A DNA stretch of 35,957 nucleotides from a virus, in IMG/VR virus record IMGVR_UViG_3300025128_000150, positions 1-35,957 of that record; one strand, 5' to 3'. Within the stretch, counting starts at the first letter, position 1. The number at the start of each line of letters is the position of its first letter. Below are positions 1 through 35,957 of the stretch, piece after piece. The position numbers and the translations under genes are program-made. The notes under the pieces are model-generated. The model had not been told where the DNA came from and did not search any database. It saw nothing but the letters and a program-made list of their open reading frames with translations.

Positions 1-1
1 T

Positions 2-1612
2 GACTTGGCAGATGCCCATGATAGGCGTGCTTCAAAAGCTTTAGATAGATTTATTAATGAGTTTGATGGTAATGTAGCTAAAGGATTGGCTGCATATAAA
101 GCTGTTGGTGGTAGTGTAGATGCAGCAGAAGCGTACATAAAAGAACTTGATAGCACTCGTGCTGTTGGCATTGACTACAATATTATGGATAAGTTTAAGT
201 TTGATAATATTGACATGGAACAGTTTGCCGACTTATCAAGAACAGAAGCACTAGGTTCTATTAGACAAGAGGTATCTCCTGTTTCGGCAGGTGTATTTAA
301 AGATACAAGTGGGTTAGGTAAGATAGGACTTGGACTGCGTGATACAAGTAAATATGCAGATGAAATTAATAAACTTATACCGCCAAGAGTAAACAAAGCT
401 GTTGAAGGATTGGAGTCTGCTACCTTTGACCCAACAGGAACAAAGTCTGCCACACAGTTTCAAATGGAAAAACAAAAGTTTGAATCGCAAATGAAAAACT
501 CTAGTCTTGATTTAAAGAATCAAATTAAATTTAATATATTAGAAATGGGCAAGCTTGGAGATAGTCCTGAAGATGAGGATAAACGACTAAGTTTATTACG
601 AGATAATGAAGCCCTGACTAGAACTTACGCTATGTTTCAAGAGATTGACAATACAGGTAAAGGCGGATTAACCGCAAATACTCTTATTGGTTTATATAAT
701 AGTGGGTTGAAAAATCTTAGAGACAAGTATCAGTATAGCAGTAAGGGCGGTGTAGCATACTTAATTGACGATGATGGCATTGCAAAAACAGGCCAAGATG
801 CCATAAATAGATGGACAGAGGTTAGAACACAGTTTCAAGTAGACTACACTGCAAATTCGTTAATGAATCGTGATGGCACGTTTAAAAATGCAATGACAGA
901 AGACATACCGTATCATTTACAGTTTGGTACATCTATAGCAGAACAAGCCATTTCTAGTATTAATGAGCGCATGAATAAAACACAAGAAAATATAGGTGCA
1001 GGTAGTAAAACACCAGTAGTAGCTACACCTGAACCAAAAAACGATAGTACTTCTAGTGTTGCTCAAACCTCAGACTTATATAAAGAAACCCGTACCGATA
1101 ATAAACCAGATAGTAATATTGAATCAACGGCAGAAGACCTTGCAGTTTTTAATTCAGGAATGGAGATAGGAACACAAGGAACTGTTATTAAAGGAAGAGA
1201 TGCTAAAGAGTTTGGTGCGAATTATTTACAATATGTTGCGGATAATCCAAAAGATTATATAGAAGGATTAATTAAGGATTATGGAAACGATTATATTGTA
1301 GAAAATATAAACGAATATAAAATATACCTTGATGGCGCAGCAAATTTAATTAAAGACGAGGAACGCAAAGAGGAATACAAAAGACAAGTTAAAGAAACAA
1401 TAGATAGCCTTCCTAAAAAAATAACTAGCATAATGAGAAGTCAGACTGCGCCAACAGTACTGCAAATGCCAGAAAATTATATACCTATAAAAGCGCAGAA
1501 ATTATTATCTGATGAAGGTGGTTTTATGGGCAATTATTTATATGAAGACGCAAATGGAATGCAGTATATATCTCCCGAATTACCTTCAAAGTTTGGTATA
1601 GAGGTTAAATAG
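2..1612 (+). CDS. Virion protein with lytic-transglycosylase-like N-terminal remnant (5' partial)
   Basis: The reading frame is open from the window edge, so the true start lies outside; the TTG at 5 is not a credible start. The first 50 residues (LDRFINEFDGNVAKGLAAYK, then AVGGSVDAAEAYIKEL) resemble the last conserved block of soluble lytic transglycosylase (SLT) domains, usually written as F-GN----ALAAYNAGPG-VD. Here the AYNAG core has become AYKAV. The catalytic Glu of this family lies further upstream and cannot be seen. The remaining ~480 residues are hydrophilic, with a low-complexity linker near residues 335-380 and no recognised fold. Known role of such proteins in podoviruses: an internal protein ejected at infection that cuts peptidoglycan locally. 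It is followed 5 nt later by another large protein of the same strand. The SLT assignment is inference from a partial motif; the virion role is inferred from position. Confidence 0.5.
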   Translation, partial: DLADAHDRRASKALDRFINEFDGNVAKGLAAYKAVGGSVDAAEAYIKELDSTRAVGIDYNIMDKFKFDNIDMEQFADLSRTEALGSIRQEVSPVSAGVFKDTSGLGKIGLGLRDTSKYADEINKLIPPRVNKAVEGLESATFDPTGTKSATQFQMEKQKFESQMKNSSLDLKNQIKFNILEMGKLGDSPEDEDKRLSLLRDNEALTRTYAMFQEIDNTGKGGLTANTLIGLYNSGLKNLRDKYQYSSKGGVAYLIDDDGIAKTGQDAINRWTEVRTQFQVDYTANSLMNRDGTFKNAMTEDIPYHLQFGTSIAEQAISSINERMNKTQENIGAGSKTPVVATPEPKNDSTSSVAQTSDLYKETRTDNKPDSNIESTAEDLAVFNSGMEIGTQGTVIKGRDAKEFGANYLQYVADNPKDYIEGLIKDYGNDYIVENINEYKIYLDGAANLIKDEERKEEYKRQVKETIDSLPKKITSIMRSQTAPTVLQMPENYIPIKAQKLLSDEGGFMGNYLYEDANGMQYISPELPSKFGIEVK

Positions 1613-1617
1613 CCTCG

Positions 1618-4600
1618 ATGACAAGTGTATTACCACCTGAAATACAATCTTTACAAAGGCGTAATATTTCTAATTCTACTTTAGGTTTACCACCTGAATT
1701 TAAAGAAGTAGAATCTCCCATGTTTCCCCCTGAATTTAAAGTACCCGAACCTAAACAGTTTGATTCCCCAGAGGAAGCAGACCAAGAAGAACGTTTGTCT
1801 TTTGCACGGCTTGCATCTGATGATGAGTACATGGATATGTTGCGTGAATACAACAGCGATAGGTTTGGAGAAAGTGGCGCACAAAAAGATGACGAAACTG
1901 ATGAAGAATATCTTAAACGTTTTTTAACACATACTCGTGAGTTTGAGTGGAACAGCATTGATTTAGGTAGACAACTTGATTGGGTTCGTAATGCGGATGT
2001 AGATAAACGTATGAACTTTGGGCATGTCTACAGCCAACTATCACGTCTGCCTTCATTTTATCAAGAAGGTGGAACAGGTTGGAGTAGTGCCGTAAAAGAT
2101 TTTGGAAAGTCATTAATCACTGACCCATTTAATTATATAGGTTTTGGAGCAGGTACAGTAGCAAAACAAGTAGCTACTCGTGCTGTTATTAAAGCACTAA
2201 AAGAGGGTGGTAAAAGAGCAGCCATTAAAGAGGCGGCTAAGTATGGCTCAAAGGGAATGTTTCGTAGCAAAGCTGGCAAAATTGTAGGTGGCGGTATTGT
2301 TGCTGAAGCTGGGGTAGCTGCTGTGCAAGACTTAAAACTACAAGAACTTGAGATGCTATCAAAAAAGTTTGGAGAGTACACGCCAGAAGATTATGATTAT
2401 GGTAGAGCAGGTATATCAGGTGGGGCAGGTTTAGTTATAGGTGCAGTAGGTGCTAAATTATCTGGTGGTTTAGGTGGTGATAGAATACTAAGCAATGCAA
2501 CTGAAGCTGTAGCAAAACAAAAGAAAATGAAAGAAGCTTTAGATGCTCGTAATGTAAGTCTGTCTAAAGATGCTAGTGATGAAGCCACAACACAAACCGT
2601 TACAAGTGCAACAGGTCTATTTGATATACAAGCAGGGCGTGAGACACTTGATAAGTTAGGTACTGTAGCTGATGATGCAGACTTTATGGTACAGATGCAG
2701 TTTAACACAGAGCTTATGAAGCGTGTTGGTAAAGTAGTAACCGAAACTGTAGAAGAAATGGCTGCGGATGGCAGACTAGGACAGATGGTAGACGAGGACA
2801 CCAAAGCATCTGAAGCTATAGGAAAGATAATACAAGATGCTCTAGGTAAAACTGAAGGTCAGTCTGCCGATGCTGTAAGGAAACAAACAGAGGAGATGCT
2901 AGTAGGAGATAAGGGCATCTTAAAAGAGATAGGTGAGTTTAGCGGAGACACATTAGAGGCTGCTATATCTCGTGCAGGTTTGACAAACAAACAGTTTATC
3001 AATGCTATGGGCGTGTCTTACAGTGATGCAGGTAAATACTTACAGACAGCTAGTAATGTAGGTAAGATTATTAAAGGACTTGGAGAGATTGACCCAGAGT
3101 TAAAGTCTATACTTATGCAAAGTAACAAGTCCGATTTAGGAACAGGGTTCTTTGGTAAAGCCCATGAAGTAATGAATAGGCTTGACCGTGAAAGACGTGC
3201 CTTAATGGTTACACAAATTGCTACAACGGTTCGTAACGTGGCAACAGGCGGTGTGCGTCTGACTATGGAATCGGCTGCCGATGCTATGGAAAGTGCCATT
3301 TATCAGATGGGTAAAGGTTTTGATGCTGGCATGACAGGCAACAATCCATTAGGAAGTGGGGGATTTAGTTTCAAAGATATATTTCGTGATAGCTTTGGAA
3401 GATTAAATAGGATGCGACAGGTTGTAGACACTGCCGAACTATCGGAAGCATTACTAAAACACAATTCAAAACTTGCAAGCCGTATGGATAGGACACTGCA
3501 AGAAGCAACAGACGATGAAACATTAAGTGGTTTTACTCGTATGATGAATGGTCTTAACATAGGACAAGATATATTTTTTAGGCGTGCTATATTTACGAAC
3601 AGTATTGATAAGAAGCTTAGACGTGCGGGTATTATTGTAGACAATCCTACAAAGGTTGGACAGTTTAAAAGCTTAGAAGAGTTTGCCGCATCAGGTAAAT
3701 CAATACCTTCAAAAGTATTAGCCGATTCGGTTGAAGAATCTTTGTCTTTTACTTTTTCTCTTATGCCACAGAAGGGAACAGTGGGGCATCACTTTATTAA
3801 ATTTACAGAAGCTATAGGTCCTGTGCCTGCCCCTGTCGGTACAGCAGCCATGCCGTTTGCAAGGTTTATGGTAAATGCATTACAGTTTCAATACAACTAT
3901 TCTCCAGCAAGTGCTGTAAATGCTATATACAGAACGGCTCAAGGCGTACACACTAAGGCTCTTGCAAAAGCTGCAGGAGATACAAAAGCAGGAAAAGAAC
4001 TGTCAGAAAAAGCAAGTAAGCAACTAGCAGAGGCACGTGATGGTTTTTCTAAAGCTTTTGTGGGAGTTCTTGCTTTTAATGCTGCCATAAAATATCGGTC
4101 TGAGAATCAAGATATAAACTTTTATGAGTATAAGAATAAAGATGGTACGACAGGTGACTTACGGCCATTCTTTCCTCTTGTACCCTACTTAGCTATTGCT
4201 GATTTGTGGGTAAAGCAAACATCAGGTAATGCAGACAAGATTAACTTTAAAGAAACCGCAGAGGCTTTTACAGGATTTCAGTTTAGAACTGGTGCAAGTT
4301 CTTATATTCTTGATAATGCTGAACAGCTTGTTACTGAGATAGGAAAGGGTGACCCTATAAGACAAGAGAGAATGGGTGAGTTATTAGGCGGGTATGCCGC
4401 AGAAATAACTGGTGGCTATGCTACACCTGCACGTATTGTTCGTGACATACAAGCGGCTTACGACACAGAAGCTGCTATTATACGTGACGCTAAACAGACA
4501 GAGGGTATTGGATTTGGAGAAAGAGCTAAGTCTGCTTTTAGTAATACGCTATACAAAGACTTACCAAGTTTATCTAAAGGATTGTCTCCTATAGAAAGTC

Positions 4601-5133
4601 CTACAAGAGAAGGAGACATATATCGTCAAAGTCCATTGTTAGGACAAATAGGTTTTCCACGTAGAGAACCGTTGCGTAATCCTGCAGAAGAAGAATTTGC
4701 ACGACTAGGTATAAAAACGTTTACGCTTGTTCCGGGTTCAGGCGACAAGACAGCCGATGCTCTTGTAAAGAAACACTTAGGACCTTTTGTCGAGAGAGAT
4801 ATATCAGAACTTGTAGAGTCAGATGAGTACAAGAATGCTACCGACGTACAGAAACGTGGAATGCTAAAGAGAGACATGAAGGTGTTAAGATTGTTTGCTA
4901 AAGAACTTGCTGTTATGGAAGCTGAAACAACAGCAATGAAAGGGGAGAAGACGTATACACCATTTGATAGAGCGCAGTATGGTAAGCTTACTGATATACA
5001 AACACGTTTAGCTGATGAGTATTACATGAGTAAATATGGCAAGTCTGTAATAGAGATGGTGCGTGAAGAACCTGATATTAACCATTACAAACGTGCCATA
5101 GATGTAGGAAAGTTACTTGAGAAAAATCTCTAA
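1618..5133 (+). CDS. Large internal virion (ejection) protein candidate, 1171 aa
   Basis: I do not recognise a catalytic domain. The ATG lies 5 nt after the stop of the preceding virion gene, with a GAGG-containing stretch about 12 nt upstream. The N-terminal 100 residues are acidic and Pro/Glu-rich. Two Gly/Ala-rich hydrophobic stretches follow at about residues 220-240 and 260-290; they could associate with membrane. Long Ala/Glu/Lys-rich helical regions fill the middle, and the C-terminal 150 residues are charged. Size, helix content and position next to a transglycosylase-like protein fit the large internal or ejection proteins of short-tailed phages (the T7 gp16 niche), but I see no motif that proves it. 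Its 3' end overlaps the convergent MazG gene by 4 nt, so rightward late and leftward early transcripts meet here with no intergenic space. Confidence 0.5.
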   Translation: MTSVLPPEIQSLQRRNISNSTLGLPPEFKEVESPMFPPEFKVPEPKQFDSPEEADQEERLSFARLASDDEYMDMLREYNSDRFGESGAQKDDETDEEYLKRFLTHTREFEWNSIDLGRQLDWVRNADVDKRMNFGHVYSQLSRLPSFYQEGGTGWSSAVKDFGKSLITDPFNYIGFGAGTVAKQVATRAVIKALKEGGKRAAIKEAAKYGSKGMFRSKAGKIVGGGIVAEAGVAAVQDLKLQELEMLSKKFGEYTPEDYDYGRAGISGGAGLVIGAVGAKLSGGLGGDRILSNATEAVAKQKKMKEALDARNVSLSKDASDEATTQTVTSATGLFDIQAGRETLDKLGTVADDADFMVQMQFNTELMKRVGKVVTETVEEMAADGRLGQMVDEDTKASEAIGKIIQDALGKTEGQSADAVRKQTEEMLVGDKGILKEIGEFSGDTLEAAISRAGLTNKQFINAMGVSYSDAGKYLQTASNVGKIIKGLGEIDPELKSILMQSNKSDLGTGFFGKAHEVMNRLDRERRALMVTQIATTVRNVATGGVRLTMESAADAMESAIYQMGKGFDAGMTGNNPLGSGGFSFKDIFRDSFGRLNRMRQVVDTAELSEALLKHNSKLASRMDRTLQEATDDETLSGFTRMMNGLNIGQDIFFRRAIFTNSIDKKLRRAGIIVDNPTKVGQFKSLEEFAASGKSIPSKVLADSVEESLSFTFSLMPQKGTVGHHFIKFTEAIGPVPAPVGTAAMPFARFMVNALQFQYNYSPASAVNAIYRTAQGVHTKALAKAAGDTKAGKELSEKASKQLAEARDGFSKAFVGVLAFNAAIKYRSENQDINFYEYKNKDGTTGDLRPFFPLVPYLAIADLWVKQTSGNADKINFKETAEAFTGFQFRTGASSYILDNAEQLVTEIGKGDPIRQERMGELLGGYAAEITGGYATPARIVRDIQAAYDTEAAIIRDAKQTEGIGFGERAKSAFSNTLYKDLPSLSKGLSPIESPTREGDIYRQSPLLGQIGFPRREPLRNPAEEEFARLGIKTFTLVPGSGDKTADALVKKHLGPFVERDISELVESDEYKNATDVQKRGMLKRDMKVLRLFAKELAVMEAETTAMKGEKTYTPFDRAQYGKLTDIQTRLADEYYMSKYGKSVIEMVREEPDINHYKRAIDVGKLLEKNL

Positions 5134-5507
5134 CGTTTATCACCTGACCCTTTCAGTGTACCTCGTTCTTTTCGTGATAATAGTTTCTCTCTATTAGAGG
5201 CTGCTATTTGAGCCAAGGGCATGTTGATATCTTTTGCTAGTGCAGCACAATACCATAACACATCCCCAATTTCTGCAGCTAGTTGTTCTCTCCATTCTTG
5301 AGAAAGCCTATAGTCTCCATCACGTATAAGCTTCTTTACCTTGTTTGCTACCTCGCCTGCCTCACCTGCCATGCCAAGAGCAGGGTACAATATTTTATGT
5401 GTGGAAGGGTATATAGCGGTAGCTTTTATTACCTCTTCATATTCAGAAAACTTCATTCCTTTATATCTCCTTTCTAACCATGCATCAACTTCCTCTTGCA
5501 ACTTCAT
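5130..5507 (-). CDS. mazG: MazG-like nucleotide pyrophosphohydrolase
   Basis: All-alpha NTP pyrophosphatase family: hydrolyses (d)NTPs, or in some phages possibly ppGpp, to monophosphates with Mg2+. The metal-binding signature is visible as LGMAGEAGEVANKVKK at about residues 44-59 and EIGDVLWY near residues 80-87, giving the typical EExxE...ExxD pattern. Length (125 aa) is normal for single-domain MazG. The ATG at 5507 has a good ribosome binding site (AAGGAG, about 8 nt upstream) and overlaps the upstream PD-(D/E)XK-like gene by 23 nt. This is the last gene of the leftward cluster and its stop overlaps the stop of the convergent virion gene. Marine phages often carry mazG as an auxiliary gene; the natural substrate cannot be read from sequence. 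Confidence 0.85.
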   Translation of the reverse strand: MKLQEEVDAWLERRYKGMKFSEYEEVIKATAIYPSTHKILYPALGMAGEAGEVANKVKKLIRDGDYRLSQEWREQLAAEIGDVLWYCAALAKDINMPLAQIAASNREKLLSRKERGTLKGSGDKR

Positions 5508-5922
5508 TTACATTCTCCTTGAATGATTTAATAACATCAGAGGAAAATAACTTCTGCAAGTTTAGTAGATACATACGTGACGCATTATTATCTCCCCCTG
5601 ATACAGACTTTTTATAGTCAAGATTATTAATTATCTTTTTGAGATTTGCCGTATTAAATACAAGCGTTGCAAATACATCATCCCCTACGCAAAGATTGTG
5701 AAACCAATAGTCTGATTCAGTAGCATTGATACCACTAGGCTTACCATAAGACTCGTACTCAATAGCAATGTTTCCTGTTCTTTGCCACATTCCCCTCTCA
5801 CTTTTGACTTCTATCTTTTTATCTTGAAGCATGTCTGCAACAAGCTGTTCTCTTACTTTGCCGTATTTCAAGTCAAGGTCAAACTTCTTTCGGTTAGCCG
5901 TTGATGGTTCAATCTTTGTCAT
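5485..5922 (-). CDS. PD-(D/E)XK nuclease-like protein
   Basis: The protein contains a Glu followed by a strand and an E-x-K core (EQLVADML...KIEVKSERG), then a Gln/Arg-Gly stretch and an 'IAIEYES' strand, compatible with the PD-(D/E)XK fold. The SDYW and YESYGKPSG motifs recall small phage proteins annotated as endonuclease-like. The ATG at 5922 is chosen over an upstream TTG because GTGAGGAAG precedes it at good spacing; this gives about 145 aa. The start lies inside the end of the upstream gene, so the two are probably coupled. It could process or degrade DNA or act in recombination. The family assignment is inferred from the motif pattern; activity is unproven. Confidence 0.5.
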   Translation of the reverse strand: MTKIEPSTANRKKFDLDLKYGKVREQLVADMLQDKKIEVKSERGMWQRTGNIAIEYESYGKPSGINATESDYWFHNLCVGDDVFATLVFNTANLKKIINNLDYKKSVSGGDNNASRMYLLNLQKLFSSDVIKSFKENVNEVARGS

Positions 5923-6151
5923 TAACTTCCTCACTTTCTTTTTGTGGTTTAGGCACAAAGAATCTACCAAGGGCTTCTAGTTTGCCCAAGTATCCTGCTA
6001 TGTTTCCCAACTCTGTTTCGATAGATTTATGCACGTCTTGATGCTCTCCAATACCAACTGCACTTGCCAACAATACCTCTACATTAGCAATGTGTTTATT
6101 GATGCAGCCAGTTAGGTAAGATTTCTGTGCGTTAACATGTATCTCTCTCAT
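5909..6151 (-). CDS. Small conserved-looking hypothetical protein, 80 aa
   Basis: Not recognised. The start is well supported: ATG at 6151 with AAGGAG about 8 nt upstream, 17 nt after the reductase stop. It is predicted mostly helical (INKHIANVEVLLASAV, then ETELGNIAGYLGKLEALG) with a charged C-terminal tail of Lys, Glu and Asp. Its 3' end overlaps the start of the PD-(D/E)XK-like gene by 14 nt. Lying between the reductase and nuclease/MazG genes, it may belong to nucleotide metabolism, but nothing in the protein shows that. Confidence 0.6.
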   Translation of the reverse strand: MREIHVNAQKSYLTGCINKHIANVEVLLASAVGIGEHQDVHKSIETELGNIAGYLGKLEALGRFFVPKPQKESEEVNDKD

Positions 6152-6168
6152 TTCTTTTACTCCTTTTG

Positions 6169-8091
6169 TTAAGTTATGTCTACGACTTCACACACACCTG
6201 CAGTACAAGCAAGTTCGTTGCTACCAGATGTAGTGTCTTCTTTTTCATACTCTGAAAGCAAAGCCCAATCAATTTTACTAGGCATGTTATCTAACATAGC
6301 ATGATACTCTTCTTCTGTACAGTCTTGATATGGAGCTTGTTTGTAGGTATGTTCACTAAAAGGTAGAAAACTAATACCTGATATCTCATCAAAGTTTTCA
6401 TACACCCATGCTCCTACAGACATCCACTCTTCTTCTTTAACCGACACAGTTATAGATGGTTTATGCTCACACCAATGTCTTTGATACATAAGCCATAAAC
6501 CTAACTGAAAGTCGGCAGTATTCTCTTCTCGTGTTACAGCAGAACGTGGTGACTTCATAGGGAAACTAAACACTGTTGTACTGTCGGGCTTTGTTACGTC
6601 AGGCTCGTTAGGTATTCCTTGAGCCGACATAAACTGTGTCAATGGGTCTTTGTTATCTCCACGTACTGTTCGTATGTAATACGGTGCGTGTCTAGCATGT
6701 ATACCAGATGCGCTGTCTACAAGTTGTGACACAGTACCACTAGGTTTTACTGTTGTAACAGCCGTAGACTGCGGTATGTTTAGTTGCTTCGCAAAATGTT
6801 TGTTTGTGTCGATGGCAACTTGTTTCATTTCTTGAAGAAGGTTACATTGTTTTTGTCCAATGTCATTGAGTAACCCACAATCTTGTATGCCAGTTAATGA
6901 CACGCCTAGCAGTCTTTCTTCTTCTGTGTTATCTTTCCATATCTTTCGTAGGTATTTAAAGTCTGTAAGAGTAGCTTGGAATGTACCTAAGATAGTTGCC
7001 ATGCGTACTTTATTCTTTAAAGTGCTTTCCGTATCTGCCTCTCTTACCACTACCTCTGTAAGATTACAGAACTGATATGGGCGCAGTATTATTTCACTAC
7101 ATGGGTTGCAACCAAACTCGTAGTTTGTATCTCGTCTGCCATTCTTGGCAGCTTGTGCTATGGCAGACTGCCTATTAAATATACCACGTTCTCCTGATTT
7201 ACTTTCGTATAGCGCAAGCCATTCACGCATGAATGTGTCCATATCAGGCTTGAACTTATAGGACACGCTGTTGTTAGCCAATGCCCTTTGTCCTTCATTC
7301 TCCCACCACTGTCCTGACTTAGCATGACGCATTTGTGTATCACCTAAATTAGATAATGATATCAACGCACTGCGCCTCACACCACCTACAACTACTACCT
7401 CACCTACCTTACACATAATGTCGTGACACTCAAGAGGATATAGTCTACGATTCTTTGCTTGTGTAAACTTCTCAATACAAAACTCAAACAGTTCTTCTAA
7501 TGGTGCAGGTCCGCTTGCCCTACCGCCAAATGTTTTAAGTCTTGCACCTGCTGGGCGTACCTCTGATACATCCCACTTAGGTATCTGGCCAGCATATAAC
7601 ATTGCAATCAACTCACGTAAAGCTCTTGCCCAACCGGGTCTGCTATCCGCTACCTTTATAATAGTATCGCTCTTTTCAAAGTGTTCGTTAATAATAGGTA
7701 GCTTGTCTACGTTCTCTCGTTCTACAGAAAAACCAACGCCTGTGCCACACATGAGTACGTACATTGTTTCATCGAAAGCACGAGGACTATCCACGGGTAT
7801 GTATGAACAGTTGTATCCTGCCACATGGCATCTGTCTAAAGCCGCACCTGCAGTCATCAACGCTCTCATACTTGGCATAACTTGTTGATTTAACACTGCT
7901 TCTTGCAGTTCTTCTTTTAAATCGTTTGTTAAATCAAAGTTATTCTTTTTCTTGAGGTGCTTTTGCATGTTATCAAAGTATCGTGATACTGTTTCTATCC
8001 ATGTCTCACGTCTTTGTTCATCATCTTTCCATCTTGCGTAGCGAGATAATGCAATAAAGTTTTGATAGTCTGTTGGTAAATAGTTATTCAT
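6169..8091 (-). CDS. nrdJ: Adenosylcobalamin-dependent ribonucleoside-triphosphate reductase (class II, monomeric)
   Basis: Reduces ribonucleotides to deoxyribonucleotides for phage DNA synthesis, using coenzyme B12 as radical source and so needing no oxygen. The active-site pattern of the monomeric Lactobacillus leichmannii enzyme is complete: an N-terminal redox Cys in GYNCSYIPV (Cys95), the thiyl-radical motif GCNPCSE (Asn329, Cys331, Glu333), the partner Cys342 exactly 11 residues later, and the C-terminal shuttle pair Cys629/Cys634 (C-x4-C) seven residues from the end. The 640-aa length is short for this family (about 740), as in many marine phages. The ATG at 8091 has AGGAGA upstream and overlaps the previous gene by 4 nt (ATGA). 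It ties the phage to hosts that make or import cobalamin. Confidence 0.93.
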   Translation of the reverse strand: MNNYLPTDYQNFIALSRYARWKDDEQRRETWIETVSRYFDNMQKHLKKKNNFDLTNDLKEELQEAVLNQQVMPSMRALMTAGAALDRCHVAGYNCSYIPVDSPRAFDETMYVLMCGTGVGFSVERENVDKLPIINEHFEKSDTIIKVADSRPGWARALRELIAMLYAGQIPKWDVSEVRPAGARLKTFGGRASGPAPLEELFEFCIEKFTQAKNRRLYPLECHDIMCKVGEVVVVGGVRRSALISLSNLGDTQMRHAKSGQWWENEGQRALANNSVSYKFKPDMDTFMREWLALYESKSGERGIFNRQSAIAQAAKNGRRDTNYEFGCNPCSEIILRPYQFCNLTEVVVREADTESTLKNKVRMATILGTFQATLTDFKYLRKIWKDNTEEERLLGVSLTGIQDCGLLNDIGQKQCNLLQEMKQVAIDTNKHFAKQLNIPQSTAVTTVKPSGTVSQLVDSASGIHARHAPYYIRTVRGDNKDPLTQFMSAQGIPNEPDVTKPDSTTVFSFPMKSPRSAVTREENTADFQLGLWLMYQRHWCEHKPSITVSVKEEEWMSVGAWVYENFDEISGISFLPFSEHTYKQAPYQDCTEEEYHAMLDNMPSKIDWALLSEYEKEDTTSGSNELACTAGVCEVVDIT

Positions 8092-8261
8092 ATATCTGTC
8101 TCCTGTAGTATTTTAAGTGATTGTATCTTTACTCCATCCATATCAAAGAAATACTCGTTAACTGCGGCTTCCATTTCGGGAGCTATGTCTCCATCTACAG
8201 GTACAGGGTACTCTTCTGTATCAATGTTGAGTGTCAAAAAAACTTTAACTCGTATTGGCAT
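8088..8261 (-). CDS. Small acidic hypothetical protein, 57 aa
   Basis: Not recognised. Translation most likely starts at the ATG at 8261 (MPIRVKVFL...), because GAGGTG sits just upstream; an earlier ATG at 8276 lacks this. Two strand-like segments (RVKVFLTLNI, VKIQSLKIL) flank an acidic middle (DTEEYPVPVDGDIAPEMEAA), suggesting a small alpha/beta domain. It overlaps the upstream DUF3310 gene by 17 nt and the reductase gene by 4 nt, so it is locked into translational coupling with both. A nucleotide-metabolism partner role is only a guess from position. Confidence 0.6.
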   Translation of the reverse strand: MPIRVKVFLTLNIDTEEYPVPVDGDIAPEMEAAVNEYFFDMDGVKIQSLKILQETDI

Positions 8262-8550
8262 TCGACACCTCTTCAATTAATTTGGTAAGATACCAATGTG
8301 CTTTTTCTAAGTCCTCTTTCATCTTGCCCTTGTATCGGTATCTCCATAAATACTTTTGTGCATTGCCCTTAAGATATCCGCAAAACTCCAGTGGAGACAT
8401 AGATGCTTTGATAGCATCAATACATTCTATACCACACTGATTGTAATGTGGCGGACTATTTACCATGTCTTCTTTAGAAGATTCACCAAAGAGATGTTCT
8501 CTCCACTCTTCTGTTACTTGTTCTCCTGATGTCATATCATACACTCCCAT
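8245..8550 (-). CDS. DUF3310 family protein
   Basis: The C-terminal 70 residues carry the DUF3310 signature: VNSPPHYN, GIECIDAI, YLKGNAQKYLWRYRYKGK, then DLEKAHWYLTKLIEE. The family is very common in tailed phages. It is sometimes linked by annotation to the nucleotide kinase gp1.7 of T7, but no P-loop is visible here and a kinase role should not be assumed. The N-terminal 30 residues are charged and probably flexible. It overlaps the upstream gene by 14 nt and the downstream small gene by 17 nt. Its place next to the reductase fits a role in dNTP supply, which is inference. Confidence 0.8.
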   Translation of the reverse strand: MGVYDMTSGEQVTEEWREHLFGESSKEDMVNSPPHYNQCGIECIDAIKASMSPLEFCGYLKGNAQKYLWRYRYKGKMKEDLEKAHWYLTKLIEEVSNANTS

Positions 8551-8887
8551 CTGTTTTACTAAAGTCTATCTTAATTACATTACCATCTTTGTCAACAATT
8601 TTTGATGACTGCTCATCTTTTAATTCTTGTTCACCTGCAGCGTCAATGTTTTTCTTTACGAACTGATGTAACAGTTTTCTATATTCATCATTGCTTTCCA
8701 TAAGAGGAACGGTGGATGCTACCATTTTACAAAAGTGCATGACTTGTGAGTAGTCTTCTTCTTCCATGTTATTATCTGGCGTAGCTACAACAGTGATATC
8801 TACTTCACCTGTCCACACACCGTCCTCATGTTGAAAAGGTCTAATCCTAATTATAAAATCATTTATATGTGCATCTGCTATTTTCAT
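8537..8887 (-). CDS. Hypothetical protein, 116 aa
   Basis: Not recognised. It begins with strand-rich sequence (FIIRIRPFQHEDGVWTGEVD, then ITVVATP), followed by an acidic helix-rich part with 'DYSQVMHFCKMVASTVPLM' and an acidic, Lys-containing tail ending VIKIDFSKTDGSV. The ATG at 8887 follows a GGAGA sequence 5 nt after the resolvase stop. It overlaps DUF3310 by 14 nt. Similar small proteins accompany DNA-replication genes in marine podoviruses, but I cannot name the family. Confidence 0.6.
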   Translation of the reverse strand: MKIADAHINDFIIRIRPFQHEDGVWTGEVDITVVATPDNNMEEEDYSQVMHFCKMVASTVPLMESNDEYRKLLHQFVKKNIDAAGEQELKDEQSSKIVDKDGNVIKIDFSKTDGSV

Positions 8888-8892
8888 ATACG

Positions 8893-9351
8893 CTATCTCC
8901 TTTTTATTTTTGCACCACGAAACTTGATTAAAGTAGGGTGTTTGTTTTTACCTCGTTCCTTTAACCAATCTTCTGGTATAATTCTATCATAGTAAATAAA
9001 GCCATGCTTAGTACACCACTCCGAGTACGTAGACTTCGCACCCTTTCGTAGTTTCCTACGGCTATTTTCAAAAACAAATCGGATATCAAGTTTTGGATGT
9101 TGTCGTTTAACTGCCAAATGTTTTCGCCTATCTGCTGCAGTAAACATACCCTTTGTTTCAATAATGATTCCGTTATGTAATATGAAATCAGGAGTATAAG
9201 TGCGGTAGGCTAGGTCTTCCCATTCAATCTTAACTGACTCATAACTAAACTTAATGTTTTGTTCTTTGAGTAGTTTAGAAACAGAAATCTCTAGCCCACT
9301 GCGATACCCATACTTCCTAGCATTACGGAATTGTGAGTACGGAAGTGCCAT
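8893..9351 (-). CDS. T7 endonuclease I-like Holliday junction resolvase
   Basis: Cuts branched DNA (Holliday junctions, replication forks) so that concatemers can be packaged, and may help degrade host DNA. The catalytic set of T7 gp3 is present: Glu21 in RSGLE, Asp55 in YTPDF, then Glu65 and Lys67 in IIIETKG. The C-terminal half also matches the family (DIRFVFENSRRKLRKGAKST, then Y-x-x-WC-x-x-HGF, then P-x-DWLKE). Length (152 aa) equals that of T7 gp3 (149 aa). The start shares one base with the upstream stop (TAATG). Confidence 0.93.
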   Translation of the reverse strand: MALPYSQFRNARKYGYRSGLEISVSKLLKEQNIKFSYESVKIEWEDLAYRTYTPDFILHNGIIIETKGMFTAADRRKHLAVKRQHPKLDIRFVFENSRRKLRKGAKSTYSEWCTKHGFIYYDRIIPEDWLKERGKNKHPTLIKFRGAKIKRR

Positions 9352-9560
9352 TAGAACTTAAAGTGTCCTGACCATCCGTTTATATAAGGAACACCAAGAG
9401 CTTTCATTTCTTCTTGAACCGCTTTCTCCGCTTCGTTCTTGGTTTGTATTGCTGCCCTCAGACCCGCTGTTCTAAGTTCCCTATACTCTTTCTTCTTATC
9501 AAGAAGTTGTTTTTCTAACTCCTCAATCTCTTGCCTTAGTTCGTCAAACTCTGTTACCAT
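9351..9560 (-). CDS. Small coiled-coil protein, 69 aa
   Basis: Residues 5-55 form a strongly heptad-like, charged helix (FDELRQEIEELEKQLLDKKK and onward), so a coiled-coil dimer is likely. The C-terminus (VPYINGWSGHFKF) is aromatic and different in character. Not a recognised family. It overlaps the Cas4-like exonuclease gene by 17 nt upstream and the resolvase gene by 1 nt downstream. It could be an accessory subunit of either nuclease, which is inference from position only. Confidence 0.65.
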   Translation of the reverse strand: MVTEFDELRQEIEELEKQLLDKKKEYRELRTAGLRAAIQTKNEAEKAVQEEMKALGVPYINGWSGHFKF

Positions 9561-10425
9561 GTTTATACTCCTCTCTTAGTTTAATATATGATACAATCTT
9601 CGGATTCTTTGCTTTGGATTTAACCGCAGGTAATTCTTGCATTTCAGTCCAACAAGATTTCCGATACGAACAGAACGTACAGTTTTTATTGAGTACAAGA
9701 TTGCCTGTCTCTACACCATTGAACGTTTCGGGTTCAGGTTCAAAACATCTTTCAAACTCATTGCTCAACGCTTTGTGTACGTTCTTTTTTATATGGGATA
9801 TCTCTTCATCTATGTCAAGCCCTGTAGCTGGAACATATTTGAAATCCCCATTTGCCTTATTGACTACCCACCAACCGCCTGCTTTTTGTTTAGCGGCTTT
9901 AGCGTAGCCAGCAAGCTGTCCTACATACCCAAATGTGTCTCCTTCTTTTAACGTATCGTAAGATTCAAACTTGTGTACGTAAGACCAATTAGATGCTGAC
10001 TTGATATCGTCAACAGCACCATCAATAGATATATCGTATGTTCCACTAATAGGCTCATCATCATTAAGCTGTAGATTAACCGATGTATCTTTGTCTTCAT
10101 ACTTTACTCCTGCTTCTGTTAACAATCCTTTGAATACTGCTTCGACAATATCTCCAAGCATCATGTTCATAATGAATGTAGTAGGACGAGGCAATGCTTC
10201 CTCTGGTCTGTTCTTTTCAAACCAAAGTTGGCAGGATGGTCTTCCGATATTAGACATACGTAACCGAAAGCCATCCCTTTTATTGCCCCCACCGAACTGA
10301 CGTTGCAAAGCATTCGCAACATCACTAGCCACTCGTTTTACAGTCGCATCTGACATAGTAGTGTTACCAGACACGGCATCTTGCATGTACTGATGCAATG
10401 CCAATTCTGCGGGGTGGTTCATCAT
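9544..10425 (-). CDS. Cas4/RecB-like PD-(D/E)XK exonuclease with Fe-S cysteines
   Basis: The nuclease core is visible as GDIVEAVF (about residues 91-98), then GTYDISIDG (Asp131) and DDIKSAS (Asp140-x-Lys142), followed by YVGQLAGYAKA, the usual QxxxY-type helix motif. Four cysteines are spaced as in the Fe-S cluster of Cas4/AddB nucleases: one N-terminal (Cys65 in RPSCQLW) and three C-terminal in C-x2-C-x5-C (Cys249, 252, 258). A recombination or DNA-degradation exonuclease taking the niche of T7 gp6 is the best reading. The first of two adjacent ATGs (10425) overlaps the upstream stop as ATGA. Confidence 0.8.
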   Translation of the reverse strand: MMNHPAELALHQYMQDAVSGNTTMSDATVKRVASDVANALQRQFGGGNKRDGFRLRMSNIGRPSCQLWFEKNRPEEALPRPTTFIMNMMLGDIVEAVFKGLLTEAGVKYEDKDTSVNLQLNDDEPISGTYDISIDGAVDDIKSASNWSYVHKFESYDTLKEGDTFGYVGQLAGYAKAAKQKAGGWWVVNKANGDFKYVPATGLDIDEEISHIKKNVHKALSNEFERCFEPEPETFNGVETGNLVLNKNCTFCSYRKSCWTEMQELPAVKSKAKNPKIVSYIKLREEYKHGNRV

Positions 10426-11324
10426 ACCACTATCTCATCATCTTCAATGCCAATATCAACTATATCGTCAATACCGTCAATGTCTTCGCCTTGAGGCCTA
10501 GCCTTGTCAGACCACGAGTTAATGATGTACTCGTTATAGTTTTGTATCCAACCCATAAAATCAGCAAATATATTCTGTTCATTATCGGTTAGCTTCAAGG
10601 TATTAGTCAGGTCAAGAGACACAGTAGGCAGAAAGAAACTGTTACCGTTAGGTAACTTTCTTTCCTCTGTATTGGCAGTAATATGATGTGCAGGTGGTAC
10701 TAGCTTCATCTTTTTGAATTGGTTAAATATCACACCGACATCCTTGAAAGCATCTCTGTTTTCAATCTCCCATATAAACGGTTGTTCTTCTACAGAAGTT
10801 TCTGCACCCGTATTATCTACAGGATTAATAAGTTCTACCGTACCGAACACAACACGTACACGTTTTATTTCTTTGATTAACGCTTGTGTTTTCTCGGGCA
10901 AGGATTGAAAGTCTTTGATAAATCCTGCAGGCTTACCACAGTTAAACCCACCGTCATTGTCTTTCAAGTCTGTGTTAAGGTTGTCAGCCATAACAGTTTT
11001 GACATAACGATTTGGTCTATCGCCCATGCCTTTAATAAAACGCTTGTACATAAACCTTTGTGCATGCGCTCTAATACGAACTGATGGTGCATAATAGGTA
11101 GGACCATCAGGAATCTCTAGCTTATACGTACCGCCAGAAACAACTTCCATGTTTACTTGTTTACCTTTTACTTCAGCCGTTCCCATAATAGGGGAATGGT
11201 TAATGCGCAGTCTTGCTAATGTGCTAGACTTAGCTTTTTCCGTACCGCCTTCCGATGCCATGCCCATAGCTTTGGCCATAGCTGCGTAGTTGTTGGTATC
11301 TATAGAGGTTATTTGTGTAGTCAT
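10422..11324 (-). CDS. Putative single-stranded DNA-binding protein
   Basis: The 300-aa protein lies between the DNA polymerase and a recombination exonuclease, where T7-like phages encode gp2.5. Its C-terminus is a strongly acidic tail (DDIVDIGIEDDEIVV), the feature SSB proteins use to contact polymerase and helicase. The central part is rich in basic and aromatic residues (VRIRAHAQRFMYKRFIKG) and contains DGGFNCGKPAGFIKDF and an RVVFGTVELI strand that would suit an OB-fold. I do not see a diagnostic motif, so the role rests on position and tail. The ATG at 11324 has AAAGGAGT upstream. Confidence 0.5.
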   Translation of the reverse strand: MTTQITSIDTNNYAAMAKAMGMASEGGTEKAKSSTLARLRINHSPIMGTAEVKGKQVNMEVVSGGTYKLEIPDGPTYYAPSVRIRAHAQRFMYKRFIKGMGDRPNRYVKTVMADNLNTDLKDNDGGFNCGKPAGFIKDFQSLPEKTQALIKEIKRVRVVFGTVELINPVDNTGAETSVEEQPFIWEIENRDAFKDVGVIFNQFKKMKLVPPAHHITANTEERKLPNGNSFFLPTVSLDLTNTLKLTDNEQNIFADFMGWIQNYNEYIINSWSDKARPQGEDIDGIDDIVDIGIEDDEIVV

Positions 11325-11365
11325 ATGTTGACTCCTTTCTGCTGAGTTAATGAGACTTAGTTATA

Positions 11366-13405
11366 TCAGTTTACATCCTTTGTGTCAAGCCAATTAGAAC
11401 CTATTTTTGCTTCTAGTAAAAGCGGAACATTAAAGCGTACACCCCATCGTTGTTCAATAAGATTTGGCAATACTTTATTTGTTTTGTGTATGTGTTCTAT
11501 GACTTGTTTTTCCTCGTGAGGATGAACGTCAATTACGATTGAATCATGCACCGTGTTTACAATACATGATTTCATTGAGGATAATAAGCCCTCAATGTAG
11601 AGTAGTGCGACAGGCACAATACAGGCCGTCGCAAACGATTGCACAGGATAATTTTTTATCTGTGTAAAGTGTGACACTCTGCCATTGACACTGCGTTTTA
11701 CATCTGGAAATGCAAACTGTCTGCCTGATGGCGTAGTAATAGTGCCAGTGTTGATAGCTTCTTTTGCAAGCTTATTGTGCCACTCGGCAATACCCGCATA
11801 CTTCTTGTTAAACTGCTTGTAGTAAGCACCCTCTGCTTCAGTGCGACCAAAACTACTAGCCCCATATAGCGGTGCGAAAGTATGTTCCTTCCCGGCTTGG
11901 CGAGAAGTAGGCTGACCTGCATCTGTAATTACTTTAGCTGTGTAGGCATGAACATCAAAGCCTGTAGCTACTTCTTCCATAGCCACTTTGTCTTGTGCTA
12001 AGAAAGCAGCAACCCTAAACTCTAGCTGTGCAAAGTCAGCTTCCATAACCTTACCGTCATCCCAACGTGATACAAACACACGCTTTACAGGAAACGTACC
12101 GCCACGTGGCATGTTCTGCATGTTAGGGTCTGCACCACTAAACCGACCAGTACTCGTGCGGTGTTGCAGTAAACGTACATGAAGCATACCGTCCGACTTA
12201 GTATGCGTAGTTATACCGTCCACAAAAGAAGACAGATATGTTTCGACAGCCGACAGTCTACGTACTTTAGATAGGAAGTCTTGTGCATCTGCCATACCTT
12301 TACCACGTGCGGCACTCTCTAACGTTTCAAGATTCTGTTTACTTGTGCTAAAGCCATTCGCACTAGCCCACTTAGCATTAGGCGGTCTGAATTTAAGACC
12401 CGCCCTAACAGTAGTATCAGTAAGACTATAGCCATTGCCGTTGCATATCTTGCATGTATTGGGTTTTGAAAAAGGTGTTCCATCTTTTCTTGTCTTCCTT
12501 ACTTTGCCAACGCCATTACATGCACTGCATTGTTGCGCTTTTGTTTTGAATAGGCGTTGTGTGTTAGCAGCAATCATGTAACGAAAGTCTCCATCAGACA
12601 TGTATGGGTCAATTTCGTTACCCCATTTATCTTTGTCTATTAGCTTACGTCCATATATAATCCAACCTAATTGTTCAGGGCTATTAAGATTAATAGGTGT
12701 GTCGCCCATAAGCTTTCGTACATGCACTTGTAGTTCTTTCTGTAAGGTATCACGTTCTGTCTCAAACTCAATACGTACTTTGTCTAATGCAGTACGGTCA
12801 ACTTTAAAACCACGTTGATATATACGAGCAAGAGTAACACACACTTGATTAGTTAATATCATGGTAGGCATTAGTGATGCGTCAGGTAAATTTATATCGT
12901 GCCACAATTTATCTGCAAGCTGTTGTGTTGCATGCAAGTCAGCCGAAAGATAGTCAGACAACTCTGCATGGGGTATGTCACGTGTGCTGTACCCTTTGCT
13001 GAAGTACTCCTTCAAGGTGTCTTGTTTCTTTGTATCTAAGTTGTACCTCTCTGCGCAAGCTTCCAAAGACAATGGTTCTTTTTGTCCACGCTGTAAGATG
13101 TAAGCAACCAACATGGTATCAAAGACAGGTCCGTCATAGGTAAAGCCTGACTCCCACAACCACATAAGGTCATACGCAGCGTTGTGCATAATAAGTACAG
13201 TTGCCTTGTCCAACCACTCTTGTACTTTAGCATGTCCATTATCTGTAGGCTTACACTCACTGTGGTCAAACGTAATAATATTTTCTTCTCCGTTGTCGGT
13301 AAGTATACCAACTTGAACCAATGAATTGTTTGGCTCAAAGGGGTCTAAGTGAAGCTTACCGTCACGCTTAGTGACTGTATTCTCCACATCTAATGTAATC
13401 TTCAT
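11366..13405 (-). CDS. polA: Family A DNA polymerase with 3'-5' exonuclease and DnaJ-type zinc-finger insert
   Basis: Replicative polymerase of 679 aa. The proofreading domain shows Exo I (Asp6-Val-Glu8), Exo II (HNAAYD, Asn75/Asp79) and Exo III (Tyr152-x3-Asp156). The polymerase domain shows motif A (ADFAQLEFR, Asp457), motif B (Arg502-x3-Lys506-x3-Phe510-x3-Tyr514-Gly515) and motif C (VHDS, Asp621). The residue equivalent to E. coli Pol I 762 is Phe510. Between the two domains, residues 293-325 carry two CxxCNGxG motifs (C293/C296, C318/C321), the pattern of DnaJ zinc fingers. A partial DnaJ domain inside the polymerase is, to my knowledge, a hallmark of SAR116 phage HMO-2011. The ATG at 13405 overlaps the helicase stop by 4 nt. 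Confidence 0.95.
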   Translation of the reverse strand: MKITLDVENTVTKRDGKLHLDPFEPNNSLVQVGILTDNGEENIITFDHSECKPTDNGHAKVQEWLDKATVLIMHNAAYDLMWLWESGFTYDGPVFDTMLVAYILQRGQKEPLSLEACAERYNLDTKKQDTLKEYFSKGYSTRDIPHAELSDYLSADLHATQQLADKLWHDINLPDASLMPTMILTNQVCVTLARIYQRGFKVDRTALDKVRIEFETERDTLQKELQVHVRKLMGDTPINLNSPEQLGWIIYGRKLIDKDKWGNEIDPYMSDGDFRYMIAANTQRLFKTKAQQCSACNGVGKVRKTRKDGTPFSKPNTCKICNGNGYSLTDTTVRAGLKFRPPNAKWASANGFSTSKQNLETLESAARGKGMADAQDFLSKVRRLSAVETYLSSFVDGITTHTKSDGMLHVRLLQHRTSTGRFSGADPNMQNMPRGGTFPVKRVFVSRWDDGKVMEADFAQLEFRVAAFLAQDKVAMEEVATGFDVHAYTAKVITDAGQPTSRQAGKEHTFAPLYGASSFGRTEAEGAYYKQFNKKYAGIAEWHNKLAKEAINTGTITTPSGRQFAFPDVKRSVNGRVSHFTQIKNYPVQSFATACIVPVALLYIEGLLSSMKSCIVNTVHDSIVIDVHPHEEKQVIEHIHKTNKVLPNLIEQRWGVRFNVPLLLEAKIGSNWLDTKDVN

Positions 13406-14625
13406 CCTTCGTACCTCGCTGTTAAGTAGTTGAGTTCACAGTTCACCATACCATGCCAACCATTAAGCTTGTTCTTAACGACGTTAACATGACGTAGTGG
13501 GCTTTCCTCTTCTTGTCCTTCGACAGTCGGAGACTTAGCAATCAAAAGCATAAGGTCTGCTTCTGCCGCTTTGCCTGTACGTGAACCTTCCATCATACTT
13601 TGATTAAGTACTGTGCGCCCTTCAGCTTCCGCAGATAACTGTGACATATAAAACACAGCACAATTATATTCTTTCGCAATAGCACGAGCATGGATTGCAT
13701 TAGCTTTAAGTGCCTCGTCAGGTCTGGCATAGCCAGCTGTAGTAGCAAACTTATCACCCATGTCTAGCACAAGTATGTCAGGTTTGTATGACTTACATAC
13801 AGACTCAACCCATGCCATGTCTCTACCGCCAGCTTCTTTAAGAAAGATGTTTCGTTTGATAGGCTCATATAATGCTCTAGCCTTCTGCATATTGTCACGC
13901 ACTTCTCGTGCGGACATGCCTGATGCTGCGGTAAGATACCTAGCACCAACTCTGTGTGGTGGTTCTTCGTTACACAGTACGATACATCTTGCACCTTGCG
14001 ATGCAAACCCTCCGGGTGACGCAACAATACTAGCATGAAAAGAAGTCTTACCAGTATTAGGTCTTGCTCCTACCTCAATCAGTTGTCCGTCTGAAACGCC
14101 CTCAATCTTACGAGTGATAGGTGCTATGTTAAACGCCCACTTAGCTTCTAACTCCGCCTTTGCCATGAGTGTCTCAATACTAATGTCTTCCCACTCAATG
14201 TTTAAGTTGGGCGTGAAGTCATCACCGTATTGCTCAAGCAAACTGCGTAGTTTTTCTAAGGTGGATGCTGTGCCATTGACCATATCAAACCCTATGTTAG
14301 CAACGTCTTCGCCAACAACTTGTTGGAATAATTTAGACAACACCTCTTGTGCTATGTCACTACCCATTGGGGTTTCTTTTTTGACCTGCATAAACAAACT
14401 TGCATAGGCTTGCTTCTGTGCCGTAGTCAACGTAGGATTGTCGGACATAAACAATGCCTCAATCTCATCGGGTGTTACGGTACGCCTATACTTATCCATA
14501 GCAGAGTCAATGGATTGTTTTATTTTGCGAACATCCTTGCTAAACAAGCGGTCAGGACATTTCGCACCCCTATGGTCATCGTAAAACGATTTGTCCATAA
14601 GGCTTCTTACTAGTGCTATTTCCAT
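13402..14625 (-). CDS. Replicative DNA helicase (RecA/DnaB-like)
   Basis: Ring helicase that unwinds the fork with the downstream polymerase. Walker A is GARPNTGKT (residues 186-194) and Walker B is ILVLDMGD (Asp288). A DnaB-type region follows: FYMSQL, then a SRTGKAAEADLMLLIAK block and VVKNKLNGWHG near the C-terminus, which fits the arginine-finger/nucleotide-sensing end of the family. The N-terminal 150 residues are helical and lack a primase domain; the zinc and TOPRIM parts are in the separate gene upstream. So the bifunctional T7 gp4 arrangement is split here. The gene overlaps the polymerase gene by 4 nt and begins 2 nt after the primase stop. Confidence 0.88.
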   Translation of the reverse strand: MEIALVRSLMDKSFYDDHRGAKCPDRLFSKDVRKIKQSIDSAMDKYRRTVTPDEIEALFMSDNPTLTTAQKQAYASLFMQVKKETPMGSDIAQEVLSKLFQQVVGEDVANIGFDMVNGTASTLEKLRSLLEQYGDDFTPNLNIEWEDISIETLMAKAELEAKWAFNIAPITRKIEGVSDGQLIEVGARPNTGKTSFHASIVASPGGFASQGARCIVLCNEEPPHRVGARYLTAASGMSAREVRDNMQKARALYEPIKRNIFLKEAGGRDMAWVESVCKSYKPDILVLDMGDKFATTAGYARPDEALKANAIHARAIAKEYNCAVFYMSQLSAEAEGRTVLNQSMMEGSRTGKAAEADLMLLIAKSPTVEGQEEESPLRHVNVVKNKLNGWHGMVNCELNYLTARYEG

Positions 14626-14627
14626 TC

Positions 14628-15386
14628 TTATACTCCTATGTTGGTTAGGTTCTCTACGTCCGTTGGGTTCTTGTATTTTAAGTCATCGGTTAATCGTAGC
14701 ACACGTACTGTATCTACATAACCTCTTAACTCTTTTGCCATAGTAAGGGTCTTTGGCAAAGCATCGGGGTCTAATGCTATAATAGCTGTCGAGAACTGTG
14801 ATAAGTACCTCTTGTGTGATTCAGATAAAGATGTTCCCAACAAAGCGACCCCACGCCAAACATCGTTACCTATAACTGCAGCACTTATACAGTCCTCAAC
14901 AACTACTGCGACATTACCACAACCATAAGCATATGGCAAGTCGCTTTTACCGTATCTCTTCCATTTAGGGAGTCTTTTTCCTAATGCACGTCCAGTAGCA
15001 TCAACTACCTTACCCTCGTGACATATAGGAAACACTGCCCTATGCTCACGAACATCGTACAATAGCTCGACTTCATCCTCATCAAGACCGTACTCATCTC
15101 TAAAGGGCTTGACTTGATTGGAATGAGATACGATAAATTCTGGCAGTACGAACTTGTCTTGTGCAAACTCTTCTGCACCGCCAAAACCTACACGGATATC
15201 ATCTACCGTCATTCTTACACGAGTGCCACCTCGTAAATTACACGAGGCTTTATAGCAATTCCATACAAGTGAACCTAGATTGTTGGTAACTGTAAATGTC
15301 TTTATACCTCCACAATCCGGGCAGTTCATACGTTTTGTATGCCCATTGGATATATCTATATCACTTATAATGTTATCTATATTCAT
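14628..15386 (-). CDS. DNA primase (zinc-binding plus TOPRIM)
   Basis: Makes RNA primers for the fork. An N-terminal zinc-binding module is visible (CPDCGG at 22-27, then Cys44 and Cys49 in NCYKASCNL), as in T7 gp4 and other phage primases. The TOPRIM half has the conserved Glu in VVVEDCISA (Glu164) and the DxD in IIALDPDALPKT (Asp206/Asp208), followed by a Lys-containing helix. At 252 aa it has no helicase domain; the helicase is the next gene. A 9-nt gap separates it from the integrase upstream. Motif set and neighbourhood agree well. Confidence 0.87.
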   Translation of the reverse strand: MNIDNIISDIDISNGHTKRMNCPDCGGIKTFTVTNNLGSLVWNCYKASCNLRGGTRVRMTVDDIRVGFGGAEEFAQDKFVLPEFIVSHSNQVKPFRDEYGLDEDEVELLYDVREHRAVFPICHEGKVVDATGRALGKRLPKWKRYGKSDLPYAYGCGNVAVVVEDCISAAVIGNDVWRGVALLGTSLSESHKRYLSQFSTAIIALDPDALPKTLTMAKELRGYVDTVRVLRLTDDLKYKNPTDVENLTNIGV

Positions 15387-15395
15387 ATGTATATA

Positions 15396-16508
15396 TCACT
15401 TTTCTGTAAGACACTTGCTAGTGCTTATATCATGCATCTTTCTAGTAGTCAACGCATAATTAGCACTCGTAAATGTATTTTTCATGTAGGGTTTTACTGA
15501 CTGTGGATTACTGTGTCCTGTAACCGACATGATTTGTCCTATACCGACACCAGACTCTACCATTTCGGTAGTTCCTGTCCTTCGTAAATCCATCAGTCGC
15601 AACTCTTCAGACAGCCCACACTTACGCATGACTGCCCTTCCAGCTTTCGATAGTCTTTCCATACTGTAAGGGTGGTACATGCCATCAACAGGCTTTACAC
15701 GGGGTGCTATGTACCTTTGGAATCCAAAGTCATCGTGCTGTTGTTTTAGCATGGAACACAAGTCATCGCTAATAGGTAGCGTTACCTCTGCCCTACGCTT
15801 ACTTTGTTCAAGAAATAATTTCTGTTGCACAAAGTCCACATTATCCCACTCTAACAGTCGCATGTCACCCAATCGTTGACACCATTCGTATGCCATATGG
15901 ATAATCAAACCAATATTTCTGTAGGCAAAGTCGCTGTAGCACAAGTCCAAGAAGGATTGTATGTCACTCTCCGACCACACAACCTTTCTTTGCACAGGTG
16001 TTTTTCTTTTGACTGTTGCAAATGGGTTACTGTGTGCATGTTCCATGTCCATAGCAAAACGATAGACACGAGAGGCACAGGTACAAACGTGGTTGGCAAA
16101 CTGTACACCTCTCTTGACCCACTCCTCGTAGGCATGCTTGGCCTGCTTAGTCGATATAGTTTGGAAGCGTCTGTCACCCAGACTGTCAAGTAAAACAGAC
16201 AACAAATATCTGTAGTCCTTTCTAGTTTGTTCACGTAACATACTGTAATCATTGGATTTATAATATGCCTCTACAAGCTTTTGTAATGTGTGGCTTTTGT
16301 GCAACACTATAACCTGTGCTTGCTCCTCTCGCCACTCATCAATCTTGCGATTATTCTCTGCGACTATCTTACGCACTTGCTTTATGTCACTGCCGTATTG
16401 CTCACGCTTTACGACACCAGAATCTACCAATTTTTGTGGTGGATTGAATCTGTACTCAACCACACCATACGCAGTAGTCCTAGCTTGTGTATATCTAGGT
16501 AGCTTCAT
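15396..16508 (-). CDS. int: Tyrosine site-specific recombinase (phage integrase)
   Basis: Would catalyse integration and excision through a 3'-phosphotyrosyl link. The N-terminal part holds a SAM-like core-binding region (about residues 75-165). Catalytic residues seen: Arg in CQRLGDMRLLEW, Lys in the beta-hairpin SKRRAEVTLPI, Arg in MDLRRTGTTEM, His in SVTGHSNPQSV, and Tyr in VKPYMKN. The usual His of the HxxR box is Met here. The start is placed at the ATG at 16508 (MKLPRYTQ), sharing one base with the upstream stop (TAATG); an in-frame ATG at 16550 would overlap the neighbour by 43 nt. It sits inside the replication cluster, and no attP or repressor gene is evident in the window. Confidence 0.88.
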   Translation of the reverse strand: MKLPRYTQARTTAYGVVEYRFNPPQKLVDSGVVKREQYGSDIKQVRKIVAENNRKIDEWREEQAQVIVLHKSHTLQKLVEAYYKSNDYSMLREQTRKDYRYLLSVLLDSLGDRRFQTISTKQAKHAYEEWVKRGVQFANHVCTCASRVYRFAMDMEHAHSNPFATVKRKTPVQRKVVWSESDIQSFLDLCYSDFAYRNIGLIIHMAYEWCQRLGDMRLLEWDNVDFVQQKLFLEQSKRRAEVTLPISDDLCSMLKQQHDDFGFQRYIAPRVKPVDGMYHPYSMERLSKAGRAVMRKCGLSEELRLMDLRRTGTTEMVESGVGIGQIMSVTGHSNPQSVKPYMKNTFTSANYALTTRKMHDISTSKCLTEK

Positions 16509-17353
16509 TAGGCAGCCACTAACTCTTTGAACTGAGGCGTAGCTATCCACTTGTTTACTTCAAGTTCTCTGTTGAGCATAGTCACACTCTTGGTGTCACC
16601 TTTAGTGTCCTTAATTGTGAAACCATTGCGTTCATCACCGTAGGTAGAGTAGTTGGTGAAGGCAGAGTAAAGAGCAAAGGCATTGTGACCACGCACACTT
16701 GTCTCTTGTGAGTACAAGGTGTACATCTTCTTAGCCTTAGTCTCAGACATAATCTTCTTAAGCAAAGCTTTAACATCTACATGTTGTGTGTCTGTGTCAG
16801 CCATGTCCTGTAGTCTCTGTGTCTGTTGAAAGAAATCTCGCTCTGCTCGTTCCAGTTTGTAAACAAACCCTGCATTAGTATAGTTAGACGAGTGCCTACT
16901 CTGTACTTTATCATGCTCACCATTTATCTGTCCATTAAAACAGAAGGTATCTATAGTACCCAAGAAACAGTTGGCAGATGTCAAGCTATCTATAGACGTA
17001 AAGGCAATCCATCTAGGATTAATAACTGTCTCCATCTTAGGAGTAGTGATACGTTCAATCCTATGTGGTAGTGTCACATCCATACATGCAAACCCGCCTC
17101 TGCGTCCTGTTCGCCAGTTAAACTTAGCACCTTCTAACTCTTCTGGTTCTAGTATGTCGGTCATCGTAGACCACACTCCATTGAAAAATTCACCATATGG
17201 TGCGACTGGTCTACCAGTACCCACGTAGTCTACAGCTTCGCCTGTGTCTAGTCTTCTGACTAGCTTTTTATGGGGTACTTCAGTACGTTCTACTGATATG
17301 TTAAAGTCAATATCCTTAGGGATATCTAGTTGGTTTGTAAAATCTAAGGGCAT
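16508..17353 (-). CDS. DUF932-like phage protein, 281 aa
   Basis: The pattern GRRGGFACMDVTLPHRIERI, then INPRWIAFTSIDSLTSA, then FCFNGQINGEHDKVQSRHSS resembles the DUF932 (phage/plasmid-like) family, where an early R...C-N-G...RH block is conserved; the match is from memory and moderate. The biochemical role of DUF932 is unknown to me. The ATG at 17353 has a strong AAAGGAGA site and follows a 126-bp gap, so this gene may start its own transcript that continues into the integrase. The first 11 codons coincide with one copy of a 31-bp repeat also found at 18454-18484. Confidence 0.6.
   Translation of the reverse strand: MPLDFTNQLDIPKDIDFNISVERTEVPHKKLVRRLDTGEAVDYVGTGRPVAPYGEFFNGVWSTMTDILEPEELEGAKFNWRTGRRGGFACMDVTLPHRIERITTPKMETVINPRWIAFTSIDSLTSANCFLGTIDTFCFNGQINGEHDKVQSRHSSNYTNAGFVYKLERAERDFFQQTQRLQDMADTDTQHVDVKALLKKIMSETKAKKMYTLYSQETSVRGHNAFALYSAFTNYSTYGDERNGFTIKDTKGDTKSVTMLNRELEVNKWIATPQFKELVAA
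17322..17352. repeat. 31-bp direct repeat, copy A (start of DUF932-like gene)
   Basis: This stretch is 30/31 identical to 18454-18484 in the same orientation. Here it encodes the first residues of the DUF932-like protein (PLDFTNQLDI) on the minus strand. The only difference is G/T at the twelfth base. Because it is the functional 5' end of a gene here, it is more likely the source copy. Confidence 0.85.
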
Positions 17354-17419
17354 ATATTGTCTCCTTTTAGTTGGTTAATAAAAACACAAATGAGTTTAAA
17401 CACATTGTGTATGTGATAC

Positions 17420-17447
17420 ATATTAGCATAACTAATATAATATTCAA
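17420..17447 (-). promoter_or_regulatory. Possible leftward promoter before the DUF932-like and integrase genes
   Basis: In the 126-bp gap 17354-17479 the minus strand reads TTGAAT (17447-17442), a 16-nt spacer and TAATAT (17425-17420). Both hexamers are partial matches to the sigma70 consensus, and the AT-rich gap is one of the few breaks in the leftward cluster. The TSS would be about 60 nt upstream of the ATG at 17353. Nothing else is visible in this gap. Weak evidence. Confidence 0.25.
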
Positions 17448-17479
17448 GCCTTCATTCATTCGGCTTTAATCTCCTCTAA

Positions 17480-17914
17480 TCAATTCCATTGATAGAATAT
17501 GTGGTCTTCAATTCTTACCACTTTATTCTTGCGTTTTGCCCATGCAGGGCGGACATAATATGCGTGGTAGTGCGTACTCTTACCCACCACATCTAGCAAT
17601 AGTATATTATTTTGGTGTTTGTAGAGTACGATGTCAGCTATTTGCATAGCTTCCAACCATGCGTCGTCATTCTTTACAGCATCACTTTTGCCATCACACC
17701 ACCAACTAAATTGGCACTTGTGCCTCACAGGTAATCCCGGACTATACTTGTACGTAGGTCCTTGCTTCACTACCTCACACACTGTGTTGGGATAACGCTC
17801 GTCATCTACTCGGTTCATCACAACTTGTGCTACTGCGACTTGTCCTATGAACGGCTGGTCCCTTGCCTCGTGATAGACATTAAGTGCAAGACACATTAGT
17901 GCTTCTATAATCAT
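17480..17914 (-). CDS. SleB-type cell wall hydrolase (Hydrolase_2 family)
   Basis: Peptidoglycan hydrolase of the SleB/CwlJ family. The hallmark N-terminal block is present: LALNVYHEARDQPFIGQVAV (catalytic Glu16 in YHEAR), then VVMNRVDDERYPNTVCEVV. Further family features are FSWWCDGKSD and the STHYHAYYVRPAWA block near the C-terminus. There is no signal peptide or membrane segment, so export would need a holin or another route. It lies in the leftward early cluster, far from the late holin/M15 endolysin pair. The ATG overlaps the upstream nucleotidase gene by 4 nt (ATGA). Confidence 0.87.
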   Translation of the reverse strand: MIIEALMCLALNVYHEARDQPFIGQVAVAQVVMNRVDDERYPNTVCEVVKQGPTYKYSPGLPVRHKCQFSWWCDGKSDAVKNDDAWLEAMQIADIVLYKHQNNILLLDVVGKSTHYHAYYVRPAWAKRKNKVVRIEDHIFYQWN

Positions 17915-18435
17915 AGTTTAACTCCTACATGTGATAGTATTTCAGCTTCTAGGTTTTCTATACTATCCTTGTTAGCTTGGTACAGAATGCCAATACCACC
18001 TTTGTCATTCCACTTCATAATATTAGTAGGCTTGTCATCAACAAGTATGTTGCTACTGCCATCAATACTATTCGTTGCGTAATTTTCTTTCTGTCCTGTG
18101 AAAATTAAGTTACTTATCTTCGGCATATACCCATGCTTTTCCAACCATCTGCGTTTCCAATAAGCAGAGTTATCTCTGTCACCTCGCAATGGACTAGAGT
18201 TTATACCCCAATCCCAGTCTGACCTATTGTGGGTTATGTCTCTAGCAAAGTCTATCAGTTGCCTTGTGGTGTCAAACTCTTTTAGACGAAAGAAAAAATT
18301 TGTGCCGACTAAATCTGCTAGTGCTTTGCGTTGGTCATATATTTCTTTCCAATGTTTCTTACCGTATTGTAGGGCAAAGCCACCGAAAAAATCTACAGCT
18401 ACACCGTCCATATCATAATAAATAATTCGCATCAT
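17911..18435 (-). CDS. HAD-superfamily 5'(3')-deoxyribonucleotidase-like protein
   Basis: Phosphatase of the HAD fold, probably removing phosphate from deoxynucleoside monophosphates. Motif I is YYDMDGVAVDFF (nucleophile Asp8, general acid Asp10), motif II is likely SSP near residue 81, motif III is Lys in FTGQKENYA, and motif IV is LVDDKPTNIMKW. The length of 174 aa fits small phage nucleotidases. Two adjacent ATGs (18435, 18432) follow GGAG; the second has the better spacing. It abuts the upstream 80-aa gene and overlaps the cell-wall hydrolase gene by 4 nt. It fits a dNTP-pool role together with the reductase and MazG; the exact substrate is inference. Confidence 0.8.
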   Translation of the reverse strand: MMRIIYYDMDGVAVDFFGGFALQYGKKHWKEIYDQRKALADLVGTNFFFRLKEFDTTRQLIDFARDITHNRSDWDWGINSSPLRGDRDNSAYWKRRWLEKHGYMPKISNLIFTGQKENYATNSIDGSSNILVDDKPTNIMKWNDKGGIGILYQANKDSIENLEAEILSHVGVKL

Positions 18436-18678
18436 TTATCTCCTTTCCATTTTATATCTAGTTGTTTTGTAAAATCTAAGGGCAACTTTTTGAATGGGTA
18501 CTTTGTAACTTCTCCACGTTTTCCCATTAAGGTATTCTTCAGCCTCTTCCAAACTTAAAAAGTCATAACTAGTTGTCCGACAACCTACTTCTCCGTCGCT
18601 AACTTGCCACTCTTTTCTTTTACCATCTGGTGTTGTTCTCTCAATGATTTGCCACTCAGCTTCTATTTTTTCTTCCAC
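18436..18678 (-). CDS. Hypothetical protein, 80 aa, with a tail encoded by a duplicated segment
   Basis: Not recognised. Residues 6-50 (EAEWQIIERTTPDGKRKEWQ..., SLEEAEEYL) look like a small alpha/beta domain. The last ~14 residues (RFYKTTRYKMERR and just before) are read from a 31-bp segment nearly identical to the first codons of the DUF932-like gene but in another frame. Read in the source frame, the same DNA would give TTG-initiated PLDFTKQLDIKWKGDK and then a stop. So the C-terminus appears to have been created or replaced by that duplication. The ribosome binding site of the next gene also lies in this tail. Confidence 0.6.
   Translation of the reverse strand: MEEKIEAEWQIIERTTPDGKRKEWQVSDGEVGCRTTSYDFLSLEEAEEYLNGKTWRSYKVPIQKVALRFYKTTRYKMERR
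18454..18484. repeat. 31-bp direct repeat, copy B (inside 3' end of 80-aa gene)
   Basis: Copy of 17322-17352 with one mismatch, same orientation, 1132 bp away. Here it lies within the 3' end of a different gene and is read in a different frame, so it looks like a transplanted gene start rather than a conserved protein motif. Confidence 0.85.
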
Positions 18679-18751
18679 CGTTTAGTCTCCTATTTTTATT
18701 GAAAACATAAAACTACTTAATCCTATTAGGTTTAATAAATACTCTAGCGAT

Positions 18752-18783
18752 ACAATGCACATAACTATTGTCATGCACATTGT
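18752..18783 (-). promoter_or_regulatory. Hairpin between methyltransferase and 80-aa gene
   Basis: Arms 18752-18761 and 18774-18783 form a 10-bp stem with a 12-nt loop. In leftward RNA the two imperfect positions are G-U wobbles; in rightward RNA they would be C-A mismatches, so the leftward transcript is favoured. No U-tract follows leftward. A T7 run at 18790-18796 on the plus side could serve a rightward terminator instead. The 121-bp gap 18679-18799 holds no gene that I can see. It may be an mRNA-processing or stabilising hairpin, or a weak terminator. Confidence 0.4.
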
Positions 18784-18799
18784 CCATGTTTTTTTATCG

Positions 18800-20044
18800 T
18801 TACTCAACTAAGTCACCTAGTAAATGACATAACACATCAACAGTCATACCATTGCCAAGCATCTTGTACCTCTGTGTCTTAGACACATGGTTGGTATAGT
18901 TATCTGGTACAGTTTGCAAACGCTCACACTCTAGTGGCGTAAGCTTTCTATACAACCAATCCGTAGCGTCAACAGCTACGTTGTCTTTCTGTACTGTGGT
19001 CAGACAATTTGTCTTCTCGTCAAAGCGTAGCTCTAGCTGTTGCGTAGTCATACCAGCCACGCTGTGCTTATGGTCTTGTCGCACACCATCAACCTTGTAT
19101 CTGCCACGTATTGCCCCAGCCACAAGCATGTTACCATTACCTGCCGTACCGCCCGATTGTGAAGACAAAGTAATAGACTTACCTTCTTCCGAATATATTC
19201 TGTCACCTTGTCCACCACCTTTTATCTCACCTACTTTTATAGGTTTGGTGATTGCTACTTTAGGTTGACGATGCCCACCTTGCATAGTGGTTAACGTTGG
19301 TGACTTTCCATCTTCGTGATAGACACGCTTGATGATATCAAAGCCATTGATATTGGTGGCATCACCAACATGAATAGGCTTCTTGACAAACGTAGGTATC
19401 TGTCCTTTGTACATAGAAGCGGTAAGACATGAAGCCTTTGGGTCATCAACAGACTTAACCATATCACCACGCTTCCGACCACACCATGTGTTGTTGAGAT
19501 AGTTAGGTATCTCCTCAAAGGGTAAGTTTTCTAGTATGTCCTTCAAAACAATACCTTTGTCGCTTGGCAAGCCCACCATAGGTAGGTTTGTCCAATACAA
19601 TCTGTTACGACTTTGAGCAGACACAAGGCTACTGTTGATAGGCACAGGCGGTACGCCTAAGATTTCTGTGATGATGTCTTGGTATTCTTGTTTCATGCGA
19701 ACATTCTCCAAGAGAAACCATGTTGGTTTAAGTTCCTCAAGAATACGAATGAACTCAAAGAATAGGTTGGAACGCTCACCCTCTATCAAGCCCTTGCCCT
19801 TGCCTGCAAAAGATAAATCTTGGCACGGACTACCCGCTACGATAAGGTCAATGTGTCCATCAACACTTTCTCGTGTAACATTTCGCACGTCACCCAGCTG
19901 TATTGTATTTGGAAAATTAGCTTGCGTAACTTGCATAGCGTACTTGTCTACTTCACTTGCATAATAGGTATCAACGTCTACGCCTAACTTGTTAAGTGCA
20001 ATTTGTGTGCAACTCATACCGTCGAACAAACTTAATACTTTCAT
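18800..20044 (-). CDS. dcm: DNA cytosine-C5 methyltransferase
   Basis: Transfers methyl from S-adenosylmethionine to cytosine C5 in DNA. Motif I is VLSLFDGMSC at the N-terminus, motif IV is GSPCQDLSF (catalytic Cys74), motif VI is LLENV, motif VIII is QSRNRLYW, and the closing motifs are LTPLECERLQTVPDNYT and YKMLGNGMTV. The variable region of about 170 residues before motif IX, rich in Gly and TLT/TLS segments, is the probable target-recognition domain; the target site cannot be predicted. ATG at 20044 is used rather than GTG at 20053, because AAGGAG then has proper spacing and the start overlaps the upstream stop (ATGA). No restriction partner is nearby, so it is probably an orphan used for protection from host restriction. 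Confidence 0.93.
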   Translation of the reverse strand: MKVLSLFDGMSCTQIALNKLGVDVDTYYASEVDKYAMQVTQANFPNTIQLGDVRNVTRESVDGHIDLIVAGSPCQDLSFAGKGKGLIEGERSNLFFEFIRILEELKPTWFLLENVRMKQEYQDIITEILGVPPVPINSSLVSAQSRNRLYWTNLPMVGLPSDKGIVLKDILENLPFEEIPNYLNNTWCGRKRGDMVKSVDDPKASCLTASMYKGQIPTFVKKPIHVGDATNINGFDIIKRVYHEDGKSPTLTTMQGGHRQPKVAITKPIKVGEIKGGGQGDRIYSEEGKSITLSSQSGGTAGNGNMLVAGAIRGRYKVDGVRQDHKHSVAGMTTQQLELRFDEKTNCLTTVQKDNVAVDATDWLYRKLTPLECERLQTVPDNYTNHVSKTQRYKMLGNGMTVDVLCHLLGDLVE

Positions 20045-20217
20045 TCTTCCCACTCCTTTACGTATAGAAATTCAATTTTCTTGGTAGGATGTAACTCTTG
20101 TGTCATTGCCAACGCAAGTTCCACCGCAGATTTCCACCCACCTTCTTTGATTTGTGAGGGATGGACAGTTACCTGCCCATGCTCCTCATTAATTTGTACG
20201 CCTACATCCCAATGCAT
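20041..20217 (-). CDS. Small hypothetical protein, 58 aa
   Basis: Found by reading the gap between two longer genes. The frame runs from an ATG sharing one base with the upstream stop (TAATG) to a TGA overlapping the methyltransferase start (ATGA), so it exactly fills the interval, which is strong positional support. The product starts MHWDVGVQINEEHGQVTVHP and ends KKIEFLYVKEWEE. It is acidic with alternating strand and helix tendencies; residues 27-42 (GWKSAVELALAMTQEL) look helical. No family recognised. It may act with the methyltransferase or only be coupled to it. Confidence 0.7.
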   Translation of the reverse strand: MHWDVGVQINEEHGQVTVHPSQIKEGGWKSAVELALAMTQELHPTKKIEFLYVKEWEE

Positions 20218-20600
20218 TAAGCTACCTTCCTAGCTTTACCACGTGTTTGTCTTGCAAGATTACGTGTGTTACCAATCTTAACAATGCCAATGTTCACAGT
20301 TAATACTTTGCCATGAGCCTTAGACCTAACGGCTTCGCCAAGTGCTTTGTGTAGCTTGTCTAACACGACACCGACTACAGATTGCGTAGTGTACTGAATG
20401 TACCCGCCCTTTTTAGCCTTGATGTCTCGTGCTTTACCGAGTGCAAAGTTGTACAACTTGTACCTACCTAGCTTAACGCCATGATATTTTTCATATAACT
20501 TTTCAACTCTCGCTAGTTTTTTCTCCACTTCTTGTGATGCTAACACTTGCCCAGTTTTACCTGTTGAACGCTTGTAATATGTGATTGTTTGTATTGTCAT
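20217..20600 (-). CDS. Basic hypothetical protein, 127 aa
   Basis: Not recognised. Rich in Lys and Arg, especially at the C-terminus (GNTRNLARQTRGKARKVA), which suggests nucleic-acid binding. A helical middle (VEKKLARVEKLYEKYHG) precedes a strand-like segment. ATG at 20600 has AAGGAG upstream and overlaps the upstream gene by 4 nt. One copy of the 16-bp AGTCC-N6-GGACT dyad lies 28 nt upstream of the start, within the upstream gene, so its translation could respond to a hairpin there. Confidence 0.6.
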   Translation of the reverse strand: MTIQTITYYKRSTGKTGQVLASQEVEKKLARVEKLYEKYHGVKLGRYKLYNFALGKARDIKAKKGGYIQYTTQSVVGVVLDKLHKALGEAVRSKAHGKVLTVNIGIVKIGNTRNLARQTRGKARKVA

Positions 20601-21037
20601 AATATGACTCCTTCCGTTGGTTGTTGTAGTCCGTCGTCGGACTTAGGGTTATTGACGATTGCCCACACTGAGGGAACACCCCCATATGTGCCAAGCGTCA
20701 CGATAGACGCACTCGTAACAGGCTTTTCAGTTTCACTGTATACCTCAACGAATGTGTCGTGTTTGTAGGGGTTGTATGTCACCTTGACTGCTCCATTGTG
20801 CGAACCAGCCATAGGCTTTTTTACATCTACTGTACCCACTACAAAAGCATGCACGTTCTTTCTACCTTGTGAACGGACACGCTTTTTACCACCTTGTTGT
20901 ACCTTGAATGTGGCATCAACAAGGTTAAGTGCAAATGTATGGTCAACGACACGATTAGTCTTGGTATCTTGTACCGACCAACACTTCTTGTGTAAGTTCC
21001 AATACACTCGCACTCTTTTGTTGTTAAGCTCTAGCAT
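20597..21037 (-). CDS. Hypothetical protein, 146 aa
   Basis: Not recognised. The N-terminal half is strand-rich and basic (NKRVRVYWNLHKKCWSVQDT, VQQGGKKRVRSQGRKNVHAF), the second half is richer in Thr/Val/Gly. Repeating 'VxVYWN...CWSV...' and 'VVGTVDV' segments suggest a small beta-barrel or an RNA/DNA-contacting surface. ATG at 21037 has AAAGGAATT upstream, inside the end of the preceding small gene. The DNA near its 3' end, encoding KSDDGL, contains dyad copy 20628-20643. Confidence 0.6.
   Translation of the reverse strand: MLELNNKRVRVYWNLHKKCWSVQDTKTNRVVDHTFALNLVDATFKVQQGGKKRVRSQGRKNVHAFVVGTVDVKKPMAGSHNGAVKVTYNPYKHDTFVEVYSETEKPVTSASIVTLGTYGGVPSVWAIVNNPKSDDGLQQPTEGVIL
20628..20643. repeat. 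AGTCC-N6-GGACT dyad, copy 1
   Basis: Sequence AGTCCGTCGTCGGACT. In leftward RNA it folds as a 6-bp stem with loop ACGA. It shares 24 identical bases (20621-20644) with copy 2. It lies 28 nt upstream of the start at 20600, within the end of the 146-aa gene. Confidence 0.8.
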
Positions 21038-21161
21038 AATTCCTTTCCCTCAATTTCATTTTGGCTTTGCGATTAGCTCTCTTCTCAGCATCTTTATGTT
21101 CTCGCTTTAGCTTTGGCTTAATCCTAATCTTTACGAATGTCAATACTTCTTGCTTCCGCAT
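21024..21161 (-). CDS. Small basic protein, 45 aa
   Basis: Read directly from the sequence. ATG at 21161 follows AAGGAGAG at good spacing, and the 46-codon frame ends in TAA at 21026-21024. The product starts MRKQEVLTFVKIRIKPKLKR and is over one third Lys/Arg, with a long basic helix (DAEKRANRKAKMKLRERNY). Such peptides usually bind RNA or DNA. It overlaps its upstream neighbour by 38 nt and its downstream neighbour by 14 nt, and its last codons contain the next gene's ribosome binding site. A coding role is likely from the start signals and coupling, but no family is known to me. Confidence 0.55.
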   Translation of the reverse strand: MRKQEVLTFVKIRIKPKLKREHKDAEKRANRKAKMKLRERNYARA

Positions 21162-21294
21162 TGGTTCTCTCCTTCTGTTGCTTGCGGTTTACTTTTGCCT
21201 TGCCACCCTTACGTGCTGGCACGACTTGCTTATGTGTACGAGATTGTAACATAGCCCTAGCGATAGGGTTGATACGTGTTATCGTGGGCTTCAT
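21124..21294 (-). CDS. Small basic hypothetical protein, 56 aa
   Basis: ATG at 21294 (MKPTITRINPIARAMLQSRT) is chosen because AAGGAG precedes it; the frame is open further upstream but without a good start. The protein is Lys/Arg-rich (VVPARKGGKAKVNRKQQKER) and likely binds nucleic acid. It is one of four consecutive small basic products in 20.2-21.3 kb, a pattern typical of early genes that affect host transcription or translation. That role is inference. Confidence 0.55.
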   Translation of the reverse strand: MKPTITRINPIARAMLQSRTHKQVVPARKGGKAKVNRKQQKERTNAEARSIDIRKD

Positions 21295-21305
21295 TACATT
21301 ACTCC

Positions 21306-21950
21306 TTAGTGTTTTAGGTAGGTGATATTGGCGACACCAAAATCCCAACATGCTCTACAATCAGCACACTTGTTGCCTTGTGTACTGGACGGACACATAT
21401 ACCCAATCGAAAGGTCTTTGCTCGTGGCTACTGTGCTACTATGCTCGTGATGCTTTGGCGGTACGCCATTCACCATTGATGCACTTAGTCTTACAATCAA
21501 GTTAGGTGGAAAGCTACCATGCTTCTTCTTGTATTGCTTTACCAAAGCACCTTCTTGCGTAGGCAACCAATGCTTGACGTTAGGTGTGCGTATTGCAATC
21601 GTGGCAATCTTTTCCAAGTGGTCAAGGCTTTGTATATCACCGCTATCGTGCCACCTAAAGACACCACTCTTGGTGCAATAATTCAGCACAAGAAATACCA
21701 TAGCGTCAATCCATTTGGGGTTGTGCAATAGCTTGTCCATACGCCTATCCAGCGCACCTTGTACATTAGGGAATACGTATCTACCTTTGAGAGCATAACA
21801 TGTTGAGCATGGAGAGTTTTCCACTAGACGTAGCTTACTTCCTACGTTGCATTCATATGCACTTAATGAGTATCCGTAGCTTGGCATCTTGGAAGGCTTA
21901 GACAATCCGCCTACTTCTTCCCATGCTTGTTTTACTGTAAAGTCCGACAT
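21306..21950 (-). CDS. GP88-like Cys-rich protein, 214 aa
   Basis: Resembles the phage 'gene product 88' family as I remember it: a Pro/Cys block ENSPCSTCYALKGRYVF, then RWHDSGDIQS, a PNVKHWLPTQE block, PPNLIVRLSAS, and a C-terminal Cys cluster (MCPSSTQGNKCADCRACWD). Six cysteines in two groups suggest a zinc or Fe-S site linking N- and C-terminal parts; there is no CxxxCxxC radical-SAM motif. Function unknown. ATG at 21950 follows GAGGAG. The start codon lies in the loop of a 16-bp inverted repeat (21941-21956), so initiation may be structure-controlled. Confidence 0.6.
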   Translation of the reverse strand: MSDFTVKQAWEEVGGLSKPSKMPSYGYSLSAYECNVGSKLRLVENSPCSTCYALKGRYVFPNVQGALDRRMDKLLHNPKWIDAMVFLVLNYCTKSGVFRWHDSGDIQSLDHLEKIATIAIRTPNVKHWLPTQEGALVKQYKKKHGSFPPNLIVRLSASMVNGVPPKHHEHSSTVATSKDLSIGYMCPSSTQGNKCADCRACWDFGVANITYLKH

Positions 21951-21956
21951 AGGACT
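21941..21956. repeat. AGTCC-N6-GGACT dyad, copy 4 (holds a start codon)
   Basis: Sequence on the plus strand AGTCCGACATAGGACT. In leftward RNA it reads AGTCCTATGTCGGACT, with the AUG of the GP88-like gene in the six-base loop. It also overlaps the stop codon of the preceding gene by two bases. Confidence 0.75.
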
Positions 21957-22152
21957 ACTCCTCTCCAAATGTTGTTGCCCATTCTTCGGGCGTGATGCCT
22001 GTCATTAGGAACTCACGCTCGTCCGGGTTGAGATGTGGGAACACGTTTTGCACGAGTTCACCCTCTTGCCAACACTGTATTTGCGTTGGAGTAACGTCCA
22101 AATCCATAGTGTTTACGTTACCGCTAAAAGGTGATGTTTTTTGTATTAACAT
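21955..22152 (-). CDS. Small acidic hypothetical protein, 65 aa
   Basis: Begins at ATG 22152 (MLIQKTSPFSGNVNTMDLDV) with GGAG about 7 nt upstream; a TTG 12 nt earlier is less likely. Contains VTPTQIQCWQEGELVQNVFP, then HLNPDEREFLMTGITPEEW. I recall very similar short proteins from many marine phages, always uncharacterised. It is the first gene after a 132-bp gap with a promoter-like sequence, and its leader holds a copy of the 16-bp dyad. The GP88-like gene's ribosome binding site overlaps its end. Confidence 0.7.
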   Translation of the reverse strand: MLIQKTSPFSGNVNTMDLDVTPTQIQCWQEGELVQNVFPHLNPDEREFLMTGITPEEWATTFGEE

Positions 22153-22172
22153 TTTAATCTCCAAATTGTTGT

Positions 22173-22188
22173 AGTCCGTCGTCGGACT
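22173..22188. repeat. AGTCC-N6-GGACT dyad, copy 2 (5' leader)
   Basis: Identical to copy 1 over 24 bases (22166-22189). It lies between a leftward promoter-like sequence and the start at 22152, 21 nt upstream of the ATG and just upstream of its ribosome binding site. It could be an operator near +10 or a hairpin at the 5' end of the mRNA. Confidence 0.8.
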
Positions 22189-22204
22189 TGGTTAATGTGT
22201 ATAT

Positions 22205-22233
22205 TATATAAAACACTTTCATATACATTTCAA
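22205..22233 (-). promoter_or_regulatory. Candidate leftward sigma70 promoter
   Basis: On the minus strand TTGAAA (22233-22228), a 17-nt spacer, then TATATA (22210-22205), with an overlapping TATAAT two bases downstream. It sits in the 132-bp gap 22153-22284 directly ahead of the 65-aa gene and would place the dyad copy 2 near the transcript start. Confidence 0.45.
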
Positions 22234-22240
22234 GTGTTTT
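22210..22240. terminator. Perfect 9-bp hairpin with U-rich tails on both strands
   Basis: Arms AAAACACTT (22210-22218) and AAGTGTTTT (22232-22240) with a 13-nt loop. Each strand ends the stem in a T4 run. Downstream of the 69-aa membrane-protein gene it could act as a leftward terminator, but the stem is AT-rich and it overlaps the promoter candidate, so it may instead be an operator. Confidence 0.4.
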
Positions 22241-22284
22241 TATAATAGTACACAATTAAGTAGATAATGGGAGGGAAAGTACCA

Positions 22285-22494
22285 TTAGGTAGGGTTTCTT
22301 TGTAAAGCAACAAACATAAATCCTAATGTACCAAATGCCATGAGTATGCAAGCAAATACGAATAGGTATACGTCCATTACATTGTACCCAAAGTCAGCGA
22401 CTTTCGTGCTTTCCATTGCTTCGACTAAGTGTAAGCCTACAAAGAAGTAGGCTGTTGATACTAATAAGATTGATAAGTTAGCTATAAGTTTCAT
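22285..22494 (-). CDS. Small membrane protein with two transmembrane segments
   Basis: The 69-aa product has hydrophobic helices at about residues 3-25 (LIANLSILLVSTAYFFVGLH) and 40-63 (VYLFVFACILMAFGTLGFMF), joined by a short polar loop, with a polar end. ATG at 22494 has GGAG upstream. It resembles small early membrane proteins and could be a superinfection-exclusion factor, a holin-like protein or an antiholin; the sequence does not decide. Confidence 0.65.
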   Translation of the reverse strand: MKLIANLSILLVSTAYFFVGLHLVEAMESTKVADFGYNVMDVYLFVFACILMAFGTLGFMFVALQRNPT

Positions 22495-22497
22495 TGG

Positions 22498-22704
22498 TTA
22501 AACTCCGTTTAATATTTCATTGAGTATTGATAATGCTTTATCATTATCATTGTCAAGCTGTTTCTTTTCGTAGTCAGCTTTCCACGTTGGTAGAATACCA
22601 CTACGATAGATAATAGGGGTTGTGTCTTTCTCCTGTACATAGGCAGGCCATGAGCTACGAACATGATACCTACCTATGCATGAGGGTTGCACTCGCTTTG
22701 CCAT
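22498..22704 (-). CDS. Hypothetical protein, 68 aa
   Basis: Not recognised. Basic/aromatic N-terminus (MAKRVQPSCIGRYHVRSSWP) and an acidic helical C-terminus (KKQLDNDNDKALSILNEILN). The start shares one base with the stop of the preceding gene (TAATG). Second gene of the leftward cluster from the control region, hence probably immediate-early. Confidence 0.55.
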   Translation of the reverse strand: MAKRVQPSCIGRYHVRSSWPAYVQEKDTTPIIYRSGILPTWKADYEKKQLDNDNDKALSILNEILNGV

Positions 22705-23249
22705 TAGGCAACCTTTGCAAGTTGTGGTGCTTCAGCTTTCGGTGCTAACGCATCTCGTAGTGCAAGCAACAGTTGCTCACGGCTCACGTTGTGCTTGTCA
22801 CACTTGGCTAGTGCTTGCTCAACAATCTGTTCAGCGGTTAGTCCTACGTCGGACTTGGCTTCAGCCTTGCGTGCTTTCTGCGTAGCCTTCACAAGAGCGT
22901 TCATGTTTGTAAATCCTTTCTCTGAGGATTCAGCAAGCTTGTCGCACTCCGACTTGTTCTCTACGTAGAACAATGCGTCAGCTCGACGTTGCTTTGGAAT
23001 GTTGTGGATACCACAATCTTGCAACCTAGAGGTTGGAATACGCTTACCATCTTGCTCACACTTCAACTCAAACATGAGTTCACCCAAAGCGGTGTCAAAG
23101 GTAGCTGAACGCTTTGCCAAGTGCTTTTCAGCACTACTGAGTACCTTGTACTCTTTGGCAATAACCGAGCCACGACTTTCAAGAGTATTGAAAGCGTTAG
23201 CAAGTTTTTCGGAGAACGATTGAGTTTTTGTTGTTGTTGGGTTTGCCAT
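22704..23249 (-). CDS. First leftward early gene, 181 aa, unknown
   Basis: The first gene left of the divergent control region. ATG at 23249 with AAGGAAAAG upstream. The product is hydrophilic and helical, with a Ser/Thr-rich start, a central stretch DCGIHNIPKQRRADALFYVE, and an Ala/Lys-rich C-terminal helical part (EQIVEQALAKCDKHNVSREQ) ending in low-complexity Ala/Pro. A small helical domain near residues 125-165 could be DNA-binding, but no clear helix-turn-helix is seen. Its place suggests a takeover or regulatory role; this is inference. The codons for KSDVGL carry dyad copy 3. Confidence 0.6.
   Translation of the reverse strand: MANPTTTKTQSFSEKLANAFNTLESRGSVIAKEYKVLSSAEKHLAKRSATFDTALGELMFELKCEQDGKRIPTSRLQDCGIHNIPKQRRADALFYVENKSECDKLAESSEKGFTNMNALVKATQKARKAEAKSDVGLTAEQIVEQALAKCDKHNVSREQLLLALRDALAPKAEAPQLAKVA
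22840..22855. repeat. AGTCC-N6-GGACT dyad, copy 3 (intragenic)
   Basis: Sequence AGTCCTACGTCGGACT. It is within the 181-aa gene and not near a start codon. Its reverse complement differs from the plus-strand sequence of copy 4 by one base. Confidence 0.65.
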
Positions 23250-23271
23250 CTTCTTTTCCTTATGTTGTGTA

Positions 23272-23323
23272 ATTATAAGAGAAACAATATATCTCTCATA
23301 AGTATATGAGATATATTTTTCTC
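23272..23323. promoter_or_regulatory. 45-bp imperfect dyad next to a leftward -10-like box
   Basis: Nested arms GAGAAA/TTTCTC (23279-23284, 23318-23323), ATATAT/ATATAT and CTCATA/TATGAG (23295-23300, 23305-23310) surround the centre AGTA. On the minus strand TATAAT lies at 23277-23272, 23 nt before the first leftward ATG, but no good -35 box is at the right distance. A regulator-dependent promoter/operator is one reading; a rightward hairpin followed by T5 is another. Confidence 0.4.
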
Positions 23324-23351
23324 GTTAATTACTAAAACAACATAAGTAAGA

Positions 23352-23479
23352 GTGGAGCAGTTGTCTCGCACGCTATCTCCTGTGCGTGTCGTTTCACGTG
23401 CGACTGCAAGAAGCATAGCTTCTGAAGTTCATGTGCAAAACTCGTGCGCATGTACGAGGCTTGGTAGGGTATGCTCCGC
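23352..23479 (+). ncRNA. Candidate structured RNA, ~128 nt, closed multi-hairpin
   Basis: An 8-bp closing helix joins GTGGAGCA (23352-23359) and TGCTCCGC (23472-23479). Inside are TCGCACG/CGTGCGA (23366-23372, 23397-23403), which competes with CGCAC/GTGCG; AGAAGC-ATA-GCTTCT (23409-23423); and CTCGTGC-GCAT-GTACGAG (23441-23458). Both imperfect pairs in the closing and last helices are G-U if the plus strand is transcribed but A-C on the other strand, which favours a rightward RNA. No frame codes through it. It does not fit tRNA geometry, and I cannot match it to a named RNA family. No clear promoter is seen just upstream. Confidence 0.4.
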
Positions 23480-23484
23480 CAACA

Positions 23485-23699
23485 GCAACATAGGGTAGTG
23501 TTGCATAAATGTGACTATCTCCGCATGCTTTAGCATGGCAAGTGATGACATAACACTTGTCACCTAGTGCATAACCCCATGTTTACAAGGGTTTGAGCAT
23601 GCATTGGTGAATGAGCAAGCCTCATGTGTGTACACCAGCAACGCAAGCACAGGCATTGCACGCATTATGCGCATACACATGGAGGTGTGGGCGTGCGCC
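23485..23699. repeat. Second series of inverted repeats in the control region
   Basis: Six further hairpins in a row: GCAACA/TGTTGC (23485-23504), CATGC-TTTA-GCATG (23524-23537), CAAGTG/CACTTG (23539-23559), AACCC/GGGTT (23573-23593), TGGTG-A-ATGAG/CTCAT...CACCA (23605-23637), and GGC...GCACGC/GCGTGC-GCC (23652-23699) with ACAC/GTGT inside. They are perfect short stems separated by a few bases. GCATG/CATGC words recur. This may be a continuation of the RNA candidate, a second RNA, or protein-binding DNA such as an origin. Confidence 0.55.
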
Positions 23700-23819
23700 A
23701 GTGGGGGTGGGTACGTATATGTGTATACAGAAGTACACAGATTAGGTTTTTTCACTGTTAACCACAACGACAAGTGACATAGTTGGCCTGCCTGTCATTT
23801 AATATTTTTAATTTAGGGC

Positions 23820-23848
23820 TTGACACAGATATGGATACATGGTATAAT
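23820..23848 (+). promoter_or_regulatory. Strong rightward sigma70 promoter
   Basis: TTGACA (23820-23825), exactly 17 nt, TATAAT (23843-23848): both boxes match the consensus fully. Transcription would begin near 23855 and give a ~136-nt leader before the ATG at 23991. Host housekeeping RNA polymerase should use it; no phage RNA polymerase gene is visible in the window. It drives the rightward gene cluster. Confidence 0.85.
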
Positions 23849-23871
23849 TATGTATAACTAAACTACAGTTA

Positions 23872-23907
23872 AAGTGTATCACTTATATGATATATAGTTA
23901 TACTATA
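23872..23907 (+). promoter_or_regulatory. Two dyads in the leader of the rightward transcript
   Basis: AAGTG-TAT-CACTT (23872-23884) and TATAGT-TAT-ACTATA (23893-23907) are perfect inverted repeats, both with centre TAT, 21 nt apart. They lie about 17-50 nt after the predicted start point. They could be operators for a dimeric repressor or mRNA 5' hairpins. Confidence 0.5.
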
Positions 23908-23942
23908 AATACACATACATGTACACTTAAATGTAGAGTCGC

Positions 23943-23963
23943 ATAACACCTAAGTGTTATTTT
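23943..23963 (+). terminator. Terminator- or attenuator-like hairpin in the leader
   Basis: ATAACAC-CTAA-GTGTTAT followed by TTT: a perfect 7-bp stem with tetraloop, ending 27 nt before the ATG at 23991. The stem is AT-rich and the T-tract short, so full termination is doubtful; attenuation or control of ribosome access is possible. Confidence 0.4.
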
Positions 23964-23990
23964 CCGTGTATTCAAAATAAAGTCTTGACA

Positions 23991-24212
23991 ATGGCGAAGA
24001 AATCCGTAAAACTATATACTGACGATGTACTTACAGCTTTTTACGAGGCTATTCGTACTAATACATTAGACCGTCTACATATTCCTCATAGTGATGTATT
24101 CTATGTTCGTGCTGCCGTAGAGGCACACTACGGTAAAAAGTTTACATTAAAGCATGTAGAGGAGGCAATGCGGGCAGAAGGTTGGAAAGAAGGAGAAAGT
24201 AATGCTAAGTAA
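23991..24212 (+). CDS. Hypothetical protein, 73 aa, first rightward gene
   Basis: Starts at ATG 23991 (MAKKSVKLYTDDVLTAFYEA); an in-frame TTG two codons earlier is less likely. No strong ribosome binding site is visible. The product looks like a compact helical domain: residues 8-25 and 35-48 helical, then KKFTLKHVEEAMRAEGWKE, a possible winged-helix or helix-turn-helix-like end. As first gene behind the sigma70 promoter it could be a regulator. No family recognised. Confidence 0.6.
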   Translation: MAKKSVKLYTDDVLTAFYEAIRTNTLDRLHIPHSDVFYVRAAVEAHYGKKFTLKHVEEAMRAEGWKEGESNAK

Positions 24213-24318
24213 ACTATGGGCGTACTTGCGTCCTATCTATAATTATTTTAAATGTATTGTTTGTGCAATATTAAATAAGAAAACATGTGACTGTAAACAG
24301 TGTGAGTGTGATGACTGA
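24202..24318 (+). CDS. Cys-rich micro-protein, 38 aa
   Basis: Read directly from the sequence. ATG at 24202 is preceded by AAGGAGAAAGTA, a strong ribosome binding site. The product starts MLSKLWAYLRPIYNYF; residues 5-25 are aromatic and hydrophobic and could sit on a membrane. Six cysteines follow as C18-x2-C21 and C29-x-C31-x2-C34-x-C36 (CDCKQCECDD), suggesting a small zinc or other metal site. It overlaps the previous gene by 11 nt and the next by 8 nt. No family known to me; a coding role is likely from start signal and coupling. Confidence 0.6.
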   Translation: MLSKLWAYLRPIYNYFKCIVCAILNKKTCDCKQCECDD

Positions 24319-24550
24319 GGTATTCTTTGCTTTTGTATTGGCATGTACCCCTATGAAAGAACTAGGGTGTATGCAGATAACCGATACACGAGGTCCATAC
24401 ACAACTAAAGAAGCATGTGTAGAACGTACCAATGAAATGATACGAGATTCTTTAGTTATGTTTCGTATGCAACGACCACACATACATACTAACTTTTATA
24501 ACTTTAAATACAAATGTGGCGTACAAGACCCCAAAGGCGTTAATTTATAA
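24311..24550 (+). CDS. Small probably exported Cys-containing protein, 79 aa
   Basis: ATG at 24311 lies in the end of the preceding micro-gene. The N-terminus (MTEVFFAFVLACTPMKELGC) is a short hydrophobic segment that may be a signal or lipoprotein-like leader, although it lacks basic residues. Four cysteines (positions about 12, 20, 37, 69) could pair as disulphides in the periplasm. The middle ITDTRGPYTTKEACVERTNE resembles small periplasmic phage proteins of unknown role. The stop shares one base with the next start. Confidence 0.55.
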   Translation: MTEVFFAFVLACTPMKELGCMQITDTRGPYTTKEACVERTNEMIRDSLVMFRMQRPHIHTNFYNFKYKCGVQDPKGVNL

Positions 24551-24843
24551 TGGCACACGAGAATCGTAAAAAGTCTTTATTAAAGAAACATGGTTTATCT
24601 GGTGTAAATAAGCCAAAGCGTACTCCTAATCATAAAACAAAGTCTCACATGGTATTGGCCGCAGAAGGTCATAATATGAAGTTAATTCGTTTTGGGCAGC
24701 AAGGTGTGAGTGGCGCAGGCAAGAACCCTAAGAGTGCTAAAGATAAGGCACGTAAAAAATCGTACTACGCAAGGCATAATGCCCAAGGCAAGCCCACTAC
24801 TAAGCTATCAGCAAAGTATTGGTCGCATAAAGTAAAATGGTGA
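24550..24843 (+). CDS. Highly basic hypothetical protein, 97 aa
   Basis: Over a quarter Lys/Arg/His. The conserved-looking core is LIRFGQQGVSGAGKNPKSAK, then RKKSYYARHNAQG and LSAKYWSHKVKW. I remember close relatives in many marine cyanophages and pelagiphages, without function. The composition fits a DNA-binding, possibly packaged protein. It abuts the preceding gene through a shared base. Confidence 0.65.
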   Translation: MAHENRKKSLLKKHGLSGVNKPKRTPNHKTKSHMVLAAEGHNMKLIRFGQQGVSGAGKNPKSAKDKARKKSYYARHNAQGKPTTKLSAKYWSHKVKW

Positions 24844-24853
24844 GGAAACTAAA

Positions 24854-25693
24854 ATGAGCAGTAAAGCAAAACCTATTTCTAAGTTGATAAAATTTTTATC
24901 TCAAGCAGGGGATTTAAGTGACGCACAAAAGGCTACTAAACGAAAGAAGCCTACACAAGAAGGTATTAATTTTAGCAAGAACAAAGATATTGATTTGGGA
25001 ATGCCTAATAAATTTGAGGAACAGATATCTCGTGAGTTAGAAACAGCCGTTAAATTAAAGGGTAGTAAAGTTGAAAACATGACGGTAGGCAAGAAGTCTA
25101 TGTCTAATTTTTTAACGGACCAAGCAAAGTATAGCAATTACAATCCAAAGCTGATGAATAAATTGGAGAAAGAATTTCCTGAAATATATGAAAGAATTAT
25201 GAAGAGGCAAGAAGCCGAGTATAAGTCAAGTCGTAGACAAGCAGGACAAACAAAATCAACTACCGCTAAGAAACTTGACCCGGGAACTTACATGAATATG
25301 AATACAGGTGAAATATTTGACAATGTTAAAAGCATGGATGATTTACCGAAGGGTGCAAAGAAAAGTGATTATATTAGAAATCCAACTCCTAGACAAGTAG
25401 AACAGTATGCAGCAGGAGCAGAACGAAGAGCAAGGCTTAAAAAACAAGGTGATACACCTGCAAAAGATAGGGTAGTGGATAAAAAGAAATTAGGGCGTGC
25501 GTTAGGTGAAATGATGTCTGATGAAAATATATTAAGCGATAGGCGTTCTAAGATTAACATGATAGATTATAGAAAAGGTGGAATGGTTAAATCTACCGTG
25601 AATCATTTACGTAAGGGCGGTAGTCCAAAGCGAGTACCTGTTATTTCTATTGGTATTGGCATGGCTGAGATTACTAAGAAAAAGAAAAAATAG
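24854..25693 (+). CDS. Hypothetical basic protein, 279 aa
   Basis: Not recognised. Strongly basic and mostly hydrophilic, with helical regions and a Gly-rich/hydrophobic end (VPVISIGIGMAEI followed by Lys run). The segment KLDPGTYMNMNTGEIFDNVK and a MIDYRKGGMVKS stretch near residues 235-250 recall the Lys-Gly-Gly motifs of the downstream repeat protein. GAGGAAAC precedes the ATG. A virion or DNA-associated role is possible. Confidence 0.6.
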   Translation: MSSKAKPISKLIKFLSQAGDLSDAQKATKRKKPTQEGINFSKNKDIDLGMPNKFEEQISRELETAVKLKGSKVENMTVGKKSMSNFLTDQAKYSNYNPKLMNKLEKEFPEIYERIMKRQEAEYKSSRRQAGQTKSTTAKKLDPGTYMNMNTGEIFDNVKSMDDLPKGAKKSDYIRNPTPRQVEQYAAGAERRARLKKQGDTPAKDRVVDKKKLGRALGEMMSDENILSDRRSKINMIDYRKGGMVKSTVNHLRKGGSPKRVPVISIGIGMAEITKKKKK

Positions 25694-25706
25694 TTGAGAA
25701 AGTTTA

Positions 25707-26060
25707 ATGCCAAAGATACTTGAAGGTTCAAAATTTAAAACAGTAGGAGCTATAGCAGGCACAGGAGCGTCTGCTGTTTATGTTGTACCTAATAAGTATA
25801 GTGCTATTGTAAGGCATTTTAGTTTTAGTAATAATAATGCGGCAGCAAAAAAAGTATCGGCACAGTTTTATAATTCTTCTACCTCTAGGTACTATTACGT
25901 AGTAGAAGACTTATCTATTGCTGCAAATAGTGTTACTAATATTTTAGATGGAAATTTTATTGCAATTAACGCAGGAGATAAAATTATTGTATCGAGTGAA
26001 ACTGCTGGAACTATAAACACACTAGTATCATTAGAAGAGTATTACGACCCGAACAGATAA
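25707..26060 (+). CDS. Small beta-rich putative virion protein, 117 aa
   Basis: Residues 20-110 alternate short hydrophobic strands and turns (AVYVVPNKYSAIVRHFSFSN, YYYVVEDLSIAANSVTNILD, AGDKIIVSSETAGTINTLVS), the look of a small jelly-roll or beta-sandwich as in capsid decoration and tail fibre-associated proteins. I recall similar short proteins in marine phage genomes, usually annotated as structural or hypothetical. Start ATG at 25707, after AGAAAG. Assignment is inference from predicted fold. Confidence 0.5.
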   Translation: MPKILEGSKFKTVGAIAGTGASAVYVVPNKYSAIVRHFSFSNNNAAAKKVSAQFYNSSTSRYYYVVEDLSIAANSVTNILDGNFIAINAGDKIIVSSETAGTINTLVSLEEYYDPNR

Positions 26061-26109
26061 TATCTTCAAATACCCCTTTAATACCACTGCCCAACAATGA
26101 GGATATAGT

Positions 26110-26550
26110 ATGTTAGCTGAACTTGCCGCGGCAAACGCTGCTTTTGCAGTTATAAAACAATGTGTTTCTAATGGACGTGAATTAGCTTCCGCAGGCAAAT
26201 CTATAACAGATTATGTTTGTGCTAAAGAAGAATTAAATAGACGGGTAAATAAAAAGAAAAAACCCGGTAAAAGTAATACTGATTTAGAAGAGTTTATGGC
26301 ATTAGAAAAAATTAAAGTTCAAGAAGAACAGTTAAGAGAAACAATGATATGGGCAGGACGTGCAGGTCTTTGGGATGATTGGCAAAAGTTTCAAGCTGAA
26401 GCAAGGAAGTCTAGGAGGGTACAAGAAGAACTCGCAAGAAAAAAACGAGAAGAAATGCAACAATATATGGCAATCATGTTAGGCATTGTTATATTTTTTG
26501 GCGGGTTATTAGCAATAGTATATTGGTCTTTATGGTTAAAGAGTTTATAA
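26110..26550 (+). CDS. Coiled-coil protein with C-terminal membrane anchor, 146 aa
   Basis: A long charged helix (about residues 30-118) is followed by one transmembrane segment near the C-terminus (MAIMLGIVIFFGGLLAIVYW) and a short tail. GAGGATA precedes the ATG. It lies directly before the holin and endolysin genes, so it may belong to the lysis cassette, but the topology (C-terminal anchor, no signal) is opposite to that of an i-spanin. Function unknown. Confidence 0.6.
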   Translation: MLAELAAANAAFAVIKQCVSNGRELASAGKSITDYVCAKEELNRRVNKKKKPGKSNTDLEEFMALEKIKVQEEQLRETMIWAGRAGLWDDWQKFQAEARKSRRVQEELARKKREEMQQYMAIMLGIVIFFGGLLAIVYWSLWLKSL

Positions 26551-26555
26551 AAAAC

Positions 26556-26584
26556 TTGACAACGTTAAGATATAATGATACAAC
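26556..26584 (+). promoter_or_regulatory. Possible promoter before the holin gene
   Basis: A perfect TTGACA (26556-26561) with TACAAC 17 nt downstream (26579-26584). A better TATAAT (26571-26576) is only 9 nt away, too close to pair with it. The 57-bp gap is one of few in the late cluster, so separate control of lysis genes is possible. Weak. Confidence 0.3.
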
Positions 26585-26607
26585 TAACGAAACATAGGTA
26601 TAAATAA

Positions 26608-27009
26608 ATGAGTATATTAACTAGTTTAGTAGGGCCTGTCTCTGGGTTGCTAGATAAATTTATTGAAGATAAAGACCAAAAGGCAAAGCTTGCCCATGAA
26701 ATAGCTACAATGGGGCAGCGACATGCGCAGGAAGCAATGCTTGCGCAGTTAGAAATAAACAAAGCTGAAGCTGCATCAGGTTCTATATTTAAAGGCGGAT
26801 GGCGGCCAGCAGTAGGATGGGTCTGTGCGATTGCTTTTGCATATCACTTTATTTTAAAAGACTTAATTATATTTGGTGCATCTTTTGCAGGTGCAGAATT
26901 ACCCGAACTTCCAGAGTTTGACATGGGTACGCTCCTCACGGTTTTAGGCGGCATGCTCGGAATCGGAGGACTTAGGACATATGAAAAGCAGAAAGGTATA
27001 ACTAAATGA
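26608..27009 (+). CDS. Holin of the 3TM superfamily
   Basis: An amphipathic N-terminal part (LTSLVGPVSGLLDKFIEDKD) and a helical linker (HEIATMGQRHAQEAMLAQLE) precede the membrane domain: GWRPAVGWVCAIAFAYHFIL, FGASFAGAELPEL and TLLTVLGGMLGIGGLRTYEK. The GWRP..GW motif and the ending GLRTYEK are typical of the phage Holin_3TM family. It forms pores at the end of infection. The stop overlaps the M15 endolysin start by 4 nt, the classic holin-endolysin pairing. Confidence 0.85.
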   Translation: MSILTSLVGPVSGLLDKFIEDKDQKAKLAHEIATMGQRHAQEAMLAQLEINKAEAASGSIFKGGWRPAVGWVCAIAFAYHFILKDLIIFGASFAGAELPELPEFDMGTLLTVLGGMLGIGGLRTYEKQKGITK

Positions 27010-27458
27010 CATTTCAATTATCTCAAAGAAGTTTAGGAAGATTAGATGGAATAGATGGTAAGTTGCATACAGTAGTCTGTGCAGCAATTAAACTATCAAA
27101 TGTTGATTTTGGAGTTACCTGTGGTTTACGAACACAAGCAGAACAAGAAGACCTTGTGGCACGAGGTGCTTCACAAACAATGAAATCACTTCATTTAGAA
27201 GGAAAAGCAGTTGATGTCGTTGCGTATATTGGCCCGCGCATATCTTGGGAGTTAAATCTTTATGATGACATTGCAGATGCTATGAAACAAGCGGCATTAG
27301 ACCATGATGTAAAATTAAGATGGGGAGCTGCATGGCATAAAAATTTAACAGACTGGACAGATACTTCTGAAAATTTAATGAATGAGTATATTGATTTACG
27401 TAGGTCAGAAGGACGCAGACCTTTTATAGATGCCCCTCATTTTGAAATGGTGAAGTAG
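27006..27458 (+). CDS. Endolysin, peptidase M15 (L-Ala-D-Glu/D-Ala type)
   Basis: Zinc peptidase that cuts the stem peptide of peptidoglycan. The metal site is visible: SLHLEGKAVDVVAY (His63 and Asp70, H-x6-D) and APHFEM (His145). CGLRTQAEQ at about 39-47 is the usual 'GxRT' upstream motif, and WGAAWHK lies at 106-112. Length (150 aa) fits T5-like single-domain endolysins. There is no signal peptide, so export depends on the adjacent holin. The ATGA overlap with the holin gene supports the start. Confidence 0.9.
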   Translation: MTFQLSQRSLGRLDGIDGKLHTVVCAAIKLSNVDFGVTCGLRTQAEQEDLVARGASQTMKSLHLEGKAVDVVAYIGPRISWELNLYDDIADAMKQAALDHDVKLRWGAAWHKNLTDWTDTSENLMNEYIDLRRSEGRRPFIDAPHFEMVK

Positions 27459-27459
27459 T

Positions 27460-27747
27460 ATGGCAAATAAAACTAAAGCAAAAACTAAAATTAATAAAGT
27501 AGTAAAAGGTTTAAAGAAAGCTTCAAAACTTCATGCAGGTCAAGCTAAGACATTATCAAGTTTAAAATTAAAAACAGGTGGTAGTACTGTCAATAAAGCA
27601 GGAAATTATACAAAACCTACTATGCGAAAAAGTCTTTTTAATAGTATCAAAGCAGGTGGAAAGGGCGGTAATCCCGGTCAATGGTCAGCTAGAAAAGCAC
27701 AAATGTTAGCTAAACGATATAAAGAAAAAGGTGGTGGCTATAAGTAA
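27460..27747 (+). CDS. Small basic Gly/Lys-rich protein, 95 aa
   Basis: The N-terminal 40 residues are Lys-rich; the C-terminal half holds a recurrent marine-phage motif, AGGKGGNPGQWSARKAQMLA, ending KRYKEKGGGYK. I know this block from many marine phage genomes, with no assigned function. The basic composition suggests DNA or RNA contact. It begins 2 nt after the endolysin stop. Confidence 0.65.
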   Translation: MANKTKAKTKINKVVKGLKKASKLHAGQAKTLSSLKLKTGGSTVNKAGNYTKPTMRKSLFNSIKAGGKGGNPGQWSARKAQMLAKRYKEKGGGYK

Positions 27748-28028
27748 TGTCAAAAGACCCGAAGAAAGGCACTGGCAAAAAACCAAAGGGAAGTGGCAGA
27801 AGGCTTTACACAGACGAGAATCCAAAAGATACTGTTAGTATTAAGTTTGCAACAGTAGCAGATGCAAAAGCTACTATAGCAAAAGTAAAAAGAATAAATA
27901 AACCATACGCAAGAAAAATTCAAATCTTGACAGTTATGGAGCAACGTGCTAAAGTAATGGGCAAGACTGAAGTAGTAAGACTTGCAAAGCAAGCAAAACT
28001 TCAGTTGAAAAAACAAAAGGAAAAGTAA
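27747..28028 (+). CDS. Small basic protein with KGSGRRLYTDENPKDTV motif, 93 aa
   Basis: Opens with a Lys/Gly-rich tail and KGSGRRLYTDENPKDTVSIK, then two helices (TVADAKATIAKVKRINKPYA, KIQILTVMEQRAKVMGKTEV) and a Lys/Gln-rich end. I remember near relatives in cyanophage and pelagiphage genomes, always uncharacterised. It shares one base with each neighbour (TAATG junctions), so the whole run is translated in step. Confidence 0.65.
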   Translation: MSKDPKKGTGKKPKGSGRRLYTDENPKDTVSIKFATVADAKATIAKVKRINKPYARKIQILTVMEQRAKVMGKTEVVRLAKQAKLQLKKQKEK

Positions 28029-28759
28029 TGCCCTACTTACAAAGCAATATCCCATACTTCAAAGCATGGGTAAGACGAGAGTATACATGTAACTTTGAAC
28101 AATATCATGGTGAGTTTTTACATTGTATGGTGATAGCGGTAACAACTATGCCAAACAGATGTTTAAGTTTTCAAGTAATATTTACAGGTTGCGAAGCAGA
28201 TGAAGAAGATGAGCCAAACATACATGGTGGGGCAATGTGGGCTAGGATGCCCATTACAGCTTTAGTTGGAGATACCCCTGTAAAAAAATGGGCAAAGGAA
28301 CTGCCAGTCTATGCAGCACAACCTTGGGATTGTATGTCACACAATCATTCGGTGTATGTATTAGATAGAGCTACTCCTGCACCTTGGGTGGCAAAAGTCG
28401 ATGGAGAATTTTATCCTGCTAAGTACTACTTTACAGTAGATTATACAGGTAGTGAAATTGCAGATGACCCTGCACAGCACAAACAAAGTCACGTGCTAGA
28501 ACTAATGGATGCAGGTAAATATACAGGTAACATTGTGGCGTTACCCAATAATAGGGTAAGAGTAACTCACCCTGCATGGTTTGAAACAGGACAAGGCGCA
28601 CCAGACTTTAAGCCTAATCAAAATGTGTTTCATTCCAAACTAGAAACCGAATACGTTTGGGATACCCAACGTGTCTTTAATAACTTATATAATGAGGAAA
28701 ATAAACATGGCAATGAAAAAACCAAACGCAAAACAAAAGGGAATAAAAAAGCTTCCTAA
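28028..28759 (+). CDS. Conserved marine-phage hypothetical protein, 243 aa
   Basis: The N-terminal ~210 residues look like a folded alpha/beta or all-beta domain (PYLQSNIPYFKAWVRREYTC, LHCMVIAVTTMPNRCLSFQV, PWDCMSHNHSVYVLDR, PAKYYFTVDYTGSE, RVRVTHPAWFETGQG). I know similar proteins from T4-like cyanophages and other marine phages, without function. Several Cys and His residues might bind metal. The Lys-rich last 20 residues are out-of-frame with the start of the next gene, which they overlap by 53 nt. Confidence 0.65.
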   Translation: MPYLQSNIPYFKAWVRREYTCNFEQYHGEFLHCMVIAVTTMPNRCLSFQVIFTGCEADEEDEPNIHGGAMWARMPITALVGDTPVKKWAKELPVYAAQPWDCMSHNHSVYVLDRATPAPWVAKVDGEFYPAKYYFTVDYTGSEIADDPAQHKQSHVLELMDAGKYTGNIVALPNNRVRVTHPAWFETGQGAPDFKPNQNVFHSKLETEYVWDTQRVFNNLYNEENKHGNEKTKRKTKGNKKAS

Positions 28760-28958
28760 ACCTGTCCGCAATAAAATGGGCTATATGGCTAAAGGCGGAA
28801 CAATGAAGAAAAAAGGTTACGCTAAAGGTGGAGCTATGAAGAAAAAAGGTTACGCTAAAGGTGGAGCTATGAAGAAGAAGGGCTACGCTAAAGGTGGAGC
28901 TATGAAGAAGAAGGGCTACGCTAAAGGTGGAGCTATGATGAAAAAGAAAAAGAAGTAA
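28707..28958 (+). CDS. Lys/Gly repeat protein, 83 aa
   Basis: ATG at 28707 (MAMKKPNAKQKGIKKLPKPV) follows GAGGAAAA. After a short basic start it consists of four tandem 11-residue units MKKKGYAKGGA, preceded by a half unit (MAKGGT) and closed by a Lys run. No hydrophobic core is possible, so it should be disordered, strongly cationic and nucleic-acid or envelope binding. Comparable KGG repeats are seen in other marine phages. It overlaps the preceding gene by 53 nt. Confidence 0.6.
   Translation: MAMKKPNAKQKGIKKLPKPVRNKMGYMAKGGTMKKKGYAKGGAMKKKGYAKGGAMKKKGYAKGGAMKKKGYAKGGAMMKKKKK
28803..28934 (+). repeat. Four tandem 33-bp units
   Basis: Units at 28803-28835, 28836-28868, 28869-28901 and 28902-28934, all encoding the same 11 residues. 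Units 1 and 2 are identical in DNA; units 3 and 4 are identical to each other but use AAG and GGC where units 1 and 2 use AAA and GGT. Confidence 0.92.
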
Positions 28959-29203
28959 TGGCATTAGCTAAATCCCAACAAAGTCTAAAAAATTGGACTA
29001 AGCAAAAATGGAGAACTAAAAGTGGCAAACCTAGTGCAAAAACTGGAGAACGTTACTTACCCGACTCTGCAATTAAATCACTATCGCCACAGGAGTACTC
29101 AGCAACATCTGCGGCAAAAAGAAAAGGTACAAGAGCTGGCAAACAATTTGTCAAACAACCGAAAAGCATTGCTAAAAAAACTGCAAGATTTAGGAGAGGC
29201 TAA
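28958..29203 (+). CDS. Small basic protein (KNWTKQKWRTKSGKPS type), 81 aa
   Basis: Contains LKNWTKQKWRTKSGKPSAKT, ERYLPDSAIKSLSPQEYSAT and a Lys/Arg-rich end (KSIAKKTARFRRG). I recognise this arrangement from many marine phages, where it is listed as a domain of unknown function (DUF5872 as I remember). Likely to bind nucleic acid. It shares one base with the next gene's start. Confidence 0.65.
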   Translation: MALAKSQQSLKNWTKQKWRTKSGKPSAKTGERYLPDSAIKSLSPQEYSATSAAKRKGTRAGKQFVKQPKSIAKKTARFRRG

Positions 29204-29445
29204 TGATAACTCCTGAAGGTTTGTCAGCTTGGCGTATCATACCAAGATTATTAATACTCAGCTATATGATTGTGTTTTACCAAACATGTAACTGGTTTAT
29301 GCAACTCTCAGACCCCAATAATGCTCAGGCAGGTTTCGTATCTGTTGTTGTTGGCGCAGGTGCAGCTTGGTTTGGGCTGTATGTAAATGGAAACAGAGCT
29401 TCTGTACAAGTTCAAAGTAAAATGGAGACTAGAGATAATGCCTGA
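29203..29445 (+). CDS. Small membrane protein, holin-like, 80 aa
   Basis: Two transmembrane segments (IIPRLLILSYMIVFYQTCNW, about residues 12-31, and AGFVSVVVGAGAAWFGLYVN, about 43-62) with a polar tail. This short hairpin topology with the AWFGLYVNG ending occurs in T4-like and marine phages, where it is a holin candidate. A second holin or antiholin beside the 3TM holin would be plausible. The tail is overlapped by the next gene. Confidence 0.6.
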   Translation: MITPEGLSAWRIIPRLLILSYMIVFYQTCNWFMQLSDPNNAQAGFVSVVVGAGAAWFGLYVNGNRASVQVQSKMETRDNA

Positions 29446-29941
29446 TGAAAACGCAGTTAAAGCACATAGAGGTATGGCTCATGTGCCAAGGCGAGGAAGA
29501 ACTAGAAGAAGACCGACTAGTCCAATAACACCTAGAGGGCAAAGACGTAGAGTATCACGAGGCTCAAGAAGTTTTGCTGATAGGTTTAGAGGATTTAGAG
29601 GCTCTATGAGTTCTTTAAGAAATCGGTTTAGAAACAGAAGAAGAAGACCCACAGCTCCTATGGCGGCTGCTCCAGTGCAAGCTCCTACACCTATTCAAGC
29701 TCCTAGACCTATAAAAGAACCTACAAGAATACAGCCTAATATTCCTAAACCTATACAATCAGATGCAGGTGGAGGCAGAGGCGGTGCAACTACGTATCGA
29801 AGAAGAGCAGCTGCACCACAATCTCCGCCACCAATACAAGCAGCTCCTACTCCTATAGCAGAGCCTAGAATAATATATAATGGCGGTTATATATCAAGAG
29901 CTAAATATGGACAAGTAGATAATCTAAAAAAGAAAAAGTAG
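29438..29941 (+). CDS. Arg/Pro-rich disordered protein, 167 aa
   Basis: Start at ATG 29438 (MPDENAVKAHRGMAHVPRRG), inside the end of the upstream gene; longer in-frame starts would overlap much more. The product is dominated by Arg, Pro, Ala and Gln (for example FRNRRRRPTAPMAAAPVQAP) with PTPIQAP-like repeats in the middle. It should be unfolded and bind nucleic acid. No family known. The end carries a Lys run before the next gene 2 nt later. Confidence 0.55.
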   Translation: MPDENAVKAHRGMAHVPRRGRTRRRPTSPITPRGQRRRVSRGSRSFADRFRGFRGSMSSLRNRFRNRRRRPTAPMAAAPVQAPTPIQAPRPIKEPTRIQPNIPKPIQSDAGGGRGGATTYRRRAAAPQSPPPIQAAPTPIAEPRIIYNGGYISRAKYGQVDNLKKKK

Positions 29942-29942
29942 T

Positions 29943-30287
29943 ATGGACGTTAAAGTTTCTATAGGAATAGCTATTACTTTAGTTATGCAAATTTCTGCAG
30001 CGGTATGGTATGTGGCACAGACAGATGCCACAATTAAATCTTTAGATTCTAAAGTTGCAGAACTAAGTAGCACTATGGCCATAGAAGATTCTGTAAATTT
30101 AAAAAGAGATGTTGTATCTAACTCTGGAAAGATAAGCAATATTGATTCCGATGTAGATTCATTAAGCAATCATTTAGCTAGAGGAATTGGCGATAATAAT
30201 GACGTGCTACGACGAATGAGTATTTTAGAAACACAGATTGTATTTATGCAAAAGCAGATGGATTTATTATTAGAAAGTGGTCGATAA
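29943..30287 (+). CDS. Membrane-anchored coiled-coil protein, 114 aa
   Basis: An N-terminal transmembrane helix (VSIGIAITLVMQISAAVWYV, about residues 4-23) is followed by a long heptad-like helix with Ser/Asp-rich breaks up to the end (MSILETQIVFMQKQMDLLLE). The topology, short cytoplasmic start and periplasmic coiled coil, fits an i-spanin (Rz-like) protein, but no lipoprotein partner is visible. The stop shares a base with the small terminase start. Confidence 0.55.
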   Translation: MDVKVSIGIAITLVMQISAAVWYVAQTDATIKSLDSKVAELSSTMAIEDSVNLKRDVVSNSGKISNIDSDVDSLSNHLARGIGDNNDVLRRMSILETQIVFMQKQMDLLLESGR

Positions 30288-30661
30288 TGGCACGAGAATT
30301 AAACGAAAGGCAAGAAAAGTTTCTTGAAGTTCTTTTTGAAGAAGCAAATGGAGATGTGGCAAAGGCAAAACATTTAGCAGGTTATGCTGAAGGTACGTCT
30401 ACTTCTGTTATTGTTAAAGGTTTAAAAGAAGAAATATTAGAAGCTACTCAAATGTTTATGGCACGTAATGCACCTAAAGCTGCAATGGCTATGGTAGGCG
30501 GTTTGTATGACCCAACAGAACTGGGCTTGCGAGATAAAATGTCTGCGGCAAAAGAGTTACTAGATAGAACAGGGCTAATTAAAACAGAGAAGGTGCAAGT
30601 TGAAGCAGCAGGTGGCGTAATGTTAATGCCACCTAAAGCACCTACAAATAACGATGACTAA
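30287..30661 (+). CDS. terS: Terminase small subunit
   Basis: Recognises phage DNA and starts packaging with the large subunit. The N-terminal part (LNERQEKFLEVLFEEANGDV, AKAKHLAGYAEG) is the usual helix-turn-helix of phage small terminases, followed by APKAAMAMVGGLYDPTELGL, RDKMSAAKELLDRTGLIKTE and an acidic/polar tail. Position two genes before the large subunit agrees. The stop region overlaps the next gene by 8 nt. Confidence 0.8.
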   Translation: MARELNERQEKFLEVLFEEANGDVAKAKHLAGYAEGTSTSVIVKGLKEEILEATQMFMARNAPKAAMAMVGGLYDPTELGLRDKMSAAKELLDRTGLIKTEKVQVEAAGGVMLMPPKAPTNNDD

Positions 30662-31055
30662 AAGTATAGGCAAGTGGAAACTGCCACAACCAACAGATTT
30701 AAAAGAAGATAACGAGTGGACCCCTATTCCACGCATAGCAAGAACTATACCATTTGGTTATAAATTAAATGATAATGATTCGGATATCCTCGACCCAGTA
30801 TCTACTGAATTAGATTTATTAGAAAAAGCAAGAAACTATATTAAACAGTATTCTTATAGAGAAGTAGCAAATTGGCTAACTTCAAATAGTAATAGATATA
30901 TTTCACATGTAGGGTTAAGGAAACGTTTAGCACATGAACGACAACGTAAGAACAAAGTTAAAAGCATCCGCCAATGGGCAGAGTATGCGGAAAAGGCAAT
31001 CGCCAAGACGAAAGAAATTGAAACCCAAAGAACAGGTGCAAGAGCCACAAATTAA
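30654..31055 (+). CDS. Small HTH-like protein between the terminase subunits, 133 aa
   Basis: An N-terminal polar part (KWKLPQPTDLKEDNEWTPIP) leads to a helical end with ARNYIKQYSYREVANWLTSN, then RYISHVGLRKRLAHERQRKN, which looks like a resolvase-type helix-turn-helix. I know relatives at this place in other marine podoviruses. It may assist DNA recognition in packaging. Its last 122 nt also encode the start of the large terminase in another frame. Confidence 0.65.
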   Translation: MTKSIGKWKLPQPTDLKEDNEWTPIPRIARTIPFGYKLNDNDSDILDPVSTELDLLEKARNYIKQYSYREVANWLTSNSNRYISHVGLRKRLAHERQRKNKVKSIRQWAEYAEKAIAKTKEIETQRTGARATN

Positions 31056-32499
31056 GGCTACACAATCATCTGTATCTTATGAGCCAAGCGAGATTGAAGA
31101 CACAGCTAATGTGTTGTTTAAACCTAATCTTGGACCACAGACAGACTTCCTTGCAGCCAGTGAAAGAGAGGTTCTATACGGAGGAAGTGCAGGCGGTGGC
31201 AAAAGTTATGCGATGCTTGCAGACCCACTACGTTACATGGGTCATTCCCAATTTAGTGGGTTATTATTGCGACACACAACTGAAGAGTTAAGAGAACTTA
31301 TATTTAAGTCGCAAGAATTATACCCTCGCATATGGCCGGGAATAAAGTGGTCAGAACGTAAGATGCAGTGGACTGCGCCCTCTGGCGCAAGATTGTGGAT
31401 GTCATACCTCGATAGAGATGAAGATGTCTTGCGTTATCAGGGTCTAGCATTTAGTTGGATAGGCTTTGACGAGTTAACTCAATGGTCCACACCATACGCA
31501 TGGGATTACATGCGCTCTCGTCTACGGTCCACTGCACCAGACTTGCCCATCTTTATGAGGGCAACAACAAACCCCGGAGGAAGGGGGCATGCTTGGGTTA
31601 AAAAAATGTTTATTGACCCAGCGCCTTATGGAAAAACTTTTGATGCAACAAATATTGAAACAGGAGAATTATTACGATATCCTGCAGGACACTCCAAAGC
31701 AGGCAAACCCTTATTTAAACGGAGATTTATTCCTGCAAGATTATTTGACAATCCATACCTTTCAGAAAGTGGTGACTATGAAGCAATGCTCCTCTCGTTA
31801 CCAGAACAACAAAGAAGACAATTACTTGAAGGGGATTGGGATATTAAAGAAGGTGCAGCCTTTACTGAATTTGACCGCAATATCCACGTTGTTGAGCCTT
31901 TTCATATTCCTTCTAATTGGGTAAAGTTCAGAGCATGTGATTATGGATACGGTTCGCACAGTGGTGTACTTTGGTTTGCAGTAGCTCCTTCTGAACAATT
32001 AGTAGTATACAGAGAACTTTATGTATCAAAAGTATTGGCTACTGATTTAGCAGACATGGTATTAGAGGCAGAAGCAGGTGACGGTAATATTAGGTATGGC
32101 GTGTTGGATTCTAGCCTTTGGCATAAACGTGGGGATACGGGTCCATCTTTGGCAGAACAAATGATAATGAAAGGTTGTCGTTGGAGGCCATCCGATAGAA
32201 GTAGAGGAAGTAGAGTATCAGGAAAAAATGAAGTGCATAGAAGATTACAAGTAGATGAATTTACAGAAGAAGCCCGATTAGTGTTTTTTAATACATGCAC
32301 AAATATAGTATCGCAACTACCGTCTATCCCTTTAGATAAAAGAAACTCTGAAGATGTAGACACAAAATCAGAAGACCACTTGTATGATGCATTAAGATAT
32401 GGTATAATGTCAAGACCAAGGTTTAGTGTATTTGATTATGACCCACACAATAAACCCCATAGACAAATGGCTGTAGCAGATTCAACATTTGGGTATTAA
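30934..32499 (+). CDS. terL: Terminase large subunit
   Basis: Packaging motor and nuclease. ATPase part: Walker A GGSAGGGKS (residues 83-91) and Walker B WIGFDE (Asp179/Glu180), followed by RATTNPGGRGHAWVK (coupling motif). RNase H-like nuclease part: RACDYGYG (Asp336), GVLDSSLW (Asp392) and the last acidic motif SEDHLYDALRYG (Asp481/Asp485). ATG at 30934 has AGGAAAC upstream and gives a basic 50-residue N-terminal extension; an in-frame ATG at 30985 is an alternative. The first 122 nt overlap the preceding gene in another frame. Confidence 0.93.
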   Translation: MNDNVRTKLKASANGQSMRKRQSPRRKKLKPKEQVQEPQIKATQSSVSYEPSEIEDTANVLFKPNLGPQTDFLAASEREVLYGGSAGGGKSYAMLADPLRYMGHSQFSGLLLRHTTEELRELIFKSQELYPRIWPGIKWSERKMQWTAPSGARLWMSYLDRDEDVLRYQGLAFSWIGFDELTQWSTPYAWDYMRSRLRSTAPDLPIFMRATTNPGGRGHAWVKKMFIDPAPYGKTFDATNIETGELLRYPAGHSKAGKPLFKRRFIPARLFDNPYLSESGDYEAMLLSLPEQQRRQLLEGDWDIKEGAAFTEFDRNIHVVEPFHIPSNWVKFRACDYGYGSHSGVLWFAVAPSEQLVVYRELYVSKVLATDLADMVLEAEAGDGNIRYGVLDSSLWHKRGDTGPSLAEQMIMKGCRWRPSDRSRGSRVSGKNEVHRRLQVDEFTEEARLVFFNTCTNIVSQLPSIPLDKRNSEDVDTKSEDHLYDALRYGIMSRPRFSVFDYDPHNKPHRQMAVADSTFGY

Positions 32500-32509
32500 A
32501 GGATAAAGC

Positions 32510-34645
32510 ATGGCTGAAAATGAAATTATGATTGAGGATGATGCAATATCATTGGAAGATACAAATGATGAATTTGTAGATTCTAGTATTAATTCAATTA
32601 TAGATTTAATTACTGATAAATATAGAAAAGCAGAAGACTATAGATATTTAGATGAAGAACGATGGTTAAGAGCGTATAGAAATTATCGTGGTCTATACGG
32701 ACCTGATGTTCAATTTACTGAAGCAGAAAAATCAAGAGTGTTTATTAAAGTTACTAAAACTAAAACACTTGCTGCATATGGTCAAATTGTAGATGTATTA
32801 TTTGCTAATAATAAATTTCCATTATCTATTGAACCTACTACATTACCAGAAGGTGTTGTAGCAGATGTACACTTTGACCCTACACAACCACCTGAAATGC
32901 AACAAACAGCCGAAGATGTTAACCCATATGGATTTAATGGAGATGGAAAAGAACTTACTCCCGGCTCTACACAAAAAACACTGTTAGAAAAACTAGGACC
33001 GTTAGACCAAAAACTTGAACCTATTAAAGATAAACTAAAAGAAGGACCTGCTCAAACTCCTACTTCTATTGAATTTAGTCCTGCTATGATAGCTGCTAAA
33101 AGAATGGAAAAGAAAATACATGACCAATTAGATGAGTCAAGTGCAAATAAAAATTTAAGAAGCAGTGCATTTGAGATGGCACTATTCGGTACGGGTATTA
33201 TGAAAGGACCTTTTGCTGTTGACAAAGAATATCCTAATTGGAATGAAGACGGAAACTATGACCCATTATTTAAAACAATTCCTCAAGTCAACCATGTTTC
33301 GGTATGGAATTTTTTTCCTGACCCTGATGCTAACAATATTGATGAGTGTCAGTATGTAATTGAACGTCATAAATTATCTCGCTCTCAACTAAGAGCATTA
33401 AAGAAACGACCATACTTTAGAGAACAAGTTATTGATTCTTGTATTGAAATGGGAGAAAATTATTCTAAAAAATCATGGGAAGATGATTTATCTGACTATG
33501 CACCTGAACATGGTATTGATAGATTTGAAGTCCTTGAATATTGGGGCATGGTAGATGTTGAGCTACTTGAAGAACAAGAAGTTGACATACCCGAAGAGTT
33601 AAAAACTTTCGATGAGTTACAAGCTAACGTATGGATTTGTAATGGCAAAGTTATACGTATGGTTCTTAATCCATTTAAACCTGCTAAGATACCCTATGTT
33701 GCAGCACCATATGAACTTAATCCCTATTCATTCTTTGGTGTGGGTATTGCAGAAAACATGGACGATACCCAGACATTAATGAATGGGTTTATGCGCATGG
33801 CTGTAGATAATGCTGTACTATCAGGCAATTTAATATTTGAAGTTGACGAAACAAATTTAGTACCCGGACAAGACTTATCGTTATATCCCGGAAAAGTTTT
33901 TAGAAGACAAGGAGGCGCACCCGGACAAGCGTTGTTTGGCACAAAGTATCCAAATGTTTCTCAAGAAAATATGATGCTGTTTGATAAAGCACGACAACTT
34001 TCAGATGAGAGTACAGGTTTTCCTAGCTTTGCTCATGGACAAACAGGCGTATCAGGTGTAGGCCGTACCGCTAGTGGTATATCTATGCTTATGGGCGCAG
34101 CACAAGGAAGTATTAAAACAGTTATTAAAAATGTAGATGATTATTTGTTAAGACCATTAGGTGAAGGATTATTTAGATTTAATATGCAGTTTGACTTTGA
34201 TTCTTCTATTAAAGGAGATTTAGAAGTTAAAGCACGTGGTACAGAAAGTCTTATGGCTAATGAAGTTCGTAGTCAAAGATTAATGCAGTTTTTGCAAATA
34301 GCTTCAAATCCTGCACTTGCACCATTTGCAAAGTTCCAATATGTAATTAGAGAAATTGCTAAATCTCTTGACTTAGACCCCGAAAAAGTAACAAACAATA
34401 TGAGTGATGCAGCATTACAAGCAGAACTTATGAAACAGTTTCAAGCACAACAGCCACAACAACCGCAAGCACCTGTGGCTGGTGCAGATGCACTTGACCC
34501 AACAGGAGCAGGTGGGGGTACAATAGGAACTGGACAAGCTCCAATTCCAGAAGAACAAGGATTTACAGGAAATGCAGAACAAGCAAATATTGAGCAAACT
34601 GAAGCCGCTGGTCAGCAACAAGGACCAATGGGAGGCGTTCAATAA
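32510..34645 (+). CDS. Portal protein (P22-like), 711 aa
   Basis: Dodecameric ring at the capsid vertex through which DNA passes. Family-typical segments: a long N-terminal helix region (DLITDKYRKAEDYRYLDEER), RVFIKVTKTKTLAAYGQIVD, the wing/stem region with NFFPDPDANNIDECQYVIER, PYVAAPYELNPYSFFGVGIA and MDDTQTLMNGFMRMAVDNAV, and the RTASGISMLMGAAQGSIKTV loop/crown part. The C-terminal 80 residues are Gln/Pro/Gly-rich and probably disordered. Position right after the large terminase (11-nt gap) agrees with the role. Its last 74 nt overlap the next gene. Confidence 0.9.
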   Translation: MAENEIMIEDDAISLEDTNDEFVDSSINSIIDLITDKYRKAEDYRYLDEERWLRAYRNYRGLYGPDVQFTEAEKSRVFIKVTKTKTLAAYGQIVDVLFANNKFPLSIEPTTLPEGVVADVHFDPTQPPEMQQTAEDVNPYGFNGDGKELTPGSTQKTLLEKLGPLDQKLEPIKDKLKEGPAQTPTSIEFSPAMIAAKRMEKKIHDQLDESSANKNLRSSAFEMALFGTGIMKGPFAVDKEYPNWNEDGNYDPLFKTIPQVNHVSVWNFFPDPDANNIDECQYVIERHKLSRSQLRALKKRPYFREQVIDSCIEMGENYSKKSWEDDLSDYAPEHGIDRFEVLEYWGMVDVELLEEQEVDIPEELKTFDELQANVWICNGKVIRMVLNPFKPAKIPYVAAPYELNPYSFFGVGIAENMDDTQTLMNGFMRMAVDNAVLSGNLIFEVDETNLVPGQDLSLYPGKVFRRQGGAPGQALFGTKYPNVSQENMMLFDKARQLSDESTGFPSFAHGQTGVSGVGRTASGISMLMGAAQGSIKTVIKNVDDYLLRPLGEGLFRFNMQFDFDSSIKGDLEVKARGTESLMANEVRSQRLMQFLQIASNPALAPFAKFQYVIREIAKSLDLDPEKVTNNMSDAALQAELMKQFQAQQPQQPQAPVAGADALDPTGAGGGTIGTGQAPIPEEQGFTGNAEQANIEQTEAAGQQQGPMGGVQ

Positions 34646-34787
34646 TTATATTGATGTACTGATAATGGAACATCATCGTGTAATGGAACAAGCAACAACC
34701 GAAATGATAATGTATAGGTCACAAGGTTCTATTTATACATTACGTAAACTTAAACTTATGAGGGATGAAGTTCATGGAAATGAATAG
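34572..34787 (+). CDS. Small portal-overlapping helical protein, 71 aa
   Basis: Two-helix product starting MQNKQILSKLKPLVSNKDQW and including EAFNNYIDVLIMEHHRVMEQ and YRSQGSIYTLRKLKLMRDEV. This pattern (…QW-x-x-F-x-x-YID...LEQA...Y-x-x-QG...LRKLK-x-LRDEV) occurs after the portal gene in other podoviruses, in my memory, so the overlap is real and not an artefact. The start codon sits 74 nt inside the portal gene. Role unknown, perhaps head assembly. It overlaps the next gene by 14 nt. Confidence 0.75.
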   Translation: MQNKQILSKLKPLVSNKDQWEAFNNYIDVLIMEHHRVMEQATTEMIMYRSQGSIYTLRKLKLMRDEVHGNE

Positions 34788-35957
34788 ACAGATGGAGCTT
34801 TTTGGTGATGGCGGTTTAAAAGATGAGGGTGGTACAATCGACCCAGTTTCAGGTAACGATGTACCTTCTGGTTCATTAAAAAAAGAAGTACGTGATGATA
34901 TAGATGCCAAAGTCAGTGAAGGTGAATTTGTTTTTCCTGCAGATGTAACTCGTTATTATGGTCTTGATACCTTGATGAAGATGCGACAAAAAGCAAAACA
35001 AGGTATAAAAGTTATGGAGGCTATGGGTCAAATGGGCAATTCAGATGAAGCTATTTTGCCTGACGATATTCCTTTTACTCTTGATGACATTGAGCTTGAT
35101 GATGATGAGCCAATGAAATTTAATCCCGGTGGTTTGGCTATTCAAAATAGTGCTAATACATATTCTACTCCTTCTCAGTTTGCGAATTATAGTCAAGCTC
35201 CACAATCAAATAATCCATACACATATAGCGGCATAGCTCCTGTTCAATACATTACGCCTAACATACCTCAATCCTCTACTCCTCAAGTAGGACCACTTAC
35301 TTTTGGTTCATTAATGAGTGGAGTTTACAAAGAATATATTAATCCTGAAACAGGGGAACGCATACAAATTAGAATGGTTAATGGTGTTCCCGCAACTCCA
35401 GTTCCTGATGGGTTTATACCATATGTACCCGAATCTGTACAAGATGTAGACCCTGTAGTTGATACAGGCGGAGATGCTGTACAAGGAGGAGACACAAGTA
35501 GTGGCGATACAAGCAGTGGTGATACAAGCAGTGGCGATGTAAGTGTAGCTGATACATCAGTATCAGGAGACACTTCCGTAACAACAAACGCATCAAGCGA
35601 TAATGATAATAATAATCAACCTGAAATGGTATCTGCTACAGAATTACAAAATATGTACAAAGATAAGTATGGTGATGAAGCTATTAAGTTAACGTCTAAC
35701 GGTAAAGAAGTCAGCATGCCTGCAGATAATTATAATGCATTGCTTGTTTCATACACACGATTAAATGTTCCTGATGAAAACGGTGTTAGGCCTTTTAGCT
35801 CATTACAAGATTATTATGATTTACCATTAGGTTCTCGTTTATCTTTAATAGGGCAAGAAATAAAATCAATGACAGGCGGAGAAGTAGATAGCGCATATAT
35901 AAAAGAAGTTTATGACAAAGCAGACGAGGCTGGTACTTTAGGTACAACAGGTATTCC
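34774..35957 (+). CDS. Large acidic structural/assembly protein (3' partial)
   Basis: Open from ATG 34774 (MEMNRQMELFGDGGLKDEGG) to the window end, at least 394 residues. The N-terminal 110 residues are of a type I know from many marine podoviruses next to the portal: GGTIDPVSGNDVPSGSLKKE, VSEGEFVFPADVTRYYGLDT, MRQKAKQGIKVMEAMGQMGN, then an Asp-rich part (DDIPFTLDDIELDDDEP). Afterwards come Gln/Asn/Pro-rich and Gly-Asp-Thr-Ser repeat regions and a more ordered end. A capsid scaffold or assembly protein is suggested by place and acidity, without proof. Confidence 0.7.
   Translation, partial: MEMNRQMELFGDGGLKDEGGTIDPVSGNDVPSGSLKKEVRDDIDAKVSEGEFVFPADVTRYYGLDTLMKMRQKAKQGIKVMEAMGQMGNSDEAILPDDIPFTLDDIELDDDEPMKFNPGGLAIQNSANTYSTPSQFANYSQAPQSNNPYTYSGIAPVQYITPNIPQSSTPQVGPLTFGSLMSGVYKEYINPETGERIQIRMVNGVPATPVPDGFIPYVPESVQDVDPVVDTGGDAVQGGDTSSGDTSSGDTSSGDVSVADTSVSGDTSVTTNASSDNDNNNQPEMVSATELQNMYKDKYGDEAIKLTSNGKEVSMPADNYNALLVSYTRLNVPDENGVRPFSSLQDYYDLPLGSRLSLIGQEIKSMTGGEVDSAYIKEVYDKADEAGTLGTTGI
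35488..35541 (+). repeat. 15-bp tandem repeat encoding GDTSS units
   Basis: Units at 35488-35502, 35503-35517 and 35518-35532, with a degenerate fourth unit after them, all encoding Gly-Asp-Thr-Ser-Ser. Silent changes (AGT/AGC, GGA/GGC/GGT) distinguish units. It forms a flexible acidic linker in the partial structural protein. Confidence 0.8.

Follow-up and report, generated by a model that had tools for sequence, protein, structure and literature searches.

We propose that four 16-bp palindromes clustered in the early region of an HMO-2011-like phage are DNA operators of a phage-encoded early repressor, most likely p181, the 181-aa product of the first early gene, a reading to which we would assign a probability of about three in four on the basis of comparative sequence data. 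The half-site of these dyads would read approximately NGTCC[A/G/T][A/C/T], with A as its first base throughout the window, by which we mean the whole stretch of 35,957 nucleotides that was analyzed and which constitutes an entire IMG/VR fragment record.

Four Dyads Cluster in the Early Region of the Window

The motif AGTCC-N6-GGACT occurs four times within 2.2 kb (table 1) and has no further match anywhere in the 35,957-base window, when dinucleotide shuffles give an expected count of 0.07 and none of 100 shuffles reached four. An earlier note, made from the sequence alone, had drawn attention to this clustering as exceeding chance, which is borne out by these counts; all four copies lie exactly where it had placed them, and the identity that it reported between copies 1 and 3 over 24 bases (20621-20644 vs. 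22166-22189) was confirmed. The stretch that holds the dyads is the leftward early region (20.6-22.9 kb), where all genes are on the minus strand, and all four sites lie between the first early gene, encoding p181, and a cytosine methyltransferase gene.

The N6 of copy C contains the ATG of the GP88-like gene (21947-21945), in agreement with the earlier description of a start AUG in the loop of one dyad, and copy B was rightly located in a 5′ leader next to a promoter candidate, namely that of the 60-aa gene, where it follows a TATAAT. The accompanying description of the copies as lying at gene junctions needs one correction: copy A is within an ORF rather than at a junction, and copy D, 27 nt before the start of the 127-aa gene, also overlaps an ORF end. 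In the window, a TATAAT lies 14 nt before copy B, and no dyad is found upstream of p181. For several sites close to a ribosome-binding site (RBS), copy D among them, no promoter can be seen.

Table 1. Candidate operators, genes, and promoter-like elements in the window.
Feature	Position	Strand	Remarks
Candidate operator copy D (copy 1)	20628..20643	-	27 nt before start of 127-aa gene; overlaps 3′ end of 146-aa ORF
Candidate operator copy C (copy 2)	21941..21956	-	Spans start codon of GP88-like gene
Candidate operator copy B (copy 3)	22173..22188	-	Leader of 60-aa gene, just downstream of promoter-like sequence
Candidate operator copy A (copy 4)	22840..22855	-	Within candidate repressor gene p181; codes KSDVGL
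p181, candidate repressor, first gene of early operon	22704..23249	-	Same phyletic pattern as sites; N-terminal part covaries with operator
Putative recognition segment of p181			RLQDCGIHNIPKQRRADALF
-10-like TATAAT, 14 nt upstream of copy B	22203..22208	-	Direct reading
Promoter-like ATGAGA-16-TATAAT just upstream of p181	23272..23299	-	Consensus match only
60-aa gene downstream of copy B	21955..22137	-	phrog_20898
GP88-like gene, start codon inside copy C	21306..21947	-	PF17338
146-aa gene, mycobacteriophage L5 gp82-like, 3′ end overlapped by copy D	20597..21037	-	PF25735
127-aa gene downstream of copy D	20217..20600	-	Homologues recovered in wider search
Tyrosine integrase gene, downstream in window	15396-16550	-	

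The Dyad Is Conserved among HMO-2011-Like Phages

The window represents part of the genome of an HMO-2011-like phage, and its polymerase shares 74% identity with the enzyme of Puniceispirillum phage HMO-2011 and 67-68% with the enzymes of the Roseobacter phages CRP-1 and CRP-345. These three phages carry five, five, and six copies of the dyad, respectively, and no multi-copy dyad was found in CRP-2, CRP-603, CRP-207, HTVC033P, CRP-235, or CRP-3. With about 100 IMG/VR contigs included, each dyad-bearing phage holds three to eight copies, mostly in the early region, and long phage records hold four to six, again mostly in that region. Three close relatives of the window present three to five copies of the same dyad, likewise clustered, and all four dyads of the 53-kb record 3300030099_000192 fall within 2.6 kb. 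Exact-pattern scans of IMG/VR returned mostly single-copy contigs, which look like chance matches.

Dyads persist at the same junctions in relatives, a point that the earlier note had singled out as decisive. When the 127-aa protein was used as a query, 42 loci were recovered, and nearly all readable leaders of the gene have the dyad at the same position, three having lost it. Copy D is coding in the window and in relative L006 and intergenic in L005 and L086, where the overlapping 146-aa ORF is absent and the dyad nonetheless keeps its place before the 127-aa gene, which indicates that the DNA, not the protein, is conserved. Copy B occupies the same place in L006 and L086, and copy C is kept in L006 and absent at the GP88-like gene in L005 and L086.

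p181 Co-occurs with the Dyad

p181 is encoded by all eight site-bearing reference genomes and by none of the six site-free ones, and among 50,697 phage records it is found only in HMO-2011 (two records; gp74), CRP-1 (gp01), and CRP-345. Relatives were sought with subgroup alignments as queries, and 103 of the 104 contigs fetched in this way, via p181 and not via the site, carry the dyad. These 104 loci, which include near-duplicates and previously found contigs (86 distinct p181 sequences), hold 490 sites versus 3.2 expected; together with the excess in the window, this count excludes chance or a simple repeat as the origin of the dyads. As a control, 77 contigs fetched via the neighboring GP88 gene yielded four sites in 702 kb, with no contig having two. 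Sequence-profile searches of Pfam, PHROG, and PDB with p181 returned no usable relative and no HTH or other DNA-binding family. A scan of GTDB genomes with one p181 subgroup found no relative either, hence no prophage copy of p181 was seen at that sensitivity.

The p181 loci contain 379 unique sites, of which 200 are followed by an RBS no more than about 60 nt away (median of 9 nt from site end to RBS), 73 are upstream of p181, 66 are inside p181, and 40 lie elsewhere. The candidate regulator gene itself is thus placed under its own putative operator, through internal or upstream sites in relatives and through an internal site only in the window. The internal site is present in 72 of the 86 distinct p181 relatives, and all 66 unique internal sites share one reading frame, in which they encode S-N/D/A-x-G in an otherwise variable, gap-rich linker. 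With the putative operator carried in linker codons, its type would dictate some of the residues of the protein (SNVG, SDVG, or SADG), a feature that belongs to the more tentative proposal of a new repressor family made below.

Regarding promoters, -10-like hexamers show a sharp peak 5 nt before the site (17 observed vs. 1.8 expected among 125 unique sites), although in some lineages only. There, the dyad should cover approximately +1 to +16, with starts predicted from sequence; in this subset of lineages, dyads therefore overlap putative early promoters at the expected transcription start.

Putative Operator Type Covaries with the N-Terminal Part of p181

Across 26 phages, residues 85 and 87 of p181, which follow a D..R versus P/A..Q pattern and belong to a conserved x[KR]xRR segment, allow the inner base of the operator to be predicted with a leave-one-out accuracy of 0.96 (one exception, L153). 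An accuracy of at least 0.85 is reached by 8 of 164 p181 columns versus 0 of 771 columns in four other proteins. The larger set includes exceptions in both directions, KQRR being found with A-type sites in L294 and D[KR]RRR with G-type sites in L267, L270, L280, L304, L306, and L307, so that the residue pair is rejected as a strict code. Column 134 also associates with operator type and was discounted because it is encoded by the operator itself. On gene trees, operator type changes three times along the p181 phylogeny versus five to seven times along those of four other genes. A case in point is the G-type locus L145, whose 127-aa protein is almost identical to that of the A-type locus L139, yet whose p181 harbors KQRR.

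Distances tell a similar story, with the proviso that Mantel tests can be anticonservative and overstate significance when genomes are related: the distance between whole p181 proteins still correlates with operator distance when any one of three control proteins is partialled out (partial r 0.59-0.73, permutation p 0.0005), and this holds for the N-terminal part (0.61-0.74, p 0.0005), in a test that excludes column 134, when the C-terminal part reaches only 0.11-0.24. Conversely, the control proteins retain almost no residual signal once p181 is removed, be it the whole protein or its N-terminal part (-0.10 to 0.05 for the latter). Well-supported independent contrasts amount to one to three per tree, none of them against the expected direction, and are too few for significance. 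In nine long genome records, p181 ranks top of 20 proteins (r 0.70), with the primase so close (0.67) that this set alone does not discriminate; the 116-aa protein, compared with operator type across these nine records only, reaches 0.44. Overall, shared ancestry alone is rejected as the source of the covariation, given that control proteins fail to explain operator type in the trees, the column scan, and the partial Mantel tests.

Anatomy of the Site and Alternative Explanations

The dyad core consists of the arms GTCC/GGAC, which doubled as the search pattern, so that their invariance across all sites is partly due to selection; the comparison of homologous 127-aa gene leaders is free of this bias. 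The inner bases are near-uniform within most phages and differ between phages (AATGTT, GATGTC, GCTGAC, GACAGC, and others), the lineage of the window being the most mixed (GACGTA, GACGAC, and TATGTC on the coding strand) and loci L256-L265 mixing two operator types. Changes of inner bases between phages follow half-site symmetry (A..T vs. G..C), an asymmetric centre is found in both orientations in 31 of the 104 loci, and in the lineage of the window the sixth pair of the corresponding RNA is broken in many sites, each half still conforming to AGTCC[GT][AT]. These three features are more readily explained by a dimer that recognizes DNA than by a protein that recognizes an RNA loop.

They accordingly weigh against the other possibility raised in the earlier note, that of translation-control hairpins, in which the dyads would form short mRNA hairpins beside ribosome-binding sites and p181 or another protein would bind them to control the translation of early genes. 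A stem of 5-6 bp can form, and the 200 unique sites followed by an RBS and a start within about 60 nt are what such a mechanism would call for. However, many copies lie far from any RBS or within ORFs, sites are also found upstream of p181 and at likely transcription starts, and no compensatory arm variant is seen at the homologous position of the 127-aa gene leader. Folding is weak as well: z-scores range from -0.6 to -1.5 among the four sites of the window and from -0.1 to -2.2 among seven leaders, and the start-codon hairpin of copy C is absent from the minimum-free-energy structure. We therefore regard hairpins as unlikely.

We consider it just as improbable that the dyads are operators of another factor, such as a host regulator, the 146-aa L5 gp82-like protein, or the 116-aa protein, to which p181 would merely be linked. 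Both phage proteins match the presence and absence of sites, and hence the pattern of p181, in the 14 reference genomes, and p181 has no recognized DNA-binding domain; against this, the 146-aa protein is missing from many site-bearing loci and its partial Mantel correlation is almost nil (0.01-0.05) after correction for p181, whether taken whole or as its N-terminal part, and a host factor would poorly explain phage-specific operator types that track p181 through recombination. Even less credible are spreading repeats or replication/packaging signals devoid of regulatory role, even though the dyads are multi-copy, homogenized within genomes, and clustered in one region: the sites occupy fixed places (likely transcription starts, RBS-proximal positions, one frame in p181), the site classes share little sequence beyond the 16 bp, and change between phages is half-site-symmetric. 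A recent spreading repeat, in particular, is rejected by the site positions and by this symmetric, phage-specific change. An operator set for a phage regulator, the first option of the earlier note, is by comparison well supported by dyads that are conserved, near-uniform within most phages, and overlapping with predicted promoters in several lineages, that co-occur and covary with one phage protein, and that persist where the overlapping coding sequence has been lost.

A Putative Early Repressor and Its Regulon

On this basis, p181 would be made at once on infection, from the first early gene, and would, in dimeric form, occupy both its own promoter and other early promoters at the transcription start or immediately downstream of it, as well as a few sites inside the operon, one of them within its own coding sequence. 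This binding may shut down or tune early transcription in a Cro-like, self-limiting manner; we favor repression over activation because the sites are predicted to lie at +1. We infer direct binding, dimerization, and repression by p181, along with a role in lysogeny: since these phages carry an integrase, p181 might also hold the prophage silent. A role in immunity is possible too, in view of the tyrosine integrase found both in the window and in site-bearing reference genomes, and of a report that most phages in two HMO-2011-type subgroups encode an integrase and that CRP-3 has been shown to integrate (PMC9038755). More tentatively, and with slightly more doubt than confidence, we suggest that p181 is the founding member of a new family of DNA-binding phage repressors, one that sets immunity groups among HMO-2011-type phages, the repressor and its dispersed operators changing specificity together.

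HMO-2011-type phages have been described as a dominant and broadly distributed marine viral group (PMC9038755), and two principal studies of these phages, neither being the original HMO-2011 genome paper, mention no promoter, repressor, or palindrome. If the proposal is correct, these phages acquire a defined regulon together with a candidate master repressor, and possibly an immunity type that can be read straight from sequence, p181 would join the phage DNA-binding regulators as a new protein family, and its pairing with the dyad would offer a clear natural example of how regulator and operator coevolve with mosaic swaps. The system is testable in the cultured phages HMO-2011, CRP-1, and CRP-345.

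Comparison with Known Systems

Phage translational operators, such as those of the MS2 coat protein and T4 RegA, resemble the dyads that lie next to an RBS and copy C, which spans a start codon; the dyads differ from them by their lack of stem compensation, by a centre insensitive to orientation, and by many copies located away from any RBS. A parallel may also be drawn with lambda Cro, which is encoded by the first gene of its early operon, binds short palindromic operators at early promoters, and exerts negative autoregulation. Similarly, p181 comes first in the early operon and under its own sites in relatives, with palindromic putative operators at predicted early promoters, an arrangement that implies negative autoregulation. 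Unlike in the case of Cro, however, no sequence relationship was detected between p181 and any known family, the putative operators are dispersed over several kb that include coding sequence, one being in the gene of the regulator, and no partner CI-like gene was recognized with it. Lastly, in Cluster A mycobacteriophages (L5 type), stoperators are asymmetric, 13 bp long, spread over the whole genome, and recognized by the repressor as a monomer (PMC6550527, PMC9283540). The sites described here are instead 16-bp dyads with matching half-sites, numbering three to eight per phage and mostly confined to the early region rather than genome-wide, and p181 matches no known repressor profile in Pfam, PHROG, or PDB; what both systems have in common is multiple sites dispersed through transcribed regions, with phage-specific variants, some of which also lie near the repressor gene or, here, its candidate.

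p181 and its probable operators

In p181, the candidate repressor, the linker residues overlapping an operator change with operator type, so the overlapping DNA site dictates part of the p181 sequence. GTCC-N6-GGAC is absent from a sole p181-bearing contig (IMGVR 3300032277_000291), where the p181 motif reads DSQRR and the operator used may differ from this core. Several operator-bearing early promoters also share a longer element on their upstream side (CACTTGAA-N..-GTGAAAGTGTTTTAT-CACTTAGATATACT), in which inverted repeats AAGTR/YACTT lie 5' of the -10 and which is possibly the site for a second regulator. The operator-like integrase-gene dyad occupies an identical position in phages CRP-1 and CRP-345.

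Features discussed
Feature	Location	Strand	Detail
p181 linker overlapping operator	window 22840-22855		S-[N/D/A]-x-G
Promoters with longer upstream element (among others)	L149:7240-7289; L140:6215-6260; L162:2105-2151 (related phage loci)		
Operator-like dyad within integrase gene	CRP-1 (L182) 6867; CRP-345 (L183) 7078		TGTCCAAGGTTGGACG, a lone dyad in this gene
Predicted sigma-70 promoter	window 23820-23848	+	TTGACA-17-TATAAT, perfect consensus match
Lysine-rich small ORF	window 28671-28958	+	MKKKGYAKGGA-like repeats
L5 gp82-like gene (146 aa)	window 20597-21037	-	strong PF25735 match

Other window features

The predicted sigma-70 promoter, with TG preceding its second hexamer, points into the rightward gene block. 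The lysine-rich ORF is composed of its repeats arranged head-to-tail. Across the 14 reference genomes, the L5 gp82-like protein and p181 display the same phyletic pattern; this marine phage gene strongly matches gp82 of mycobacteriophage L5.

Follow-up and report, generated by a model that had tools for sequence, protein, structure and literature searches.

Gene layout of the divergent control region

The window, that is, the whole stretch of DNA analysed here, is 35,957 bases long and is a virus record of HMO-2011 type. Its leftward genes encode a family-A DNA polymerase with a DnaJ-type insert, a DnaB-like helicase, a primase-like protein, an integrase and a B12-type ribonucleotide reductase, and its rightward genes are the structural and terminase genes. 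A tyrosine integrase gene is located at 15396-16550 and, to judge from this gene, the phage may be temperate. Between the two divergent operons lies a hairpin-rich block, 23350-23700, which a preliminary description had put forward as a candidate structured RNA, to be sought as a rightward transcript, or as an origin. The features of the block and its surroundings are as follows.

22704..23249, minus strand: first leftward gene, 181 aa, function unassigned; 7 perfect hairpins lie inside it, arms 6-7 bp
23259..23346: long AT-rich inverted repeat forming the left border of the block; outer arms 23259-23268 and 23337-23346
23272..23299, minus strand: candidate leftward sigma-70 promoter, 10/12 matches, by consensus match only
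23301-23328: second leftward promoter candidate, by consensus match only
23376..23460: 5' domain S1, conserved as TCCTCTGC..TGYCGTTTC..YTGCA[hairpin]GAAGT..AAACTCG..GAGGC
23391..23441: helix closing S1, GTTT (23391-23394) with AAAC (23438-23441); invariant, hence neutral as evidence
23403..23428: 3-bp helix ACT/AGT, then the 6-bp hairpin 23409-23423; compensatory changes in both
23485..23504: perfect inverted repeat GCAACA/TGTTGC
23524..23537: hairpin CATGC-TTTA-GCATG; 43 different stem-loops at the same site in relatives
23539..23559: hairpin B, CAAGTG-ATGACATAA-CACTTG; loop nearly invariant
23683..23750: conserved core, G-rich GG(T)..GGC..GCCA, G-tract, alternating purine-pyrimidine TACGTATATGTGTATAC, TACACAGATTAGG; probable pac site
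23756..23765: TGTTAACCAC box, in most loci 217-222 nt to the right of hairpin B
23820..23848, plus strand: perfect sigma-70 promoter of the rightward operon, TTGACA-17-TATAAT
23991..24212, plus strand: first rightward gene, small conserved protein, function unassigned; used as the synteny anchor

Perfect inverted repeats were counted in the block (351 nt) as non-overlapping repeats with arms of at least 5 and spacers of 3-10, with dinucleotide shuffles as the control. There are 7 such repeats compared with 2.9 in the shuffles (P about 0.01), and they contain 38 stem pairs compared with 15.9 (P 0.006). The row of perfect inverted repeats reported before is thus upheld as more than chance, with seven repeats by this count in place of "about ten". 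The inner hairpins 23409-23423 and 23441-23458 were confirmed. The helix said to enclose them, 23352-23359 with 23472-23479, is present with one G-T pair and was not found as a conserved feature. The block has a G+C content of 0.45-0.49, compared with 0.36 just to its left and 0.28-0.34 to its right. The gene to the left reaches 0.49-0.53 at 22700-22900, however, and because it is equally G+C-rich the block does not stand alone as a G+C island. For the window as a whole, perfect hairpins are densest at 22850-23250, within this same gene and just left of the block. Relatives inspected by eye show comparable long hairpins at the site of the AT-rich inverted repeat.

The earlier statement that no protein frame uses the block broadly holds, except that the HMO-2011 record annotates two small overlapping ORFs, one on each strand, where the homologous hairpin block lies (L002 1355-1618 and 1376-1507); these are probably not genes.

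Pairing is conserved among relatives

Homologous blocks are present in HMO-2011, CRP-1, CRP-345 and about 100 IMG/VR contigs. Using synteny to the small downstream protein together with the exact hairpin B motif, we gathered 101 usable loci, which are kin, so that counts over them are not independent. They share an order of elements: S1, a sequence-variable hairpin, hairpin B, a variable stretch, the G-rich core and TGTTAACCAC. The S1 pattern was located in 93 of the 101 loci, a few being poor alignments. Its 3-bp helix ACT/AGT appears in the compensatory variants GTT/AAC and ATT/AAT. Hairpin B usually has the form CAACTG..CAGTTG, and the window version therefore carries a compensatory change.

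Formal pair counts were made on two sets of 15 sequences, in which 93% and 100% of cells were paired and 21 and 28 cells, respectively, were changed on both sides. The covariation score was reached by 0/500 shuffles and slid controls were far lower; since the sets were picked for equal length and all their members are related, these figures are not to be read as probabilities. The preliminary description had named compensatory changes and conserved stem positions as its own test, and both were found. Across the relatives, then, it is pairing rather than sequence that is kept in the stems of the block.

When the window and 18 relatives were searched against Rfam, none of the 4227 families, including GOLLD and ROOL, scored above its curated threshold; loose thresholds gave nothing beyond weak, mostly microRNA-type matches, far under threshold. 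The block stands as a conserved structured element outside known families. A literature search, in which subscription journals were mostly outside coverage, found no description of the hairpin array or of the wider hairpin zone described below.

Strand tests within the block

RNA stems usually contain roughly a tenth G.U pairs. At six hairpin sites in the 101 loci, we counted 1729 Watson-Crick pairs, 6 G.T and 12 A.C (both as read on the plus strand) and 27 others. These hairpins were chosen by Watson-Crick pairs alone, with G.T and A.C penalised alike, and because the finder favours Watson-Crick pairs the count gives a minimum for the actual G.U rate. In the variable 3-bp helix, 60/60 were Watson-Crick at each pair. 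It had been noted earlier that the imperfect pairs are G-U only if the plus strand is transcribed; in the aligned relatives, G.T and A.C are both almost absent, and a pointer to plus-strand transcription was not confirmed.

A second comparison used stems of 8 and 9 pairs with one mismatch. On neither strand of the block was there an excess of G.U over other mismatches. The leftward coding zone provides an internal positive control, since with 9-pair stems there were 129 G.U pairs on the sense (minus) strand and 37 on the other strand, compared with 15 and 14 after shuffling. The scan thus detects an RNA signature in the coding zone and shows none in the block. Folding energies point the same way: for the block, z was -1.9 for one strand and -2.3 for the other, with the minus strand lower in 24/48 loci; for the coding zone it was -4.3 (sense) versus -2.8 (antisense), with sense lower in 35/48 loci. 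On the right side it was about -0.6.

Some features of the block do resemble RNA. The internal loop of S1 shows a coupled change from G.A to A.C, and S1 also has conserved unpaired bases; judged from the alignment, this looks like RNA. GNA-type triloops in the block number 39 on the minus strand versus 14 on the plus.

The G-rich core and packaging

The most widely kept sequence is the core at the right edge of the block, which is present at the syntenic place in CRP-2, CRP-207, CRP-9 and CRP-13, in regions without S1 or hairpin B. In CRP-9 and CRP-13 (L224 300-1060 and L225 200-700), S1 and B are replaced, on the left side of the core, by palindromes of the type GTTTAA..TTAAAC. A matching core is found in a distant relative, the Sinorhizobium phage phiM6, at 56-93 of its record (for 56-74, 1 match with 0.00 expected); neither S1 nor hairpin B was found in this phage. 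Position 1 of the phiM6 record is a pac cleavage predicted by PhageTerm (PMC6256558). The phiM6 core is thus about 50 bp from predicted cleavage, and, by analogy with this phage, packaging initiation would be the function most closely anchored to the block.

Contig ends provide a further indication. The ends of four IMG/VR contigs fall in a 7-nt range in the right part of the core, 181-187 nt from hairpin B, and several others start in the core, 25-51 nt before the ACACAGAT box. This clustering is suggestive of a packaging start; the four contigs belong to a single study series, and assembly breaks at G-runs could also produce such ends. From these sequence comparisons we infer that 23683-23750 is probably the pac site. 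It would resemble the pac sites of headful-packaging phages such as phiM6 in being a conserved non-coding core near a predicted cleavage in the syntenic divergent region, and would differ in lying outside the terminase genes and in being flanked by a hairpin array, its pac status being predicted.

Other roles for the region were rejected, a terminator or a tRNA among them. CRP-3 integrates at tRNA-Met and two att primers have been published for it; these map at 2.8-3.7 kb of its record, outside the divergent region, and the window contains no tRNA, which speaks against attP. A fixed physical genome end as sole cause was rejected as well, since near-complete contigs carry the motif at many distances from their ends. 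A comparison of the two ends of each of two contigs showed self-overlaps of 127 and about 248 nt, and from this and the varied distances it follows that fixed ends are not general.

A wider hairpin zone in the early genes

In 210 core-aligned loci, perfect inverted repeats exceed the rate in shuffles by a factor of up to about 10 along roughly 1.8 kb leftward of the core, and the enrichment is still two- to fourfold at 3 kb. To the right, no enrichment was seen beyond about 400 nt. The zone in relatives extends leftward for 2-4 kb through early coding genes, with a density that declines with distance from the core, and in the window dense perfect hairpins occupy 22390-23250 inside coding genes. 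CRP-1 has 14 in the first kilobase and about 6 per kb out to 4 kb, HMO-2011 has 9 in the first, and CRP-3 and phiM6 have little of the zone. The most enriched spacers are of 2-5 nt, not 0-1, which marks the repeats as hairpins rather than palindromic operators or dimer binding sites.

Within the coding zone, the loops favour sense mRNA: GNA by 86 to 18, GNRA by 22 to 6 and UUCG by 6 to 1. In the first leftward gene, hairpins are gained and lost among homologues while the protein is retained. Because stable loops and G.U pairs both favour the sense strand, the early leftward mRNAs of these phages seem, on this sequence evidence, to be selected for hairpins.

As a separate observation, a 30-40 nt AT-rich hairpin sequence, TATCTCTCTCACCCTAAAGGGAGAGATA, is common to a roseophage control region and to the cyanophages P-SSP2 and P-SSP3, whose regions are long, non-coding and hairpin-rich (sites at L004 37-78, L220 1501-1543 and L221 1501-1533).

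Discussion

The hairpin array is real and conserved, is situated in the control region beside the probable pac site and is undescribed in the literature covered by the search. What it does is a matter of weighing several readings. The one we prefer, tentatively and at slightly less than an even chance, is that the divergent control region carries a modular row of short hairpins, directly left of the probable pac core, under constraint at the level of DNA or of both strands. This level is suggested because non-Watson-Crick pairs are nearly absent from the stems and no strand preference is seen; the RNA-like features of S1 and of the GNA loops are the reason why our confidence is set no higher. 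The hairpins would be extruded from the duplex or would form on single strands, or both strands would be constrained, rather than one RNA. The array might then open or mark the region where replication and packaging begin, beside the core that terminase would recognise.

If the block were instead a non-coding RNA of about 350-450 nt, made rightward or from both strands and having its conserved domains in S1 and B, one would understand its covarying nested helices, its conserved loops, the coupled non-canonical change and the z of -2.1 for the fold of the window's plus strand. The stems, however, show no tolerance of G.U and the folding no preference for a strand. Moreover, sigma-70 consensus matching found no rightward promoter upstream of the block, a consistent terminator was not found and the Rfam match is absent, so that we consider such an RNA unlikely. 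Its rightward form, as first proposed, is left unsupported by the lack of a G.U signature on either strand, by the 48 loci in which folding favours neither strand and by the missing upstream promoter. GOLLD, ROOL and other large ornate phage RNAs are likewise large, hairpin-rich, non-coding, phage-borne and covarying, but the block matches no Rfam model, is without a G.U signature and has no defined strand. The block could also be an untranslated leader, the first part of the leftward early transcripts with their many hairpins, expressed from a promoter to its right and serving RNA stability or the binding of a phage protein. The hairpin zone does run unbroken into the leftward genes, and in block and coding zone alike GNA loops are commoner on the minus strand. 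Nevertheless, the leftward promoter candidates sit to the left of the block and the minus-strand G.U excess of the coding zone is missing from it, and we regard a leader of this kind as distinctly unlikely.

Perfect stems of free sequence, different hairpins at one site and hairpin gain and loss in a coding gene are all what template switching during replication (quasi-palindrome correction) would leave behind, with little function. Such a by-product would not be expected to conserve the positions and flanking motifs of the block or to be restricted to one side of the core, and the strand-biased G.U pairs and loops of the coding zone point to selection; we therefore give this origin a small chance. 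Smaller yet is the chance we allow an RNA-primed replication origin of the ColE1 kind, in which a structured pre-primer with a G-rich end would form an R-loop and prime the phage family-A polymerase. A structured stretch is indeed followed by a G-tract, the polymerase is present, no RNA polymerase was recognised among the genes tested and the cumulative GC skew has its minimum at the divergent region. This minimum is confounded by the divergent gene directions, a promoter is lacking, and 12/101 loci (e.g. L013, L015, L047 and L088) have, after GCCA, a C-tract about as long as the G-tract whose place it takes, an argument against an R-loop primer.

In phage N4, the early promoters used by the virion RNA polymerase are likewise small perfect hairpins, with loops of 3 nt. 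This likeness is limited, since the hairpins described here have no sequence in common and are far too numerous.

As a whole, the block appears to be the margin of a hairpin-rich zone extending into the early genes rather than one new RNA. The wider early-mRNA zone was unexpected and is the more surprising part of these results. That coding RNA folds so pervasively in the sense orientation recalls the genome-scale ordered RNA structure of RNA viruses, but here the folding belongs to a DNA phage and covers no more than a few kb of early genes close to the control region. It is possible, and to our minds rather doubtful, that dense, fast-changing hairpins with stable loops, selected on the sense mRNA across about 2-4 kb of early coding sequence and continuing at the DNA or two-strand level into the control region beside the packaging site, represent a new kind of ordered structure in early phage mRNAs.

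In the upper ocean, phages of HMO-2011 type count among the dominant, widely distributed viral groups (PMC9038755), and their control region has so far been annotated as nearly empty. If our reading is right, this region would contain a testable packaging start for these phages, together with a hairpin array that keeps its pairing and not its sequence, and would adjoin a series of early genes with mRNAs under selection for hairpins.
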